A stretch of DNA of 64,000 nucleotides from an uncultured Rhodopila sp. (lineage in GTDB: Bacteria > Pseudomonadota > Alphaproteobacteria > Acetobacterales > Acetobacteraceae). Below are positions 1 to 64,000 of this stretch, one piece after another (the first letter of the stretch is position 1; the number at the start of each line of letters is the position of its first letter). Made by a program: the position numbers and the translations under genes. The notes under the pieces were generated by a model, which saw nothing but the letters and a program-made list of their open reading frames with translations, searched no databases and was not told the DNA's origin. The stretch covers positions 62,001 to 126,000 of the forward strand of contig CAINOE010000109.1 in the NCBI GenBank assembly GCA_903851415.1, written 5' to 3'.

Positions 1-1
1 T

Positions 2-1789
2 TTGACGACCGCCATGGCGGACGATGCGATCCGCTGGATGAACCAGTTGAACGACATCAACCCCACAATGCCGTTCCTGGTGTATTACGTGCCCGGCGGT
101 ACCCACGCGCCGCACCATCCGACGCCGGAGTGGATCAAGAAGATCAGCGACATGCATCTGTTCGACAACGGGTGGAACGCCCTGCGCGACCGGATATTCG
201 ACAACCAGAAGAAGCTCGGGGTGATTCCGGCCGGCACCAGGCTGACGCCCTGGCCGCATGACCTGCTGAAGAACTGGGACGAACTGAGCGACACCGAGAA
301 GAAGCTGTTTGTCCGCCAGGCCGAAATCTACGCCGCCTACCTCGCCTACACCGACCACGAGATCGGCCGCGTGATACAGGCGGTGCAGGACATGGGCAAA
401 CTGGACAACACGCTGATCATCTATATCAGCGGCGACAACGGCGCCTCCGCCGAGGGGACGCTGAATGGCACGCCTGATGAGACGCTGATGTTCAACGGCG
501 TCACCCTGACCGCTGAACAGCAGATGCCGTGGTTCGATGCGTGGGGCACCGACCGGACCTATCCGCACATGGCGGTGCCGTGGGCCTGGGCGTTCGATAC
601 GCCGTTCAAGTGGACCAAGCAGATCCCGTCGTTCTTCGGCGGCGTCCGCCAGGGCGCGGCGATCTCCTGGCCCGGGCACATCACCGACAAGGGCGGCATC
701 CGCTGGCAGTTCCACCACGTCAACGACATCGTGCCGACACTGCTGGAGGTGACGGGGATTCCCGCGCCGGTGATGGTAGACGGTGTGGCGCAGAAGCCGA
801 TGGACGGCGTCAGCATGGCCTACACCTTCGACAAGGCGAATGCCGATGCACCGACGCACCACAAGATCCAGTATTTCGAGATGTTCGGCGTCCAGGGGCT
901 GTATGACGACGGCTGGATGTTGAGCGCCGTGCCGACCCGGCCGCCGTGGGACATCGGCTGGGGCAAGATCAACCTGGACCCCGCCAGTTCCTTCAGGTTT
1001 GAGCTGTACGACCTCCGTCATGACTGGAGCCAGGACGAGGACGTTGCGGCGAAGAACCCGAGAAAGGTCCAGGAAATGAAAGACCTGATGTTCGCGCAGT
1101 TCGCGAAGTACCAAGTACTCCCGCTGGATGCCTCGGTCGTCACCCGCCTCGCGGCGCCGCGGCCGTCGCTGGCCGCGGGCAGGAAGGTGTTCACCTACTC
1201 GGGCGAACCGGTCACCGGGATTCCAAACGGGGCTGCGCCGAACGTGCTGGGGACCTCCTACACCATCACGGCGGATATCGACGTTCCGCAGGGCGGCGGC
1301 GAAGGCGTTATCGTCACCGATGGCGGGCGCTTCGGCGGCTACGGCCTCTACCTGCTGAAGGGCAAGCCGGTGTTCGATTGGAATCTGATTGGCCTGAAGC
1401 AGGTGCGTTGGGAAGGTCCCGACGTTCTCGCGCCGGGCAAGCATACGCTGGAGTACGACTTCAAGTATGATGGCCTCGGATTCGCGACGCTGGCGTTCGC
1501 CTCGCCGAGCGGGCTGGGCCGTCCGGGCACGGGCACCTTCAAGGTGGATGGGAAGGTCGTTTCCACCCAAACGCTGGAACAGACGATCCCGATCCTGCTG
1601 CCGATCGACGAGACGTTCGATGTCGGCTCGGATACCGGCACGCCGATCAATGACCGGGACTATCAGGTGCCGTTCAGGTTCACCGGCAAGATCGACAAGC
1701 TAACCATCGCGCTGGATCCGCCGGTGCTGACGGATGCCGACAAGCAGAAGCTGATGGAAGCCTACAAGGCGGCGCAGGACGCCGACTGA
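2..1789 (+). CDS. Arylsulfatase, C-terminal part (5' end outside window)
   Basis: Sulfatase-family hydrolase (alkaline-phosphatase fold) that would cleave sulfate esters, probably in the periplasm. The open frame runs in from the left edge, so the N-terminal segment with the formylglycine-forming Cys/Ser-x-Pro-x-Arg motif is not visible. What is present includes the typical late core: a stretch reading THAPHHP, then SGDNGASAEG (metal-site Asp-Asn) and FFGGVRQGAAISWPG, a WPxH-type element of arylsulfatases. After about residue 400 comes a beta-rich C-terminal domain found in large bacterial arylsulfatases. The DUF2092 gene starts 170 bp downstream on the same strand and may be functionally linked. 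Family is certain; the substrate cannot be read. Confidence 0.9.
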   Translation: MTTAMADDAIRWMNQLNDINPTMPFLVYYVPGGTHAPHHPTPEWIKKISDMHLFDNGWNALRDRIFDNQKKLGVIPAGTRLTPWPHDLLKNWDELSDTEKKLFVRQAEIYAAYLAYTDHEIGRVIQAVQDMGKLDNTLIIYISGDNGASAEGTLNGTPDETLMFNGVTLTAEQQMPWFDAWGTDRTYPHMAVPWAWAFDTPFKWTKQIPSFFGGVRQGAAISWPGHITDKGGIRWQFHHVNDIVPTLLEVTGIPAPVMVDGVAQKPMDGVSMAYTFDKANADAPTHHKIQYFEMFGVQGLYDDGWMLSAVPTRPPWDIGWGKINLDPASSFRFELYDLRHDWSQDEDVAAKNPRKVQEMKDLMFAQFAKYQVLPLDASVVTRLAAPRPSLAAGRKVFTYSGEPVTGIPNGAAPNVLGTSYTITADIDVPQGGGEGVIVTDGGRFGGYGLYLLKGKPVFDWNLIGLKQVRWEGPDVLAPGKHTLEYDFKYDGLGFATLAFASPSGLGRPGTGTFKVDGKVVSTQTLEQTIPILLPIDETFDVGSDTGTPINDRDYQVPFRFTGKIDKLTIALDPPVLTDADKQKLMEAYKAAQDAD

Positions 1790-1959
1790 TCGGCAGTCCC
1801 GCCGATCAGCGTAGACTAAGTATCACGGCCGAGCCTCGCCCGGTCGTGGTAGAAGCGAAGAGTGCAAGGGCCGATTCGGGCAGGACGCCGTCCTTCGCCG
1901 GTGTCACCCGGGGAATCGGCATGAGCCACGTTGACCAGTCATGACGCGGTGAGGGTGAA

Positions 1960-2880
1960 ATGATGAAGGTGCCCAAGATGCGAAACAGAATGTCCGGTCC
2001 GTTTGCCGGCGTCCGAACATTCACCGCGGTCTGCGCTGTCGCGGCGCTGGCCGCGGCCCCGGTCGCGCGCGCGCAGGACGCAACGCCGGCCAAACCGCCT
2101 GCGGCCAAGGCCCAAAAGCCCGCGCCCGTCAAGTTGGTGCTGGAACCGCGCGCAATGGAGCTGCTCAAAGCCGCCAGCGAGCGGCTGGCCGCGGCCAAAT
2201 CCCTGAGCTTCACCGCCGTCGTCAGCTACGAGTATCCCAGCCAGCTCGGGCCGCCCATCCTGTATACCGTGCGATACGACGTCGCGATGCAGCGGCCGGA
2301 CAAGCTGCGGGTGATCATCCCCGGCGACGGACCGGCCTCCGAGTTCTACTACGACGGCAAGACCATGACGGCCTTTGCCCCGGCCGAAAACCTGGTCGCC
2401 GTCGCCGACGCGCCGCCGACGATCGAGGGCGCGCTGAAAGCCGCGTTCCAGAAAGCCGACATCTACTATCCGTTCACCGACCTGCTTGTGGCCGATCCAT
2501 ATGCCGCCCTGACGGAGGGGGCGATCCTGGCGTTCTATATCGGGCCGTCGGGCACGGTCGGGGGCGTCAAGACCGAAATGGTCGCCTGGGCCAACCGCGA
2601 CGTCTTCCTGCAAATCTGGATCGGCGCCGAGGACAAGCTGCCGCGCCGGGTGCGGGCGATCTACCGCGATGACCCGACGAACTTGCGCCACCAACTGGAC
2701 CTGTCGGACTGGCAGATCGACGGCGTGATCCCGGCGGAGGCGTTCGCCTCGGAGAAGGCCAAGAGCGCCAATCCCATGAAGTTCGACCGGCCCGGGAACG
2801 GCGCAGGTCCGCGTGGCCTAAAGCCGCTGGGGAACGTGAAACCTCCCAAGGCCGCGGCAACAGGGAAGTCACCGTCATGA
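1960..2880 (+). CDS. DUF2092 periplasmic protein
   Basis: 306-residue exported protein. An N-terminal signal segment ends in the Ala-rich ARAQ region near residue 38, followed by a Lys/Pro/Ala linker. The body matches the DUF2092 pattern: an LxxxxxLAAAKSLSFTA helix-strand, a VQRPDKLRV-like strand, FYYDGKTMT, and LPRRVRAIYRDD late in the protein. This fold resembles LolA/LolB-type lipoprotein carriers, but the molecular role is unknown. Two ATGs are possible (1960 or 1963), both behind GAGGG. The stop overlaps the next gene by 4 bp (ATGA), so the two are probably translationally coupled and expressed together. Both lie downstream of the sulfatase. Confidence 0.8.
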   Translation: MMKVPKMRNRMSGPFAGVRTFTAVCAVAALAAAPVARAQDATPAKPPAAKAQKPAPVKLVLEPRAMELLKAASERLAAAKSLSFTAVVSYEYPSQLGPPILYTVRYDVAMQRPDKLRVIIPGDGPASEFYYDGKTMTAFAPAENLVAVADAPPTIEGALKAAFQKADIYYPFTDLLVADPYAALTEGAILAFYIGPSGTVGGVKTEMVAWANRDVFLQIWIGAEDKLPRRVRAIYRDDPTNLRHQLDLSDWQIDGVIPAEAFASEKAKSANPMKFDRPGNGAGPRGLKPLGNVKPPKAAATGKSPS

Positions 2881-3506
2881 GGAAGCCTGTCATGAAACCG
2901 ATTGCCGCGCTGGCGGCGGCCCTTTTGGTCAGCACGCTCTGGAACGACCCGGCCGGCGCGTGGGCCTCCGCCAACCGCTGGGGCGGCAGCACCAGCCATA
3001 GCTGGGGCGAAACCAGCCACACCAACGCGTATGGCGGCAGCACCAGCCATGCGTATGGCGAGGGCACCGAGCATACCAACGCGTATGGTGGCAGCACTGC
3101 CCACGCCTGGGGCGGCGGGACCGAGCACACCAACGCCTATGGCGGCAGCACCTACGGCGCTTACGGCCAGGGTGCGACGCACAACTACGCCTATGGCGGC
3201 AGCAGCTACCACCCGCCCGGCTATTACGGCGGGTATTCCGCCTATCATCCACCGGTGGCGGTGCCGTATTACTCGGGGTCGGGTTGCTACGGCTGCGCGG
3301 CGGCGGCGGGCGCTGTTGCGGGCGTGGCTGTCGGTGCCGCTGCGGGTGCGGCCGTGGCGAGCGCGGCCGCGGCGCCGGCTTATGCGACGCTGCCGGGCGG
3401 TTGCGTCTACCGCGTCTTTGCTCACGCTTATGAATGCGGGGGCTATTGGCTTGCGCCGTCCTACGGCGCGAACGGGGTTTATTACAGCCCGGTGCCGCCG
3501 CCGTGA
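2877..3506 (+). CDS. Secreted Gly/Tyr/His repeat protein
   Basis: 209 residues, not recognised as an enzyme. A signal peptide covers roughly residues 6-30 (MKPIAALAAALLV...AGAWA). The middle is built of imperfect repeats around NAYGGS(T/S), alternating with SH.WGE and TEHTNAYGG units (about residues 36-110). A small Cys-containing hydrophobic Ala/Gly segment (CYGCAAAAGAVAGVAVGAA) follows, then a short C-terminal part with two more cysteines. The ATG at 2877 overlaps the preceding stop; a second ATG at 2892 has GAGGAAG seven bases upstream and gives a cleaner signal peptide. Similar small Gly-rich proteins accompany DUF2092 genes. The composition suggests a surface or periplasmic structural role; that is inference. 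Confidence 0.75.
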   Translation: MRKPVMKPIAALAAALLVSTLWNDPAGAWASANRWGGSTSHSWGETSHTNAYGGSTSHAYGEGTEHTNAYGGSTAHAWGGGTEHTNAYGGSTYGAYGQGATHNYAYGGSSYHPPGYYGGYSAYHPPVAVPYYSGSGCYGCAAAAGAVAGVAVGAAAGAAVASAAAAPAYATLPGGCVYRVFAHAYECGGYWLAPSYGANGVYYSPVPPP

Positions 3507-3689
3507 TAATCGGCTGAAGGTCTATCGTCGCGCTGCCTTGGGATCGGCACCAAACCGGTTATGATGCCATACGGGCACGGACGCCGAAGCCGGCTTATGG
3601 CGGCTTCGGCGCAGTGTCGTACCTGAATGATCCCGCCGTTGCGCGGGCAGTAACCGGTATCCCGGACTGCAACACAAGGAAGTACCGAT

Positions 3690-3992
3690 ATGCGATCATT
3701 CGTGCTGATCACGCTTGCCGCCGCCTGCTCGGCCCTGTTCGCCGGAAGCGCACTGGCGCAGGACTATGCGCTTGTCGACCGTCTGGCGGACAAGGTCGTG
3801 CAGAAATATACATACGCGTCCTGCCAGGATTTGGCGGACGAACGCAGGCACCGGCCAACCGGCGACCGCGCTGAGATGGAAGAGCACGCCATTCGCGTGA
3901 TGCGAAATAACCCGCAAATGCGCCGCGAGTTCATCGAACGCGTTGCCGCGCCGATCGCAAACAGGCTGTTCGAGTGCGGCTTCATCCCGTGA
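3690..3992 (+). CDS. Small exported protein of unknown function
   Basis: 100 residues with a clear signal peptide (MRSFVLITLAAACSALFAGSALAQ, cleavage after ALA near residue 23). The mature part is alpha-helical with two cysteines (TYASCQDLAD and LFECGFIP), probably forming one disulfide. AAGGAAG lies 7-8 bases before the ATG. The arrangement VVQKYTYASCQDLA...MRRNPQMRREFIERVAAPIANRLFECGF is typical of short conserved alphaproteobacterial secreted proteins without a named function. It is monocistronic; the next gene is convergent. Confidence 0.7.
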   Translation: MRSFVLITLAAACSALFAGSALAQDYALVDRLADKVVQKYTYASCQDLADERRHRPTGDRAEMEEHAIRVMRNNPQMRREFIERVAAPIANRLFECGFIP

Positions 3993-4049
3993 TACCCGAT
4001 GCCGGCGGCGACGAGCCGGTCAAGCTCGCATTTGGCCAGCTTGTCCCTG

Positions 4050-4093
4050 CCATCCACGTATTACGGGGCTGGTTGCGGCTCAGTCGTGGATGG
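4050..4093. repeat. REP-like inverted repeat
   Basis: Perfect 9-bp arms CCATCCACG (4050-4058) and CGTGGATGG (4085-4093) enclose a 26-nt loop. The flanks (GGCCAGCTTGTCCCTG to the left, GCCGGAACAAATCCGGCGATGAC to the right) resemble the dispersed palindromic repeats of Acetobacteraceae built around GTCATGGCC. It lies between two convergent genes (ends 3992 and 4131), the usual place for such elements. Confidence 0.5.
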
Positions 4094-4130
4094 CCGGAAC
4101 AAATCCGGCGATGACACCAGCGATCAGACA

Positions 4131-7100
4131 CTACTTTGAAAAATCGGACGCCTTGTAAGTCCGGTACCACGTTGCATCATCAGCCGCCGCGACCGCGTCT
4201 GCCAGCGCCAACACCGGTTGCCCGTTCTCGTCCAATTGCACCAGCTTGCCGTTGTGCCAGACCACAGCGAACGGCGTATTGCCCAGGATATTATCGCCCA
4301 GGAACACCGATAGCGCGTTTTTCCCGCTATCGATCCCGCCGCCGATGTAGTTGACCTTGCCATTCGCGCCGGCGATGTCGTTGACCCAGCCGCGGTAGCG
4401 GATCGACGTCGCCCCGCTGATCCCATGCCCCTGCACGGCAAGCTCCTCCAGCGCGGCATTGCCTTGCAGCGTCTGCTCCAGCGCCAGATACGAGCCGGTC
4501 AGTAGCAGCGCTTGCGAAGGAATGTTGAGTGTGGCGGCATCGATCGCAATAGCGCCAGCCATCGCGTCGATCTGCCGCTGCACGTCGGAACGGTCGATCT
4601 GCTGCTGCGCGGCGGACAGCTTGGTCAGGCCGGTGGCCTCGAACACCGCCTCGGCGTTGCCCTCCAGCCGCTGGATCGCGGTCAGCGAACCCCCGTTGCC
4701 GAGCAGCATCGCCGCGTAATAGCCCTGCCACTCGGCGGCGAGGTTCGTGGTGGTCTGGAACGTGCCGTTGGCGTCGGCGGTCCAGGTGTGGCCGTTCACC
4801 GTCATGCTGTTGGCGATCTGCACGCCGCTCAGGGTGACGACCTTGCCCGCCGCCGGCACGATCGCGCTGATCGGCGCGGCAGAGGCGGAGGCGGCGTGCG
4901 GGATCAGCACCACCGGTCCGGTCGAAGTGTCGGACTGGCTGAAATCGGCCGCGACGAACACCTGGCGGTACATCGTCGTGTTCAACGCGGTCGCCGCCTG
5001 GATGACCGTCTCGGCGACAGTGCCGTTCTGGTTCAATTGCTGCCAGGCGCCGTTCTCATAGACCGTGGCGAACGGCAGGTCGGAGACGATGTCGCTGAAC
5101 ACATAGGGCAGCACCAGTTTGCCGTTGTCCGCGCCGCCGCCGGCGAAATAGGTGTTCCAGTCCGCGCCGTTGATGAAGTCGGCCAGCGCGCCGCGGTATT
5201 GTACGGAGGGCGGGTCCGTGACCCCGGTGCCTTGCAGCGCCAGTTCTTCCAGCGAAGCGTTGCCGCGCAGCGTGGTGCCGAGTTGCAGGTAGCTTGCTTC
5301 CGTCAACGGGGCGGACAGGCTGATGCCGTAGGATGACAGGTCGATCTGCATCGCCCCGGCGATCGCGTCGATCTCCCGTTGCACGTCCTCGCGGTAGGCC
5401 TCCTCCTTCGCCGCGCCTTGCCACATGCCGTTGATATTGGTGTTCTCGAACACTGCCTCGGCATTGCCCTCAATTCGCTGCGTCGCGGTGAGCGTGTCGC
5501 CGTTGCCGGCGAGCATGATCTGGTAGTCGGTGCGCCATTCCATTTCCAGGTTGGCGGTGGTCTGGAACTCACCGTTCGCGTCGGCGACCCAGGTATGGCC
5601 GTTGACGGTGATCGTCGCCGCAATGGTCTGGCCGTACAATGTTGTAATCGTGGACGGACCGGCGGGCGCGGCGGGAGCCGGCTGCGCCCCTGGAGTCATG
5701 AAGTTGGCGGCGGTCAGGATGGCGCCGAACAGTGTCTGGTTTAGCTCGCCGACGGCCGCGCCCAATGTGCTTTCGGCATTCCCGTTCTGATTGAGCTGCT
5801 CGATCTCGCCGTTCTGCAGCACCGCGGCGAACGGCAGATGGGTCATCATATCGTCGTCGAAAAAATTGGCGATGGCGCGCTCCCCGTCATTCGCCCCGGG
5901 CCCGACATACAGCGTTTGGCCGTCGATGTACTGGAAATCGTTGGTGAAGCCGTTGTATTCCGTCTGCCCGGCGACCCAGGGATTGTTCAGGCCGTGACCC
6001 TGAAGCGCCAGTTCCTCCAGCGCGGCGTTGTCCTGTAGGGCGTGCTCGACCGCCAGGTAGTTTTGGACCGTCAGCGGCGCGCTGCCGAGGCCGAGCGACG
6101 TCATCGTGGCAACCACGGCATCGATTTCGCGCTGCACGTCCTGCCGATCGATCGCCTGCTGGCCCTCGCCCACTTGGCTGAGCGCGGTGTTGAGGAAGAC
6201 GGCTTCGGCCTGCGCTTCCCAGCGCTGGGTCAAGCTCAGCGAACCGCCTGCGAGCGCCGTCTGGTAGGCGTTGTACCAGTTCAACGTCAGGTCGGTTGTC
6301 GTCTCGTAGCGGCCGGCCGAGTCGGCAACCCAGGTGTCGCCGTTCACCGTCAACGTTGTCGGGATGACGTCACCGTAAAGCGACAGCATCTGGCCGGTTC
6401 CCGCTGCCGGCGCGGCCGGCGGCGTGGCGGTGGCTGCCGCCGGCGTCACGAAAACCTCCGGTCCGACCGTGCTCGCCGTCTTGCTGAAGTCCCCGGCGAC
6501 GTAGACGCGGCGGAACATCGCGTCGTTGATGTCGGAGACGGCCGTGGCGAGCGTGTCCTCGTTATCGGCGTTCTGATTGAGCTGTTCCAGCGTGCCGTTC
6601 TCCGGCACGACCGGGAACGGCAAGTGAGACATGATGATGTCATCGAAGAAGTCGGTGACGGCTTTTTCGCCATTATCGCCGCCGCCTCCGACATAATATG
6701 TGGAGTTGTCGCTGTTGTTCTGAAAGTCACCGGTATAGCCGCAGTATTTTGACTGCGGCGAGTCGTTCAGCCCGTGCCCCTGGATCGCCAGTTCTTCCAG
6801 CGCCGGGCTCGACTGGATGAGGGAGGCGATATTCAGGTAATCCTGGTCAGTCAGCAGCGCACCGCCGAGGCCAAGCTGCTGCATCGCAGCCGCCATGGCA
6901 TCGAATTCGCGCTGCGCGTCCTCACGGAATGATTGCTGGTCCGCCGTGCCATATTTCTTCAGGTTGCTCAGGCTGGTGTTCTCGAATACCGCCTCGGCAT
7001 TGCCTTCCAGCCGCTGGATGGCGGTCAGCGACGCACCGTTGCCCGCCAGCATCTGCTGGTAATAGCCCTGCCACTCTGTCTCAAGGTTGGTCGTCGTATG

Positions 7101-8738
7101 GAACCGCCCGTCCGTGCCGATGGTCCAGACATGCGCGCCGGCCGTCATCGTGCTGGCGATCGTGTTGCCGAACAGCGTGGTGACGGTGCCGGCCGCGTTT
7201 ACCGCGGTCGGGTTGCCGGGCAGGTTGAAGTTGGCCGCGGTCAGGGTCTGGCCGAACATGAACTGGTTCATGCCGTCAACCGAGACCTGCGCGGCATCCT
7301 CGGCATCGCCGTTTTGGTTCAGTTGCTCCAGTTCGCCATTCTCCGCGACTGTCGGGAACGGGAGATGCGTCAGAATGTCGTCGTCAAGGAAATCGGTGAT
7401 CGCCCGCTCGCCGCTGTCGAGGCCGGGACCCACATAAAGAGTCTTGTCATCCACCGTAGTCTGGAAGTCGGTGGTATAGCCGTTGTAGCGCGGATTGGAG
7501 GGGTCGTTCAGCCCGTGCCCCTGTATCGCCAGCTCCTCCAGCGCCGCATTGTCCTGCAGCCCATGCTCCAGCGCGAGGTAATTGGCCAGGGTCAGCGGCG
7601 CGGTGTCGCTGATCCCGAGCGCCGCCATGGTGGCGGCGATGGCATCCAGTTCCCGCTGCACGTCCTCGCGGTCCAGGTTGAGCTGGATCGGGTTGGTCAC
7701 CGCCAGGCTGGCGAGCCCGGTGTTTTCGAACACCGCCTCGGCGTTGCCCTCCAGCCGCTGGATGCCGGTCAACGAGGAGCCGTTTCCGGCCAGCATCTGC
7801 TTATAGTAGCCCTGCCATTCGGCGGCGAGGTTGGTTGTGGTCTGATACAGGCCGTGGCTGTCGGCCACCCAGGTGTGGCCGTTGACGGTCAGGGTGGTAG
7901 AGACGACCATGCCGGTCAGCGAATACATCTGCGTGGTCGGCAGCGTGCCCGACGGCGCGGGCGGCGGCGCTGCCGGCGTGCTGCCGGCGGTGCCGGCGGT
8001 AGTGGAGAAATCCGCCGCCGTGTAGACACGGCCGCAGCCAGCCTGGTCGAACGCGCCGACGGAAGCGGATAAGCTGTCTTCCGCGTCGCCGTTCTGGTTG
8101 AGCTGTTCGAGATGGCCGTTCTGCGCGACTGTCGGAAACGGCAGGTGGGACAGCACAACGTCGTCCATGAATGTGGCCAGCGCGTTCTGGTTGTTGTCCA
8201 AACCGCCGCCTACGTACAGGGTCGAACCGTCGACGTTGTGCTGAAAGTCATTGGTGTAACCGTTATATTTCGCCACGCTGGGATCGTTCAGCCCGTGTCC
8301 CTGGAGGGCCAGCTCTTCCAGGACCGGATCGGACTGCAGGGTCTGCCCGACCTCCAGGTACTCCACCGTGGTCAGCGGCGCCGTGGCGGACAGGCCGAGA
8401 TCCTGCATCGCGGCTGCGACCGCGTCGAATTCCCGCTGCACGTCCTCGCGGTCCCGCACCTGGTTGGCGGTGCTCTGGCCGTTGAGTTTGGTGTTCAGGA
8501 AGACCGCCTGCGCGTTGCCCTCCAGCCGTTGCACGAACGACAGCGTGTCGGCGTTGCCCGCCAGCATGGTTTCGTAATAACCCTGCCACTCGGCGTTCAG
8601 GTCCGTCGCCGTGTGAAACAGCCCATTTTGATCGGCCGTCCAGCTATGCAGGGTGTTTGTGATGGTGCCGGGGATGGTGCCGCCGAAGAAAGTGGTCTCA
8701 GTTGCAGGCACGGGGAGGCTGGAGAGCGTATTGGCCAT
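4131..8738 (-). CDS. Giant six-repeat protein of unknown function
   Basis: 1,535 residues, not recognised. The start is ATG 8738 (MANTLSSLP), preceded by GGTGGAG; an earlier in-frame ATG at 8780 lacks a ribosome site. The whole protein is six tandem copies of a ~240-residue unit. Each unit has, in order: a strand block (TLTVNGHTWVAD.G..QTTTNL), AEWQGYY..MLAGN, QRLEGNAEAVFENT, REDVQRE.DA..A.M, LEELA.QGHGLND, a glycine turn YVGGG.DNG, HLPFPTV.ENG.LEQLNQNGDAED and a final AADF. Ala/Pro-rich linkers separate units. There is no N-terminal signal peptide and no RTX nonapeptide run, so if exported it would need a type I or other leaderless route. No transporter genes are adjacent. The uniform repeat architecture suggests a surface or extracellular protein; that is inference. 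Confidence 0.85.
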   Translation of the reverse strand: MANTLSSLPVPATETTFFGGTIPGTITNTLHSWTADQNGLFHTATDLNAEWQGYYETMLAGNADTLSFVQRLEGNAQAVFLNTKLNGQSTANQVRDREDVQREFDAVAAAMQDLGLSATAPLTTVEYLEVGQTLQSDPVLEELALQGHGLNDPSVAKYNGYTNDFQHNVDGSTLYVGGGLDNNQNALATFMDDVVLSHLPFPTVAQNGHLEQLNQNGDAEDSLSASVGAFDQAGCGRVYTAADFSTTAGTAGSTPAAPPPAPSGTLPTTQMYSLTGMVVSTTLTVNGHTWVADSHGLYQTTTNLAAEWQGYYKQMLAGNGSSLTGIQRLEGNAEAVFENTGLASLAVTNPIQLNLDREDVQRELDAIAATMAALGISDTAPLTLANYLALEHGLQDNAALEELAIQGHGLNDPSNPRYNGYTTDFQTTVDDKTLYVGPGLDSGERAITDFLDDDILTHLPFPTVAENGELEQLNQNGDAEDAAQVSVDGMNQFMFGQTLTAANFNLPGNPTAVNAAGTVTTLFGNTIASTMTAGAHVWTIGTDGRFHTTTNLETEWQGYYQQMLAGNGASLTAIQRLEGNAEAVFENTSLSNLKKYGTADQQSFREDAQREFDAMAAAMQQLGLGGALLTDQDYLNIASLIQSSPALEELAIQGHGLNDSPQSKYCGYTGDFQNNSDNSTYYVGGGGDNGEKAVTDFFDDIIMSHLPFPVVPENGTLEQLNQNADNEDTLATAVSDINDAMFRRVYVAGDFSKTASTVGPEVFVTPAAATATPPAAPAAGTGQMLSLYGDVIPTTLTVNGDTWVADSAGRYETTTDLTLNWYNAYQTALAGGSLSLTQRWEAQAEAVFLNTALSQVGEGQQAIDRQDVQREIDAVVATMTSLGLGSAPLTVQNYLAVEHALQDNAALEELALQGHGLNNPWVAGQTEYNGFTNDFQYIDGQTLYVGPGANDGERAIANFFDDDMMTHLPFAAVLQNGEIEQLNQNGNAESTLGAAVGELNQTLFGAILTAANFMTPGAQPAPAAPAGPSTITTLYGQTIAATITVNGHTWVADANGEFQTTANLEMEWRTDYQIMLAGNGDTLTATQRIEGNAEAVFENTNINGMWQGAAKEEAYREDVQREIDAIAGAMQIDLSSYGISLSAPLTEASYLQLGTTLRGNASLEELALQGTGVTDPPSVQYRGALADFINGADWNTYFAGGGADNGKLVLPYVFSDIVSDLPFATVYENGAWQQLNQNGTVAETVIQAATALNTTMYRQVFVAADFSQSDTSTGPVVLIPHAASASAAPISAIVPAAGKVVTLSGVQIANSMTVNGHTWTADANGTFQTTTNLAAEWQGYYAAMLLGNGGSLTAIQRLEGNAEAVFEATGLTKLSAAQQQIDRSDVQRQIDAMAGAIAIDAATLNIPSQALLLTGSYLALEQTLQGNAALEELAVQGHGISGATSIRYRGWVNDIAGANGKVNYIGGGIDSGKNALSVFLGDNILGNTPFAVVWHNGKLVQLDENGQPVLALADAVAAADDATWYRTYKASDFSK
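4134..8699 (-). repeat. Six tandem protein-coding repeats of ~700-800 bp
   Basis: Approximate unit boundaries on the minus strand are 8699-7929, 7928-7186, 7185-6390, 6389-5651, 5650-4845 and 4844-4134. The units are clearly homologous in protein and share DNA blocks (for example the codons for QRLEGNAEAVFENT and QGHGLND). They have diverged enough that recent amplification is unlikely. Unit 5 departs most in the GHGLND block (GTGVTDP). Unit 6 departs in GHGIS and QLDENGQP. Confidence 0.8.
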
Positions 8739-8806
8739 CGGAAGGCTCCACCTTGTCGATTGACATTGTGGATAGCACATAATTCCGGCTTTTTAATAAG
8801 TAAACT

Positions 8807-8826
8807 GCCGATATATTACTATCGGC
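8807..8826. promoter_or_regulatory. 20-bp palindrome upstream of the six-repeat gene
   Basis: Perfect arms GCCGATA (8807-8813) and TATCGGC (8820-8826) flank six bases, about 70-90 bp upstream of the six-repeat gene start. It sits in the most AT-rich stretch of the neighbourhood (roughly 8780-8822), which probably contains the promoter. It could be an operator for an unidentified dimeric regulator. Between this site and 9003 I see nothing else. Confidence 0.45.
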
Positions 8827-9003
8827 TTCCGTATGCGTCCGAACGCTACGAAACCTGGCGGCCCCGGTTGACGCTCATGCCTGACCCGGAGCGGCGCAAC
8901 TGATGCTGCGCACGTGCTGAAGTGGAAGCCCCGGCGAGCGGGGTTGCCATGAGTTGGCGGCAACGCCAGTCCGCGTCAATGGTGACCCGTCGATCCCCTC
9001 GCC

Positions 9004-9083
9004 ATCGTCATGGCCTGGCTTGTACGGGGCACCCTTGCCAGCCCGTGCCGGGACAGGCGGCCTGGAGAGCCGGCCATGACGAT
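9004..9083. repeat. REP-like inverted repeat (GTCATGGCC family)
   Basis: Perfect 12-bp arms ATCGTCATGGCC (9004-9015) and GGCCATGACGAT (9072-9083) surround an imperfectly self-complementary centre (GGCTTGTACGGGGC...GCCCGTGCCGGGACAGGC). It shares the GTCATGGCC core with the element at 46879-46932. It lies just downstream of the minus-strand signalling gene and may help end its transcript. Confidence 0.55.
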
Positions 9084-9115
9084 AGAAGGGCTTACACCGG
9101 TGCCCCCGCACCGCT

Positions 9116-10933
9116 TCAGGCGGTCGCTGCTCCGCCTGGCGCGGCCGCCTCGCGTTGCCGCCCGGGCACCGGCTTTACCGTTTCGCTCATCAGCCGCGCC
9201 TGCTCTTCGGCCAGGCGGCCGGAGAACCCGGCCGAACCGGGACGACCCAGCATGTAGCCCTGGACGAAGCCGCAGCCCAGCGTCTTCAGCAGCGCCAGAT
9301 GCCGCGCCGTCGCCACGCCGTCCGCCGCCACCTCCAATCCCAGGCTGGCCGCCATGGCGATGATCGCCTGCACGATCGCTTCAGCGCCGCTGCCGGCGTT
9401 ATCAATGTCGCAGATGAAGCTCTGGTCGATCTTGATCTTGTCGAACCGGAACCGCCGCAGGTTGCCGAGGCTGCAATAGCCGGCGCCGAACTCATCCACG
9501 GCGATGCGGATGCCCAGGGCCTTCAGGCCGGAGAGCACTTGCAGCGAGTCCTCCGCATCTTCCATCAGCGTGGACTCGGTGATTTCCAGTTCCAGCCGGT
9601 GCGGCGGCAGTCCGGTGTCGCGCAGGACCGCAGCGACAACATCGACGATGCCCGGCAGCAGGAACTGCGCCGGCGAAAGGTTCACCGCGAGTGTCGCCGG
9701 ATGCGGCAGCGCCACCGCCTCGGCGCACGCCGTGGCCAAAATCCACCGGCCGATGGGCATGATCAGACCGCAGGCTTCCGCGACGGCGAAGAACTCGGCC
9801 GAGGAAATCGTGCCCCGTTCCGGATGATCCCACCGCGGCAACGCCTCGAAGCCGATTATCTCCATGGTCTCGGTTCTGAAGAACGGCTGATAGACGATGG
9901 CCAGGGTTCCGTCGCGCAATGCGTTGCGCAGGTCCCGCTCCAGCGACCGCTTGTCGCGCAGCGCCGCATCCGTGGCGGGATCGACGTAGCGCCAGGTGCC
10001 GCGTCCGTCCCGCTGGGCGCGGCCGAGCGCCAGCGCGGCGCTGTCGATCATCGCGGCGGCGGTGGTGCCGTCGTCCGGATACAGCGCCACCCCGACGCTG
10101 GCGGTCAGGTTTATCGGCTGCCCGCACGGCTCGAACGGCAGCGCCAGTTCCGCGACGACCCGTTCCGCCATCACCGCAGCGTCGGAGGGCTTTTCAGCCA
10201 GCGGCTGGAGGATGGCGAACGCGTCCGGCCCGAGCCGCGCGACCGTGTCGGTGTTGCGCACGCAATCGCGCAGCCGCCTTGCCGCCAGGACGATGATCTG
10301 ATCCGCCGTCTGGTCGCCGAACACCTCGCGGACGATCTCGAACCGGTCCAACTGGATCGACAGCACGGCGACACCGACGGTGGCGCGGTCCGACAGCGCC
10401 AGCACTTTCTGCAACTGGTTTTCGAACAGTTCGCGGTTGCCCAGGCCGGTCAGCGGATCGAACTGTGCCAGCCGCCGGATCTTATGCTGCGCCGCCGTCT
10501 CGGCGGAGAGGTCGCGCACGGCCAGCACGTGGCTGCCGGGATCCGGACCGTCGCGCCACAGCACCTCAACCGCCCGGGAGCCGCCGTCGGCCTGGATCAG
10601 ATCATACTCGCCCGGCGGGTCGTTCACACTCAGCGAGAGGCCGCGGATCAGCGTGGTGACCTTGCGGCCCACCAGCGCACCGGCATGCATCTCCACCATG
10701 GCGCATAGTGCCGGGTTGACGTCGCGGATGCGTCCGTCCTGCTCGAGAATGATCCCCTCGAGCCCGGCCCGCGCCAGAGTGCGGAGCCGCAGCGACTCCT
10801 CAGAGCGGCGGCCGATAAGGTATCGGGCCGGGAACAGGCCGGCCAACAGCCCGGCGAGGCAGGCCAGGCCGGCCAGTCCGAAATCATGAACCCGGACGAC
10901 ACATCCGGCAGCTTCCAGCATGACAATCCCCAT
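9116..10933 (-). CDS. PAS-GGDEF-EAL protein with degenerate signature motifs
   Basis: Membrane-anchored cyclic-di-GMP signalling protein. A hydrophobic segment spans about residues 16-36, followed by a PAS-like sensor (~50-150), a GGDEF domain (~160-320) and an EAL domain (~335-580). The GGDEF active-site motif reads GPDAF, so diguanylate cyclase activity is very unlikely. In the EAL domain the signature Glu (FEALPRW), NLSPAQF, ELEITES, KIDQSF and FVQGYMLGRP are kept. However, DDFGTGYSSL is VDEFGAGYCSL and the usual AEGVET is ADGVAT, so two acidic positions of the catalytic centre are changed. It may be a weak phosphodiesterase or a c-di-GMP sensor. The start could be 10933 or the ATG at 10921; neither has a strong ribosome site. 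Confidence 0.88.
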   Translation of the reverse strand: MGIVMLEAAGCVVRVHDFGLAGLACLAGLLAGLFPARYLIGRRSEESLRLRTLARAGLEGIILEQDGRIRDVNPALCAMVEMHAGALVGRKVTTLIRGLSLSVNDPPGEYDLIQADGGSRAVEVLWRDGPDPGSHVLAVRDLSAETAAQHKIRRLAQFDPLTGLGNRELFENQLQKVLALSDRATVGVAVLSIQLDRFEIVREVFGDQTADQIIVLAARRLRDCVRNTDTVARLGPDAFAILQPLAEKPSDAAVMAERVVAELALPFEPCGQPINLTASVGVALYPDDGTTAAAMIDSAALALGRAQRDGRGTWRYVDPATDAALRDKRSLERDLRNALRDGTLAIVYQPFFRTETMEIIGFEALPRWDHPERGTISSAEFFAVAEACGLIMPIGRWILATACAEAVALPHPATLAVNLSPAQFLLPGIVDVVAAVLRDTGLPPHRLELEITESTLMEDAEDSLQVLSGLKALGIRIAVDEFGAGYCSLGNLRRFRFDKIKIDQSFICDIDNAGSGAEAIVQAIIAMAASLGLEVAADGVATARHLALLKTLGCGFVQGYMLGRPGSAGFSGRLAEEQARLMSETVKPVPGRQREAAAPGGAATA

Positions 10934-11001
10934 CGCAGACCGGGGGATTATCGGGCGGAAGAGTTAGCAGACGGTTAACGCCGCCCTATTTTTTTTCGGT
11001 T

Positions 11002-11520
11002 CTAGCGGACCGAAGTGATCGCGTTCCTGTTCTGCGCCCAGGCTTCCGCGGTCGAGCCGGGGTCTATCGGCCGCGACTTGCCGTAGCTGATGGTCTCGAT
11101 CCGGACGCGGTTGATGCCATGCGCGACCAGATAATCCCGATCCGTATTGGCGCGGCGCTGGCCGAGCGCGAGGTTGTACTCCTCGGTTCCGCGTTCGTCG
11201 CAGTTGCCGGCCACCCAGACATTGACCTGCGGGTATTGCTGCAGCCAGGAGGATTGCCGATCGAGCGTTGCGGTCGCCTGGGGGGTCAGGCTGCTGCGGT
11301 CGGTGTCGAAGAAGATGCGGTCGCCGGCGGACTGCACCAGGTCCTCCTGCGTACCGGGGGCGGCATGGCCCGCACCGCCCGCACTGCCCGCGCCGCCGGC
11401 TTCTGAACCCGTGCCGCTTGTGGTGCTGCCCGATCCGGCGGCGTTCTTCGAGCTGTCGGATGATGAGCAGCCGGCGAGCAACGCCGCGCCCAGCAGGCAG
11501 GCAAGGATCCAATGTTTCAT
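11002..11520 (-). CDS. pal: Peptidoglycan-associated lipoprotein Pal
   Basis: 172 residues. Outer-membrane lipoprotein of the Tol-Pal system that binds diaminopimelate peptidoglycan and helps constrict the outer membrane. The lipobox LLAGC places the lipidated Cys at about residue 17. A Gly/Ser linker follows, then an OmpA-like domain with IFFDTDRSSLTPQA, the NCDERGTEEYNLALGQRRA signature and ISYGKSRP. Start ATG 11520 has GGAG upstream; longer in-frame extensions would put the lipobox internally. tolQRAB and ybgF are not next to it. The upstream same-strand gene is 70 bp away and may be co-transcribed. Confidence 0.93.
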   Translation of the reverse strand: MKHWILACLLGAALLAGCSSSDSSKNAAGSGSTTSGTGSEAGGAGSAGGAGHAAPGTQEDLVQSAGDRIFFDTDRSSLTPQATATLDRQSSWLQQYPQVNVWVAGNCDERGTEEYNLALGQRRANTDRDYLVAHGINRVRIETISYGKSRPIDPGSTAEAWAQNRNAITSVR

Positions 11521-11590
11521 GGAAGGAATCTCCGGTCCGGATGGGGGGAATCGCGGCATTATAGTGAGGCGGTCCCGAGTCGCGGGCTTT

Positions 11591-12199
11591 CTATCCCTCA
11601 TCGGCGGCGAGCGGAACCGATTTGGCCCCTGCCGGCGCGATGGCGCGGCGGATCGAAGCGGCCATGCCGGCCGGATCGATATCGCCACCGGGCTGGTGCC
11701 AGCGCAGGGCGAGTTCCCAGTCGCCGGCCTCCATCGCGCGGTAGAACGCGGGGAGATCGCGGAACGAAACCTCACCCGGCACCGCGGGGCTGACATGCAG
11801 CCGCGGTTCCAGCGCGAAGATCGGCCGGATCGCCGCCACAATCTCCTCCAGCCGATCGGCTGGTGCGGCCTCCTCCAGCCGATCGGCTGGTGCGGCGGGG
11901 GGCAGCACGGCGGCGAGGATGTCGAGCAGCAGGCCGCCCATCGTTGCGGCCGATTGATTCGCGATCGCATTCAGGCTGTCCTCGATGGCGGCCACGCGCT
12001 GCGTCAGCTCCGCGGCGACGTCCCTCGCCTGGCCCGCGGCGCCGGCGCTGCCGGCGCGGCACCCCGCCAGGAAGCCTTCGGTCCAGCCTTCCATACGCGG
12101 ATCGGGCAGGTCTCCGGGCGGCGAAGGCGGGTCCTCGGCCACAGCGGCGGGCCGGGGGGCATGATCGTTGAAGTCCTCGAACCAGGGCGGGCGGGCCAT
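11591..12199 (-). CDS. Uncharacterised FliH-like protein
   Basis: About 202 residues, soluble, no signal peptide. The N-terminal WFEDFN motif, a Pro-rich stretch, GWTEGFLAGCRAG, a long amphipathic helix (AAELTQRVAAIEDSLNAIANQS) and a C-terminal ...AMEAGDWELALRWHQPGG resemble the layout of FliH/YscL-type stator proteins of flagellar and type III export ATPases. No flagellar genes are nearby, so the assignment is weak. The start at 12199 (MARPPWFED) is preferred over 12235, which lacks a ribosome site. The mid-protein segment AAPADRLEE occurs twice in tandem because of a 27-bp duplication. Confidence 0.55.
   Translation of the reverse strand: MARPPWFEDFNDHAPRPAAVAEDPPSPPGDLPDPRMEGWTEGFLAGCRAGSAGAAGQARDVAAELTQRVAAIEDSLNAIANQSAATMGGLLLDILAAVLPPAAPADRLEEAAPADRLEEIVAAIRPIFALEPRLHVSPAVPGEVSFRDLPAFYRAMEAGDWELALRWHQPGGDIDPAGMAASIRRAIAPAGAKSVPLAADEG
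11843..11896. repeat. Exact 27-bp tandem duplication
   Basis: Two identical adjacent 27-bp units (11843-11869 and 11870-11896) inside the FliH-like gene add nine residues (AAPADRLEE) in frame. Each unit contains the palindrome GCCGATCGGC. No difference between the copies suggests a recent slippage event. Confidence 0.85.
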
Positions 12200-12370
12200 G
12201 CGGGCGTTTCCGGCGGGAAGTTTCGAGTGTACCACCGGATCGTTAAAGAATGGTTAATGCCGGCCGCGGTGCGTCAGGCCGCGCCGCGTTAACCCGATCT
12301 TAAGCCTTGATATAGCAAGAAAGCGGGGAGGGCGCCGTGCGGCGCGGCAGGAGACGGAGATTATGGCGGC

Positions 12371-12845
12371 GTGGCGCCTGACGGCAGGGAACATACGCTC
12401 CATCTCCCCGGGCGAGCCGTGGTGCCGCCTGCCGCAAGTCCGGCCGCGGCGGCGGGACGGATCAGGATCAAAGCGACCCCGAAGATCCGCAACGTCTATT
12501 ATTGCGATTTCCCGGAGGCTGCCCTGCCGCCGGAATTCTCCAAGCGGCGGCCGGTCATCGTGGTTTCCTACAGGAACAGCCTGACCGCGCCGATCCTGGT
12601 GGTGCCGCAGACAACGCAGGCGCAGCCGCACAACGGGTGGGAGGTCAAGCTGGCGCGCAACCCGACACCGGCGGAGAGCTGCGAGGTTTGGGCGGTGTGC
12701 AATCATCTGTACACAGTATCGTGCACCCGGCTGACAGCCACGCATGGCGAGGTACCAAAGACTGACGCTGAATGAATTCCGTCCTGTTCATCAGTTGATA
12801 TTGAAATGGCTGCCGGCCGCGGGGGTGATCGGTGATAATTCTTGA
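12371..12845 (+). pseudogene. PemK/MazF-family toxin gene, frameshifted near 3' end
   Basis: PemK/MazF-type endoribonuclease family (mRNA interferases). The readable part has the family landmarks VYYCDFPEAALPPEFSKRRP, VIVVSYRN, ILVVPQTT and a Trp/Cys-rich WEVKL...WAVCNHLYTV core. The frame used from the GTG at 12371 hits TGA at 12773-12775, giving 134 residues that end EVPKTDAE. Shifting one base within the AAA at 12757-12759 restores a normal family C-terminus (EVP-RLTLNEFRPVHQLILKWLP) that continues to a TGA at 12843-12845. So one extra A has replaced about 28 C-terminal residues with a short tail. No antitoxin gene is adjacent. The exact start is uncertain; conserved sequence begins near 12470. 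Confidence 0.7.
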
Positions 12846-12989
12846 CGGCTGGTGGGGAATGCCAGATCTACCCTCGGGAAGACCGCCGTTCCGCAAGGAG
12901 CATCAGTTCACGGCCCCGTCCGGGTCACCGTCGCCAAAGGGCCCTACGGGGTCCTTTGGCATTTCAGGGCAATTCCCCGCGGATCCACG

Positions 12990-14207
12990 TCACGCCGGTT
13001 TCCCCATCTCGCCGGCCCCTCGGCGGCTTGTGATCGCGCGCGCGAGCGGATTGGCGGTGATGCCGTGGGCGATGACGCTCAACAGCACGGTGAACGCGAC
13101 GACCGGCATCAGCGTGGTGTTTCCCGGCAGGCCTGCGTCGAACACCATGATCGCAAAGACGATACTGGCGAGGCCACGGGGTCCGAACCAACCGATGAAC
13201 AGCCGCTCCCCGTTGCTCATCGGTGTGCCGAGAAGGCACAGGAAAACCGGCAGCATACGGATCAGCGACAGGCTCAACACGCCATACAGCACGACCGGCA
13301 GGGTCAGCTTCCCGAACAACTGCCCAACAACGAACGTCCCGAACAGCATCCATGTCAGCAGCGCCAGGGTCTCGCCGGTGTTTTCCGCCCCGCGCAGCAC
13401 CGCGTGCTTGTCCTGCGCCACCAGCCGCCCGAAGATCAGTCCCCCGACGAAGCAGGCAATGAACCCGCTGCCGCCCAGTTCCTGCGCCACCGCGAAACAG
13501 GCGCCAGCCAGCGCCACCGCAGGGACCTCCGACCAGCCGGGGCTCACCCAATCCCTCGCCTTCGAAAAGCGCAGCAGCAGCGCCGCCAAAAGGGGCAGGA
13601 CCGCTCCGACGGCAACGCCGATGCCGATCGCCTCGGCGACGACGCGGGCGACGTGGGAGGCTGTATCGCCCTCGATCTGCGTGCCGATGGCGAGGCCGAG
13701 CAGGATCACGACGATCGGCACGCAGATGCCGTCGTTCAGCCCGCTCTCCACGTTCAGCGACTCGCGGGTCGCGGCGGGCACCGCCGGGTTGGTCACCACC
13801 GGCTTGCCGAGCGCCGCATCCGTCGGCGCCAGCATCGTGGCGAGTAACGCGACTTCCAGCACGCCCAGGTCGGGGAAGATCAGCCACGCCACGGCGAAGC
13901 CCAGCAGGATCGACAGCGGCAGGCCAATCAGCAGCAGGCGCTGCGGCATCCCCACATTCCGCCGCACCACCAACAGATCGGCGTTCGCGGCATCGGTGAA
14001 CAACACCATCGCCAGGGTGGCCTCGGCGAGCAGGCGCAGTCCCTCGGCGGCGACTTCCAGATGCACCGCGTTCAGTCCGAACGGCCCGAGCACAAGGCCG
14101 GCCGCGGTGAACACGATGGGACCGCTGATCCAGGACCGCTCCACCCGGCCGGCGATGGCGCTATAGAGCAGGAGGAAAATGGCGAGAACCGCCGCGTTCC
14201 GGTACAT
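12990..14207 (-). CDS. Cation:proton antiporter (CPA1/NhaP-like)
   Basis: 405-residue polytopic inner-membrane protein with 11-12 hydrophobic segments. It probably exchanges Na+ or K+ for H+ to regulate internal pH or ion levels. Family motifs are clear: TMLAPTDAALGKPVV (transport-site Asp), ESLNVESGLNDG (the conserved E-x6-ND of CPA1 proteins), and a late WFGPRGLASIVFA. Start ATG 14207 (MYRNAAVLAIFLLL) begins directly with the first membrane helix; extending upstream would add a charged, non-conserved tail. It is a single gene, followed by about 140 bp with no feature before the toxin remnant on the other strand. Confidence 0.88.
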   Translation of the reverse strand: MYRNAAVLAIFLLLYSAIAGRVERSWISGPIVFTAAGLVLGPFGLNAVHLEVAAEGLRLLAEATLAMVLFTDAANADLLVVRRNVGMPQRLLLIGLPLSILLGFAVAWLIFPDLGVLEVALLATMLAPTDAALGKPVVTNPAVPAATRESLNVESGLNDGICVPIVVILLGLAIGTQIEGDTASHVARVVAEAIGIGVAVGAVLPLLAALLLRFSKARDWVSPGWSEVPAVALAGACFAVAQELGGSGFIACFVGGLIFGRLVAQDKHAVLRGAENTGETLALLTWMLFGTFVVGQLFGKLTLPVVLYGVLSLSLIRMLPVFLCLLGTPMSNGERLFIGWFGPRGLASIVFAIMVFDAGLPGNTTLMPVVAFTVLLSVIAHGITANPLARAITSRRGAGEMGKPA

Positions 14208-14468
14208 GGCGTCGCGTCCCCTTGGGTGCGTGGCGCATGATAGGCGGTGGGGACGCCGGGCGCCAGCGGCCGACTTCGCATCGAAAGCGGCCAGGTTTGC
14301 GCCATCACAACCCACGTGCATCCGCCTGCCCCTCGCTCGGAGGGCGACTTGCTGCTCCGGCCGGATCGACGGGATGGCGATTGCGCTCGGGCGCGGGCGT
14401 TCCCTCCCGGCGTCGGAGATATCGCCCTTGCAGGCCCCGTCCAAAAGCCGCCAATGCGCGAAGATGGG

Positions 14469-16010
14469 TTAAGCGTAGCAACAATCACGGCTCGCGATCT
14501 CCCTCGCCGCGTGCAACGCGGTATCCAGGGTCAGCGTGCGGCGCTGCCGGAATGCCGCATCGGATGCCGGGAAATCGCTCCGGAAATGACCACCCCGGCT
14601 TTCGCATCGGCGCAAAGCCGCGACGGCAATCAGCAGCGCGACGAGCGCCGGGTCCGCCGCAGGATCGCCCGATCCAACCAGAGGCAACAGGGATGCAATC
14701 GAAGCCGCCAGGCCGTCGTATGTGCGCACCACGCCGGCTGCCCGCGACAGGATTGGCCGGATTGATGCCGGATCGGCGGGCGCGGGAAGCGTCATGGCGA
14801 CCTCGCGCCAATCCCCTCCGGCCGGTGCCGCCGCGACACTGGCTGCCGCCGATACCGCGCAGACAACCGCCTCAAGAAGCGAGTTGCTGGCGAGCCGATT
14901 GGCGCCGTGCAGCCCGGTGCCGGCAACTTCGCCGCACGCCCAGAGGCCGGGTAGCGTGCTGCGCCCATCCCGATCCACGGAGATGCCCCCCATGTGGTAA
15001 TGAGCGGCCGGGCGTATCGGGATCGGTTGTCGTGCGGGATCGATGCCGGCCATAGCACAAGCTGCCGCGATGGCCGGGAAGTGCCCCGCGAAGTTGCAGC
15101 CGAGTGAGGCACGGGCATCGAGGTACACGCGATGACCGTCCGCCAGATGCCGCCACACGGCGCGGGCAACGATATCGCGCGCAGCAAGCTCGCCGCCCGG
15201 CACGCCCGCCATAAACCGCACCCCGGTCTCGTCGATCAACGTCGCTCCCTCGCCACGAACCGCCTCGCTGACCAACCCGAGAGGATGACCTCCGGTATCG
15301 AGTGCGGTCGGATGGAACTGAACAAACTCCATGTCCACCAGGGCGGCTCCGGCCCGAGCCGCTAACGCAAGGCCCTGGCCGAACGATCCGCTCGGGTTGG
15401 TGGTGTCGAGAAACAAACCGCCCACGCCGCCCGTCGCCAGCACGACACGGCTGGTCGGCAGCAGCACGCGATCGGTTGAGGATCCCGCGAGCACGCCGCT
15501 GACCACGCCGCCGGTGACCACCAGGCGACGCGCCTCGAAGCCTGACAGCACGCGGATCGATGGCGTCTTCCGAACCGCGGCAACGAGCGCACGCATGATT
15601 TCCTTGCCTGTACCGTCGCCACCCGCGTGGACAATGCGGCGGCGGCTGTGCGCAGCCTCCAACCCCAACTGCATCGCCCCTGCGGAATCGCAGTCGAAGC
15701 GTGCGCCGTATCGCAGCAGAATCTCGATGGCCGCCGGGCCGGCCGCGGTGATCCGTGCGGCCACGTCCACATCGCACAGCCCGTCGCCCGCGGCGAGCGT
15801 GTCCGCGAGATGCAGCGCCGGATCATCGTCAGACCCGATGGCAGCGGCAATGCCGCCTTGCGCCCAGGCGCTCGACGCCTCGGTCTGCAAAGGGGCCTTG
15901 GCGAGAACCACGGCCGGCATCGGCGCCAGGCGCAGCGCCGTCATCAACCCTGCGATGCCACCGCCGACGATCACCGGCGCCCGGTCGATATTACGCACGT
16001 CTACCGTCAT
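14469..16010 (-). CDS. nadB: L-aspartate oxidase
   Basis: 513 residues. FAD enzyme that oxidises L-aspartate to iminoaspartate, the first step of de novo NAD synthesis. The N-terminal dinucleotide fold (VIVGGGIAGLMTAL), SSAWAQGGIAAA, HSRRRIVHAGGDGTGKEIM, FVQFHPTAL, HYHMGGISVD and the GLHGANRLASNSLLEAVV block match succinate dehydrogenase/NadB flavoproteins. The C-terminal helical domain is short but present. nadA and nadC are not adjacent. Upstream are two 19-bp palindromes (16054-16072, 16081-16099) and a TTGACA (16105-16110, reading toward the gene), pointing to transcriptional control of this gene. Confidence 0.93.
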   Translation of the reverse strand: MTVDVRNIDRAPVIVGGGIAGLMTALRLAPMPAVVLAKAPLQTEASSAWAQGGIAAAIGSDDDPALHLADTLAAGDGLCDVDVAARITAAGPAAIEILLRYGARFDCDSAGAMQLGLEAAHSRRRIVHAGGDGTGKEIMRALVAAVRKTPSIRVLSGFEARRLVVTGGVVSGVLAGSSTDRVLLPTSRVVLATGGVGGLFLDTTNPSGSFGQGLALAARAGAALVDMEFVQFHPTALDTGGHPLGLVSEAVRGEGATLIDETGVRFMAGVPGGELAARDIVARAVWRHLADGHRVYLDARASLGCNFAGHFPAIAAACAMAGIDPARQPIPIRPAAHYHMGGISVDRDGRSTLPGLWACGEVAGTGLHGANRLASNSLLEAVVCAVSAAASVAAAPAGGDWREVAMTLPAPADPASIRPILSRAAGVVRTYDGLAASIASLLPLVGSGDPAADPALVALLIAVAALRRCESRGGHFRSDFPASDAAFRQRRTLTLDTALHAAREIASRDCCYA

Positions 16011-16053
16011 GGAGCGTCCGTCCTGTCCGATCGTCCCGCAAGCGGGGACTCAA

Positions 16054-16072
16054 TATACTCTGATTGAGTATA
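16054..16072. promoter_or_regulatory. Operator-like palindrome 1 upstream of nadB
   Basis: Perfect inverted repeat TATACTC-TGATT-GAGTATA, 44 bp upstream of the nadB start. An overlapping perfect pair, ACTCAAT (16048-16054) and ATTGAGT (16063-16069), lies in the same stretch. NAD-biosynthesis genes of alphaproteobacteria are known to be controlled by dedicated repressors (NadQ and NrtR types). Assigning this site to one of them is inference. Confidence 0.6.
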
Positions 16073-16080
16073 ACCGACCA

Positions 16081-16099
16081 TATGCTGGGACTGAGCATA
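16081..16099. promoter_or_regulatory. Operator-like palindrome 2 upstream of nadB
   Basis: Inverted repeat TATGCT-N7-AGCATA, the same 19-bp total length as the first site and centred 27 bp from it. Together they fit a consensus TATRCT-N7-AGYATA. A TTGACA-like -35 element reading toward nadB lies at 16105-16110, so this site would sit inside the promoter. Confidence 0.58.
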
Positions 16100-16110
16100 A
16101 GGGTTGTCAA

Positions 16111-16515
16111 CCGGCGATGCCGGGCCGGGCAAATGCGATTGCCGGCGGTTGCGGCCGCCGGTCATTCTATAGCAGGACGAAGATTCCACTTTCTGCCCGT
16201 ACGCTCTCGCCGAAGGCGCGGCCGTTCGGCTCCGTGGCCGCGGCGCCGGCGGGGCATTGCTCATGCGGCTGACCTACCGCTTATCGTCCCGGACGATAGG
16301 TCCTGGCTGGGTCGGTCAGACCGCCCGGCGGAGCGATCCCAAGCTCGGGCGATCTCAACCAAATTCCAGCCGGAGCCCGATCAGCTCCACGTTGGCCGCC
16401 AATGAAGCCTCGCAGCCATGTCCGCCGCACCAGCGTCATCGCTGAAACAGACGCAGCCGCTCGACGAACAACGGAAGCCGTTGGTTTGCGACGGCATCGA
16501 TGAACGCGTGCTCGC
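16111..16515. other. No gene recognised
   Basis: About 400 bp between the nadB promoter and the TOTE remnant. Frames on both strands are Arg/Pro/Ser-rich and match nothing I recognise. I see no tRNA, terminator or repeat here. It is probably eroded coding DNA, in keeping with its neighbours. Confidence 0.4.
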
Positions 16516-17231
16516 TTGGCGCGCTCTTGCAGAGCTTCCGGCGGGCGGCCGCTTGACATACTAAACGGGACAGGGCTTCGAGACCGCTTCATCATTGAAA
16601 GCCACGAAACGATCGCCAGCGCTTACGACATCGCCGGGCAGATTGCGATACTGCAACACCGACTGAAAACCCTTGATCGGGAACGGTCGGACATCAGCTC
16701 GCGACTGAGCCTGCTTGAGCAGGCCAGGGCGGCCGGAGAGGTCGTGAAGCCCGATCGAACCGCGGTAATCGTTACGATGACCTCGTCTTCCTACGCAAAG
16801 ATCGCGCTGTTCCGGAGCCTGTTCCGTGGGCGGGCGGACGTCCTGCCGCGCCGTTGGGAAAACCATAAAACCGGGCAGGCCGGCTATGCACCGATGTGCC
16901 GCAACGAATGGGTCCGGGACGTTTGCGGAAAGCCGCGGGTCAAGTGCGGAGCGTGTCCCAACCAGGCTTTTATCCCGGTCGAGGACACCCTGTTCCTGAC
17001 CATGCCGATTTCTGGCACGGCATCCTCGCGCAGTATGCCGGCCGGTTGCACCGCCTGTACGCCACAAAGCGCGATGTCGTGGTTTTCGACTACGTCGATG
17101 AGAACGAACCGATACTTGCGAAGATGGCGACCAGGCGCGAGGCGGGCTATCGCAGCCTCGGATATCGGACCGTGCCCAACTCGGACGTTGGTTCGGATCG
17201 GTTTCACGGCGGACCATGGCAACGACCTTAA
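16516..17231 (+). pseudogene. TOTE-type primase-helicase remnant (internal deletion plus frameshift)
   Basis: Remnant of the large protein of TOTE conflict systems (archaeo-eukaryotic-type primase plus superfamily-2 helicase). About 16590-16740 encodes the N-terminal coiled coil (GQIAILQHRLKTLDRERSDI). 16790-16978 encodes the primase start with KIALFRSLFRGRADVLPRRW, GYAPMCRNEWVRDVC and the zinc-site cysteines KPRVKCGACPNQAFIPV. At about 16980 the sequence jumps directly to the helicase C-terminus (DTLFLTMPIS), so more than a thousand bases of an intact gene are missing. A one-base loss at about 17012 then shifts the frame. The continuation reads HGILAQYAGRLHRLY, VVVFDYVDENEPIL and GYRSLGY, and ends at 17231. 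No function can remain. Confidence 0.65.
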
Positions 17232-17848
17232 TGCCCGGTCTCCCGGCCGTTCCCGGTCGGTGCAACGATCCAGCCGGGAGATGTCCGCCCCGCGTCCAAC
17301 TACTGCACGGGCTTTTCCGCACCAGCGAAAAACCGATCTCGGGGCCGGTGGCGAACTGCTGCGTGCCACGCCCGACCACCCGGATGCGTCCGTGCTCGAG
17401 GCCTGCGCCGCCGGCGACCCGGTTCGTGCCGGGTGGCCGCGCTGATGCCAGGCACGGCGCCGATCGCCGACACTCACTCGCGCGCCGACGCGTTCGATGC
17501 AGTTTGGGCGACGGGCAAACCAGCGTTGTATGGGTTGATCGACGTGCGCCCAGCCGCACCGCTCGGCCACGTGATGCGGGCCGCGGCGTTTCTTGTCCAC
17601 GATGCTGGAGAGATGCTCCGGCGCGCCCGCGCGGTGCAAATGATCGAGAACCGCCTTCTCGCCGCCATCCTCATCGACCTTGCCGCGCGCGGTTGATCGC
17701 GGCAGCCTCAGATTGCTCGACCGAAAGTCTAACCGCGGCACAAAGCCATCGCACGCTCGGCTGGTTGCGCCCTGGTTCCACGAGATGAGCGAGACGGCGC
17801 GGAACCAGTCGGCGCTGACGCCCATAACCCCAAATCATTAAGAGCATC
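17232..17848. other. No gene recognised between TOTE remnant and tRNA
   Basis: About 620 bp. An 87-codon plus-strand frame at 17433-17696 (MAALMPGTAPIADTHSRADAF..., with a helical C-terminus) has plausible composition, but I cannot place it in a family and it lacks a clear ribosome site. The rest shows no coherent frame. The stretch may contain further eroded genes. Confidence 0.35.
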
Positions 17849-17923
17849 TGGAGCGGGCGAAGGGATTCGAACCCTCGACCCCAACCTTGGCAAGGTTGTG
17901 CTCTACCCCTGAGCTACGCCCGC
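17849..17923 (-). tRNA. tRNA-Gly(GCC)
   Basis: A 75-nt cloverleaf on the minus strand. The acceptor stem GCGGGCG/CGCCCGC is perfect. The D arm is GCTC..AGGGGTA..GAGC. The anticodon stem CAACC/GGTTG holds loop TTGCCAA, with anticodon GCC reading GGC glycine codons. The T arm is GAGGGTTCGAATCCCTT. The discriminator is U and CCA is encoded. U73 fits glycine identity. I found no second copy of its 3' end nearby, so there is no evidence for an att site here. Confidence 0.95.
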
Positions 17924-18047
17924 GCTCCGATCAGGCCGCGGGTTCTAGGCGGGTTCGCCGCCCAATGCAAGCGCCTAAATCCCGCCGCCGTCGCCGCATC
18001 CGGCGCCCCGGCCAAGGGTCCCATCCAGGCCGAGGGAGACAAACCAT

Positions 18048-18425
18048 GCGCCGGATGACCCTGGCCGTCTCGCTGCGAGCGCGGAACCGAACCAAGTGCG
18101 TCGCATCCTGGTGCCATTCGCTCGCCGCTATGGACTTCACCGCCATCGGCTACGACCGCCACATCGGCTGCGCACCGGAGGCCGGCAAATTCCACCCCGG
18201 CTTCCGCGGCGAACGGGATGCCTGGCTGGCGCGAGAGCATCCGGTGCTGATCCAGGCCGGGATGACCAGCCGCGGACGCGCTTCGCCGCACAGACGGAGG
18301 AGACCTTTTCCCGCCAGGTTGTCCCCGAATTGCAACGCCGGGGGCTGTTCCATAGGGACGCCTCCGGGGCTACGGTGCGGGGGAACCTTGGCCTCAACCA
18401 TCCGCCGGTGGGGGCCTCGCGATAA
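18048..18425 (+). pseudogene. LLM-class flavin-dependent monooxygenase remnant
   Basis: Pieces of one bacterial luciferase-like monooxygenase (NtaA/SnaA/DszA group) in the right order but with most of the gene missing. An ATG at 18048 behind GAGGGAGACAAACC opens MRRMTLAVSLRA and VASWCH, like the start of this family. About 18215-18275 encodes EHPVLIQAGMTSRGR, the FMN-phosphate region. After a frame change near 18277, FAAQTEETFSRQVVPELQRR, GLF and GATVRGNLGL form the usual C-terminus, which ends at 18425. Only ~126 of about 440 codons remain, in two frames. Confidence 0.5.
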
Positions 18426-18440
18426 CCCAGGGAGACGATC

Positions 18441-19055
18441 ATGAAGCTGTTTTACGCGCCCGGCGCCTGCTCCATCGGCATCCACATCCTGCTCGAGGAG
18501 ATCGGCCAACCCTACGAATCCGAGCGGGTGAACCTGATGCAGGGCGAGCAATACAAGCCGCCCTTCACCGCGTTGAACCCGAAGTCGAAGGTGCCCACCC
18601 TGGTGCGCGACGACGGGTCGGTTTTGACGGAATATCCGGCGATCGCGTATTGGCTGGCGCGGACGAACCCCTCGGCGGCGCTGCTGCCGGAGGATGTCGA
18701 TCAGCAGACCCGGGTGCTGGAGCTGACCGATTACACCGTGTCGACGATCCACATGCAGGGCTTCGCCCGCCAGTTCCGCCCCGCCAACTTCACGCCGAGC
18801 GCGGCGGATGAGGAAACCGTGAAGGCGCGCGGCAAGGAGATCGCCGAAAAGGGATTTGCGATCCTCGACAAGGCGCTGGCGGGGAAGGACTACGCGGTGG
18901 GGGCGTTCTCCTTTGCCGATACCGCGATCTTCTATGTGTCGTTTTGGACGAAGCGCGTCGGGATCGTGCTGCCTCCGGCGGTCGCGGCGCATTTCGGGCG
19001 GATGACCGCCCGCCCCTCGGTGCAGCGCGTGCTGCAGCAGGAAGGCCTGGCCTGA
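18441..19055 (+). CDS. Glutathione S-transferase
   Basis: 204 residues, full length for a bacterial cytosolic GST. The thioredoxin-like N-terminal domain (residues 1-80) has MKLFYAPGACSIGIHILLEE with the beta-class Cys-10/Ser-11 position, NPKSKVPTLV (cis-Pro) and the glutathione-binding LTEYPAIAYWLA. A helical C-terminal domain follows with VGAFSFADTAIFYV (the N-capping Asp motif). The ATG at 18441 has GGGAGACG upstream. A histidine phosphatase gene begins four bases after the stop, so the two probably form an operon. The substrate is unknown; detoxification or a thiol-dependent isomerisation are the usual roles. Confidence 0.92.
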   Translation: MKLFYAPGACSIGIHILLEEIGQPYESERVNLMQGEQYKPPFTALNPKSKVPTLVRDDGSVLTEYPAIAYWLARTNPSAALLPEDVDQQTRVLELTDYTVSTIHMQGFARQFRPANFTPSAADEETVKARGKEIAEKGFAILDKALAGKDYAVGAFSFADTAIFYVSFWTKRVGIVLPPAVAAHFGRMTARPSVQRVLQQEGLA

Positions 19056-19059
19056 GCCG

Positions 19060-19635
19060 ATGAGCAACCCCCCTTTGACCGTGCATCCCGTCGCGTTCTG
19101 GTTCCTGCGCCATGGCGAGACCGACTGGAACGCTCAGGATTTCGCGCAGGGGAGCGTCGATGTGCCGCTGAACCAGACCGGGCTGGCGCAGGCCCGTTCG
19201 GCTGGGCTGCTGCTGCGGGAGCGGGGCATCCGCAGCCTGATCAGTTCGCCGCTGTCGCGGGCAAAGGCGACGGCGGATATCGTGGCAGCTCAGTTGGGGC
19301 TGCCGGTGCAGGTGGATGACGCGCTGCGGGAGGTGGCGTTCGGCGTGCAGGAGGGCAAGCCTATGACTGCGTGGTTCTCCGCGTGGGTGGAGGGACAGTT
19401 CACGCCGGACGGGGGAGAGAGTTTCGCCGCGCTGACGCAGCGGGCGGTGGGGGTGATCAACCGGTGCATCCAGCGGCCTCCGGTGGTGCTGGTGGTGGGG
19501 CATGGCGGGGTGTTCCGGGCGCTGCGCGGGGCGATGGGGCACGCGCCGAATGTGCGGACGCGGAACGGGGTGCCGGTGTGGTGCGAGCCTCCGGCGGCCG
19601 CGGGGAAGGCTTGGGGGATTACGTATGTGGATTGA
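19060..19635 (+). CDS. Histidine phosphatase family protein (phosphoglycerate-mutase-like)
   Basis: 191 residues. The phosphohistidine motif FLRHGETDWN (RHG) is near residue 17. SSPLSRAKATADI carries the second conserved Arg, the acid/base Glu lies in LREVAFG, and the second His in VVLVVGHGGVFRALRG. The domain covers the entire protein, so it is a small cytosolic phosphatase such as those acting on sugar phosphates, alpha-ribazole phosphate or similar. No cobalamin genes are near, so the substrate is open. It follows the GST gene after 4 bp and is likely co-transcribed with it. Confidence 0.88.
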   Translation: MSNPPLTVHPVAFWFLRHGETDWNAQDFAQGSVDVPLNQTGLAQARSAGLLLRERGIRSLISSPLSRAKATADIVAAQLGLPVQVDDALREVAFGVQEGKPMTAWFSAWVEGQFTPDGGESFAALTQRAVGVINRCIQRPPVVLVVGHGGVFRALRGAMGHAPNVRTRNGVPVWCEPPAAAGKAWGITYVD

Positions 19636-19645
19636 GGGGAGGCGT

Positions 19646-19924
19646 CTAAACCGGTCCGCCGCACCCGTCGCGCGATCCTGCATGGATGTCGGCGCCGGCC
19701 GGATCATGAGCCTCGTGTGCCCAAGCGGCAAGCAGCCCGTCGAAAAGCCGTTCATTTGCCTCCGCGACGTGAGGTGACTTTTGGGAAAGCAGGAACTCGA
19801 ATAGGCGACGCTGGCCAGGCGACGCCAGGGTGATGGCCCCCGATTTGTGGTCCTCAAACCTGGACCAAGACAGCCGAGAGCCCGGCAGCAAACGGGCCAC
19901 AGCTTCGATGAGCGACAAGGCCAT
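19646..19924 (-). CDS. Small hypothetical protein
   Basis: 92 residues from ATG 19924, which has GAGGG six bases upstream; the ATG at 19930 is too close to it. The sequence (MALSLIEAVARLLPGSRLSW, then FEDHKSGAITLASPGQRRLF and ANERLFDGLLAAWAHEAHD) has the balanced composition of a real protein, unlike neighbouring non-coding frames. I do not recognise the family. It ends 10 bp from the convergent phosphatase gene. It could be an intact small gene or the N-terminal part of a truncated one. Confidence 0.5.
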   Translation of the reverse strand: MALSLIEAVARLLPGSRLSWSRFEDHKSGAITLASPGQRRLFEFLLSQKSPHVAEANERLFDGLLAAWAHEAHDPAGADIHAGSRDGCGGPV

Positions 19925-20074
19925 CGACATCCCTCAAAATCCGCACGGCCCGGGCTTTGATGCTAGTTCAGAAAGATTGCAATGCCACATTGAAGATGTC
20001 AGCCCCGCTTGTTGTCCTTGTTGTCAAAGTTGACATCCCGACCACACCCACCCATCCTCCCCCCAGAGCCACCC

Positions 20075-20530
20075 ATGGACCAAATCCCCACCCAACCCCC
20101 CGGCATCGACAGCGAAGCCTACCGCCCCGACGCCCGCGCCCGCGCCCTGCTGCGCGGAGTCCAGATCGCCGAAGCCGATCTCCGCGCCTCAGGCGGCGCC
20201 TTCGACCTGCAACAGGTGCGCACCCTCCTCCGCGGCGTCTCCCGCCAGCGCATCGCCAAACAGACCCGGGACGGCGGCCTCCTGGCGGTCCCCGGCCCGA
20301 GCAACCGGCGCTACTACCCAACCGTGCAGTTCCAGCCCGACGGCTCCGTGGTGCCGGGCCTCAAAGCTGTCACCGAGGCCCTGGCGACCCGCAACCCCTG
20401 GGCCATACTGAACTTCCTCGTCCAACCGGATGACCGCCTCAACGGCCGCACCCCAATCGATCGGCTGAAGGCCGGCGCGATCGGTGAAGTCGTGGATGCA
20501 GCACGGAGCCTGCATCAGCAAGGCACGTGA
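20075..20530 (+). CDS. Xre/MbcA/ParS-type antitoxin
   Basis: About 151 residues from ATG 20075 (MDQIPTQPPGID). The antitoxin half of an Xre-RES toxin-antitoxin pair. The middle region (DLQQVRTLLRGVSRQRIAKQ) is helix-turn-helix-like. The C-terminus has the toxin-binding domain pattern NPWAILNFLVQPDDRLNGRT, PIDRLKAG and VVDAARSL, as in DUF2384 proteins. Its stop overlaps the toxin start (GTGA, 4 bp), the classic coupled arrangement. The antitoxin itself looks intact although the toxin is frameshifted. An upstream ATG at 20009 would add a Pro-rich non-conserved tail and is less likely. Confidence 0.82.
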   Translation: MDQIPTQPPGIDSEAYRPDARARALLRGVQIAEADLRASGGAFDLQQVRTLLRGVSRQRIAKQTRDGGLLAVPGPSNRRYYPTVQFQPDGSVVPGLKAVTEALATRNPWAILNFLVQPDDRLNGRTPIDRLKAGAIGEVVDAARSLHQQGT

Positions 20531-21126
20531 GGCGCCCCGCCCGGGAGCCTCCGCCGCAACCACCGCCGGACCTCGCCACCCGTGACCTGCACCTCATTCA
20601 CCTCGCGGAAAACGACGTGCTGAATCGCTTCTTTCACCGCCGGCTTCGATCCCGTGTTTTTCGATCAGGGCCAAGGCGGGCGCCTCAACGCCCCGGACGG
20701 CAGCTACGGCGTCCTGTATGCCGCGAAAACCGAGGCCGGCGCCGTCGCCGAAACCTTCCTGCGAATCCCCGGCCGCACGCTGATCCCGGCCGATCGGCTG
20801 GCCCAAAGAGGATATGTGCGGCTGAGGGTGCTGCGGCCGCTCACACTGATCAAGTTCAGCGGCCCCGGCCTCGCCCGGCTCGGCGCAACCGCCGAGATGG
20901 TGCATGGCGGCAAGCCGTACGATACCGCCCAAGCGTGGTCCAAAGCGCTGAGAGCGCACCCGGCAGGCGTCAACGGGATTGCGTATACAGCACGGCACGA
21001 CGATGAGGCGGTGTGTTACGCGCTGTTCGACGGCGAACCAGCAAAATTCATCGGGAAACCAATCTCGATCGGGACTGGTTCTGGCGGGTAGCCGAACCTT
21101 ACGGCGTCGGCCTTGCACCGGACTGA
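20527..21126 (+). pseudogene. RES-family toxin gene broken by two frameshifts
   Basis: RES toxins degrade or phosphorolyse NAD+. This copy starts at GTG 20527 inside the antitoxin stop and reads PPPDLATRDLHLIHLAENDV, LNRFF. An extra C at about 20635 then changes frame; the correct continuation is TAGFDPVFFDQGQGGRLNAP, DGSYGVLYAAKTE (Arg, Tyr and Glu of the NAD site), ALRAHPAGVNGIAY and ARHDDEAVCYALFD. A second indel near 21028-21034 shifts again, and the true family C-terminus, ETNLDRDWFWRVAEPYGVGL, is found in another frame ending at 21126. All domain parts are present, so inactivation is recent or reflects sequencing error. Confidence 0.75.
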
Positions 21127-21171
21127 CCGTCCGATGGGCCGCCAACAGCCGCAATACCCGAACCGCCCCGA

Positions 21172-21987
21172 TCACACCATCTGCGGCTCGCCGATAGCCT
21201 CCCGCATCCGCGCGACCAGCCCCGTGCTGCCCGCCGCCAGCAGTCCGACATCGCTGCCGATGGCGACAAACGTGAACCCCATCTCGAAATACCGCCGCGC
21301 ATCCGCCTCCACCGGCGCGAGGATCCCCGCCGGCTTCCCCGCCGCCCGGATCCGCGCGCAGGCATCCGTGATCGCCGCCTGCACATCCGCATGCGCCGCG
21401 TCCCCGAGGTGCCCGAGATCGGCCGCCAGATCGCTCGGACCGATGAACACGCCGTCGATCCCGTCCACCGCGGCGATCGGCTCCAGCCGCCCCAGCGCGG
21501 CGCGGGTCTCAAGCTGCACCAGCACGCAGATCTCCTGTTCGGCGGCGTGCAGATACCCCGGCACCCGGCCGAACCGGTTGGCCCGGTGCGACACGGAAAC
21601 GCCCCGCACCCCCTTCGGCGGATACCGCGTCGCCGCCACCGCGGCGCGAGCCTCGTCCTCCGACTGCACCATCGGCACCAGCAGGCTGCGGGCGCCGATA
21701 TCCAGCAGCCGCTTCATCAGCACCGCGTCGTTCCACGCCACCCGCACCACCGGCTCGGCCGTCCCCGTGGCGAGCGCCTGCAACTGCGACAGCACATCCA
21801 GCGGGTCGCTCGGCGCGTGCTCGGTATCGACGACGATCCAGTCGTAGCCGGCATAGCTCAGCACCTCGGCGACGACGTTGCTGGCGAGGCTGCTCCACAG
21901 GCCGATCTGGCGGCGATGGTCGCGCAGGGCGGCTTTCAGGCGGTTCGGCGGCATGACGGTTTGCGGCAGGACGGGGGAAACGGACAT
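21172..21987 (-). CDS. HpaI/GarL-type aldolase (2-keto-3-deoxy-glucarate aldolase-like)
   Basis: 271 residues. Class II, metal-dependent HpcH/HpaI aldolase. Expected to split 5-keto-4-deoxy-D-glucarate into pyruvate and tartronate semialdehyde, given its neighbours GudD and GarD. Seen: VVDTEHAPSD, EPVVRVAWND (pyruvate-binding Arg), LLVPMVQSEDEA, VLVQLETRAAL (metal Glu) and GVFIGPSDLAADLG (metal Asp). The start at ATG 21987 (MSVSP) has GAGGAGG ten bases before it; the TTG at 21996 would sit on the ribosome site. It is divergent from the LysR gene, with an operator-like motif between them. Confidence 0.85.
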   Translation of the reverse strand: MSVSPVLPQTVMPPNRLKAALRDHRRQIGLWSSLASNVVAEVLSYAGYDWIVVDTEHAPSDPLDVLSQLQALATGTAEPVVRVAWNDAVLMKRLLDIGARSLLVPMVQSEDEARAAVAATRYPPKGVRGVSVSHRANRFGRVPGYLHAAEQEICVLVQLETRAALGRLEPIAAVDGIDGVFIGPSDLAADLGHLGDAAHADVQAAITDACARIRAAGKPAGILAPVEADARRYFEMGFTFVAIGSDVGLLAAGSTGLVARMREAIGEPQMV

Positions 21988-22060
21988 GAACGGCAAGCCT
22001 CCTCAGCGTTTGTTGCGGACGGCACGGCGTGGCATCCTTGCGACACGCAGTAGGCCGGCG

Positions 22061-22081
22061 ATCGATGTGTGTCTAAGCTAA
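22061..22081 (+). promoter_or_regulatory. Shared LysR operator-like motif, copy 1
   Basis: A 21-bp stretch of the form ATCGATG-N3-GTCTAAGC-N1-AA in the divergent aldolase/LysR intergenic region. It differs at only three positions (all T/C) from 26731-26751 upstream of the gudP/gudD/garD genes. A GATCGATC follows at 22088-22095. In both places its left end faces the catabolic genes. Most likely it is the binding site of the LysR regulator encoded alongside; that is inference. Confidence 0.6.
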
Positions 22082-22113
22082 TGGGCGGATCGATCGATAC
22101 CGGATGTGGATGG

Positions 22114-23034
22114 ATGTTCGAACTCAGCCAGTTGCGCTGCTTCGTCGCGGTCGCCGAGGAACTGCATTTCGGCCGCGCCGCCAGCCGGCTGAACATGACG
22201 CAGCCGCCGCTCAGCCGCCAGGTGCAAATCCTCGAGCACGCGCTCGACATCAAACTGCTCGAACGCACCAGCCGATCGGCGCGGCTGACGGCGGGGGGAC
22301 GGGCGTTTCTGCCGGAGGCGCGGCGGATCATCGCGCTCGCCGAGGGCGCCGGTCTCGCCGCCAGGCGGGTCGCCCGCGGCGAAGCCGGGTCCATCGGCCT
22401 CGGCTGCACCGCGGCGGCAAGCTACGGGTTGCTGCCGCGTCTGGTGGCCTTCGCCTCCGCGACCATGCCGGGGATCGACCTTGTGCTGAAGGAAATGGTG
22501 ACGGCGGAGCAGATTGAGGCGCTGGCGTCGGGCGGGCTGGACCTCGGGCTGGTGCGGCATCCGTTCGACCGCCGCCAGGTGGAGGATGTGTGCCTGCTGC
22601 GCGAACCGTTGCTGCTGGCGGTGCCGGAAGGGCACTCCTTGGCCGATGGAGAGGAACCGTCGATCGCCGATTTGCACGGGCAGAAGATGGTGATGTGGTC
22701 GCCGGTGGAGGCTCGTTACTTCTACGATCTGGTCACCGGGCTTTGCGCCGCGGCGGGGGTGATGCCGGCCTATGTGCAACACATCACCCAGACCCACACG
22801 ATCCTGGCCCTGGTGGGCGCCGGGCTGGGCCTGGCGCTGGTGCCCGAAGCGGCCCGGGCGCTGCACTTCGACGGAGTTGTTCTGAGAACGATCCTGTCTG
22901 CTCCGCGCCGGGCGGTGGCGGAGCTGCATCTGGTCTGGCGGCGCGACAACACCAACCCCGCGCTGCCGGCGTTCCGGGATGCGATCGTCCGGCAGTTCAC
23001 TCCCGACAGGAAACAACCGGCTGATCGCGCATGA
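22114..23034 (+). CDS. LysR-family transcriptional regulator (sugar-acid catabolism)
   Basis: 306 residues from ATG 22114 (MFELSQLRCF). Winged helix-turn-helix at residues 1-60 (LRCFVAVAEELHFGRAASRL, NMTQPPLSRQVQ), then a periplasmic-binding-protein-like effector domain. An earlier frame start at 22069 would run through the operator-like motif, so the shorter start is preferred. It is transcribed divergently from the HpaI aldolase gene and lies next to galactarate and glucarate dehydratase genes. The likely role is activation of those genes in response to glucarate, galactarate or an intermediate. Direct evidence is the shared motif at 22061 and 26731. Confidence 0.88.
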   Translation: MFELSQLRCFVAVAEELHFGRAASRLNMTQPPLSRQVQILEHALDIKLLERTSRSARLTAGGRAFLPEARRIIALAEGAGLAARRVARGEAGSIGLGCTAAASYGLLPRLVAFASATMPGIDLVLKEMVTAEQIEALASGGLDLGLVRHPFDRRQVEDVCLLREPLLLAVPEGHSLADGEEPSIADLHGQKMVMWSPVEARYFYDLVTGLCAAAGVMPAYVQHITQTHTILALVGAGLGLALVPEAARALHFDGVVLRTILSAPRRAVAELHLVWRRDNTNPALPAFRDAIVRQFTPDRKQPADRA

Positions 23035-23097
23035 CCCGGGCACGCATGGCGCACAGTCATCACGGCCCAAGACGCATCGAGAACGCTCCGTTCCAGG

Positions 23098-24642
23098 TCA
23101 GGTCACCGGCCCCGGGTTGAACAGGGTCAGAGCGTTGCGCAGGCCCCAATGATCCGACCACGTCTTCCTGCGCCCGCTGGCGACATCCAGGATCAGATGG
23201 AACAGCTCCCAGCCGACGTCCTGGATCGTTGCCCTTCCGGTGGCGATGCCGCCAGCGCTGATATCGATCAGGTCGTGCCACCGCTCGCTCAGCGCATCGC
23301 GCGTCGCCATCTTGATCACCGGCGCCGCCGCCAGTCCGTACGGGGTGCCGCGGCCCGTGGTGAACACCTGCAGCGTCATCCCCGACGCCAGCTGCAGCGT
23401 GCCGCAAATGAAGTCGCTGGCAGGCGTGGCGGCGAAAATCAGCCCCTTGCGGTCAACCCGCTCCCCCGGAGACAGCACGCCGGCAATTGGGCTGGTGCCC
23501 GACTTGGCAACCGACCCCAGCGCCTTCTCGACAATATTCGCCAGCCCGCCCCGCTTGTTCCCCGGCGTGGTATTGGCGCTGCGATCCGCCGCCCCCTCCC
23601 GGAGATATTCGTCGTACCACGCCATCTCCCGTATCAGCGCCCGCCCGACATCCTCGGTCGCGGCGCGCGGCGTCAGCAGATGGATCGCATCGCGGACTTC
23701 CGTTACTTCCGAGAACATAACCGTCGCCCCGGCCCGCACCAACAGATCGGCTGCGAAACCAACGGCCGGGTTGGCGGTGACGCCGGAGAACGCATCGCTG
23801 CCGCCGCATTGCGTGCCCACCACCAGATCGGCGGCCGGACAGGTCGTGCGCGTGCGCCGGTTCAGCTCGGCCAGCCGCTTGTCCGCCATCTCCAGGATCG
23901 AGGCGATCATGTCCCCGAACCCGTGGTGGCTCTCATCCTGCAGCCGCACGATATCAGGCGTATTGCCCGCGGCCGGCGCCGGGCGGCCGTCGGCCAGCAG
24001 CCATTCCGGCATCAGCTTCTCGCAGCCGAGGCTGACCACCATCGGTTCGCCACCGAAATTCGGATTGCGCGTGATATTGCGCAACGTCCGTATCGGCACT
24101 GCCGCGCCCGGAGCGGTGATCGCGACGCCGCAGCCATAGGTGTGGCTCAGCGCCACCACGTCATCGACATTGGGATAGCGCGGCAGCAGCTCCTGGCGGA
24201 TGCGCTGCACGGCGAAATCCACCACCCCGGCGACGCATTGCACGCTGGTGCTGATGCCCAGCAGGTTCTTCGTGCCAACCGTTCCGTCGGCGTTGCGGTA
24301 GCCCTCGAAGGTGAAGCCCTCCAGAGGCGCCTGCGGCGGCGGCACCCGCGTCGCCAGCGGAAGGTTCTCCAGCGAGGGCGCGCCCGGCATGCGCACCAGC
24401 GATTCCTCGACCCAACTGCCCCGCGGTATCAGCCGCGCCGCGGTGCCGATGACCTCGCCGTAGCGAATGATCGGATCACCCTCCGCGATGTCGGTCAGGT
24501 TGACCTTGTGGCCCTGCGGCACGTGGTCCCGCAAGGTCAGTCCGTTTTCGAACCCGGTGCCCTTCGGCAGGCCGCCGGCATTGACCACGATCGCAACGTT
24601 ATCGCTCTGGTTGACCCGAATGTAGCGCGGCGTATCGGCCAT
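23098..24642 (-). CDS. garD: Galactarate dehydratase (UxaA/GarD family)
   Basis: 514 residues. Dehydrates meso-galactarate to 5-keto-4-deoxy-glucarate. N-terminal SAF domain (residues ~5-90: [14 protein letters not shown]... [12 protein letters not shown]), a linker, then the catalytic region with [56 protein letters not shown] and [19 protein letters not shown]. These are the conserved cysteine/acidic metal-site blocks of GarD/UxaA proteins. The start at ATG 24642 (MADTPRY) has GGGAGAGA upstream. The gudD stop lies 21 bp upstream on the same strand, so gudD and garD form one operon. Confidence 0.9.
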
Positions 24643-24663
24643 TGTTCTCTCTCCCAACAGAAT

Positions 24664-26004
24664 TCAACGCACGAGGCAGGGACGTTTGGCGTCGAACGCC
24701 CACCCCGGTATCAGCGACTGCATCGCTGCCGCATCATCGCGCGCGCCGAGGCCGTGCCGCTGATACAGCGCATGCGCGCGGTCCAGAGCGTCCGGGTCCA
24801 CCTCGATGCCAAGCCCCGGACGCTGCGGCACCGCCACGCGGCCGCCCTTGATCTGCAACGGTTCGCGCGTCAGCGCCTGGCCGTCCTGCCAGATCCAATG
24901 CGTATCGATCGCCGTGATCCTCCCCGGCGCCGCCGCGGCGACATGGGTGAACATCGCCAGCGAGATATCGAAATGATTATTCGAATGCGACCCCCAGGTC
25001 AGGCCCCACTCATGGCACATCTGCGCGACCCGCACCGACCCCTGCATGGTCCAGAAATGCGGGTCCGCCAGCGGAATGTCGATGGACTGAAGCTGGATCG
25101 CATGCCGCATCTGCCGCCAATCGGTGGCGATCATGTTCGTCGCCGTCGGCAGGCCGGTGGCGCGGCGGAACTCCGCCATGATCTCGCGGCCAGAGAACCC
25201 CGCCTCGGCGCCGCACGGATCCTCAGCATAGGCGAGAACGTCGCCACGCCCCTTGCATAGCCGCACCGCCTCATTCAAAGACCACGCACCGTTCGGGTCG
25301 AGCGTGAGGCGCGCCGCCGGGAAGCGCTGCTTCAGCGCCTCGATCGCCTCGATCTCCCTCTCCCCGGGCAGCACGCCGCCTTTCAGCTTGAAATCTTCGA
25401 AGCCATAGCGGGCCTGTGCCGCCTCGGCCAGCCGCACGACCGCGGCGGAAGTCATCGCTTCGTCGCGCCGCAGCCGCAACCAGTCGCCGGAGGTTTCGGT
25501 CTCCGCGAGATAGGGAAGACCGGTCTTCGCCCGATCCCCGACGTAGAACAGATACCCCAGCACCGGAACGAACTCGCGCTGCTGCCCGTCGCCGAGCAAA
25601 GCCGCAACCGGCACGTTGAGATACTGACCCAGCAGATCCAGCAACGCCGCCTCGATCGCGGTGACGGCGTGAATCGTCGTGCGCAGATCGAACGTCTGCA
25701 AACCGCGGCCGCCCGCGTCGCGATCGGCGAACCGCTGCCGCACCGCATTGAGCATGGTCTTGTAAGCGCCAATCGGATGGCCGACGACCAGCGGCGATGA
25801 CTCTTCGAGAGTTCGGCGGATCGTCTCGCCGCCGGGCACTTCACCCAACCCGGTGCGCCCGGCGTTGTCCGTCAGCAGCACGATGTTCCTCGTGAAAAAA
25901 GGACCGTGCGCCCCGCTGAGGTTCAGCAGCATGCTGTCGTGGCCGGCAACGGGCACCACGCGCATCGATCGGACGACCGGGGTAGCTTTGATCTGATCAG
26001 CCAT
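24664..26004 (-). CDS. gudD: D-glucarate dehydratase
   Basis: 446 residues, the same length as the well-known E. coli enzyme. Enolase-superfamily dehydratase converting D-glucarate to 5-keto-4-deoxy-glucarate. The N-terminal capping domain has [20 protein letters not shown]. The barrel carries the catalytic Lys in FKLKGGVL, metal ligands in LTLDPNGAW and [18 protein letters not shown] and the catalytic His in [16 protein letters not shown]. All key residues are present, so it should be active. The start overlaps the tail of the gudP remnant by 8 bp, the trace of a former gudP-gudD operon. garD follows 21 bp downstream. Confidence 0.93.
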
Positions 26005-26489
26005 GGGCTGTTTCCTCCATTATAATACCATTCGCCGCCGGCTGATCCATGTTCGCCAGGCCGCCGCCGGCGAGGTAATCGACATCGGCGCGGTCCGCCA
26101 TCGGATGGTCTGTCGGGCCGTAAACCAGCCCCCGGCCGGGCGACCGTCAGGATAATGCTCAGACCGCGCATGACGCCGAACACACGGGGGCAGCCGAACG
26201 AAGAGGTGATCGGGCCCATCAGCAGTGCAAATATCACCGTGGCGAAGTATTCCGCCGAGTTGAAAATCGCCCGCGCCGGGCCGAACGCCGAACAGATGGC
26301 GCCCATCCGGGCCGGGTTCAGGTCGAGATCCTTGCTGATGACAGGACCGGCAATCGAGATGGCCGCCCTTTCCGGGTAGCTGGCAGGGGTGGCCACGAAC
26401 AGCAACGCGACGGTCAGCCAATGGATGTTCGTCTTCCGGCCGGTTGCCGGGCGGATGGGAATGGCAGCCGATACAGTGCCGTCTGGCAT
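25997..26489 (-). pseudogene. MFS glucarate/galactarate transporter remnant (gudP-like)
   Basis: A major-facilitator sugar-acid transporter reduced to about a third of its length. It begins normally: GGAGG before ATG 26489, a short N-terminus, KTNIHWLTVALLFVAT (helix 1), ERAAISIAGPVISKDLDLNP and MGAICSAFG. It then jumps to FNSAEYFATVIFALLMGPIT, SSFGCPRVFGVM, LSIILT, a region that normally lies around helices 4-5. A frame change near 26150 leads to VYGPTDHPMADRADVDYLAG, GGLANMDQ and a stop just inside gudD. The remainder of the protein is gone. Transport of glucarate must be by another system, if at all. Confidence 0.72.
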
Positions 26490-26730
26490 CGTTTTCCTCC
26501 GTGCCGCTTTCGATCCGGGACATCTGCTTCATTGACGATCGTATCTGAGGCGCGATCTCGCGTATGTGCAGTCGCTGTCCCTGTCCGGAGCCCTCCGTTC
26601 CGCCTCGAAAGTTTGCGCCGCGACAGGTCGCCGGGAGATCCCCCGAACCCGCCCCGGGCGGGCCATGAAGGCGAGAGCGAGGGGCCGCTCATTCAAATAC
26701 CTCGAAACCACCATCAATACTAAACAGGCA

Positions 26731-26751
26731 ATCGATGCGCGTCTAAGCCAA
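26731..26751 (+). promoter_or_regulatory. Shared LysR operator-like motif, copy 2
   Basis: ATCGATG-N3-GTCTAAGC-N1-AA, 18 of 21 positions identical to the copy at 22061-22081. It lies 240 bp upstream of the gudP remnant start. GATGCG (26734-26739) is mirrored by CGCATC (26757-26762), and ATCGAT recurs at 26763-26768. This suggests the intact gudD-garD genes are still regulated by the nearby LysR protein despite the loss of gudP. Confidence 0.6.
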
Positions 26752-26759
26752 ACGCCGCA

Positions 26760-26888
26760 TCAATCGATCGAATCCGCGCATCGGTCGCCGCACAGGTTCA
26801 CCAGCCCGCTATCCTGTCCGGCGACAGAGATGACCCGCATCCCGGTGATCACAGGCAAACCGCCGATAGCCGCGCGATGGGCGTTCAT
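26760..26888 (-). pseudogene. N-terminal relic of a second glucarate dehydratase
   Basis: 42 codons from ATG 26888 (AGGAG upstream) to TGA at 26760. The peptide contains PVITGMRVISVAGQDSGLVN, LCG, which aligns directly with residues ~9-33 of the intact GudD in this window ([23 protein letters not shown]). Similarity stops there, so only the first tenth of a gudD-like gene remains, including its ribosome site. The divergence from the local GudD suggests a former paralogue rather than a fresh duplication. Confidence 0.62.
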
Positions 26889-26979
26889 GACGTCTCCTCT
26901 TCCGGATTTTGCCGAATCCTATGGGCAGCTGCACCATGATGCGCTATCCGGCGCGCGGCAGACAGAGGGGCGAACCAAA

Positions 26980-27774
26980 GTGCCAGCGTCCATTCAGCGA
27001 AACTGGCCGCATCCCGACATCGAAGCCGATATGGCCCGGTTGCGGGAGCGGGCGCCGTTGGTTCACTGCCTGACGAACTTCGTGGCGGCCGGCTTCACGG
27101 CGAACGTGCTGCTGGCCGTCGGCGCATCGCCGGCCATGGTGATCGCACAGCAGGAGGCCGCGGATTTTGCCGCCCGCGCCGACGCCGTGGTGATCAACCT
27201 CGGCACGATCACCGCCGCTTCGGCCGGGGCAATGGAACAGGCCGCATCGGCCGCCGCCGGTGCCGGGACTCCCTGGGTGCTCGACCCTGTTGCGGTTGGC
27301 GTGCTGGCGTTCCGTAGCGGCGTGGCGGCAGCGCTGCTCCGCGACCGCCCCGCCGTGATCCGCGGAAACGCTTCGGAGATACTGGCTTTGGCGGGGGCGG
27401 ACGGCGGCGGCAAAGGCGTTGATTCAACCGCCGCCTCCTCGGCTGCCGTGGATGCCGCCCGCGCGCTCGCCGGACGCATCGGTGCGGTGGTTGCGGTCAG
27501 CGGGGCCACCGACTACGTGACGAACGGCACCGCGCTGATCGAAATCGCCGGCGGCCATCCGATCATGACCCGGGTCGTCGGCACCGGCTGTGCGCTGGGG
27601 GCTTTGATCGCCGCCTTCCTCGGGGCGGACGTTCCGCCGCAGCGTGCTGCTACCGCGGCATCCGCGGTGTTTGCGCATGCCGCGGAACGCGCTGCGGCGC
27701 AGTCTCGCGGGCCGGGAAGTTTTGCCGCGGCGTTCCTGGATGAGCTTTCCTGCATCGGGAATGCTGCCGGCTGA
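26980..27774 (+). CDS. thiM: Hydroxyethylthiazole kinase
   Basis: 264 residues from GTG 26980, chosen because GAGGGG lies ten bases upstream and the length then matches the family. Phosphorylates 4-methyl-5-(hydroxyethyl)thiazole for thiamin salvage. Ribokinase-like fold: PLVHCLTNFVAAGFTANVLL, AVGASPAMV, VINLGTI, TPWVLDPVAVG, VIRGNASEI, AVSGATDYVT and the anion-hole/catalytic VVGTGCALGAL. No thiD, thiE or TPP riboswitch signature (CTGAGA...ACCTGA) was seen upstream, so it stands alone. An upstream ATG at 26887 is possible but would add about 30 non-conserved residues. Confidence 0.92.
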   Translation: MPASIQRNWPHPDIEADMARLRERAPLVHCLTNFVAAGFTANVLLAVGASPAMVIAQQEAADFAARADAVVINLGTITAASAGAMEQAASAAAGAGTPWVLDPVAVGVLAFRSGVAAALLRDRPAVIRGNASEILALAGADGGGKGVDSTAASSAAVDAARALAGRIGAVVAVSGATDYVTNGTALIEIAGGHPIMTRVVGTGCALGALIAAFLGADVPPQRAATAASAVFAHAAERAAAQSRGPGSFAAAFLDELSCIGNAAG

Positions 27775-27796
27775 CACCAGCAAGGTGCCGCGCCAT

Positions 27797-27815
27797 AAAG
27801 GTTTTGTTAACCTTT
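27797..27815. promoter_or_regulatory. 19-bp palindrome between thiM and the ATP-grasp gene
   Basis: Perfect inverted repeat AAAGGTT-TTGTT-AACCTTT, 41 bp upstream of the ATP-grasp start. The spacing suits either an operator over the -35/-10 region or a weak terminator for thiM; there is no following T run. Confidence 0.4.
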
Positions 27816-27855
27816 CCATCGTATTCTGGCGCCCCAACCGCACGCGGTCCCGCCG

Positions 27856-29136
27856 ATGTCCTTCGCTCCCGACACGCTTCCCGCCCTGGACGACGCCTTC
27901 GTCCCTCCCGTGGTTCTCGGCACCGGGGATTTGACCGGCTTCGCGTATCAGGGGAACGGCTACGACAGCCTGGTGGACCGTATCAGCCAATCGCTGACCG
28001 GGACCCCGGCCGATGCCCAAACCGCCGGCCTGTATGACCGCGGCATCGCCTGCCAGCTCGCGTTCCGCCGCGCCGAGGGGCTGGATTTCCAGGACCAGGC
28101 CCTGGATCGAGCGCAGGTGTTCCGGGTCCGCGCCGGCGCGCACAAGCCGTTGCGGTTGCTCGCGGTCGCCGGACCCGGCGATCTCATGGTCAACACGCCA
28201 CTCGACTTCATCACCAACGCCATCGATGTCCGCCTCGACCTGCTCTATGTGCGACCCGGCCATCCCCTGCCGCCGGTGATCCCGGACCACGACGTCGCGT
28301 TCTTTGCGCAAAGTGAGGCCTATGCGGACACGTTGGCCCGGCTGCAGGCCCTTTACAACTCCTGGCCACGGCCGGCGCTAAACAATCCCGGGCTGCTGCC
28401 GAACCTGGCCCGTGACACGCTGGCACAGTCCCTGCGCGACGCACCGGGGATCTGTAGCCCGGTCGCCATCGCGATGACGCGCGCGGATCTGGACCGCCAG
28501 CTCCGCTCCGGCGCCCCTATCGAATGCGGCTATCCCTGCCTGATCCGGCCCAGCTTCTCCCACGCGGGTGCCGGTCTGTCCCTGGCCGAAACACCGGCGG
28601 ATCTGGCCACCTATCTGGGCCGGACCTTTGCACAGTCGTTCTTCCTGACCGCATTCGAGAACTACATTTCGCCGGACGGCTTCTACCGCAAGTCGCGCAT
28701 AGCCTTCATCGGCCGCCGCCCGTTCCTCTGCCACAAGGCGATTTCCCGCCACTGGATGGTGCACTACCTGAACGCCGGCATGACCGAATCCGCCGACAAG
28801 CGGGCGGAGGAAGCCTATGCCATGGCCACCTTCGACACCGGCTTCGCCCGCCGGCACGCCGCCGCGTTCGAGGCGCTGCATGACCGCCTCGGTTTCGACT
28901 ACTACTCCATCGACTGCGCCGAGACCCGCGACGGTCGGCTGCTGGTGTTCGAGGCCGACACCGCCGCCATCATCCATATGATGGATCCGTCCGACATGTT
29001 CCCATACAAGCAGCCGCAGATGCGCAAGGTCTTCGCGGCGTTCGAGGAGATGCTGCGCCGGGTGGCCGGTGTCGGTTCGGCATCACGGGCATGCCGGCTG
29101 GCTGATGCGTCGCTCAGGCCGTCGCCCGCTCCATGA
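27856..29136 (+). CDS. ATP-grasp-type ligase-like protein
   Basis: 426 residues, cytosolic. The second half reads like an ATP-grasp fold: CGYPCLIRPSFSHAGAGLSL (nucleotide-binding Lys/Arg strand and Gly-rich loop), FENYISPDGFYRKSRIAFIG, then LGFDYYSIDCAETRDGRLLV, FEADTAAIIHMMDP, which supplies the acidic metal-binding residues. The N-terminal half (RVRAGAHKPLRLLAVAGPGD, LMVNTPLDFI) matches the domain that precedes the ligase in RimK/glutathione-synthase-like proteins often annotated alongside TPR proteins. Substrate unknown. Its last 23 bp overlap the convergent LacI gene. Confidence 0.72.
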   Translation: MSFAPDTLPALDDAFVPPVVLGTGDLTGFAYQGNGYDSLVDRISQSLTGTPADAQTAGLYDRGIACQLAFRRAEGLDFQDQALDRAQVFRVRAGAHKPLRLLAVAGPGDLMVNTPLDFITNAIDVRLDLLYVRPGHPLPPVIPDHDVAFFAQSEAYADTLARLQALYNSWPRPALNNPGLLPNLARDTLAQSLRDAPGICSPVAIAMTRADLDRQLRSGAPIECGYPCLIRPSFSHAGAGLSLAETPADLATYLGRTFAQSFFLTAFENYISPDGFYRKSRIAFIGRRPFLCHKAISRHWMVHYLNAGMTESADKRAEEAYAMATFDTGFARRHAAAFEALHDRLGFDYYSIDCAETRDGRLLVFEADTAAIIHMMDPSDMFPYKQPQMRKVFAAFEEMLRRVAGVGSASRACRLADASLRPSPAP

Positions 29137-30139
29137 TCCGGAACGGCACCACCACCCGGTCCGTCTCCCTCGGCCCCTCCCCCGACAGCCTTCGCAGCAA
29201 GAACCCCGCCGCCGATCGGCCGGTGCCGGCGCCTTCGGGGCTGACGGTGGTGATCGCGGGTTCGTTGGCGGCGCTCAGTTCGAGGTTGCCGAAGCCGACA
29301 ACCGCCAGATGCTCCGGGATCATGACACCCTGCACCCGTGCCTCGGTCACCACCCCGAAAGCCATCAGGTCGGAGCTGCACAACAGCGCGCAACGCTGAT
29401 CGAGCGCCGGCAGCAAGGCGCGCAGACCCTCCCGGCCCGCCGCCGCCGTGCTGGGCGACGGCGTGATTTTCTCCCAGACGATCGGCTTTCCCGCCGCCGC
29501 CACCGCTTCGGTGAAGCCGCGGGCGCGCGACAGCGCCCGCGAATCCCGCGCCGTCAGCACGGCGAAGCGGTCGTGCCCCTTGGCAAGCAGGAACGCCGCA
29601 ACCTCGGCGCCCACCTGCGCATGATCGAAGCCGATGGCCATGTCGATGGGGCGGCTGGAGACGTCCCAGACCTCCACCACCGGAATCCGCGCCTCGATCA
29701 GCATCTGCAGCGCCGCCGGGCTGTAGCCCGAGCCGGTGATCATCAGCGCGTCCGGGCGGCGGCCGAGCAGCGCGCGGAACAGCGATTCGTCGTCGGTATC
29801 CTCATAGCCGCTGATCGACAGCATGACCTGATACCCGGCGACGCGCATCGCGTCGCTAAAGGACTGTACCAGGCCGGCAAACATAGGATGCGCGATCGTC
29901 GGCACGATGGCGGCGACCATGCGGGACTTGCGCGACGACAGGCCGCCGGCGATGAGGTTGGGGACGTAGCCGAGCCGGGCGATCGCCTCCCGCACCCGGG
30001 CGGTGGTTTCCGGCGAGACGCGGTCCGGCGTGTTGATGACCCGGGAAACTGTCATCGGCGCGACACCCGCGGCCGCCGCCACATCGGTGATCTTGACGGG
30101 CGCAGTGCGGGTGGAAGGGTCGCGCTCCGTTTCGGACAC
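29114..30139 (-). CDS. LacI-family transcriptional regulator (GntR/gluconate-like)
   Basis: 341 residues. N-terminal LacI helix-turn-helix (VKITDVAAAAGVAPMTVSRV, INTPDRVSPETTARVREAIA, LGYVPN) and hinge, then a periplasmic-binding-type sensor domain (AAIVPTIAHPMFAGLVQSFS, VVEVWD, IGFDHAQVG, CSSDLMAFGV). The pattern is closest to gluconate-type repressors of this family. No sugar operon is adjacent on its strand, so its regulon is elsewhere or lost. Its 3' end overlaps the ATP-grasp gene by 23 bp, convergently. Confidence 0.88.
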   Translation of the reverse strand: MSETERDPSTRTAPVKITDVAAAAGVAPMTVSRVINTPDRVSPETTARVREAIARLGYVPNLIAGGLSSRKSRMVAAIVPTIAHPMFAGLVQSFSDAMRVAGYQVMLSISGYEDTDDESLFRALLGRRPDALMITGSGYSPAALQMLIEARIPVVEVWDVSSRPIDMAIGFDHAQVGAEVAAFLLAKGHDRFAVLTARDSRALSRARGFTEAVAAAGKPIVWEKITPSPSTAAAGREGLRALLPALDQRCALLCSSDLMAFGVVTEARVQGVMIPEHLAVVGFGNLELSAANEPAITTVSPEGAGTGRSAAGFLLRRLSGEGPRETDRVVVPFRIMERATA

Positions 30140-30422
30140 CGTATTTTCCTTATGTGGTTTGTATTCGCTCCAATCTAGCGCGGCGGGAGGCGGACGGCCA
30201 GAGCGGATGACGCGTTGTCCACATTCGTGCGGGTCAGAAGCACCGGCGACGGACCGGGCAGGCTGTGTCGATCAGGAGGAAATCAGGATGCTGAAATCCG
30301 GCGCCGCGCTTTCGGCTGCCGATTGCCCGATGGCTCGCGGAGGCACGGACGGGCGCCGGAGTCCCGGGGTTCCAAGTTCATTGTAATATCGGAACCGCCC
30401 CATTTCCGGCGATCTCGCGGGC

Positions 30423-30624
30423 TGCGATCCCGGCCCGGGCATCGAACCGTTCGCGACGCTCGTCGGGACGGCGGTGGCGACGAAGACTTTGATCGTGGGC
30501 CCATGGCTTGCGCCGTGGCGCAGCGCAGCCGATCCGGATGGCGAAGCCGGCGGCACGGGTCGACCGGATCTTTGGCGGCCGGTTCCTGCTGGCCTTGCCC
30601 AACGCCATGGCTCAACTGGTTTGA
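30423..30624 (+). pseudogene. Possible second LLM-class oxidoreductase remnant
   Basis: Two short readable pieces in different frames: GIEPFATLVGTAVATKTLIV at 30440-30500, then QPIRMAKPAARVDRIFGGRF, LLAL from 30526 to the TGA at 30624. The second resembles the (R)DPIxLAKxxATLDxLSGGRFxLG block of luciferase-like oxidoreductases, and the first the strand that precedes it. The rest of 30140-30904 shows no gene I can support. The flanking frames are low-complexity and lack ribosome sites. Confidence 0.4.
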
Positions 30625-30904
30625 ATGCAACGAGAGAGCTTATGGTTGCGCACCCGGCATGAGGACGGACGCCCGGGCGGCGGCGCCGGAACAACAATCC
30701 GTCTATGCCGAGGTCGTGAAAAGACCATCCGGGCTTTTCATGATTCAAACGCCGGCATGAGAGATCGAAGTATTCACTCCCGCCGGTTTCGTATCGGTTT
30801 TGCCGTAAAAGCGCCGGCGTCTCCGGGGCCTTGTCGCGACTCTCGGGAATCGGACATGGTGCCTCCTGTGCTCAGGACGGATTCGCATCCCGGAGGTCGT
30901 TGAG

Positions 30905-33900
30905 ATGGATATCGGTCCGGACTTCCATCCCGTATCCGAGGTAAACCCCCAGTGCATCGGTCCGGCAGCGTTTTGGACGCCGTTGCATATGTTCGAATCC
31001 GCCTGGCACGAACATAGTCCTTTTGCGTTTTGGTTGATCCGGGCGATGCAGCCGGCGTGTTTCGTCGAGCTGGGGACGCATACAGGGTTTTCCTATCTGG
31101 CGTTCTGTCAGGCGGTGCAACACTTGCAGCTTCAGACATCCTGTTACGCTATCGATACGTGGATCGGCGACGACCACGCCGGGTTTTACGGAGAAGACGT
31201 CTTCGCCACACTGTCAGCCATCAATGAACGGAATTATTCTGGATTTTCACGTCTGATCCGAAGCCGGTTCGACGACGCCCTGCGCTACTTCCCGGACGCG
31301 TCGATCGACCTTTTGCATATCGATGGCCGCCATACCTATCAAGACGTTCGCCATGATTACGAAACCTGGCGGCCAAAACTTTCCGGCCAGGCGGTCGTCT
31401 TGTTTCATGATACCAATGTACGCGAACGCGAATTCGGCGTCTGGAAGCTCTGGTCGGAGCTGTCGGCGGAACATCCGTCGTTCGAATTTCATCACGGCCA
31501 CGGCATGGGCGTGCTGGCTCCCGGCCGGACCATACCCGAGGGGCTGGCCGGGTTTTTCAATTCCAGCCCGCAGCAGCGCTCCGGGATTCGCGGAGCGTAC
31601 GCCCGGCTCGGCGCGGCCGTCCATCTCCGGTACCAGCTTGATGTCGCGCAGGACCGCATTGCCTCGCTCGGCCATGAACTGTCGGCCGCCGGGCAGGCCG
31701 CCCACGCGGCGTCTGAGGCCGCGGCACGAGCGGCAGCCGAGGCGGCGGCGGCCAGCCGGCAGGCGGCCGCCTCCAGGGCCGAGGCGGAATCTGCGATGGC
31801 CGAGCGCACCGAGGCCGTGGCCGCCGCCGCAGCCGTCACCGGCGCCGCCTTGGCGGAACAGGCACGGCTGCAGGCCGCCGCCGCCCGGGCGGAACAGCAG
31901 CGCGACGCCCTGACCGCAGAGGTCGAGTGGGCGCGCGAGCAGATGGCCGGAGCCGCCGCCTCCGTCGCCGAGCATGCCAGACTCGCCGCCGCCTCCGTCG
32001 CCGAACATGCCCGACTCGCCACCGCGGCGTCCGACGAAGTGCTGGCGCGGCATGCCGCCGCATTGGCGGAGCGCGACGCGGTGCTAAGCTCGACGATCTG
32101 GCGGGCGACCAGACCGATCAGGAGTGCGGGCGCAGCGATGCCGGTGCCGGTGCGGCGAGCGGCGCGGCGGATGCTGCGGGCCAGCCACTGGATCATCACC
32201 GGGCAATTCAACCGCCGCATGCAGGAGTGGCGCGCGGCCCGGGCTCCGATCCCGGCCGCCGATCCCGTGACGGCGCCCGCGGCAGCACCGGCTCCGGCGG
32301 CTGAACCGGTCGCGGAGACAGAATACGACCGTTGGGTGCGAGAATGCGATCAACTGACGGACGCCGATCGGCTGAAAATTCGCAGCCATATCGGCGCGAT
32401 GGAGCTGCGCCCGCGGTTCTCCGTGGTCATGCCCGCGTACAATACGCCAGGGAATCTGCTGCGCGAGGCCATCGCGTCGGTTCGAGCGCAGCTTTACCCC
32501 GATTGGGAGCTGTGCATCGCCGATGATGCGTCATCTTCAGGCCAAGTGCCCGCCATCCTTCGACAGGCGGCGGCGGAAGATCCGCGCATCAAATGGGTCC
32601 GGCGCGAGCAGAATGGCCATATCGCCGCAGCAACAAATTCGGCGCTGGCGCTCGCCTCCGGCGCGTTCGTCGTCCTGATGGACCATGACGATCTGTTGGC
32701 CGAGCAGGCGTTGTATGAAATCGCAGCGGAACTCAACCTGCATCCGGACGCCGACATCCTTTACAGCGACGAGGACCAGATCGATTCCGCCGGGCGCCGT
32801 ACCACCCCTTACTTCAAGCCCGATTGGAACATCGAGCTGATGCTCGGCCACAACATGGTCAGCCACCTTGGGGCCTACCGGCGCAGCCTGGTCGAGCGCA
32901 TCGGCGGCATGCGCCTCGGATACGAAGGCAGCCAGGACTACGATCTGGCATTGCGAGCCGCCGCCGCGACGGAATCCGGGCGAATTCGCCATATCCCGGC
33001 TATCCTGTATCACTGGCGGCAACACACCAGCTCTTTCTCCAAGGCGCGCGAACAGTCGTGCGTCGCCGCCGCGCGGCGGGCCATCGGCGACTTCCTGGCC
33101 TCACAGGGGGTGAGCGGCGCCGAGATCGGCCCGGCTCCCGCGGTCCCGGCGTGGACGCGCGTGCGTTGGCCGCTGCCGGATCCCGCCCCCAAGGTCAGTG
33201 TCATCATTCCAACCCGCGATCGGCCGGAATTGCTGGCCCGCTGCACGGCGGGGGTGCTGTTGCGGACCGACTATCCGGACCTTGAGGTCTTGATTGCCGA
33301 TAACGACACAACCGATCCCGAGGCACGTTTCCTCCTCGGCAGGCTTGGCGACGATCCGCGGGTCCGAGTGCTGCCGTGCCCGGGTCCGTTCAATTACTCC
33401 GCGATCAACAATACGGCCGTGCGGGCCGCGACCGGGGAGATCGTGTTGCTTCTGAACAACGACATCGACATCATTCATTCCGACTGGCTGCGCGAAATGG
33501 TATCGCTGGCAGTGCGGCCGGATGTCGGTGCGGTGGGCAGCAAGCTGATTTATGGTAACGAAACGATCCAGCACGCGGGCGTTGTCCTCGGCACCGGAAG
33601 CTTCTACGATGAGAGAGGCGTCGCAGGTCATTATGGCCTTAACCTCCCGGCCGAAGACGTCGGTCTCCAGGGCTACATGAGCCTGATGCGGGAAGCCGGA
33701 GCCGTCACCGGTGCCTGTCTTGCGGTCCGCAAAGCGGTGTTCGAGCAGGTCGGCGGCCTTGACGAAAACAACCTCGCGATCAGCTTCAACGACGTCGACT
33801 TTTGCCTGCGGCTGCGCGACGCAGGGTTCCGCAATATCTGGACACCCTTTGCCAGACTGTATCATCTGGAGTCCGCCTCGCGCGGCGATGACATGGCGCC

Positions 33901-34096
33901 CGACAAGATTGAGCGCTTCTCGAGAGAAGTCCGTTACATGAGAGAGCGTTGGGGGCCGGTGTTGGACAGCGATCCCTTCTACAACGAGAATTTTTCCCGC
34001 GTGGATCATAGCTTCAAGTTGGCCTTTCCAGCCCGGCGCCGGAAGCCATGGCTGCGGATCGCCGAAGCAGGAGACGCCCATGCCCGGCCGATCTGA
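30905..34096 (+). CDS. Methyltransferase - coiled coil - double GT2 glycosyltransferase
   Basis: 1,063 residues; ATG 30905 preceded by GGAGGTCGTTGAG. Three parts. First, residues ~1-215 are a class I SAM-methyltransferase-like domain (CFVELGTHTGFSYLAF, IDLLHIDGRHTYQDVRHDYE, LFHDTN). Second, ~230-410 is a very Ala-rich coiled coil with an exact-protein 11-residue tandem repeat (AAASVAEHARL twice). Third come two family-2 glycosyltransferase domains: ~502-730 (FSVVMPAYNT, LCIADDAS, MDHDDLL, YSDEDQID) and ~760-1010 (VSVIIPTRDRPELL, IADNDTTD, LLLNNDIDI, FNDVDFCLRLRDAG). Such rhamnan/O-antigen-type enzymes extend surface polysaccharide at the inner membrane. It overlaps the next gene by 17 bp. Confidence 0.88.
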   Translation: MDIGPDFHPVSEVNPQCIGPAAFWTPLHMFESAWHEHSPFAFWLIRAMQPACFVELGTHTGFSYLAFCQAVQHLQLQTSCYAIDTWIGDDHAGFYGEDVFATLSAINERNYSGFSRLIRSRFDDALRYFPDASIDLLHIDGRHTYQDVRHDYETWRPKLSGQAVVLFHDTNVREREFGVWKLWSELSAEHPSFEFHHGHGMGVLAPGRTIPEGLAGFFNSSPQQRSGIRGAYARLGAAVHLRYQLDVAQDRIASLGHELSAAGQAAHAASEAAARAAAEAAAASRQAAASRAEAESAMAERTEAVAAAAAVTGAALAEQARLQAAAARAEQQRDALTAEVEWAREQMAGAAASVAEHARLAAASVAEHARLATAASDEVLARHAAALAERDAVLSSTIWRATRPIRSAGAAMPVPVRRAARRMLRASHWIITGQFNRRMQEWRAARAPIPAADPVTAPAAAPAPAAEPVAETEYDRWVRECDQLTDADRLKIRSHIGAMELRPRFSVVMPAYNTPGNLLREAIASVRAQLYPDWELCIADDASSSGQVPAILRQAAAEDPRIKWVRREQNGHIAAATNSALALASGAFVVLMDHDDLLAEQALYEIAAELNLHPDADILYSDEDQIDSAGRRTTPYFKPDWNIELMLGHNMVSHLGAYRRSLVERIGGMRLGYEGSQDYDLALRAAAATESGRIRHIPAILYHWRQHTSSFSKAREQSCVAAARRAIGDFLASQGVSGAEIGPAPAVPAWTRVRWPLPDPAPKVSVIIPTRDRPELLARCTAGVLLRTDYPDLEVLIADNDTTDPEARFLLGRLGDDPRVRVLPCPGPFNYSAINNTAVRAATGEIVLLLNNDIDIIHSDWLREMVSLAVRPDVGAVGSKLIYGNETIQHAGVVLGTGSFYDERGVAGHYGLNLPAEDVGLQGYMSLMREAGAVTGACLAVRKAVFEQVGGLDENNLAISFNDVDFCLRLRDAGFRNIWTPFARLYHLESASRGDDMAPDKIERFSREVRYMRERWGPVLDSDPFYNENFSRVDHSFKLAFPARRRKPWLRIAEAGDAHARPI

Positions 34097-35795
34097 GACC
34101 CTGCTCGCACCAGTACCGCGCAACGGCCGCATCATCGAGATCGGGCCGAGTTTCAGCCCGATCGCGCCGAAGGCCGAAGGCTGGGACGCCCGCTCGGTGG
34201 ATCATCTGTCGCGCGAAGGGCTTGTTGCGAAATATACCGGCCATCCCGGCGTCGACGTCAACCGCATCGAAGAGGTCGACTTCGTCTGGAGCGGCGGTCC
34301 GCTGAGCGACGCTGTACCGGTGCCGCTGCACGGAACTTTCGATGCGTTCATCGCGAGCCATGTGATCGAGCACACACCCGACCTCATTGCTTTCCTGAAC
34401 AGCGCCGCGACTTTGTTGAAGCACAACGGAGTCGTCGTCCTCGCGATACCCGACAAGCGCTATTGCTTCGACTACTTCCAACCGCTGACGACGACCGGAC
34501 AGATAATTGAGGCGCATGCGGAGCAGCGGTCCAGACACAGCGGGCGACTGCTGTTCGACCATGTTGCCTACGCTGTCAGCAACGGCGGCAGCGGCGCCTG
34601 GGGTCAGTGCCCCTCCAACGGCCTCCGGTTCATGCACTCCATCGAGCAGGCACTCGACATCTTCGGCGCCAGGGACAGAGAATACATCGACGCCCACGCA
34701 TGGCGACTCTCGCCGGCGAGCTTTCAGCTCCTCCTGCTCGAGTTGGCGCGGCTCGGTCAAAGTGACTGGCAGGTCGAGCGCGTAACGGAAGCGGTGGGCT
34801 GCGAGTTCTTCGCCTGGCTGCGCCGCGGCGGCATGGCGGCGGCGGCATCGCAGCCAGCGGAGGCGTTCGCGGCACGGCGGATGACATTGCTTAAGCGCAC
34901 AATGCTGGAGACGCGCGCGCAGATCGACTGGCTTCTGGCAGGCGAACCTGAGCTTGTCACCGGACCGCTCGGTTTGTTGCCGGCGACCGCGGCAGCCGCT
35001 CCGCAGCCGCCCCCAACCGCCGAGGCGGAACCAGCGCCACCACGCTACGTAGATTGGTTCCCCGACAGGGAGAATGCCGGACGGGCGTTCGAGGGCGAGT
35101 GGAGCTCCGCCGTTCCAGGCCTTTCGACCACCGGCAATATTCCGCTGTTCGACGATGACCGCATCGTCATGTTCGAGGAGCGGCTCGGCGGCTTCGCCGG
35201 CAAGCGAGTGCTGGAACTCGGCCCTCTCGAAGGCGGCCACACCTATATGATGACGCGGCGCGGCGCGACGGTAACCGCTATCGAATCCAATGTGCGGGCC
35301 TGGATGCGCTGTCTTGTGGCAAAGGACGCGGTCGGCATGGCCGGCGCGACGTTCCTGCTGGGCGACTTCGTCAAATATTTGGCCGCATCGCCTCAGCGTG
35401 TCGATTTCGCGCTCGCGTCGGGCGTGCTGTATCACATGACCGACCCCGCCACGGTATTGCGTAACCTGTGCCTCTGCGGCGATGCGGTGGGACTTTGGAC
35501 GCATTATTTCAACGCTGGTCCGTTGCGAGATCGTTATCAGGACAACAAGTTCGACTTCAAGCCGCGAGAGGTGATCACCCCGCATGGCCGCGTGGTTGAA
35601 TATTACAACCAAAGTTATCTTCAGGCGCTTGACTGGAAAGGATTCTGCGGCGGCTCAGCTCCCGGAAGCAACTGGATCCGCAAGCAGGACATCATCGGCA
35701 TCATGGAAGACGAAGGCTTCAACTGCGAAATCTTCCTGGATCATCCGGATCATCCGAATGGTCCCGCATTCTGCGTTTTCGGGCAGCGGAAATAG
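34080..35795 (+). CDS. Double SAM-dependent methyltransferase
   Basis: 571 residues. N-terminal domain (~15-230): RIIEIGPSFSPIAPKAEGWD, FDAFIASHVIEHTPDLIAFL, LAIPDKRYCFDYF, a methyltransferase-11-like protein of polysaccharide clusters. A Pro/Ala linker lies around 300-325. The second methyltransferase (~345-571) has RVLELGPLEGGHTYMMTRRG, VTAIESNVRAWMR, FALASGVLYHMTDPATVLRN. It overlaps the preceding glycosyltransferase gene by 17 bp, so the pair is translationally linked. Together they would assemble and cap or modify a surface glycan, or methylate sugars in it. The specific acceptor cannot be read. Confidence 0.82.
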   Translation: MPGRSETLLAPVPRNGRIIEIGPSFSPIAPKAEGWDARSVDHLSREGLVAKYTGHPGVDVNRIEEVDFVWSGGPLSDAVPVPLHGTFDAFIASHVIEHTPDLIAFLNSAATLLKHNGVVVLAIPDKRYCFDYFQPLTTTGQIIEAHAEQRSRHSGRLLFDHVAYAVSNGGSGAWGQCPSNGLRFMHSIEQALDIFGARDREYIDAHAWRLSPASFQLLLLELARLGQSDWQVERVTEAVGCEFFAWLRRGGMAAAASQPAEAFAARRMTLLKRTMLETRAQIDWLLAGEPELVTGPLGLLPATAAAAPQPPPTAEAEPAPPRYVDWFPDRENAGRAFEGEWSSAVPGLSTTGNIPLFDDDRIVMFEERLGGFAGKRVLELGPLEGGHTYMMTRRGATVTAIESNVRAWMRCLVAKDAVGMAGATFLLGDFVKYLAASPQRVDFALASGVLYHMTDPATVLRNLCLCGDAVGLWTHYFNAGPLRDRYQDNKFDFKPREVITPHGRVVEYYNQSYLQALDWKGFCGGSAPGSNWIRKQDIIGIMEDEGFNCEIFLDHPDHPNGPAFCVFGQRK

Positions 35796-35804
35796 CCCCT
35801 CCTG

Positions 35805-35828
35805 CCGGGCGGCCTTAACGCCGCCCGG
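35805..35828. terminator. Hairpin between convergent genes
   Basis: Perfect 8-bp arms CCGGGCGG (35805-35812) and CCGCCCGG (35821-35828) with an 8-nt loop, just after the methyltransferase stop and overlapping the acyl-CoA dehydrogenase 3' end. It can fold on both strands and probably ends both transcripts, although no T tract follows. Confidence 0.5.
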
Positions 35829-37047
35829 TCGGAACCAGGGTGAACGGGATACCCTTGTCAGCCCTGATGTCCGGCGGCAATCCCAACACCCGTTCCGCAA
35901 TGATATTCCGCAGGATCTCATCCGATCCGCCGGCAATCCGCATCCCGGGAGAGCTCAGCAGCGCGGATTGAAACATCGCATACGCCTCCGCCAGATCGTC
36001 ATCCATCAAGATACCGCCCGCCCCCATCAGATCCAGCCCGCAACTCGCGATATCCTGAAGTTTCGAGGCGTTCACAAGCTTGTGGATCGAATTTTCCGGC
36101 CCCGGAGTGTCGCCTTTCGACAGCGCCGTCATCGTCCGGAACCGGGTGAACTTCAAACCCTGCGACCGGGCATGCCACTCGGCAATCCGTTCCCGAACCG
36201 CAGCGTTTTGGATCGCCGGCTTGCCGTCGAGCCGCAGCTTGCGAGACAGTTCCACCAGATCGTCCACCTCCGGCCGCTGCACATCCCCCACGGCCAGACG
36301 CTCGGTCATCAGTGTCGTCAAAGACACCCGCCAGCCCTGGCCAACCGCGCCAAGCCGCTGGCTGTCCGGTACCCGCACATCGGTCAAAAACACCTCATTG
36401 AAATGCCGCGCGCCGGACATCTGCTGGATCGGACGCACCTCGATGCCTGGTGATTTCATGTCCAGAAAGAAGAACGTCAGCCCCTCATGCTTCGGCACGT
36501 TCGGATCGGTGCGCACGACGATGATGCCGAAATCCGCCAGATGTGCGCCCGATGTCCATATCTTCTGCCCGTTGACCACCCAATCGGCGCCATCGCGCTC
36601 CGCCCTGGTCCGCAACGCCGCCAGATCGGACCCGCCGGCCGGCTCGCTGAACAACTGGCACCACACTTCCTCACCGCGCAAGGCTGGCCGGACGTATCGA
36701 TCGAGCTGCTCATCCGTTGCGTAAGCCATCATCGTCGGGATACACATGCCGAGGCCGATTTCGTAGAGCCCGCGCGGCACAACGAACTCATTCTCCTCCT
36801 GATTCCAAATCACCCCCATGATCGGCGGTGCCTCCCGCCCGCCGAACCGTTTCGGCCACGTCAGCCCGGCGAACCCCGCGTCCGCCTTCCTGGCCTGCCA
36901 TTTCTTGCAGAGAACGACACCGTCGGCATCCAACCCTGCCTGACGCAGCACCGGCCGCGCGCCGCCCCGGGTTTTCGCGTTGGCGGCGAGAAACGCCCGC
37001 GCCTCGGCACGGAACGCGGCTTCCTCGGGCGTATCGCTGAAGTCCAT
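35815..37047 (-). CDS. Acyl-CoA dehydrogenase (large-subunit type)
   Basis: 410 residues from ATG 37047 (MDFSDTPEEAAFRAEARAFL), with AAGGA ten bases upstream. FAD enzyme oxidising acyl-CoA thioesters. Seen: N-terminal helical domain, CQLFSEPAGGSDLAALRTRA (FAD/substrate loop), WVVNGQKIWTSGAHLADFGI, NEVFLTDVRVPDSQRLG, and a C-terminal helical domain ending RIAGGSDEILRNIIAERVLG, LPPD. The family has many steroid- and branched-chain-degrading members that work as hetero-oligomers of two gene products. The second acyl-CoA dehydrogenase gene is 13 bp upstream on the same strand, so the two likely form one complex. Confidence 0.9.
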   Translation of the reverse strand: MDFSDTPEEAAFRAEARAFLAANAKTRGGARPVLRQAGLDADGVVLCKKWQARKADAGFAGLTWPKRFGGREAPPIMGVIWNQEENEFVVPRGLYEIGLGMCIPTMMAYATDEQLDRYVRPALRGEEVWCQLFSEPAGGSDLAALRTRAERDGADWVVNGQKIWTSGAHLADFGIIVVRTDPNVPKHEGLTFFFLDMKSPGIEVRPIQQMSGARHFNEVFLTDVRVPDSQRLGAVGQGWRVSLTTLMTERLAVGDVQRPEVDDLVELSRKLRLDGKPAIQNAAVRERIAEWHARSQGLKFTRFRTMTALSKGDTPGPENSIHKLVNASKLQDIASCGLDLMGAGGILMDDDLAEAYAMFQSALLSSPGMRIAGGSDEILRNIIAERVLGLPPDIRADKGIPFTLVPTGRR

Positions 37048-37060
37048 GACGTTGGTTCCT

Positions 37061-38161
37061 TCAAGCCGCGTTGCGGGTTTCCAGCAGATCCACCAGACGG
37101 TGCTTCCAGAATGGTGACGAACCGATTGCCAACCCGAGATGCTTGGACCGCCGGTAGAACAAATGGCAATCCACCGCCCAGGTGAAGCCGACGCCGCCAT
37201 GCGTCTGGATATTCTCCTTCGACGCCAATTCGAACGCTTCGGTCGCCGACACCCGGGCCGTCGCCGCGGCCAGCGGCAGATCAGTCGCATCCGCCCCCAA
37301 AGCCCAGGCGCCGTAGTAGGCATTCGACCGCGCCAGCTCCACCGCCACATACATATCCGCCAGCTTGTGCTTGATCGCCTGGAACGAGCCGATCGGCCGC
37401 CCGAAGGCGTAACGATCGAGCGCATAGTCCCGCGCCATCGTCAGGCACGCATCGGCGCCGCCAACCTGTTCGAATGCAAACAGTATGGCCGCGCGGTCCA
37501 GGACGCGCTGCACCGCGCCCCAGCCGCCGCCCAGCCTTTCAACCGGTGTCGCATCGAACTCCAGCCGCGCCTGGTTGCGCGCCGGATCGAGTGTCTGCAG
37601 ATTCCGCCGCCGCACACCGGCCAGATCCGCCAGGAACAGGCCCGGCTGCCCGGACTCGTCACGCGCAACGACCACGGCCACGCCGGCGATGCCGCCATCC
37701 GCCACCGGCCATTTCGATCCCTTCAAAAGTCCGCCGACAACCCGGGCATGTATAGGCGCCGGCTCCGGATTGCCGTTGCCTTCGGACAACGCAAAGCATC
37801 CAATAACCGAGCCATCCGCCAGTTTCGGCAGCCATTCGCGCCGTTGCGTATCCGAACCGGCCGTCAGGATCGCCTCCGCCGCCAGATACGCGGTCGAACC
37901 AAACGGCACCGGCGCCACCGCGCGGCCGATTTCCTCAGCCAGCACGCACAACCCTTCGTATCCAAGCCCCGCGCCGCCGAGCGTTTCCGGTATCGCCGCG
38001 CCAATCCAGCCCATAGAGCCGATCTCACGCCACAGATCGGCCGCGAACACCTCCTGCCCCTCCAACGATCGGCGCACCACCGCCGGGGTGCACCGCTCCG
38101 ACAGAAACCGCCGCGCCTGGTCGCGAAGCTGCTTCAGATCATCGGAAAAATCGAAGTTCAT
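37061..38161 (-). CDS. Acyl-CoA dehydrogenase (partner subunit)
   Basis: 366 residues. N-terminal MNFDFSDDLKQLRDQARRFL, GWIGAAIPETLGGAGLGYEG, CFALSEGNG, then DYALDRYAFGRPIGSFQAIK, HKLADMYV and KENIQTHGGVGFTWAVDCHL. This is a short acyl-CoA dehydrogenase like the smaller partner in alpha2beta2 enzymes acting on CoA esters of sterol side chains or related acids. First gene of a two-gene operon with the downstream ACAD. The MOSC gene upstream is on the same strand but 57 bp away. Substrate unknown. Confidence 0.9.
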   Translation of the reverse strand: MNFDFSDDLKQLRDQARRFLSERCTPAVVRRSLEGQEVFAADLWREIGSMGWIGAAIPETLGGAGLGYEGLCVLAEEIGRAVAPVPFGSTAYLAAEAILTAGSDTQRREWLPKLADGSVIGCFALSEGNGNPEPAPIHARVVGGLLKGSKWPVADGGIAGVAVVVARDESGQPGLFLADLAGVRRRNLQTLDPARNQARLEFDATPVERLGGGWGAVQRVLDRAAILFAFEQVGGADACLTMARDYALDRYAFGRPIGSFQAIKHKLADMYVAVELARSNAYYGAWALGADATDLPLAAATARVSATEAFELASKENIQTHGGVGFTWAVDCHLFYRRSKHLGLAIGSSPFWKHRLVDLLETRNAA

Positions 38162-38218
38162 GGTATTTGCTTCCCCCTTTCCCCACAGGGTGCCAGCAGA
38201 GCGGACGCCTGTGAAGCG

Positions 38219-38761
38219 TCACACCGGACGCAGCGGCCGATGCGGTTCCGGCGGCAGAACGACCTCGATTGCGTCCCCCGGCCGAACCACACCGCCTTGC
38301 AGCACCACCGCCATGATGCCCGCCCGTCGGATCAGCCCGCCCCGCTCGTCCCGATCCAAGGTCGCCGCCATCAGTCCCGGCAGGAAACGATCCAGTTGGA
38401 TGCAGGGATTGCGCAGCCCGGTCACTCGCACCCGGGCGGCAGCGCCGATGCAAAGCAGCGAATCCGCCGGCAGGCCGAGCAGGTCAACGCCGCGCGTCAG
38501 GATGTTCTCGCCGATTTGGCCGGGGCCGACGGCGAAGCCTTTGGATTCGAGTTCCTCCAGGAGCTCCCGCTGCAGAAGGTGAACCTGACGCAGATTGGGC
38601 TGCGACGGATCGCGCGCGACTCTCGACCGGTGCTGCACGGTGGTTCCGGCGTGCCCGTCGCCCTCCACCCCCAGCCCCGCCAGCAGGGTGATCCACATTG
38701 CGGGCAGCTTGCTGAAATGATGGCCCCTGCGCTGACTGACCGCTTCGACGATGCCTCGCAT
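38219..38761 (-). CDS. MOSC domain protein
   Basis: 180 residues. MOSC (molybdenum cofactor sulfurase C-terminal) domain protein. Seen: GLGVEGDGHAG (start of the domain), LRQVHLLQRELLEEL, VGPGQIGENILTRGVDLLGL, GAAARVRVTGLRNPCIQLDR (the conserved Cys that binds sulfur), and VVRPGDAIEV. Stand-alone MOSC proteins in bacteria are thought to handle sulfur transfer or Moco-dependent reductions (YiiM/YcbX-like). There are no other Moco genes beside it, although moaD lies about 19 kb away. ATG at 38761. Confidence 0.85.
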   Translation of the reverse strand: MRGIVEAVSQRRGHHFSKLPAMWITLLAGLGVEGDGHAGTTVQHRSRVARDPSQPNLRQVHLLQRELLEELESKGFAVGPGQIGENILTRGVDLLGLPADSLLCIGAAARVRVTGLRNPCIQLDRFLPGLMAATLDRDERGGLIRRAGIMAVVLQGGVVRPGDAIEVVLPPEPHRPLRPV

Positions 38762-38943
38762 GCGACCGACGTTAGCAGGATCCCGGGGCTATGCCCCGTC
38801 GAACCTCACCGCCACGTGACAGCAAAATCCCTCGCGACGGCAAGGCAGTGAAGCGCTCAACAGCCGCCCGCCGCGCGCCGCCGCATTGTGCCGCCACCGG
38901 CGTCACCCAGCGGGACGCCCATCGGCATAAGGAGAAATTCGCC

Positions 38944-39582
38944 ATGTCCCATCACCCTCGCTTCAGCCGGATCGCGGTTCTCGCGTCGGCCGCCATGCTG
39001 ATATTCGCCGGCGTGGCGCCGGCCCAGCCGGTCGCCGTATTCGATGATGCGCCGACGATCGAGCAGCTTCGCAGCATCATGATCCCGGAATCCGTTCAGG
39101 GATCAAGCCGGTCGATCGTGCTGCAGATGCCGGATACGGCAACGCAGGCGCCGGCGGTGCAACGGGCGTCCACCGATGCGGCTCCGGCCTCGCGTACCAG
39201 GGCACGGAACAGGCCGGTTCAGACGGTCAAGGCCGATGCCACGATGCCCGCCCCGCAGCCGATAGCATTTCACGTGAATTTCGCCTTCAATTCCGCCGTT
39301 CTGCCCGACTCGGCGCATGAGATGATCGACCTGATCGCCCAATTGATGAAGGAAACCACGTCCATCAAGGTGCGGGTTGAGGGCCACACCGATGCCAGCG
39401 GCGCCGCCGCCTACAATGTCTTCCTGTCGGAGAAGCGGGCGCTGTCCGTCGGCCAATACCTCGTTCAGCAGGGCATCGACCCGTCGCGGCTGGAGGTCGT
39501 GGGCAGGGGCATGGCCGAACCGCTGACCGCCAACCGGTATGATCCGGCCAACCGGCGTGTGCAGTTCGCGCGGATCGATTGA
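38944..39582 (+). CDS. OmpA-family exported protein
   Basis: 212 residues from ATG 38944, with AAGGAGA nine bases before. Signal peptide (MSHHPRFSRIAVLASAAMLI, ...GVAPAQ). A low-complexity region follows to about residue 105, then a C-terminal OmpA/Pal-like peptidoglycan-binding domain (FHVNFAFNSAVLPDSAHEMI, VRVEGHTDASGAAAYNVFLS, EKRALSVGQYLVQQGI, VVGRGMAEPL, NRRVQF). The conserved Asp/Arg for diaminopimelate binding are present. The next small exported gene starts after 3 bp, so they are co-transcribed. Confidence 0.88.
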   Translation: MSHHPRFSRIAVLASAAMLIFAGVAPAQPVAVFDDAPTIEQLRSIMIPESVQGSSRSIVLQMPDTATQAPAVQRASTDAAPASRTRARNRPVQTVKADATMPAPQPIAFHVNFAFNSAVLPDSAHEMIDLIAQLMKETTSIKVRVEGHTDASGAAAYNVFLSEKRALSVGQYLVQQGIDPSRLEVVGRGMAEPLTANRYDPANRRVQFARID

Positions 39583-39585
39583 GCC

Positions 39586-39924
39586 ATGGCCCCCCGCATC
39601 AGATTGATTTCCGCCGCCGCGGCCGTGCTGATCGTCTGCCGCGCGGCGGACCGGGGTGAGGCGACTGTGGTCCGGGACGGCCCGGCTGCAACGGGCAACC
39701 CGGCGGTCCAGACGGGAGGCCATCCCGTGCGAGGCAACCTGCCGTTCAGCATTCAGTACACGATTATCGGCGGTCTCCAGTCCCAGTTGCCGTGGTTCCC
39801 GCCCTGCGCCATCTGGCCCTGGAGCGCTTTCAACCCGTTCTGGCAGAGCCGTCCGCGGACGATCCTAACTCTGCCGCCGCGCCGAGGCGGTCCTTTCATC
39901 CCGGTGGCGCCGAGGGTGCCGTAA
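39586..39924 (+). CDS. Small Pro/Trp-rich exported hypothetical protein
   Basis: 112 residues. A short hydrophobic N-terminus (LISAAAAVLIVCRAADRG) may be a signal peptide. The rest is rich in Pro, Trp and Gly (QLPWFPPCAIWPWSAFNPFW) and I do not recognise it. It follows the OmpA-family gene by 3 bp and precedes the cyclase by 77 bp on the same strand. The start at 39586 is the only ATG that keeps the hydrophobic N-terminus. Confidence 0.5.
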   Translation: MAPRIRLISAAAAVLIVCRAADRGEATVVRDGPAATGNPAVQTGGHPVRGNLPFSIQYTIIGGLQSQLPWFPPCAIWPWSAFNPFWQSRPRTILTLPPRRGGPFIPVAPRVP

Positions 39925-40001
39925 CTTTTGAACGGCGGCCAATCAAACAAACCTTGTGGCACCGATGGCTGCGGTCCGAAACAGAGCATTCGGCCTCAGG
40001 T

Positions 40002-41873
40002 ATGAACGGCATGCTTACCACGCGGATCGGCGCGGCTGCCCGGGTCGCGCTCATGCTGATCGGGGCGATCGCGGTCGCGCTGGTGTCGGCGCAGCCGCCC
40101 TTTCCGCTCGCCGCGGCCGAACGACTGTTCGAGGCCGCCGCGTTCCGTTTCCTCGGGCCGTTAAGTTCGGCGGACCCGAATGTCGTCGTGGTCGGGATCA
40201 CTGAGCAAACGCTGGCGGCACTGCCCTATCGCTCCCCCATCGACCGGGCGTTTCTGGCCGATGTGATCGACACCCTCGCCCGCAAGGGTGTCGCCGCCAT
40301 CGGTCTTGATATCCTGCTCGATCGGCCGACGGAGCCGGCGAAAGATGCGGCGCTGCGGCGTGCCCTGACACGAACGGACATCCCCGTTGTCGCCATCACC
40401 GTCGCCCCCGAAACCGCGATGCCAGCCGATGGGCGGCGTTTCCTGGAGCGGTTTCTGGAAGGGGTGCGGACGGGTGACGCCAACCTCGCGCGGGATCGGT
40501 TCGACGACGTCGTGCGCGACCACGTGCCGGTGCATCCGGTGACCGGCCGGCTGAGCTTCCCCGCCGCCATCGCCGCCGCTTTAGGCGCCCCGGTGCCGCC
40601 CGGGCGCTTCCCGGTCGAGTGGCGGCGCACCGCGCGCGGCCCGACTGTTCCGGCCTATCCCGCGGAGTCCATCGCCCTGCTGCCGCCGGAATGGCTCAAA
40701 GGCAGGGTCGCGCTGATTGGCAGCCTGATCAGCGGCACCGACGAGCACCGCACGATCGCCTCCGCCTTCGGTCCACCCGGGTTCGGGGTGGAGGTCCATG
40801 CCCAGGTCGTGACGCAATTGCTGAGCCGGCGGGCCGAACCGGAAACGGCGATCCCCTGGCCTTTGGTTCTTGGCACGGCGGGACTCGCAGTTGCCGGCGT
40901 GACGCTGGGACTGGTCGTAACCGGTTATCTGTTTTCGGCTGCACTCGCAGGCTTCGGCATGCTGTTCGTGGTGGGGACGTTGGCAGCGTACGCATACACT
41001 GGTGTGCTAGTCCCCGCCGCGGCGCCGCTGCTCGCGCTGATCATCGCCGGCGGTGCCGCCCGCGCGTGGCGCAGTGCAACCGAGCAGCGCGATCGGCGTG
41101 CGTTGCGGGCGCTGTTCTCGCGCTTCGTCAGCGAGCCGGTCGTCAACGAAATCATGAAGGACCGCGACCTGTTCATGGCGGGTGGCCGACCCGTCCCGCG
41201 CGAGCTGACCGCGACGGTGCTGTACGCCGATGTGGCCGGCTTCACGACGATTTGCGAGGGGATGCAACCCGAGCCGCTGATTGCGTGGCTGGACCGCTAC
41301 ATCGACACCATGGCCTCATTGATCATGGCGCATGACGGCGTCCTGCTGCGCTTCATCGGCGACGGCATCCTGGCGGTGTTCGGCGTGCCGATACCGCGTC
41401 TGGATGAAGCCGCCATCACCGCGGACGCGCAAAACGCCGCGCGTTGCGCCCTGGCGATGGAATCAGCCATGCAGCGGCTGAACGATGCGTGGAGCGCCGA
41501 GGGCCTGCCGGTGGGCGGGCTGCGCGTCGGCCTGCACACCGGCCCGATGGTCGCCGGCAGCCTGGGCAAAGGCCCGCGCATGGAATTCTGCCTGCTCGGC
41601 GACACGGCGAATGTCGGCGCGCGGCTGGAGCAGCTTGGCAAGGAGTATGCCGAACCCGGCCCCCGCTACTGCACCATCGTGGTGGGCGAGCCGACATGGG
41701 CCCGCCTCGGCGGCCTGTGCCCGGGCACCCGCATCGGGGACGTCATGCTGCGCGGCCGGCATACCGCCATGGCGGCGTATCGGATCGATTCCACCGCCGC
41801 CCGGCGAGCCGTTGCGGCTACAACTCCGCCTGCGACAGGCCTTCCAGCGCTGCCCTGTCCAGGATCGTTATAA
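40002..41873 (+). CDS. CHASE2-domain adenylate/guanylate cyclase
   Basis: 623 residues from ATG 40002 (or 40011). A membrane-anchored class III nucleotidyl cyclase. One N-terminal helix (VALMLIGAIAVALVSAQ) is followed by a periplasmic CHASE2 sensor (~40-285: DPNVVVVGITEQTLAALPYR, IGLDILLDRPTEPAKDAALR, ALIGSLISGTDEHRT). A bundle of three helices spans ~285-355. The cyclase domain (~400-600) has LYADVAGFTTICEG (metal Asp), LLRFIGDGILAVFG (second metal Asp) and EFCLLGDTANVGARLEQLGK. The adenine-recognition Lys is Arg (LLRF), so nucleotide preference is uncertain. Its last 56 bp overlap the convergent Crp/Fnr gene. Confidence 0.88.
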   Translation: MNGMLTTRIGAAARVALMLIGAIAVALVSAQPPFPLAAAERLFEAAAFRFLGPLSSADPNVVVVGITEQTLAALPYRSPIDRAFLADVIDTLARKGVAAIGLDILLDRPTEPAKDAALRRALTRTDIPVVAITVAPETAMPADGRRFLERFLEGVRTGDANLARDRFDDVVRDHVPVHPVTGRLSFPAAIAAALGAPVPPGRFPVEWRRTARGPTVPAYPAESIALLPPEWLKGRVALIGSLISGTDEHRTIASAFGPPGFGVEVHAQVVTQLLSRRAEPETAIPWPLVLGTAGLAVAGVTLGLVVTGYLFSAALAGFGMLFVVGTLAAYAYTGVLVPAAAPLLALIIAGGAARAWRSATEQRDRRALRALFSRFVSEPVVNEIMKDRDLFMAGGRPVPRELTATVLYADVAGFTTICEGMQPEPLIAWLDRYIDTMASLIMAHDGVLLRFIGDGILAVFGVPIPRLDEAAITADAQNAARCALAMESAMQRLNDAWSAEGLPVGGLRVGLHTGPMVAGSLGKGPRMEFCLLGDTANVGARLEQLGKEYAEPGPRYCTIVVGEPTWARLGGLCPGTRIGDVMLRGRHTAMAAYRIDSTAARRAVAATTPPATGLPALPCPGSL

Positions 41874-42522
41874 GACCGTTATCGACTTGCAGGTACCCCG
41901 CGCGGCTCCAGTCAACGATATATTTGTTGGTGCTTTCGCGGGAAATGCCGATCAGGTTGCCGATTTGCTGTTGCGAGAGCTTGATGTCGATACGGAGGCG
42001 CGACGCTTCCACCTTGCCGAAGGTGCCGGCCAGCCGCAGCAGGCCGCGTGCAACCCGCGATGGGGCGTCGCGCAGCAAGGCGTCTTCCAGCGCCTCGCTG
42101 GTCTGCCGCAGGCGCTGACACAGCATGCCAATCAGCCGCGTGGGAATCTCCGGATTGGCGGTCAGGAACGGCATCAGGCGGGCGCGCTCCAGGACCAGCA
42201 GTTCGGAGTCCTCCAGCGTTACGGCATCTGCGGAGCGGGGCTGGCCATCCAGCACTGCGATTTCGCCGAACAAGCCGCCGCGATCGATGATGTTCAGCAC
42301 CAGTTCCTTGCCCTCGGCCGAATAGGTGCAGATTTTCACCCGTCCATTGACCACCGCCACCATGCTGAGGCCCGGATCCCCCTTCTGGAAGATCGTCGCG
42401 TTTGCCCGGTGGCGCACCAGTGTCGCGGTCGCGGCGAGGCGCGACAGTTCCTCCGGCCGCAGGTATCTCAGCAGGAAATGGCCGGCAAGAACGTCCTCCC
42501 GGCTGAGCGGAGAATTTGCCAT
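41818..42522 (-). CDS. Crp/Fnr-family transcriptional regulator
   Basis: 234 residues from ATG 42522 (MANSPLSREDVLA) behind GGGGGTG. N-terminal cyclic-nucleotide-binding fold (IFQKGDPGLSMVAVVNGRVK, GGLFGEIAVLDGQPRSADAV, matching the phosphate-binding GExAxLxxxPRxA cassette) and a C-terminal winged helix (LSQQQIGNLIGISRESTNKY). There is no Cys cluster for Fe-S, so it is cAMP/cGMP-type. It lies opposite a class III cyclase gene, overlapping it by 56 bp at the 3' ends; the two may form a local signalling pair. Between this start and 42873 (350 bp) lie the promoters of both directions, without a clear motif. Confidence 0.88.
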   Translation of the reverse strand: MANSPLSREDVLAGHFLLRYLRPEELSRLAATATLVRHRANATIFQKGDPGLSMVAVVNGRVKICTYSAEGKELVLNIIDRGGLFGEIAVLDGQPRSADAVTLEDSELLVLERARLMPFLTANPEIPTRLIGMLCQRLRQTSEALEDALLRDAPSRVARGLLRLAGTFGKVEASRLRIDIKLSQQQIGNLIGISRESTNKYIVDWSRAGYLQVDNGLITILDRAALEGLSQAEL

Positions 42523-42872
42523 TTCGCACCCCCGTTGGAAGATGCTGACGGCACGCGCCGATGATTGCGAGTCGCTTCGGCGCGACACTGCCGCACCACA
42601 AGCGATCGTGAAGCAAAACGACGCTATTCTTGCAACGAACAGCCGCACCTGTCGGCCAGATCACAGTAGAGTCACGGCTTACATGGCATGGTCCGTCCGT
42701 GAGGCAACGCCCTCGCACACAGGAGCTCGCGGAAAATGTCGATAACGGTTCTGGCCGCCAGCCTGGAGATAGTCCGCCTGCCTTCGACGCGCCGCCCGGT
42801 TGCCATGGTTGCTTCAGATACACTTCGCGGCGGCTCGGCATCCGGTCATGTTGCGGCAGAGGAACCCGGACC

Positions 42873-44411
42873 ATGACACAACCGGATCGCAAATCTGAAT
42901 GGTTCAAGCGTCCCGCCGCCTGGCTGATGGCGCTGCTGACCGGCCTCGCCGCCTGTCAGACCCGGCCCCAGATGGCTTACGACGCCGCCAACCCGCGCAC
43001 CGCCGCGGTTCGTAACATCGGCAACTTCAATGAGGCCCTGCGCTGCATGGACGACATGTTCATCGCTCAGGGCAAGCAGGACATCTACATCACCACGGCC
43101 GGCATCCCTGACGCCACCGGGCTGATCGCCACCGGCACCAAGGAGATGTTCATCACCGCCGTCTCCCGCATGTCCGCCAAGAGCAACGCGTTTCACTTCG
43201 TCGATTACGACCCGACCCAGCTCGACGTGCAGGTGCTGTCGGAAATGGTGGGGTTGCATAAGGAATTCGTCGCGCCGAACTACTATGTGCGCGGCGCGAT
43301 CACGCAGCTTGACAGCAACGTCCTACAATCGTCTGCAGGCGGCGGCGTCTCGATCCCCGGCATGGACGCAGCCATCAACGGCTACCAGGTGGTCTCGGTC
43401 GTCTCCATCGACCTGAACGTGGGCAAGCTGGTCACTCGGCAGATCATGCCGGGGATTTCAGCCAGCAACTCGATCGCCGTGGTGCAGTCCGGCAAGGGCG
43501 CCGATGTCGGCGGCTTCATCGGCAAGGCGGGCCTTTCACTCAGTGTGTCGCTCGACAAATCCGAGGGCTTCCACCAGGCGGTGCGCAACCTGATCGAGTT
43601 GTCCACCATCGAAGTGCTTGGCAAATTGACACGTGTCCCCTATTGGCAATGTCTCAGCATCGAATCGACAAATCCGAACTTCAGGAATGAAGCGCGCGGC
43701 TGGTACGACACCATGACCGAGGCCGACAGCAACCGGTTTGTCAGCACGGCGCTCACGCGGGCGGGCTACCTGCAAGGGTCCGCCGCTGCGCCGGGGCCGG
43801 GGTTGTCCGATGCCATCGCCCGCTACCAGGCGGAGAATGATCTGGTGCCGAACGGCCGGGTGGATTTCGATCTGTACTACCGGCTGCTGGCGTCAGATGG
43901 TCGGCCGCCGGCGGCGAAACCGGCGGCTGCCGCGCCCGCGCATGATGGCGGGGTTGCGACACCGGCGCCTGCCGCACCCCCGGGCCTGGTCGTCAGCAGC
44001 CCGCGCGGCCCGAAGCCAATCTACCACGTGGGAGAAACGATGGCGCTGTCCGTGCAGCCGACGCGGGACGCGTATGTCTACTGCTTCTACCAGGATGCCG
44101 CCGGCACGGTCGCTCGCATCTTCCCCAACCGCTTCCAGCCCGACGCGTTCCTGCGCGCCGGCCAGCAGATCGAAATCCCGCCCGCCGGAGAACGATCGTT
44201 TGCCCTCCGTTTCGACAATCCCGGCGGGGCCGAGGCGGTCGCCTGTCTCGGCTCCGACACGGAAATCGGGCTGCGCCTGGCCGATCGGCTGAAGGCGCAG
44301 GACCTTGAACCCTTGCCGGTCAGCGGGTTGGATGACATCGCCGCGCAGTTTCGCGGCATTCCCGGCGCGCAGGTCGCTGACGCCAGGCTGGCCGTGGAGG
44401 TTATCAGATGA
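42873..44411 (+). CDS. CsgG-like / DUF4384 lipoprotein
   Basis: 512 residues from ATG 42873 with GAGGA upstream. A lipobox (LLTGLAAC, Cys ~28) predicts an outer-membrane lipoprotein. Residues ~40-270 resemble CsgG/HfaB secretion-pore proteins (RTAAVRNIGNFNEALRCMDD, ATGTKEMFITAVSRMSAKSN, VSIDLNVGKLVTRQI, GFHQAVRNLIELSTIEVLGK). About 285-345 is like a peptidoglycan-binding unit (LSDAIARYQAENDLVPNGRV). The C-terminus (~380-470) is DUF4384 (YHVGETMALSVQPTRDAYVY, CFYQDAAGTVARIFPN). The stop overlaps the start of the caspase gene (ATGA, 4 bp). It may export or anchor something together with the caspase protein; the partner is unknown. Confidence 0.8.
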   Translation: MTQPDRKSEWFKRPAAWLMALLTGLAACQTRPQMAYDAANPRTAAVRNIGNFNEALRCMDDMFIAQGKQDIYITTAGIPDATGLIATGTKEMFITAVSRMSAKSNAFHFVDYDPTQLDVQVLSEMVGLHKEFVAPNYYVRGAITQLDSNVLQSSAGGGVSIPGMDAAINGYQVVSVVSIDLNVGKLVTRQIMPGISASNSIAVVQSGKGADVGGFIGKAGLSLSVSLDKSEGFHQAVRNLIELSTIEVLGKLTRVPYWQCLSIESTNPNFRNEARGWYDTMTEADSNRFVSTALTRAGYLQGSAAAPGPGLSDAIARYQAENDLVPNGRVDFDLYYRLLASDGRPPAAKPAAAAPAHDGGVATPAPAAPPGLVVSSPRGPKPIYHVGETMALSVQPTRDAYVYCFYQDAAGTVARIFPNRFQPDAFLRAGQQIEIPPAGERSFALRFDNPGGAEAVACLGSDTEIGLRLADRLKAQDLEPLPVSGLDDIAAQFRGIPGAQVADARLAVEVIR

Positions 44412-46867
44412 TCTCCTTATATATACGTGCCGTGTTGTCCCTGTGGCTGCTGACGGCGGCGTTCGCCGCGCGTGCCGATGAGCAGCGGATCGCGCTGGTC
44501 ATCGGCGTCGGCGGCTACCAGAATGCGCCGCACCTCGCCAACCCGGTGAACGATGCCCGCGCCATCGGCGACAGCCTGCGGCGCCTGAAATTCGACGTTA
44601 TGGAACTGTACGATCCGGATTTCCGCGCTCTGAACAGCGGCATCCGGGCGTTTGGCATCCGGGCCGCGAGCGCCGACGTTGCGGTGGTGTACTATGCCGG
44701 CCACGGCGTGCAGGTTGATCGCGAGAACTATCTGATCCCGGCCGACGCCAAACTCGAACGCGAGCGGGACCTTCTCTACGAAGCCATGCCGCTCGATCGT
44801 CTGCTCGGCGAGGTGTCGCAGGCCAGCCGGATTGGCATCATCCTGCTCGACAGTTGCCGCAACAATCCGTTCATCGAGCGGGTCGCGCGGTCGATGACCG
44901 TTGCCGGGCGGGCGGTGGCGACCACGCCGGGGCTGGCGCGGGTGGACAACGTGCCGCGCAACACCATGGTGGTGATGGCCGCGAAGGCGGACCAGATCGC
45001 CGAGGACGGGCAGGAGCACAGCCCATTCGCCAGCGCGCTGCTGGCGCATTTCCAGATCCCCGGCCTGGAGCTCAGCCTGTTCTTCCGCAGCGTGCGCGAC
45101 ACGGTGCTGCGCGCCACCAACAACCGCCAGGAACCCTATGTCTTCAGCTCGCTGGGCGCGGAGCCATTCTACTTCTACCCGCGCCCGCCGAACCGGCCAC
45201 CGGTGATCGCCGCGATCACCCCGCTGGAACTGACGGAAGTCTCCGGCCCGACGGCACTGGGCCTGCCGGAGCCGACGGATCCCGACCAGGACCCGCTGAC
45301 CGCCCGCCTCATCGGCTTGCCGCGGTTTGGCGAGGTGCGGATCGACGGGCACACGGTAGCGCTCAACACGGTAGTGTCGGCCGAGAAGCTCAAAACCGCG
45401 GTATACAAGCCCGACGGCAAGACCATCGGTGCGGCCGGCACGCTGGATATCCTGATCGAGGACGGCCGCGGCGGCAGCGTGACCGCGAGCCTGCCGATAA
45501 CCGTGCGGTCGTCGCATCATCCGCCCGTGCTGTCGGGGCCAGGCCACGTGCAGGTTGCGCAGCAGGTGCTGGGCATCCCGCCGCCGGTGAGCCCGGACGG
45601 CGATCCGCTGACCGTGACCATCACCGCCCTGCCGCGCGGCACCGTCCGCAACGGGGCGGTGATCCTGCATGCCGGGGACACGGTGACGCCGCAGGAACTG
45701 TCGAAGCTGACCTTCTGGCCGGAAGCCGGGTTCTCCGGTTCGGCGGGCAGCCTGCGCTATACCGTCGACAACGGCCATGGCGGTTCGGCCGAGGGTTCGC
45801 TCGATGTCGAGGTCGGCTCGGCGTCCGGCATCAGCGACCCCGGACCGGAACTGGCGATGTGGCAAACCATTCGCGACAGCACCGATCCGGCGGAGTTCGA
45901 TCTGTTCCTGCGGCTGTTCCCGTCGTCGCGCTACGCCGGCGAGGCCAGGCACCGGCATATGGAACTGGCCGATGCCGGCAAGGCGCATGCCGCCGCCAGG
46001 GCCGAGCCACCCGGGGGACAAGCCGCCGCTGCGCCGAAAGCCGAAGCGCCGCCCGCCGGCAATCCGGCGGCGGAGCAAGGGCGGATCGTCACCGCAGCCA
46101 ACGTCCCGCCCATCGGCGCGATCCCGACCCCGCCACGGGGGAATGGCGGAGACGCCAACCGCTTCCAGGATTGCCCGGGGTGTCCCCGGATGGTCCGCAT
46201 CCCCGCGGGCAGCTTCACGATGGGGCTTGGCGCGCGTGATGCGGAGTCGCTTCCGGCCCACCGGGTGGAGGTCCGCGCCTTCGCCATCGGCCTCACCCCG
46301 GTGACCGTGGCGGAGTGGAAAGCCTGCATGGCAGCCAAGGCCTGCAATTTCCTGCCGCGCATGCGCGAGTCGGATGATCGCACGCCGATACACAATCTCA
46401 GTTGGGAGGATGTCGGCCAGTATATGGCGTGGCTGTCGGCCACCAGCGGGCACCCGTATCGTCTGCCGAGCGAGGCGGAATGGGAGTACGCAGCCCGCGG
46501 CGGCACCACGACGCGGTACTGGTGGGGCGATTCGGTCGGGATGGCGCTGGCGAACTGCGCGGATTGCGGCGGGAGCCAGGATCCCTACGCACCGCTGCCG
46601 GTCGATGCACTGTCGGCCAATCCGTTCGGGCTGTACGACATGCTGGGCGGCGTGGCGCAATGGACGGCGGATTGCTGGTTCCCGAACTATCGCGGCGCCC
46701 CGGCCGATGCGGCACCGCGGGAGGGTAAAGCCTGCGACAAGCGGGTGCTGCGCGGCGGTTCGTTCCGGTCGCCTCATGACGAGATCACGGTGATGTATCG
46801 CGGCAATTACGACGCGTCGGTGCGGTATCTCGTCAACGGCTTCCGGGTGGCGCGGGATTTGGAGTAG
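44408..46867 (+). CDS. Secreted caspase-like / FGE-fold (SUMF1) fusion protein
   Basis: 819 residues. A signal peptide is at 1-23 (LWLLTAAFAARADEQ). Residues ~25-260 form a caspase-fold (C14/metacaspase) domain with the catalytic dyad His in VVYYAGHGVQVDRENY (~99) and Cys in IILLDSCRNNPF (~150). Two cadherin/Ig-like segments (~270-480) contain EPTDPDQDPLTARLIG and SPDGDPLTVTITALPRG. A helical and Pro/Ala linker follows, then an FGE/SUMF1-type domain from ~594 (MVRIPAGSFTMG, RLPSEAEWEYAARGG, LYDMLGGVAQWTADCW, RVLRGGSFRSPHDE). The catalytic cysteines of true formylglycine-generating enzymes are missing there, so it is probably a binding module. Coupled to the CsgG-like lipoprotein by a 4-bp overlap. 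Confidence 0.85.
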   Translation: MISLYIRAVLSLWLLTAAFAARADEQRIALVIGVGGYQNAPHLANPVNDARAIGDSLRRLKFDVMELYDPDFRALNSGIRAFGIRAASADVAVVYYAGHGVQVDRENYLIPADAKLERERDLLYEAMPLDRLLGEVSQASRIGIILLDSCRNNPFIERVARSMTVAGRAVATTPGLARVDNVPRNTMVVMAAKADQIAEDGQEHSPFASALLAHFQIPGLELSLFFRSVRDTVLRATNNRQEPYVFSSLGAEPFYFYPRPPNRPPVIAAITPLELTEVSGPTALGLPEPTDPDQDPLTARLIGLPRFGEVRIDGHTVALNTVVSAEKLKTAVYKPDGKTIGAAGTLDILIEDGRGGSVTASLPITVRSSHHPPVLSGPGHVQVAQQVLGIPPPVSPDGDPLTVTITALPRGTVRNGAVILHAGDTVTPQELSKLTFWPEAGFSGSAGSLRYTVDNGHGGSAEGSLDVEVGSASGISDPGPELAMWQTIRDSTDPAEFDLFLRLFPSSRYAGEARHRHMELADAGKAHAAARAEPPGGQAAAAPKAEAPPAGNPAAEQGRIVTAANVPPIGAIPTPPRGNGGDANRFQDCPGCPRMVRIPAGSFTMGLGARDAESLPAHRVEVRAFAIGLTPVTVAEWKACMAAKACNFLPRMRESDDRTPIHNLSWEDVGQYMAWLSATSGHPYRLPSEAEWEYAARGGTTTRYWWGDSVGMALANCADCGGSQDPYAPLPVDALSANPFGLYDMLGGVAQWTADCWFPNYRGAPADAAPREGKACDKRVLRGGSFRSPHDEITVMYRGNYDASVRYLVNGFRVARDLE

Positions 46868-46878
46868 CTCTTCTCCCC

Positions 46879-46932
46879 AACGTCATGGCCCGGTACACCG
46901 TCACGCATGTGGCGTGTCCGGGCCATGACGTT
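46879..46932. repeat. REP-like palindrome with 15-bp perfect arms
   Basis: AACGTCATGGCCCGG (46879-46893) and CCGGGCCATGACGTT (46918-46932) are exact inverse complements around a 24-nt centre. It is a member of the GTCATGGCC family also seen at 9004-9083, located between convergent genes (ends 46867 and 46955), and likely doubles as a bidirectional terminator. Confidence 0.65.
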
Positions 46933-46954
46933 GAGGCGGAAGTGACCGCTCTTT

Positions 46955-47479
46955 TCAATGCGACTCCGCGACCTTATTCTCCGTGGCAACGACATGGATC
47001 GTGATCTTCTTCGACATCAACGGCGGATCGTGCGGAACATGGTCGCGGTCGCCCATCAGGATCTGCAGCGTGTGGGTTCCCGGCGGCAGGTCGATGACGG
47101 TTTCGGTCTGGCCGTTGCCGAAGTGCAGATGGTTCTTGTCGTTTGGTATCGGTTGATCCAGCGGCGGCAAGGCCGTATCGATCAGCAAATGATGGTGCCC
47201 GGTGTTCGGCTTGTCTGTTCCCGCCGGCGCAACGCCGAAGTTGCGCGTGCCAAACCAAACCCGGATATGCGTGGTATGGATCGTTTCGTTGTCGTTCGGC
47301 CAGCCGATATAGACATACGCGTCGGCGGGCGCCGGAGTCCGCTTGAAGCCGCCCTCTGTCCCTGCGTGATCATGCACCGCGTCCGGGGCTTGCGATGAAG
47401 CCTGGCCAAACGCGGATGCGCCGAACCCCGCAAGCGTCAGAGCCGCCGCCAGGATCGTCAGGCGTCTTGAACCATCCAT
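46955..47479 (-). CDS. DUF4399 exported protein
   Basis: 174 residues with a signal peptide (LTILAAALTLAGFGASAFGQ). The mature part carries the DUF4399 signature: NDNETIHTTHIRVWFGTRNF, GVAPAG, NTGHHHLLIDT, PLDQPIPNDKNHLHFGNGQT and LPPGTHTLQILMGD. The His-rich GHHH and NHLHFG stretches could bind metal. It is paralogous to the next gene upstream (47491-47922), 11 bp away on the same strand, so the pair is a tandem duplication in one transcript. Function unknown; such proteins are seen near rod-shape or copper-related genes in other bacteria, but nothing here supports a specific role. Confidence 0.85.
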   Translation of the reverse strand: MDGSRRLTILAAALTLAGFGASAFGQASSQAPDAVHDHAGTEGGFKRTPAPADAYVYIGWPNDNETIHTTHIRVWFGTRNFGVAPAGTDKPNTGHHHLLIDTALPPLDQPIPNDKNHLHFGNGQTETVIDLPPGTHTLQILMGDRDHVPHDPPLMSKKITIHVVATENKVAESH

Positions 47480-47490
47480 GAGAGTCTCCT

Positions 47491-47922
47491 TCAGGGCGGC
47501 ACGATGATGGTGATCTTCTTCGAATACAGCGGCGGATTGTGCGGCATATGCACGTCGTCCGCGAATAGCAGTTGCAGCGTGTGCCTGCCGGGCGGCAGCT
47601 CCAGGCGCGCCTCGGTCTGGCCTTTACCGAAATGAATATGGTGTTTGTCGTTGGGAATTTCCTGATCGAGCGGCGGCAGATCGGTGTCCACCAGCACGTG
47701 GTGATGACCGGTATTCGCCTTCTCGATTCCGGCGGGCGCGACGCCGGCGCCGCTCAGCCCCATGCGGAGCCAGAATTTGCCCCCCGGGATCACCTGTCCG
47801 TCCTGCGGCCAGATAATATAGACCTTCGCATCCGGGGATATCGGCTTCGGATCCGCGTAAGCGCCGGTGGCGATTGCCGACAGGACGGCGAGCACGCCGG
47901 CGAACTGGCGTTTGTTCTTCAT
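47491..47922 (-). CDS. DUF4399 exported protein (paralogue)
   Basis: 143 residues from ATG 47922 (MKNKRQFAGVLAVLSAIATG, signal peptide, cleavage near AYA-D), with AGGGAAA upstream. The same DUF4399 blocks as its neighbour: DGQVIPGGKFWLRMGLSGAG, GVAPAG, NTGHHHVLVDT, PLDQEIPNDKHHIHFGKGQT and LPPGRHTLQLLFADD. Roughly half of the mature residues match the adjacent paralogue. It is first in the two-gene operon. Confidence 0.86.
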   Translation of the reverse strand: MKNKRQFAGVLAVLSAIATGAYADPKPISPDAKVYIIWPQDGQVIPGGKFWLRMGLSGAGVAPAGIEKANTGHHHVLVDTDLPPLDQEIPNDKHHIHFGKGQTEARLELPPGRHTLQLLFADDVHMPHNPPLYSKKITIIVPP

Positions 47923-48118
47923 ATCCGTTTCCCTTGATCGCCCCGATGCAAACGAATACTTACAGTAACGCATTTCCGGCGCATTGCGGGTTCCTTAACC
48001 TGTCCTGTCAGTGAAACTTTACGTTATCCGGGCCGCAATGGCCGTGCTGTGAACCATGCCACATCGCGATGCCGCGGCGTTCGCCAGAGTGGACGCCGAT
48101 GGAAAGGAAACTTCGATC

Positions 48119-49276
48119 ATGCTGCGCATCCCGAACCGCCTTGCCCGGGCCGTGCTGTGTGCAGGTCTGGCTGCGGCGTTGCCCGGCTTCGCATCCGCCC
48201 GGGCGGAGGACGCCGTGCTGCTCGCCTCCACCGTCCCCGGCTACGTCCCCGGCATGGTCGTCTCCCCGGCCGATCGGCTGAGTCTGCCGGAAGGAGCGAG
48301 TGCCACCTTGCTGTTCCAGTCGGGCGAAACGCTGCGCCTGCGCGGCCCGTTCGAGGGCAGTTTGTTTCAGCAGCAAACGGCTGCCGCACAGGGCGGCGCC
48401 GCGGTGCTCGCGGACATGTTCCGCATGCACGGCGTGGACGCGACGGTCATCGGCGGCACACGCTCCACCGGTCCGGCGCGTTCGGCTCCCGCCCTGGATG
48501 ACGTCCAGGTCGATCCGGAACGGTCCGGGACATACTGCGTCGAGCCTTCGACATCGGTGTGGATCACGCGTCCGGCCGGGGATGCCGGCGCTTACGCGCT
48601 GCGGCGCAAAGGCAGCACAAGAAGCCTGGCCTGGCCGGAAGGGGCGCAGCGGATCGAATGGCCCGGAGACGTGCCGATAGAGGACGGCAGCCAGTTCGAG
48701 ATCACGACCGGCAGCGCCGCGCTGGCAACGGTCACGTTCCGCAACATTCCGCCGGCTGCTCCCGACGGACCGGGCCGCATTGCCACCGGGCTTGCACTGG
48801 GGTGCCGCGATCAGTTCGAGTTGGAACTGCGACGGTTCAGCCGAACCGTTGCCACACCGGAGCTTTGGCTCACCACCGGGAGGGGGCGGCGCCCGGTCTA
48901 CCGTCCCGGCGAAGCGATCGAGATGACCGTGATGGCGAGCACGGACGGCTATCTATATTGTGTCGCAACGGACGCGGACGGCGGCGCCAGGCCGATTTTT
49001 CCCGCCGGCGCGGTGGACGGCGCGCAACTGCGCGGTTCGGCGCCGTTGTCGATCCCGGGACGGCGGCAACCGAACGGACTGACCGCCTCGAACGAGACGC
49101 AGCATATCCGGTGCTGGCTCGCCGACAGGGACATCACCCCGGAACTGCCGCATGCACTGCTGGGGGCGCCCGGCGGGCGCTTGCCCGACCAGCTCGCGAC
49201 CGGCCTGGATGGTCTGTTCGGCCGGATCGGCGGGACCCGGATCGAGTCGGACGAGCTGACGGTGAAGCCGGAATGA
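48119..49276 (+). CDS. DUF4384 exported protein
   Basis: 385 residues from ATG 48119 (AAGGAAA upstream), with a signal peptide (LARAVLCAGLAAALPGFASA). Residues ~30-105 resemble a secreted FecR-like beta domain (MVVSPADRLSLPEGASATLL, FQSGETLRLRGPFEG). The C-terminal ~255-340 is a DUF4384 module (PVYRPGEAIEMTVMASTDGY, LYCVATDADGGARPIFPAG) like that in the CsgG-like lipoprotein 4 kb upstream. The shared module suggests both work in the same envelope process. The gene is alone on its strand; the following region contains sRNA copy 1. Confidence 0.75.
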   Translation: MLRIPNRLARAVLCAGLAAALPGFASARAEDAVLLASTVPGYVPGMVVSPADRLSLPEGASATLLFQSGETLRLRGPFEGSLFQQQTAAAQGGAAVLADMFRMHGVDATVIGGTRSTGPARSAPALDDVQVDPERSGTYCVEPSTSVWITRPAGDAGAYALRRKGSTRSLAWPEGAQRIEWPGDVPIEDGSQFEITTGSAALATVTFRNIPPAAPDGPGRIATGLALGCRDQFELELRRFSRTVATPELWLTTGRGRRPVYRPGEAIEMTVMASTDGYLYCVATDADGGARPIFPAGAVDGAQLRGSAPLSIPGRRQPNGLTASNETQHIRCWLADRDITPELPHALLGAPGGRLPDQLATGLDGLFGRIGGTRIESDELTVKPE

Positions 49277-49311
49277 AATCGGCCCCGGGCCATGAGATGG
49301 CGAGATCCCGG

Positions 49312-49317
49312 TATAAT
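49312..49317 (+). promoter_or_regulatory. Perfect -10 box (TATAAT) upstream of sRNA copy 1
   Basis: TATAAT in the sequence CGGTATAATACC, a rare consensus match in such GC-rich DNA. It would start transcription at about 49324 and read into the hairpin-terminator unit ending at 49446. No good TTGACA is found at the right distance. Confidence 0.5.
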
Positions 49318-49365
49318 ACCTTTGGGTGATTGCATGCTGCACCCGCGAAGATCAGCCTGTCCCGA

Positions 49366-49446
49366 GCAGACCGCGCTTCGGCGCGCTGCTTTCTTGGACG
49401 TTTCCTCCCTAAACTTCGGCGGCGCCTCGGGCGCCGCCGTTTTTTT
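49366..49446 (+). ncRNA. Candidate small RNA, copy 1 (anti-SD-bearing)
   Basis: Structure read directly: hairpin 1 (49366-49389) with stems GCAG/CTGC and CGCGC/GCGCG closed by a TTCG tetraloop and a 2-nt bulge. A 28-nt unpaired segment follows (49390-49417) containing TTTCCTCCCT. Then comes an intrinsic terminator with stem GGCGGCGCC/GGCGCCGCC and seven T. The 28-nt segment is identical in copy 2 at 59161-59188, while both hairpins vary with pairing largely kept. CCTCC can pair with GGAGG ribosome-binding sites, so translational repression of many mRNAs is a reasonable guess. A transcript from the TATAAT at 49312 would be about 123 nt. No coding frame explains the conservation. Confidence 0.72.
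49417..49446 (+). terminator. Intrinsic terminator of sRNA copy 1
   Basis: CGGCGGCGCC-TCG-GGCGCCGCCG followed by T7: a ten-bp GC stem and a T run. One of the two strongest factor-independent terminators in the window. Confidence 0.88.
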
Positions 49447-49699
49447 GGCGCAGGCGGATGGCGCCACCGTTCACGTCGTGGCCCGGCTTGTCAGGGCCAT
49501 GCCGGATTTGCTTAAGGTCACCGGCCGCCATTCGGACCGCGCAGCGGCCCTCGCCCGGCCGCTATCCCGAGACGGCACGGTTCCATGTACGAAATCGACA
49601 TCTATTTTCATTGTTTTGTCATCGCCGCCGATATAACGTCGCTCCGCGACAAGAGCGGCGCAGGAAGCGCCGCTTACGAAACAGCAGAAGGGTCGCTCT

Positions 49700-50230
49700 G
49701 TGCGCCCTCGAAGTCTAAAGCTCCGCGCACCGCGGAGCTCGCGTGAATGGGCCCGCTACCACGAAATCCGTAAGCGCTGCCTGTTCGAAAAGTACAATGG
49801 CAAGGGTACGCCGCATTATTTCGAATATGACCCCTGGCATCCGGACGAAGGCAACCCGGCCAACCATCCGTTGGTCTTTCTCGCCAACGGACGGGTCATC
49901 GGCACCATCCGGATCGATATCAAACCCGACGGCCGTGCCGTGTTTCGCCTCGTCGCCATCGACGACGCGCTGCAAGGGCGCGGGCTCGGCTCGGTCATGC
50001 TCGCCAGGGCGGAAGAGTTCGCCCGGGAGCACGGCGCCGAGACGATTTGTCTGAACGCCGTCAGCGACGCCTACCGCTTCTACGTCCGCCACGGATACGA
50101 ACCGGTGCGGTGGGCGGGCTGCACCGGGAATCCCACCGAGATCCCGGTGGTGAAGCACTTGGCCGAACCGGCGATGCAACCCATCGCCCTCCCGGTTGCC
50201 GTCCAGGCCGCCATGCAACTCGTTGCCTGA
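49700..50230 (+). CDS. GNAT-family N-acetyltransferase
   Basis: 176 residues from GTG 49700 with AGAAGG upstream. GCN5-related acetyltransferase fold: strand GRVIGTIRIDIKPDGRAVFR, the acetyl-CoA pyrophosphate loop in LQGRGLGSVMLARAEEFARE (Q/RxxGxG/A) and the family's NAVSDAYRFYVRHGYEPV. The substrate amine is unknown. About 250 bp of unassigned sequence separates it from sRNA copy 1, with a REP-like fragment (CGTGGCCCGGCTTGTCAGGG) near 49477. Confidence 0.88.
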   Translation: MRPRSLKLRAPRSSREWARYHEIRKRCLFEKYNGKGTPHYFEYDPWHPDEGNPANHPLVFLANGRVIGTIRIDIKPDGRAVFRLVAIDDALQGRGLGSVMLARAEEFAREHGAETICLNAVSDAYRFYVRHGYEPVRWAGCTGNPTEIPVVKHLAEPAMQPIALPVAVQAAMQLVA

Positions 50231-50298
50231 CGCTGATGGCATGGCGGCGCCGCGAGGCTCCGCCATGCCATCGCGCCGCCTGCCCGCGGTGGCAGCGC

Positions 50299-50790
50299 TC
50301 AACGCAGACCGACCAGCCGGGCCGGATCGGGAAACAGCCGGCGGAGCGCCGCGTCCGCGTAGCCGTGGCCATCCAGCCGAGCGTCCGGGGCGTGCTGCAC
50401 CGCCTCCCACGCCTCGGCCGAGAGGGCCTGCCGATGCAAATGCGGATACCACCCGCCATTCTGTTCCGGCTTGCCGATGACGCCCACCGCTGTCCCGCGC
50501 GTTACGTGCGTTCCCGCCGGCGGCAACCCGGCATGCGCCAAATGTCCCGGCAGGACGTAGTCCGCGCCTCCCTCCGGTTCGCCGGAGCGCAGCACGAGCC
50601 ACCCGCCCCAGCAATGCTCCGCCCCGAGCCGGGTCGCCACCTCGCCCACCCAATGGTGGCAGAACCCGGCATCGTTCAACGGATTGGGCTCGACCGTTGA
50701 AGGAAACTCGACGCGCGCCAGCGCATCCAGATTCGCCCTGGCCCAACGTCGGCCGGCGAGCGCCGGAAATATCCAGGGTGCTTCCGGCAT
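50299..50790 (-). CDS. M23-like (lysostaphin-fold) domain protein
   Basis: 163 residues from ATG 50790. The C-terminal half has the layout of peptidase M23: [46 protein letters not shown], with the HxH zinc pair. The usual first motif HxxxD is replaced by a Trp/His-rich [20 protein letters not shown], so enzymatic activity is uncertain. It resembles the M23-like modules that follow aminotransferase or kinase domains in larger proteins, but here it stands alone with no signal peptide. Divergent from dapF (116 bp apart). Confidence 0.6.
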
Positions 50791-50905
50791 GCTCGTAGTG
50801 CCCCGGGAAACGGGACCGCACCGGCCCGGGTGCCGTCCACAGGGCCGCTTCTTATTGGCAGACGACACGTGGCGTAAACCTGCGGGCTTCTCTATATCCG
50901 CCGGT

Positions 50906-51709
50906 ATGAAGACGGCGTTCGTCAAGATGCACGGCTGCGGCAACGATTTCGTCATCCTCGACGAGCGTGCGCGGTTTCTCGGCCTGACCCCTGCCCGGGC
51001 CGCCTTCCTGGCGAACCGGCGCATGGGCATCGGTTGCGACCAGGTGATCGCCATTCAGCCGGTTACCGGAGCCGACGCCTTCATGCGGATCTGGAACCCG
51101 GACGGCTCCGAGGCCGGCGCCTGCGGCAATGCCACGCGCTGCGTCGCCGACATCCTGCTGCGCGGCGCCGGAACCGACGCCGTGGCCATCCGCACCGTCT
51201 CCGGCGAACTGCCGGCGACGCGCGGCGCAGATGGCCTCATCACCGTTGACATGGGGCCGCCGCGGCTGGATTGGGCGGACATTCCGCTGGCCGAACCGGC
51301 CGACACGCTGCGCCTCGATCTGCCGGGCGAGCCGGCCGCCGCCGGCATGGGCAACCCGCACGCCACCTTCTTCGTCGCGGACCTCGCCGCGGTTCGCATC
51401 GCCGATCTTGGCCCGAAATTGGAGCACAACCCGCTGTTCCCGCAGCGGGCCAATATCGGCTTCGCACAGATCCTCGATCCCGAGACCATCCGCCTGAAGG
51501 TCTGGGAACGCGGCGCGGGACTGACCCTGGCCTGCGGCTCCGGCGCCTGCGCCGCGCTGGTGAACGCGCATCGCCGCGGGCTGACGCACCGGCGCGCCCG
51601 CCTCATCCTGGACGGCGGCAGCCTGACGATCGCATGGCGCGACGACAACCACGTGCTGATGACCGGTCCCGTGGTGACCGCCTTCCGCGGCGAGATCGAT
51701 CTGCCATGA
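50906..51709 (+). CDS. dapF: Diaminopimelate epimerase
   Basis: 267 residues from ATG 50906. Converts LL- to meso-diaminopimelate for lysine and peptidoglycan synthesis. The two catalytic cysteines are in [16 protein letters not shown] and [26 protein letters not shown] and MGNPHATFF are also present. The stop overlaps the mtaB start (ATGA), and mtaB in turn overlaps ftsY: a compact three-gene operon well known in alphaproteobacteria. Confidence 0.96.
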
Positions 51710-52935
51710 GCACCGAAATCCTGACGTTCGGCTGCCGGCTGAACGCCTACGAATCCGAGGTCATGCGCGGCCTTTCGGCAGCCGCGACCGATACGGTGAT
51801 CGTCAACACCTGTGCCGTGACCGCCGAGGCGGAGCGCCAGGCGCGCCAGGCGATCCGCAAGGCCGCGCGCGAGCGGCCGGAGGCGCGCATCGTCGTCACT
51901 GGCTGCGCGGCGCAGATCAATCCCGCCGCCTGGGCCGCGCTGCCAAACGTGCACCGCGTGCTGGGCAACGACGACAAGCTGAAGCCGGAAAGCTGGCTCG
52001 CCGATGCCGGTTCCGCCGTGTCCGACATCATGGCCGCCCGCGAGACCGCGGCGCATCTGGTGACGGAGTTCGCCAGCCGGGCGCGGGCATTCGTGCAGGT
52101 GCAACAGGGCTGCGACCATCGCTGCACCTTCTGCATCATTCCGTTCGGCCGCGGCCCCAACCGCTCGGTGCCCATCGGCGTGATCGCCGACCAGGTGCGG
52201 ACCCTGGTGGCGAGCGGATTTCGCGAAGTCGTGCTGACCGGAGTCGATATCGCGTCGTATGGCCCGGATTTGCCGGGGTCGCCGTCGCTCGGCCAGATGA
52301 TCCGCCGGGTGCTGGCGGCGGTGCCGGAGCTGCCCCGCCTGCGATTGTCGTCGATCGACCCGGCCGCGATCGACGCCGATTTGTGGCGGCTGATCGCGGA
52401 GGAGCCCCGGCTGATGCCGCATCTGCATCTGTCGCTGCAGGCCGGCAGCGACCTGATCCTGAAGCGCATGCGCCGCCGCCATCTGCGCGGCGATGCGCTG
52501 ACGGCGATCCGGCGCGCCCGCGACCTGCGCCCGGGGATCGCAATCGGGGCTGACCTGATCGCCGGCTTCCCGACCGAGACGGATGCGCTGTTCGAGGAGA
52601 CGCTGGGCTTTGTGGGGGGGGCGCAAATTCCTTACCTGCACGTGTTCCCCTATAGCGAGCGGCCCGGCACCCCGGCCGCCCGCATGCCGCCCGTGCCGAA
52701 GCCCGTCCGCCGGGAACGCGCCGCGCGGTTGCGCGAGGCGGGATACGCCGAAGCGTGTCGTTTCTTCAGCTTCCATGTCGGCACGGTAGTATCCCTGCTG
52801 ACCGAGGCGGCGGACTCCGGCCACAGCGAACATTTTGCTCCGGTGCGGCTGGCGCGGCCCGCCAAGCCCGGACGGCTTGTGCGCGCGCTCGTCACGGGAT
52901 CGACCCGGGAACACTTACTGGCGGAGGCAGCCTGA
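51706..52935 (+). CDS. mtaB: tRNA t6A37 methylthiotransferase
   Basis: 409 residues. Radical-SAM enzyme that adds a methylthio group to N6-threonylcarbamoyladenosine at tRNA position 37. N-terminal UPF0004 domain with three iron-sulfur cysteines ([31 protein letters not shown]), radical-SAM CxxxCxxC in [18 protein letters not shown], then [35 protein letters not shown]-terminal TRAM-like domain ends the protein. Overlaps dapF by 4 bp and ftsY by 1 bp. Confidence 0.94.
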
Positions 52936-53864
52936 TGGCGCTCGGTTTCGTTACGCACCTGAAGGATGGCCTGGCGCGCAGTTCGCAGAAACTCTCTGGC
53001 GGAATCAGCGCGGTGTTCACCAGGCGCAAGCTGGACAGCGAAGCGCTGGAGGAACTCGAAGACCTGCTGATCACGTCGGACATGGGCACCGAGGCGGCGA
53101 AGCGGGTGATCGCCGGGTTCCGGCGCACCCGGTTCGGCAGCGAGGTCACCGACGAGGAGGTGCGGACGACGCTGGCCGAGAAGATCGCCGAAATCCTGGC
53201 GCCGGTGGCGCAGCCGTTCGAACTCGATCCGGCGCTGAAGCCGCATGTCGTGCTGTTCGTCGGCGTCAACGGCACCGGCAAGACCACGACCATCGGCAAG
53301 ATGGCGCAATTGTTCCACGACCAGGGCAAACGGGCGGTGATGGCCGCCGGGGACACCTTCCGTGTCGCGGCGGTGGAGCAGTTGCAAATCTGGGGAGAGC
53401 GGACCGGCACCCCGGTCGTCTCCGGCGGGCGGGACGCCGATTCCGCGGGGCTGGCGTTCGATGCGCTGACGAAGGCAAGGACAATCGGCGCGGATGTGCT
53501 GCTGATCGATACCGCCGGGCGGCTGCAGAACAAGGCTGCGCTCATGGATGAGCTGGCTAAGATGATCCGCGTGCTGCGCAAGCAGGACCCGGCGGCGCCG
53601 CATTCCGTGCTGCTGGTGCTGGACGCGACGACGGGGCAGAACGCCGTGCAGCAGGTGAAGGTGTTCCGCGATATGGTGGCGGTGACCGGTCTGGTCGTCA
53701 CCAAGCTGGACGGCAGCGCCCGCGGCGGAATCGTTGTGGCTCTGGCCGAGGAATTCGGGCTGCCGGTGCACGCCGTCGGTGTCGGCGAGAAAGTCGGCGA
53801 CCTGCGGCCGTTCGACGCCGGGGAGTTCGCCCGCGGGCTTGTCGGGGCTGATTCCGGGCCCTGA
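52935..53864 (+). CDS. ftsY: Signal recognition particle receptor FtsY
   Basis: 309 residues from ATG 52935. GTPase that docks the SRP-ribosome complex at the membrane. NG domain with SEALEELEDLLITSDMG, P-loop GVNGTGKTTTIGKMA, AAGDTFRVAAVEQL, DTAGRLQNKAALMDEL, TKLDGSARGG and GEKVGDLRPFDA. The long acidic A domain of E. coli FtsY is absent, as is common in alphaproteobacteria. It is last in the dapF-mtaB-ftsY operon. A perfect palindrome GCCGATATCGGC follows at 53867-53878. Confidence 0.96.
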   Translation: MALGFVTHLKDGLARSSQKLSGGISAVFTRRKLDSEALEELEDLLITSDMGTEAAKRVIAGFRRTRFGSEVTDEEVRTTLAEKIAEILAPVAQPFELDPALKPHVVLFVGVNGTGKTTTIGKMAQLFHDQGKRAVMAAGDTFRVAAVEQLQIWGERTGTPVVSGGRDADSAGLAFDALTKARTIGADVLLIDTAGRLQNKAALMDELAKMIRVLRKQDPAAPHSVLLVLDATTGQNAVQQVKVFRDMVAVTGLVVTKLDGSARGGIVVALAEEFGLPVHAVGVGEKVGDLRPFDAGEFARGLVGADSGP

Positions 53865-54273
53865 CAGCCGATATCGGCCGGGCGTGACCGGATCGGCTTG
53901 ATGGGGCGGGTCGCAAACTGCGGACGGGGACGAACGTCGTCTTCTTTTGCGCAGAAGTTGCGAAGTGCCTTCGGCGCGGCATATGCGCTGGCGGTTCGAT
54001 TCCGGACGGCGCGGCCGTCTCCGGACGGCGAAATAACACCGCGCCGGTGGCCCGGGAAAGCCTCCCTGCGATCTTCGAATCTCCGCGTCCTCTGTGCCGG
54101 TAGCGGGGGGCTCAACGCCACCGGCGGCGGCGGTTTGCCGCCCGCGCTCAAACCCGCATCGCCAAAGCAAAACGGCGCCCCCTGAGCAAGCCCAGCGAAC
54201 CGTCGATCACAATGTGTTCTCTATGGCGCCGGCAAGAGCCGTGCCATAGACATTGCCCGAGGGGGATGGTGCA
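53865..54273. other. Intergenic, no gene recognised
   Basis: About 410 bp. Apart from the 12-bp palindrome after ftsY (53867-53878) I see no structure. A 95-codon plus-strand frame at 53898-54185 is low in conserved character and has no ribosome site. The promoter for the binding-protein gene must lie in the AT-richer end. Confidence 0.45.
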
Positions 54274-55488
54274 TTGAAAAAAATAGCAATTATTGTCAGA
54301 TCGTTCCTGATGATCGCCGTTTTCGTCTCGGTCTCGCAAAGTCCTGCCAGGGCTGAAACGAATGGAGACCAAACGACGGGATCGCAGGCCATCGGCGCGG
54401 AAACCGCCGACACTCATGCCAATGGCGCACCGTCCGCGCGGCCGCCCGCGCCGGTGTCGCCGCGGCGGGCCGCCGAAATGCGGGCCGTTGAGAAGCTGAA
54501 CGCCTGGACCGTCGGCGTCGCCGCCGGCCAGCTCGAGGGCGCGCCGATCCGTTTCGCGTCGGATATAGCGCGCGTGGTGGACGACGGCGACAACCTGCAC
54601 GTGCTGCCGATCGTCACCCGCGGACCTGCGGAAAACCTTGAGGATCTGCTGTATCTCAGGGGCGTCGATGTGGCGATCATCAACTCGGACGCATTGGAGC
54701 AGTTCAAGTCGGTTGTGCCGGACATCCAGAAGAGGATTACCTATATCCTCAGCCTGTTCCCGTCGGAACTGCATGTCTTTGTCCGCCCCGGGATCAGGTC
54801 GCTGGACGATCTCAAGGGCAAGAAAGTGAACTTCAACACGCAGGGCACCGCGGCAGCTTATTCGGGTCCGCTGATCTTCGATCATCTCGGCCTCGACGTG
54901 CAGAAGACGTTCATTCCGCACCAGGTCGCGCTGGAGCAGATGAAAGCCGGCCAGAATGATATGGAAGCGGTGGTGTTCATCACATCGAAACCCGTCGATG
55001 CGTTTCTGCATGGAAAATGGGAGGGAGGTTATCATTTCCTTCCGGTTCCCTTCGATCCGGCTTCGCTTTATTTGCCGGCGACACTGACCTCCGGCGACTA
55101 TCCGCAACTGATTCCGCAGGGCGAGGATGTGCAAACAATCGCCGTTCCGACGATCCTGGCGGCGTTCAACTGGCCGAAGGGTTCGGACCGCAATAAACGC
55201 GTCGCGCGGCTGGCGGAGTATCTGTTCAGTCGCCTGGACACGCTGCAAGGGCCGGGCTTCCACCCGAAATGGAAGGATGTCGTGCTGAACGCCCGGGTGC
55301 CGGGGCTGGACAGGTTGCCGGCGGCCCAGGACTGGCTGGACCGGAACGGCGCGTCGCGGGTTGTTGCGGCGTCCTCAGGTGACAGCGGCGACCCGGGTCT
55401 GCCAGGCCCCGGCGCTGTGCCGGCAAGTCTTGAAAAGCAGAAGTTGTACCAGGAATTCCTGGAATGGAAGCGTACGCATGGCAAATGA
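54274..55488 (+). CDS. TAXI-family TRAP-type solute-binding protein
   Basis: 404 residues from TTG 54274, which has GAGGGGG eight bases upstream and begins a signal peptide (KKIAIIVRSFLMIAVFVSVS). The mature protein has a TAXI/PBP2 shape: WTVGVAAGQLEGAPIRFASD, LEDLLYLRGVDVAIINSDAL, LHVFVRPGIRSLDDLKGKKV, AYSGPLIFDHLGLDVQKTFI, and a late helical region. No TRAP membrane subunit is nearby. The following DsrE-like and Sel1-like genes lie close on the same strand. It might be a lipid- or organic-acid-binding orphan receptor; ligand unknown. Confidence 0.8.
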   Translation: MKKIAIIVRSFLMIAVFVSVSQSPARAETNGDQTTGSQAIGAETADTHANGAPSARPPAPVSPRRAAEMRAVEKLNAWTVGVAAGQLEGAPIRFASDIARVVDDGDNLHVLPIVTRGPAENLEDLLYLRGVDVAIINSDALEQFKSVVPDIQKRITYILSLFPSELHVFVRPGIRSLDDLKGKKVNFNTQGTAAAYSGPLIFDHLGLDVQKTFIPHQVALEQMKAGQNDMEAVVFITSKPVDAFLHGKWEGGYHFLPVPFDPASLYLPATLTSGDYPQLIPQGEDVQTIAVPTILAAFNWPKGSDRNKRVARLAEYLFSRLDTLQGPGFHPKWKDVVLNARVPGLDRLPAAQDWLDRNGASRVVAASSGDSGDPGLPGPGAVPASLEKQKLYQEFLEWKRTHGK

Positions 55489-55513
55489 ACACCATCCCGA
55501 CGGGAGCAAGCCG

Positions 55514-56026
55514 ATGGATCGTCCGCAGACCCGCATGCGCTTTATCGGGAAGGCTGCCGCCGTTTCCTGTGCCGTGGCCGCCGCTGTCGTTTTGATACCA
55601 ACCCTTACTCGGTCGCAGCCCGCGTCCACCCCATTTCCGCCGCATTCGGCCTCGAAGATGTCCCACAGAGTCGTGATTCAGGTGACGCAGAACGATCCGG
55701 CAATCATGAACATGGCGCTCAACAATGCCGAGAACCTTGTGAAATACTACAAGGAGAAGGGCGAACCGCTGCAGGTCGAGCTCGTCGCCTACGGTCCCGG
55801 CCTCACCATGATGCGCGACGACACTTCGCCGGTAAAGGATCGGCTGGCTGCAATGTCAGGTAGCACGAAGAACGTTGTCTTCACCGGCTGCGGCAACACC
55901 TTGACGGCACAGTCCAAACAGGAGAACAAAGAGATCACGCTGGTTTCCCAGGCCCGCATCGTTCCGGCCGGAATTGCCCGGATTGTTGAGCTTGAGGAAC
56001 AGGGTTGGACCTATGTGCGGCCATAG
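55514..56026 (+). CDS. DsrE-family exported protein
   Basis: 170 residues from ATG 55514 (GGGAGC upstream); an ATG at 55478 overlapping the previous gene is also possible. A membrane anchor or signal segment (AAAVSCAVAAAVVLIPTL) is followed by a DsrE/DsrF-like domain: RVVIQVTQNDPAIMNMALNN, VELVAYGPGLTMMRDDTSPV, MSGSTKNVVFTGCGNTLTAQ, ARIVPAGIARIVELEEQGWT. The conserved Cys may carry sulfur. Close behind the TAXI gene, and likely in the same transcript. Confidence 0.8.
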   Translation: MDRPQTRMRFIGKAAAVSCAVAAAVVLIPTLTRSQPASTPFPPHSASKMSHRVVIQVTQNDPAIMNMALNNAENLVKYYKEKGEPLQVELVAYGPGLTMMRDDTSPVKDRLAAMSGSTKNVVFTGCGNTLTAQSKQENKEITLVSQARIVPAGIARIVELEEQGWTYVRP

Positions 56027-56134
56027 CCGGCACGGTAACGGAGCAACCGACCGGTTTATTGCCGCAAGGCAACGTGTGCCGGTCTGACCTCCACCCGTCT
56101 GCCAGCGGGCGAAGCGCCGAGCCGGGAGAGGGTT

Positions 56135-57163
56135 ATGAAAGACACCATTTTGATCCTCGCGCTGGCCGGATTCCTGTCGCCCTGTGTCGCGATGGCTCAG
56201 GCCGCGGAGACCGTCCAGGCAGGCGCAGGGGTTGGGACAGAGAACAGCCGCGCGGAACCCCATCCGGATAACGCGGTGCCGGCGGACCAAGGGGCGGAGG
56301 CGCTGCTGAACCTGGTGCTGCGGCAGGTCGTCGCGGGTCAGACAATGGCGCCCGAGGGAGACAATGCGATTTTCACCTGGAAGCGATTGCTGAAGGTGAT
56401 CGTTCCGCGCTCACCGGCGACCGTCAAGGCGTTGAGAGACTTCGTCGCGGAGTCCCGGCGCCACGCCGCCGACGAGCAGGCGGCGGGGCGAACTGTCACT
56501 GCGCGCGAGCTCTCGATTTTCGCCGATGAGGCGTCCGACATGCTTAAGGGCGAAGGGCCGGAGCCGCCGGCCGCCGCTTCGGCCGATAAGGCTGCCGCTC
56601 CGCCGGCGGAGGTCCGGCGAAGCGACACTGCCCCGGAACCGCAGATCCAGGCGAACGCACGCGGGAGCGGCGATGCGGCGGACGCGGACTCCCGGAGAAA
56701 CGAGCCCCCACCGGCGGCGAAGTCGCGGACGCTGCCCGCCGAACCCAATGGCAACGATGCCCCCGCGGAAATGGCAAGCCGCAACGCGGAATCGGTCCCT
56801 GAACCTTCCCCCGCTGCGGCATCTCCGCCGGCAGCCGTGCCTGCGCGTCCTGCCACTCAGCAACCCGCGCCGGACCAGGCGGCGGCAACCGCGGCGTCAC
56901 TCAGTCGTGGCGATGCGATGTTGGCGATGAGGAATATCACCGCGGCCCGGTCGTTTTACGAGTACGCCGCCAACGCAGGCAATGCGAGGGCGGCGGCGGC
57001 ACTGGCCGAAACCTATGATCCGGTCTTTCTCAACCGATTGGGTGTGATCGGCCTCAAACCTGATCCTGCGGCAGCGGCGGCATGGTACCGCAAGGCCGCG
57101 GCGCTGGGCGACCGAAGTGCGGTGGCTCGCCTGGAAACGCTCAGATCAGACGTGGCGAAATAG
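56135..57163 (+). CDS. Sel1-like repeat exported protein
   Basis: 342 residues from ATG 56135 with GGGAGAGGG just upstream. Signal peptide (LILALAGFLSPCVAMAQ). A helical region of ~45-145 precedes a long disordered Pro/Ala/Glu stretch (~145-255). Two Sel1-type helical repeats end the protein (SFYEYAANAGNARAAAALAE, AAAWYRKAAALGDRSAVARL). Such proteins scaffold envelope complexes. It follows the DsrE gene by 108 bp, in the same direction. Specific function unknown. Confidence 0.78.
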   Translation: MKDTILILALAGFLSPCVAMAQAAETVQAGAGVGTENSRAEPHPDNAVPADQGAEALLNLVLRQVVAGQTMAPEGDNAIFTWKRLLKVIVPRSPATVKALRDFVAESRRHAADEQAAGRTVTARELSIFADEASDMLKGEGPEPPAAASADKAAAPPAEVRRSDTAPEPQIQANARGSGDAADADSRRNEPPPAAKSRTLPAEPNGNDAPAEMASRNAESVPEPSPAAASPPAAVPARPATQQPAPDQAAATAASLSRGDAMLAMRNITAARSFYEYAANAGNARAAAALAETYDPVFLNRLGVIGLKPDPAAAAAWYRKAAALGDRSAVARLETLRSDVAK

Positions 57164-57218
57164 CCGGAGGGTTGACGCAGCCCCGGCGGGGCCGCGGCAC
57201 ACGAGCGTCGGCGCCCCC

Positions 57219-57482
57219 CTACCCACCTGTCACCGGCGGGAAAAAACCCACCTCATCCCCCGGCCGCACGGCGCTTCCCGGGTCTGCAAATTCCTGATTG
57301 ACGGCGCACCGCACCGCCTTGCGGTCACGGAACGCAGCCTCATGCCGCGCATCGATGGCCGACAGATGATCGACCAGCGCCGTCACCGTTGCGACACCCT
57401 CCGGCAACGGTATCTCCTCCTGCGCAACGCCTACGCGTTCCCGAAGCCAGGCAAAGTACAAGACACGGATCGGCTCGATCAT
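57219..57482 (-). CDS. moaD: Molybdopterin synthase sulfur-carrier subunit
   Basis: 87 residues with the ubiquitin-like fold and the essential C-terminal Gly-Gly (GDEVGFFPPVTGG). Carries the thiocarboxylate sulfur to MoaE in molybdenum-cofactor synthesis. ATG at 57482. moaE is not adjacent. The gene is preceded on the same strand by an unrelated lipoprotein gene 48 bp away. Confidence 0.9.
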   Translation of the reverse strand: MIEPIRVLYFAWLRERVGVAQEEIPLPEGVATVTALVDHLSAIDARHEAAFRDRKAVRCAVNQEFADPGSAVRPGDEVGFFPPVTGG

Positions 57483-57529
57483 TCCCGCCTATATCGTGTG
57501 AGCCATCCTGGCCGCCCTGCACAAGCGCG

Positions 57530-58144
57530 TCACTTCGGGGTCGGGATCGTCTCGATCCGTCCATCCGCATGGATCACCGTGCTGGTCCCGTTGCCGTTCG
57601 GCACAACAATCGATTGCCCGCCGCCCGGGCTCGTCGTCGTCTGATACCCCGGACCGCCGCCCGTCGTCACGGACGGCCCGCCCGGTGTCTGGATCACCTG
57701 CCCGCCCGGGGTGCGCGGCGGCGGAGCAGCCGGCGGCGATGCGTAACTGGACAGCGGGGGGGCGGGGTTCAACGGTGGCGGACCGGGCTGGCTGTTGCCG
57801 GGCGGCGTCGAACTCCCGTTTGCGGGGTTCGGCGACACCGACGGCATGGTGCCGCGGCTGAGCGGAGACCCCGGGACCGGCGCTTCCGGCTGCGGCGTCA
57901 AACCACCCTGCGACTCGAGATCCTTCAGCGTCGGCGCCGGCGGCAGCGGGCCGGGCCAGATGTCGCCGGGTTCGGTTGTCATCGGCTCGACAGCCGGGTT
58001 GCCGCCCAGGACGCGATAGACGTTTTCGCTATCCGCGATCGGCTGGTTGGGGTTGGAGCCGCCGGTCAGCGGCGGGTTCCACCAGGTCTTGTAACCACAG
58101 CCGCCGAGGGCCAGCGTGAGGCAGAGCAGGACGATACCACGCAT
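57530..58144 (-). CDS. Proline-rich lipoprotein
   Basis: 204 residues from ATG 58144. The lipobox (LTLALGGCGYKTWWNPPLTG) makes it a lipoprotein with Cys ~16. The rest is low-complexity: Pro/Gly/Ser with GGNPAVEPMTTEPGDIWPGP and PTLKDLES, then a Gly/Thr-rich C-terminus (QTPGGPSVTTGGGPGYQTTT). Similar lipoproteins are frequent in Acetobacteraceae, without a named function. GGGAAG lies upstream. Confidence 0.72.
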   Translation of the reverse strand: MRGIVLLCLTLALGGCGYKTWWNPPLTGGSNPNQPIADSENVYRVLGGNPAVEPMTTEPGDIWPGPLPPAPTLKDLESQGGLTPQPEAPVPGSPLSRGTMPSVSPNPANGSSTPPGNSQPGPPPLNPAPPLSSYASPPAAPPPRTPGGQVIQTPGGPSVTTGGGPGYQTTTSPGGGQSIVVPNGNGTSTVIHADGRIETIPTPK

Positions 58145-58301
58145 CAAAAAAGGCTTCCCATCACGTGCTGGGGTTGAGGGCGCGGCGGAATATGCTCTTC
58201 AGACCGGGAACGACTCAAGACCCCATACCGCGATCATGCCACGGCGGGTCCGATAGGGAAATTAGATGGTTGATAAGCCGGCCCAATCGCCGGTTCGACG
58301 G

Positions 58302-58865
58302 CTACTCCTGGCCGAGCAGCTCGCGCTTCAGCAGCGCCGTCGGCGGCGCCGGGCCGAGGAACGTGCGAAGCAGAACCTGCGCGAAGTGGGGATTGGTTAT
58401 GGTGCCCATCACTTGCCCGTTCAACGTCAGGCGGGCGCCCTTGGAGGTGAACAGGATCCGGCTCTCGTCGCCGGCACGAACGGCGGGGACCCGGGAGATG
58501 AACTCCTCCACGTCGTGCTGATCGACCGAGCACTCCGGTGGGCGGCAGTTGTTGGCGAATCCGTTGCGCCAGGATTTGTGCGCCTGCTCCGCATCGACAT
58601 CGCGGAGAAACCGGATGTCGAGCGCTTTGGGTTCAGGCGAATTCAGGATGCTCTCAGCATTGCTGCTTCGCTGCGTCAGAAACAGCCCTGCGACATAGAT
58701 TTTGATCCCGAGTATCGAGAAGGTGCGCAGGCCGATGCCGTTCAGCACCAGCCGCGTGCCGTCCACCACCTGGGAGTCCGGCATCGTCACCCCGGCCAGT
58801 TCGGCCGCCCGCGGAGCGGCAAGGGGGGCTGCAAGCAAAACCGCGGCGGTCAGACCGCGGACCAT
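58302..58865 (-). CDS. Chalcone isomerase-like exported protein
   Basis: 187 residues from ATG 58865 (MVRGLTAAVLLAAPLAAPRA, a signal peptide, with GGAAAGG upstream). An ATG at 58919 is possible but puts the signal peptide inside. CHALCONE_3-type fold: LVLNGIGLRTFSILGIKIYV, AGLFL, FLRDVDAEQAHKSWRNGFAN and GQVMGTITNPHFAQVLLRTF, LGP. These bacterial proteins have no chalcone chemistry; they likely bind fatty acids or sense oxidised lipids in the periplasm. Stands alone. Confidence 0.85.
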   Translation of the reverse strand: MVRGLTAAVLLAAPLAAPRAAELAGVTMPDSQVVDGTRLVLNGIGLRTFSILGIKIYVAGLFLTQRSSNAESILNSPEPKALDIRFLRDVDAEQAHKSWRNGFANNCRPPECSVDQHDVEEFISRVPAVRAGDESRILFTSKGARLTLNGQVMGTITNPHFAQVLLRTFLGPAPPTALLKRELLGQE

Positions 58866-59136
58866 CGCGGCCTTTCCGGCGGCCAAAGCACTGCCGTTGC
58901 AGAATTTGAGCTGTCGCATGGCATCTATTATGGCCGGACCTTTCACGCCGCATAGCCCGCTATGCGAACTTCTCAGAGGGCCGCCTGTGCAATTCTCAGC
59001 TAGCCGCACGCGCGGGAGCCGGTGACAGGTCTGGCTGTGGCTGATTCGCTACAGCCACCCTGTTAGCGATAACAAAATGCTGCGTCGCAGCAAAATCTGC
59101 TTGCAAGCGGCGGCGGCGTTGGCCATCTTGTCAATC

Positions 59137-59219
59137 GCAGACCGCGCTCAGGCGCACTGCTTTCTTGGACGTTTCCTCCCTAAACTTCGGCGGTGCCTCA
59201 GGGCACCGCCGTTTTTTTT
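59137..59219 (+). ncRNA. Candidate small RNA, copy 2 (anti-SD-bearing)
   Basis: The same architecture as 49366-49446: hairpin 1 (59137-59160) with GCAG/CTGC and GCGC/GCGC stems, the identical 28-nt linker (59161-59188) carrying TTTCCTCCCT, and a terminator stem GGCGGTGCC/GGCACCGCC with eight T. Compared with copy 1, a C-G pair in the terminator stem has become T-A on both sides, a compensating change. The loop of hairpin 1 and its last base pair also differ. No obvious TATAAT was found upstream. A remnant of an MBL-fold gene follows. Confidence 0.72.
59188..59219 (+). terminator. Intrinsic terminator of sRNA copy 2
   Basis: CGGCGGTGCC-TCAG-GGCACCGCCG followed by T8: a ten-bp stem (with its outer C-G pair) and a strong T run. 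Confidence 0.88.
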
Positions 59220-59251
59220 CCGGGCGCCGCGAAACAATCCGGGAGTGTCCG

Positions 59252-59421
59252 ATGAACCAGCGCTTTCCGGTGTCCGATCACTGCGACGGGCAGCGCTTCT
59301 TCCACCCGGGCCCACCGGACGGCTCGCGCGGCCTGATGCAGTCATTGCGGTGGCGAATGCGGGGCGGCCACGTGCCGTGGGCGCGTCCACCGAAGGATCC
59401 GGTGTTCGCTCCTCCGAATTG
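59252..59421 (+). pseudogene. N-terminal remnant of an MBL-fold hydrolase
   Basis: ATG 59252 opens a peptide reading RFPVSDHCDGQRFFHPGPP, LMQSLRWRMRGGHVPWARPP, KDPVFAPP, which matches the beginning of NAPE-PLD-like metallo-beta-lactamase-fold proteins (the segment before the first beta strand). The HxHxDH zinc motif that should follow some 60 residues later is absent in all three frames. A frame near 59490-59600 reads APIGPETFVTQGLGETRVHD, L, unrelated as far as I can tell. Only the first ~56 codons are recognisable. Confidence 0.45.
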
Positions 59422-59596
59422 TGCCGTCCAACCGGGCAAGGCAATGCGCAGGCGCTGTCCCGGCAGGGCATCGCCGCCACCGAGCCGGATTGGTGGCACC
59501 TATCGGACCGGAGACGTTCGTGACGCAGGGGCTCGGCGAAACCCGGGTCCATGACCTCGCCGGCAACACCCGGCCCGCAGTGGACCCGCCCCGGCG

Positions 59597-60442
59597 TTAG
59601 CCTCCCGGGCGTCCGGTCTTGCCGCCGGCCTCGGCTTGCGTGGCGCTGCTGATCCGCGCCGGCGCCGGTTCGGCGGCATCGCCGGAAAGCCGGGCGTAGG
59701 AAACGAGCGTCTTCTCGACCTCGGCCTGATCCATTATCGGCGCCAGCAAAGCGGCGGCCTTGTCGCGGTTCCCGGCGGCGGCATAGGCGAGCGCCAGGTT
59801 GACCCGGACGCGCCGCGAGCCGTTGTCTTCCCGCTGGAGCGTCTCGAGGATCTCGATCGCGGCGTCGGTCTTGTGCTCAAGCGTCAGGGCCAGCGCGAGA
59901 TTGTTGCGCGATGCCTGGTCGTCCGGCGCCACGGCGATGGCGCGGCGGAACGCCGCTTCCGCGTCGGGGAAGGATCGCTGCATGACCCGGGCGATGCCGA
60001 GACCGTTGAGCGCCTCCAGATTGTCCGCCGCGCGCGCGGCGACGTCCTGATAGATCGCGACGGCGGCCGGGGCGTTGTCGAGGCGGACATACAGGCGTCC
60101 GACCAGAAGTGCGGTGTCCGTGTCGTTCCTATCGCGGCCATGCTGCGCCAGCGCAATGTCGAGCGCCTCGGTGTTGCGGCCGGCCTTGGCGAGTGCCGCC
60201 GCGTATTGCTTCTGCAGAGCGGCGTCGTTGGGATCGCGTGCGGCGGCCGGCCCCAGAAGCGCCAGTTCATCGCTGACATTGCCGTTCGCTTCCGCCATCC
60301 GCGCGAGCCGCAGGCGGGCTGCCTCGTCATTCTGAGCGCTGCCGCCGGACGACGCGGCGCACCCGGCGAGCAGCAATGCGCCGAGGGCCGCGGCGGCGAG
60401 CGGCAATGGCCGGCGCGCGTACTTATGTTTGGCATGTGTCAT
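59597..60442 (-). CDS. tadD: TadD-like tetratricopeptide lipoprotein
   Basis: 281 residues from ATG 60442 with GGAAAGG upstream. The lipobox AALGALLLAGC puts the lipidated Cys near residue 28. Then come several TPR units (GRNTEALDIALAQHGRDRND, APAAVAIYQDVAARAADNLE, FPDAEAAFRRAIAVAPDDQA, HKTDAAIEILETLQREDNGS). It matches the TadD lipoprotein that scaffolds Flp pilus secretin assembly in Tad systems. It lies opposite the Flp pilin and cpaABC genes, 700 bp away. Confidence 0.78.
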   Translation of the reverse strand: MTHAKHKYARRPLPLAAAALGALLLAGCAASSGGSAQNDEAARLRLARMAEANGNVSDELALLGPAAARDPNDAALQKQYAAALAKAGRNTEALDIALAQHGRDRNDTDTALLVGRLYVRLDNAPAAVAIYQDVAARAADNLEALNGLGIARVMQRSFPDAEAAFRRAIAVAPDDQASRNNLALALTLEHKTDAAIEILETLQREDNGSRRVRVNLALAYAAAGNRDKAAALLAPIMDQAEVEKTLVSYARLSGDAAEPAPARISSATQAEAGGKTGRPGG

Positions 60443-61146
60443 GGCGATACCTTTCCGGTTCGGCTGGACCCGCGATCCGGAAGTCATCTTCACGGAATAG
60501 GTGCATATCTGCAAGGTTTTCACGCAACTGAAGGCATCAAACAACTGTGTGCGGGCTACGATTGTGTTCATCGGGCGCTCGACCAATCAAATTTCTTTGT
60601 TTGGAGCTAATATCAACTGAATTCGTACGGATGTACTCTGGCCGAGTGGTTGCTCATGACATTTTGCTGATCAAAACGGGATAACGGACACGGCTGCACA
60701 TGCGGCTGTAGGAAAACTCGATTTTTGATCTGCCCGCCAACATCGGTGGGAACCCGGAATCGCCATAATACTGTCACAGTGCCGTGTATTTTTTGACCAT
60801 CTTCACGATTAACTAGCAACATCGCGACTGCCGTTTGATGCGGCGGCCAAATGGACATCGGGATGGTTGAACGGCTTATTCCAATTGCCACAACGTGTTA
60901 TCTGCCGTTCCCCCAAGGTTCGCTCGGCATTCAGCCGGCCTGCCGCCACCTGACCCGCTCGCGTCAGAGGCGAAACTCTCACACATAATTCAGTTCGTTT
61001 TCGTCCTTGTTCCAGTCATACCGATACCACCGAGCGATGGTGCGGAGCGTAACGACGAGCCGCAACTGCCGATCGGATGGAAAGGACGCCGACAAATTCA
61101 GTCATACCCCGGCGTTCGACACGTCAACGTGAACAGGAGCAATCCC
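60443..61146. other. Promoter region of the Tad pilus locus
   Basis: 700 bp, AT-richer than the surroundings, between the divergent tadD-like and flp genes. Minus-strand frames here (for example 60613-60891) are unconvincing. The region probably holds the promoters of both directions, but I find no confident -10/-35 pair or palindrome. Confidence 0.5.
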
Positions 61147-61347
61147 ATGCTGTCCAACATCAAGTCCTCTGTCGCTCTCTATTCTGCCATGCTGACCGAG
61201 GATCGCGACGCGGCCGGCGCACTTGAGTATGCGCTGCTCGTATCTTTCATCGCCGTCGCCGTCATCGTCGGTGTAACGAAGTTCGGCACTGCGCTGTCGA
61301 CCTTCTTCAGCACCATGAGCACTGTCATTGGCAACTTGGCCACATAA
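61147..61347 (+). CDS. flp: Flp/Fap-type pilin
   Basis: 66-residue major pilin precursor of the Tad pilus from ATG 61147 (AGGAGC upstream). The leader (MLSNIKSSVALYSAMLTED) precedes the processing/EY motif DAAGALEYALLVSFIAVAVI. The usual Gly five residues before Glu-Tyr is Ala here, with the Gly two positions later, so the cleavage site is slightly unusual. The remaining residues form the single hydrophobic helix (FIAVAVIVGVTKFGTALSTF) of Flp pilins. The prepilin peptidase gene cpaA starts 112 bp downstream. Confidence 0.88.
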   Translation: MLSNIKSSVALYSAMLTEDRDAAGALEYALLVSFIAVAVIVGVTKFGTALSTFFSTMSTVIGNLAT

Positions 61348-61459
61348 ACTGCTGGCTTGGGGCGTCAGGACTTCAAGCCCGGCGTCCCGCAAGCCTTCGC
61401 AAAACGCCAATCCATCATTCAAGTCCGCGCTCAGTTATCGAGCCGGCAGGTCCATTGCC

Positions 61460-61966
61460 ATGCACCCGGGCAGCATATATTGCCTCCAGGCCGTAATCGC
61501 CGCTCTGCTCGTCTTCGCAGCACTGCGCGACATCGCAACCCGCCGGGTACCCAACTGGGTCTCCATCGGGATCCTGATCTGCAGTATCGTTTTCCAGACA
61601 GTCGTAGGTATGATATTTACTGCAATCGGTCTTGGTCTGCTGATTTTCTTCGTGGCCGCGCTGATGTGGCGCCGCGGATGGCTGGGCGGAGCCGATGTCA
61701 AGCTTCTCACCGCGGCCTCGGTCGCGGTGGCGCCGGCCGCCGTGGGACCGCTGTTGATCGCCATCTCGCTCGCGGGCGGCGGTCTGGCGATTGTCTATAT
61801 TATTCTGTCCCGCCTGCTGCGCCGCCCTTCCCCGGGCTCGCGCAACGGCTTCCTGCCGCGACTGCTGAAGGCCGAGGCCTGGCGCATCCGCAAACGAGCA
61901 CCCCTGCCCTACGCCGTTGCGATCGCGATTGGCGGCATCTTAACCCTTTTCTCGAGCCAGGTGTAA
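61460..61966 (+). CDS. cpaA: Prepilin peptidase CpaA/TadV
   Basis: 168-residue polytopic membrane aspartyl protease from ATG 61460, cleaving Flp pilin leaders. Four or more hydrophobic segments. The first catalytic Asp is in FAALRDIATRRVPNWVSIGI (the L-DxxxRxxPN motif), the second in WLGGADVKLLTAASV (GGxDxK). Both are present, so it should be active. cpaB starts 1 bp after the stop. Confidence 0.92.
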   Translation: MHPGSIYCLQAVIAALLVFAALRDIATRRVPNWVSIGILICSIVFQTVVGMIFTAIGLGLLIFFVAALMWRRGWLGGADVKLLTAASVAVAPAAVGPLLIAISLAGGGLAIVYIILSRLLRRPSPGSRNGFLPRLLKAEAWRIRKRAPLPYAVAIAIGGILTLFSSQV

Positions 61967-61967
61967 C

Positions 61968-62861
61968 ATGGTGGTCCGCATCGCTTTGTTCCTGCTGATC
62001 GGTCTTGGTCTCGCCGGCATCGGCGTCACCGTGGCCATCGGACTGCGTCCGGCTGCCGCGCCGGTGCAGGTTGCCGCCCCGCAGGAAGTCGTCGTCCCCA
62101 AGACCCAGATTCTCACCGCCGCGCGCGTCGTCCACGGCGGGACCCTGCTGCTGCCCGACGATGTCGTCTCCAAGGCTGTGCTGCCGGCCGACGTCCCCGC
62201 GGGCGCCTGGGTCGATAGCCTGGACACGCGTGCCGCCATTCAGGGCGCCATGGTTCGCCATCAGGTGGAGCCCGGCCAGCCGATCATGCATGATGATGTC
62301 GTGCGGCCGGGCGAGCGCGGCTTCCTCGCGGCGGTTCTGGCACCCGGCACCCGGGCAGCCACGATCGGCGTGGACGCCGTCAGCGGCACCGCCGGACTGA
62401 TCTGGCCGGGCGACCGTGTCGACGTGATCCTCACCCAGAAAATCGACGACGCGGCCACGCCCATCGGCCGCCGCGTGGTGGGTGAGACGGTCATTCAGAA
62501 CGCCCGGGTAATCGCCGTGGATCAGCACATGGTTGAGGGTGTCGCGCCGGGCAGCGCGCTCAGCAACAACATCGTTGCACGCACGGTCACGATCGAAGTG
62601 CCGGCGAAGGAGGCTGAGAAAGTCTCGGTGGCCGCGACGCTCGGACACCTCGCGGTGGTCGTGCGTTCGGCCAGCGAACCCGCCCCGGTCGTGGATGAAG
62701 CCCATCCCGCGGGCCAGCCGGTGGTAGCCTCCGTCGCGCCGGACAGCCTGGTCTGGAGCAGCGATGTCTCAGCTGCTTACCGATCGTCCCCGCACAACCC
62801 CGACATGACTGTCCGCCTGTTCACCGGGGCGCAAGCCAATCCCGTGGAGTACCACTACTAA
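61968..62861 (+). CDS. cpaB: Flp pilus assembly protein CpaB/RcpC
   Basis: 297 residues. An N-terminal membrane helix (RIALFLLIGLGLAGIGVTVA), then a SAF/AFP-like region (VVPKTQILTAARVVHGGTLL, LPDDVVSKAVLPADVPAGAW, GAMVRHQVEPGQPIMHDDVV) and RcpC domain sequences (ATIGVDAVSGTAGLIWPGDR, VDVILTQ, VIQNARVIAVDQ). Periplasmic partner of the secretin. It overlaps cpaC by one base (TAATG). Confidence 0.9.
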   Translation: MVVRIALFLLIGLGLAGIGVTVAIGLRPAAAPVQVAAPQEVVVPKTQILTAARVVHGGTLLLPDDVVSKAVLPADVPAGAWVDSLDTRAAIQGAMVRHQVEPGQPIMHDDVVRPGERGFLAAVLAPGTRAATIGVDAVSGTAGLIWPGDRVDVILTQKIDDAATPIGRRVVGETVIQNARVIAVDQHMVEGVAPGSALSNNIVARTVTIEVPAKEAEKVSVAATLGHLAVVVRSASEPAPVVDEAHPAGQPVVASVAPDSLVWSSDVSAAYRSSPHNPDMTVRLFTGAQANPVEYHY

Positions 62862-64000
62862 TGCGCTCGCTCTTTCCCCTGCTTGTCTGTGGGCTGTCGC
62901 TGACATCCGCACAGGCTTTCGCCCAGTCGCCAATGCCGTCAACCCCGATGGCGCCGCGATCGCAGCCGGCCGCGCCAACGTCCCTGACCATCGACGCCGG
63001 TTCCGGCCAAGTGATCCAGACCGGGCGGGCGATCACCAACCTGTTCGCGGCCGATCCGAAGGTCGCCGAGGTGCGGCCTGCCAGCCCCACCAGCGTGTTC
63101 GTGTTCGGTGTGGCACCGGGCCGCACCACGATCGCCGCGCTGGATCAGGCCGGCAACGTCATTGGCCGTTACGAGGTGACCGTCAGGCCGTCCTCCTTCG
63201 GCGCGGCGGCGGCACAGGCGGCGCTGCGGCAATCGCTGCCTCACAGTAACGTCAACGTCCAGACCTCGCTCAGCGGATTGACCCTGACCGGGCAGGTCGG
63301 CAGCGCGGCCGAGGCCGAGCAGGCGGACGTGATCGCCAAGGGCTATCTCGGCGACAAGATGACGCTGGACAACCGGCTGACCGTGGGATCGAGCGTGCAG
63401 GTCAACCTGCGGGTGCGCATCGCCGAAATCTCCCGACAGGTTACACGGCGGTTCGGCATCAACTGGGCGGCGCTGGGCAGCATCGGCAAATATGGCATTG
63501 TCGGCGCATCGATCCTGGATCCGTTCAACTCGCCCGCCAGTCCGTCGCATCAGTTGCTGGGCGGCTATCACGACAGCAACCTGTCGATCGATGCGCTGCT
63601 GGACCTGCTGGCCGCGGACAATCTCGCCACCATCCTGGCGGAACCCAATTTGACCGCGATGAGCGGAGAAACCGCCAGCTTCCTGTCAGGCGGCGAGTAT
63701 CCGATCCCGGTTGCCCAGCAGAACAGCACGATAACGATCGATTACAAGCAATACGGCATCTCGCTCGCCTTCGTGCCCACCGTCATCGGCAACGATCATA
63801 TCAGCCTGCATGTCAGGCCGGAGGTCAGTCAGCTTACCACGCAGGGCGCCATTCAGCTTGGTGTCGGCAACAGTACGATTTCCGTGCCCGCCCTGACGGT
63901 GCGCCGCGCCGACACCAGCGTGGAGCTTGGCAGCGGCCAGAGCTTCGCCATCGCCGGCCTGCTGTCAGCCCAGAACACGCTCGGCAACAGCGGCCTTCCC
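62861..64000 (+). CDS. cpaC: Tad pilus secretin CpaC/RcpA (3' end outside window)
   Basis: 380 residues visible; the frame is open at the window end. Signal peptide (LFPLLVCGLSLTSAQAFAQ). N-terminal pilus-assembly domain (LTIDAGSGQVIQTGRAITNL, FAADPKVAEVRPAS), a BON-like element (LSGLTLTGQVGSAAEAEQAD), then secretin sequence (VQVNLRVRIAEISRQVTRRF, GINWAALG, ILAEPNLTAMSGETASFLSG, GEYPIPVAQ). Forms the outer-membrane channel of the Flp pilus. Likely followed by tadZ, tadA and others beyond the window. Confidence 0.92.
   Translation, partial: MRSLFPLLVCGLSLTSAQAFAQSPMPSTPMAPRSQPAAPTSLTIDAGSGQVIQTGRAITNLFAADPKVAEVRPASPTSVFVFGVAPGRTTIAALDQAGNVIGRYEVTVRPSSFGAAAAQAALRQSLPHSNVNVQTSLSGLTLTGQVGSAAEAEQADVIAKGYLGDKMTLDNRLTVGSSVQVNLRVRIAEISRQVTRRFGINWAALGSIGKYGIVGASILDPFNSPASPSHQLLGGYHDSNLSIDALLDLLAADNLATILAEPNLTAMSGETASFLSGGEYPIPVAQQNSTITIDYKQYGISLAFVPTVIGNDHISLHVRPEVSQLTTQGAIQLGVGNSTISVPALTVRRADTSVELGSGQSFAIAGLLSAQNTLGNSGLP

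Follow-up and report, generated by a model that had tools for sequence, protein, structure and literature searches.

What RNA does the small unit at positions 49366-49446 of the window (the whole 64,000-nucleotide stretch analysed here) encode, and what would distinguish it from its paralogs? The initial annotation had described a hairpin, linker and terminator in an intergenic region, sharing an anti-Shine-Dalgarno core with a second copy, and had left the pair without a named family. The unit is present, with a linker of 27 bases instead of 28, and it is indeed intergenic, flanked by one ORF that ends at 49276 (DUF4384) and another that starts at 49700. A family can now be assigned: in an Rfam scan, which the annotation had suggested, both this copy (copy 1; match at 49381-49454, + strand, 59.7 bits) and the second one (copy 2; 59152-59226, + strand, 56.8 bits) pass the gathering cut-off of 41 bits for RF00519, described by Rfam as suhB, 'Makes More Granules Regulator RNA', αr8.

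Identity and anatomy of the αr8 copies

The probable mature RNA of copy 1 (49366-49446, + strand) has a characteristic three-part form: a 5' hairpin (49366-49389), recognized by folding and by covariation in the alignment, a linker (49390-49416) holding TTTCCTCCCT at 49401-49410, and an intrinsic terminator (49417-49446), whose stem at 49417-49439 has 10 G-C pairs and is followed by a run of 7 T at 49440-49446. A rho-independent 3' terminator of this kind is a feature of αr8. The 10-mer at 49401-49410, UUUCCUCCCU, predicted to be the anti-Shine-Dalgarno pairing core, is identical to the 10-mer that constitutes the αr8 signature (PMC12559287, partial text). Copy 2 (59137-59219, + strand) is built likewise, with its hairpin at 59137-59160, 10-mer at 59172-59181 and terminator at 59188-59219. 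The shared linker reported earlier is real: the window contains two TTTCCTCCCT where 0.03 would be expected, a count reached by none of 100 shuffles, and the stretch identical between the two copies runs from CTGCTTTC through CTTCGGCGG. Both RNAs fold more stably than their shuffled versions (z -3.66 for copy 1 and -4.54 for copy 2; for either RNA, none of 200 shuffles was as stable). The αr8 form has the 10-mer single-stranded, after a weak hairpin; in the minimum-energy folds, that of copy 1 is mostly unpaired, with three of its bases in a weak predicted 3-bp hairpin.

Copy 1 is best read as an ordinary anti-Shine-Dalgarno αr8 sRNA of an already known family and as one of a sibling set. The fuller reading, by which it is a trans-acting sRNA of about 80 nt of the αr8 (RF00519 suhB/MmgR) family whose siblings differ by promoter, we consider very likely. 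A CcsR/Cuckoo- or SorY-type CCUCC RNA in place of αr8 deserves hardly any credence: the CCUCC core is common to them and SorY (RF02651) gives a weak match, but this match reaches 28.1 bits against a cut-off of 111, that to CcsR1 (RF02791) is on the other strand and also falls short (22.5 against a cut-off of 65.3 bits), and RF00519 passes its own; SorY and CcsR1 were accordingly rejected as identities. NfeR1 (αr14) is similarly a multi-copy alphaproteobacterial RNA with an anti-Shine-Dalgarno motif and variable stems, but it forms three hairpins, each of which presents the motif in its loop (PMC7143759, partial text); αr14 identity needs this arrangement and was rejected for copy 1, which has a single core, in the linker. 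It is also very improbable that copy 1 is only the transcription terminator of the upstream DUF4384 gene: that gene lies on the same strand, its ORF ends at 49276 and the terminator at 49417-49446 is strong, but a terminator alone would have no need of the hairpin and linker, which are conserved across many loci.

Stem covariation across copies

The initial annotation had further held that the stems of copies 1 and 2 vary compatibly with pairing. This is true of the terminator, where C-G is replaced by U-A, but not of the 5' hairpin, where C-G becomes C-A and the inner stem loses its outermost pair; because of this broken pair, the two copies alone are thinner evidence than had been stated. 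Compatible variation does emerge at the scale of the family. The structure alignment comprises 43 of 62 distinct rows; the 19 left out are L166:1-85, which is of the same type and at a contig end, and rows with another 5' arm or from outside the genus, the 19 including the own genome's copy on contig 109 at 233951. Over these 43 copies, 98.5% of cells are paired in the structure described above and 6 of 17 pairs show double-sided changes, five of them in the terminator stem and one in the 5' hairpin. On each of five measures, all 500 shuffles fall short of what was observed, and the paired share drops to 62.3% or less once the pairing partners are slid. One 5' hairpin pair is broken in 10 of the 43 rows, and the linker is nearly invariant. 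These data support the αr8 copies being an RNA under selection and, together with the seven matches in the genome detailed below, bear out a family of paralogous RNA genes that share an anti-Shine-Dalgarno core. What the initial annotation observed is confirmed, and its interpretation is partly supported.

Copy number and phyletic distribution

The assembly (7.09 Mb, 215 contigs) contains seven RF00519 matches. Six exceed the cut-off: three lie on contig 109 (two inside the window), two on contig 84, 169 bases apart, and one on contig 152. The seventh, on contig 158, is under the cut-off. Copy 1 has the best family score of all copies in the genome. Estimated contamination is 6.15%, hence some copies on other contigs may belong to another organism. 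By its DapF, the host is probably a Rhodopila-like member of Acetobacteraceae: the protein encoded in the window shares 89% identity with its counterparts in two uncultured Rhodopila genomes and 82% with the Rhodopila globiformis protein. A search of relatives, which the annotation had also proposed, gave matches at E <= 0.001 in 34 of 40 genomes (above the cut-off in 32; at most 12 matches in one genome), with the linker almost invariant and pairing kept across the aligned copies. In a survey of the class, 107 of 190 genomes had matches, 86 of them over the cut-off, and two same-family genomes of another genus had none. Two of 14 control genomes also gave a match, one over the cut-off; as Thermus composti is among them, single under-cut-off matches may be chance.

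Six αr8 copies in three genomes (contig 152 of the own genome; C34, C14 and C27 of G006; C58 and C4 of G008) have a long, closely similar upstream region, and look as if recent duplication or transfer had dispersed gene and promoter together.

The weak match on contig 158 (41869-41944; L137:4370-4445) is an αr8-like RNA of 32.9 bits, under the cut-off, in which the core GUGACGUUUCCCCCCCAAACUU replaces CCUCCC. This core was found in 12 of the 22 weak-match loci examined, namely L137 and 11 loci of relatives, and nine of the 12 are divergent, beside a malate synthase G gene. Among 289 sampled genomes of the class GUGACGUUUCCCCCCCAAACUU occurs in the own genome only, thus it may be restricted to the Rhodopila-like genus; a literature search on part of this core returned no match. 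Another recurring weak match, CAGACGTGAAGCCTCCCTGTATACTTGCCCCCGG, has a terminator-like end and is found in three genomes of the genus (L277, L290, L291), where it is perhaps a separate CCUCCCUG RNA.

A likely PhaR-type operator and the putative common promoter

The PhaR site is given as CTGCNNNGCAG in Rhodobacter sphaeroides and as YGCRNYGCR in Sinorhizobium meliloti, where PhaR binds the mmgR promoter in EMSA (PMC12542648, partial text). Between 100 and 20 bases before the match, a TGCRNYGCA palindrome, which fits this site, is present in 41 of 61 copies of the genus (shuffle mean 2.8, maximum 7), a count that overstates the number of events as these copies are related and hence non-independent. 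Control windows gave 4 of 59 and 5 of 60. The 61 copies are 68 rows minus seven (four from beyond the genus, two that scored below the cut-off and one with a short upstream region), and even a loose palindrome is absent in 15 of them. Outside the genus, the strict palindrome lies between 170 and 40 bases upstream of the core in 20 of 34 loci, against none of the 34 in an equal-length window 300 bases further up; these loci, 27 from the class survey and seven from the relatives survey, are among the matches listed and mostly the best-scoring ones. By our own count, 16 of the 20 palindromes sit 80 to 50 bases upstream, i.e. at promoter distance.

A second element, CTTGC, lies at one fixed distance from the RNA in 35 of the 61 genus copies. 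Aligned on it, most of the 35 show the same succession: the palindrome comes first, CTTGCA follows, and after a spacer of 17 bases come a CCATTC-like hexamer and the hairpin's GCAG. CTTGC as a -35 element would put the RNA start at the 5' hairpin GCAG, about 49366 in copy 1. In copy 2, the palindrome TGCTGCGTCGCAGCA (59078-59092, strandless) fits the PhaR site CTGCNNNGCAG (PMC12542648, partial text), and the alignment of the 35 copies points to a putative promoter at 59100-59128 (+ strand; CTTGCA, 17 bases, CCATCT), in which no sigma-70 consensus match was found. The strict 9-mer palindrome occurs at nine places in the window; the extended palindrome of PhaR type was found once in the 64 kb, at copy 2. 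The own genome encodes one PHB_acc_N (PhaR-type) protein and has nine Phasin_2 matches. Six of the nine phasin loci were examined: three have PhaR-type sites upstream of the phasin domain, and no such site was found at the other three or at the phaR locus.

Many of the sibling copies are thus likely to carry a PhaR-type operator upstream, and copy 1 lacks one. The link to PhaR is already published for S. meliloti; its extension to the Rhodopila lineage and to other families was computed here and may have been reported already, although among the titles listed in a literature search on mmgR with PhaR or polyhydroxybutyrate none concerned the operator outside Sinorhizobium.

The upstream region and locus of copy 1

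No PhaR-type palindrome was found 100 to 20 bases upstream of the copy 1 match. The region at 49318-49365 (+ strand) belongs to a second upstream type (ACCTTTGGG...TTGCATGCTGCACCCGCGAAG) without the palindrome: from about 49318 it aligns with eight other copies from three genomes (the own genome and the two nearest relatives, G006 and G008), two of the eight being under the family cut-off. All nine have two blocks in common, ACCTTT(T/G)GG and one resembling TGCTGCACCTGCGAA, and a tenth row (G006 C44) has the latter only. The perfect TATAAT behind which the initial annotation had placed the RNA is present at 49312-49317 (+ strand), but it sits at the edge of the shared upstream part and is unconserved among copies that share the rest of the region, and no -35 partner was found for it. 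No consensus promoter was found for copy 1, and its putative -35 and -10 elements (ATTGCA, TCAGCC) are weak. The upstream type common to nine copies argues against its promoter being a decayed form of the common one.

Upstream of dapF, the neighbourhood of copy 1 comprises genes for a caspase/FGE-sulfatase protein, two DUF4399 proteins, a DUF4384 protein and an acetyltransferase. A single protein encoded at 44408-46867 combines a caspase domain, an FGE-sulfatase domain and Ig-like repeats, near the two DUF4399 genes and the DUF4384 gene. This stretch has no counterpart beside dapF in the two nearest relatives, which align with the dapF side of the window from 50870 on only. The exact 10-mer is present in none of 80 DapF-neighbour loci, which vary in length, and an Rfam scan of nine of the 80 gave no RF00519. 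For copy 2, synteny is kept in G006 and G008. An apparent synteny break lies at 57112-57217: the dapF neighbourhood L038 extends up to 57112, and other contigs of G006 and G008 align from 57217.

As its stretch lacks a counterpart beside dapF in the relatives, copy 1 could be recent or idle; on sequence grounds, it may be differently controlled, or idle. We regard as unlikely the stronger proposition that it is an inactive duplicate, an αr8 gene body moved into a lineage-specific stretch without a working promoter. The missing counterpart and the missing consensus promoter would fit such a duplicate, as would two of the upstream-similar copies in those relatives (L272, L284), which have 36.1 and 33.9 bits, under the cut-off, and broken T-runs; against it, copy 1 has the genome's best family score, its core and terminator are intact, and its upstream region is similar in eight other copies. 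An αr8 sRNA with the second, shared type of upstream region remains our preferred reading.

Predicted action and targets

In the proposed mechanism, the UUUCCUCCCU core would pair, with Hfq, with the Shine-Dalgarno region of many mRNAs and so block translation; copy 1 thus probably silences numerous messages at the sites where ribosomes bind. The genome contains an hfq gene. A precedent is presented by Caulobacter SisA, which acts via the 10-mer to repress a target 5' UTR reporter in cells with Caulobacter Hfq (PMC12559287, partial text). The siblings would be distinguished by their promoters: in about two thirds of the genus copies, including copy 2, a PhaR-type operator just upstream of the -35 would make transcription follow PHB status, and copy 1, with the second upstream type lacking the operator, would answer another signal. 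MmgR itself keeps PHB accumulation and phasin levels in check in S. meliloti (PMC8401924, partial text).

The candidate target motif GGGAGGAAA, placed 2-12 bases before an ATG, has nine matches at eight sites against one for the reversed pattern, an excess that Shine-Dalgarno sequences alone would favour. An ORF of at least 50 aa follows at six of the eight sites, and pairing was computed for five of the six, the sixth, inside an ABC-transporter-like frame, being left out. Pairing energies are -17.4 to -23.4 kcal/mol at these five against -7.1 to -15.5 kcal/mol at ten putative ORF starts of the window; the five were chosen for the motif, and are therefore no evidence of regulation. Judging from translations, they precede a CaiB-like CoA transferase, two SDR enzymes, an enolase-family enzyme and one unnamed protein. 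Eight candidate phasin ATGs, from five of the six loci, gave -8.8 to -14.2 kcal/mol, no better than the window genes, thus leaving direct pairing at phasin starts unsupported.

In Caulobacter, the sponge RNA CrfA binds the αr8 10-mer, helped by Hfq (PMC12559287, partial text). A search of the own genome with a 21-base complement of the core, allowing at most three mismatches, returned six matches, all of them the family's own copies. This search needs at least 18 of 21 complementary bases, and a CrfA-like RNA with shorter pairing would escape it.

Comparison with known αr8 systems

MmgR of S. meliloti has the Rfam family, the 10-mer and the hairpin-core-terminator form in common with copies 1 and 2. 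The mmgR promoter has a PhaR (AniA) site that binds PhaR (PMC12542648, partial text), and the same is predicted for copy 2, whereas copy 1 is without a PhaR-type site. The position also differs: the mmgR motif is within the -35/-10 region (PMC8401924, partial text), and here the palindrome is upstream of the -35. MmgR is described as the sole αr8 RNA of S. meliloti (PMC12559287, partial text), against six over the cut-off in the own genome; a table in PMC7143759 (partial text) gives 3 for S. meliloti αr8 in what appears to be a copy-number column. Closer in this respect is Caulobacter crescentus, whose four αr8 siblings, SisA-D, are paralogs that occupy separate loci and share the 10-mer but not the promoters (PMC12559287, partial text); they differ in that the sponge search described above, which required 18 or more complementary bases out of 21, detected nothing here beyond the copies themselves. 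Adjacency to an N-formylglutamate amidohydrolase (FGase) gene, usual in αr8 species, is not required, and is absent for all seven own copies: the FGase genes are on contigs 95 and 17, and the copies on contigs 109, 84, 152 and 158.

Implications

The best reading of the upstream sequences is that only some of the sibling set look PHB-responsive. A wider proposal is more tentative, and we think it somewhat more apt to fail than to hold: the PhaR operator would be old and class-wide in αr8 genes, with αr8 as the post-transcriptional arm of the PHB regulator, and in the Rhodopila-like lineage the family would have expanded and divided into two groups, one controlled by PhaR (copy 2), the other with a different shared promoter block of ACCTTTTGG type (copy 1). 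If true, one anti-Shine-Dalgarno regulon would be driven by two separate signals. The previously unassigned RNA is now placed in the αr8 family, and an identical core under different promoters offers a testable reason why many near-identical anti-Shine-Dalgarno sRNAs are kept. Whether αr8 siblings act redundantly, and whether all of them serve carbon metabolism, are questions raised in PMC12559287 (partial text), and the split between copies with and without the operator in one genome makes them directly testable.
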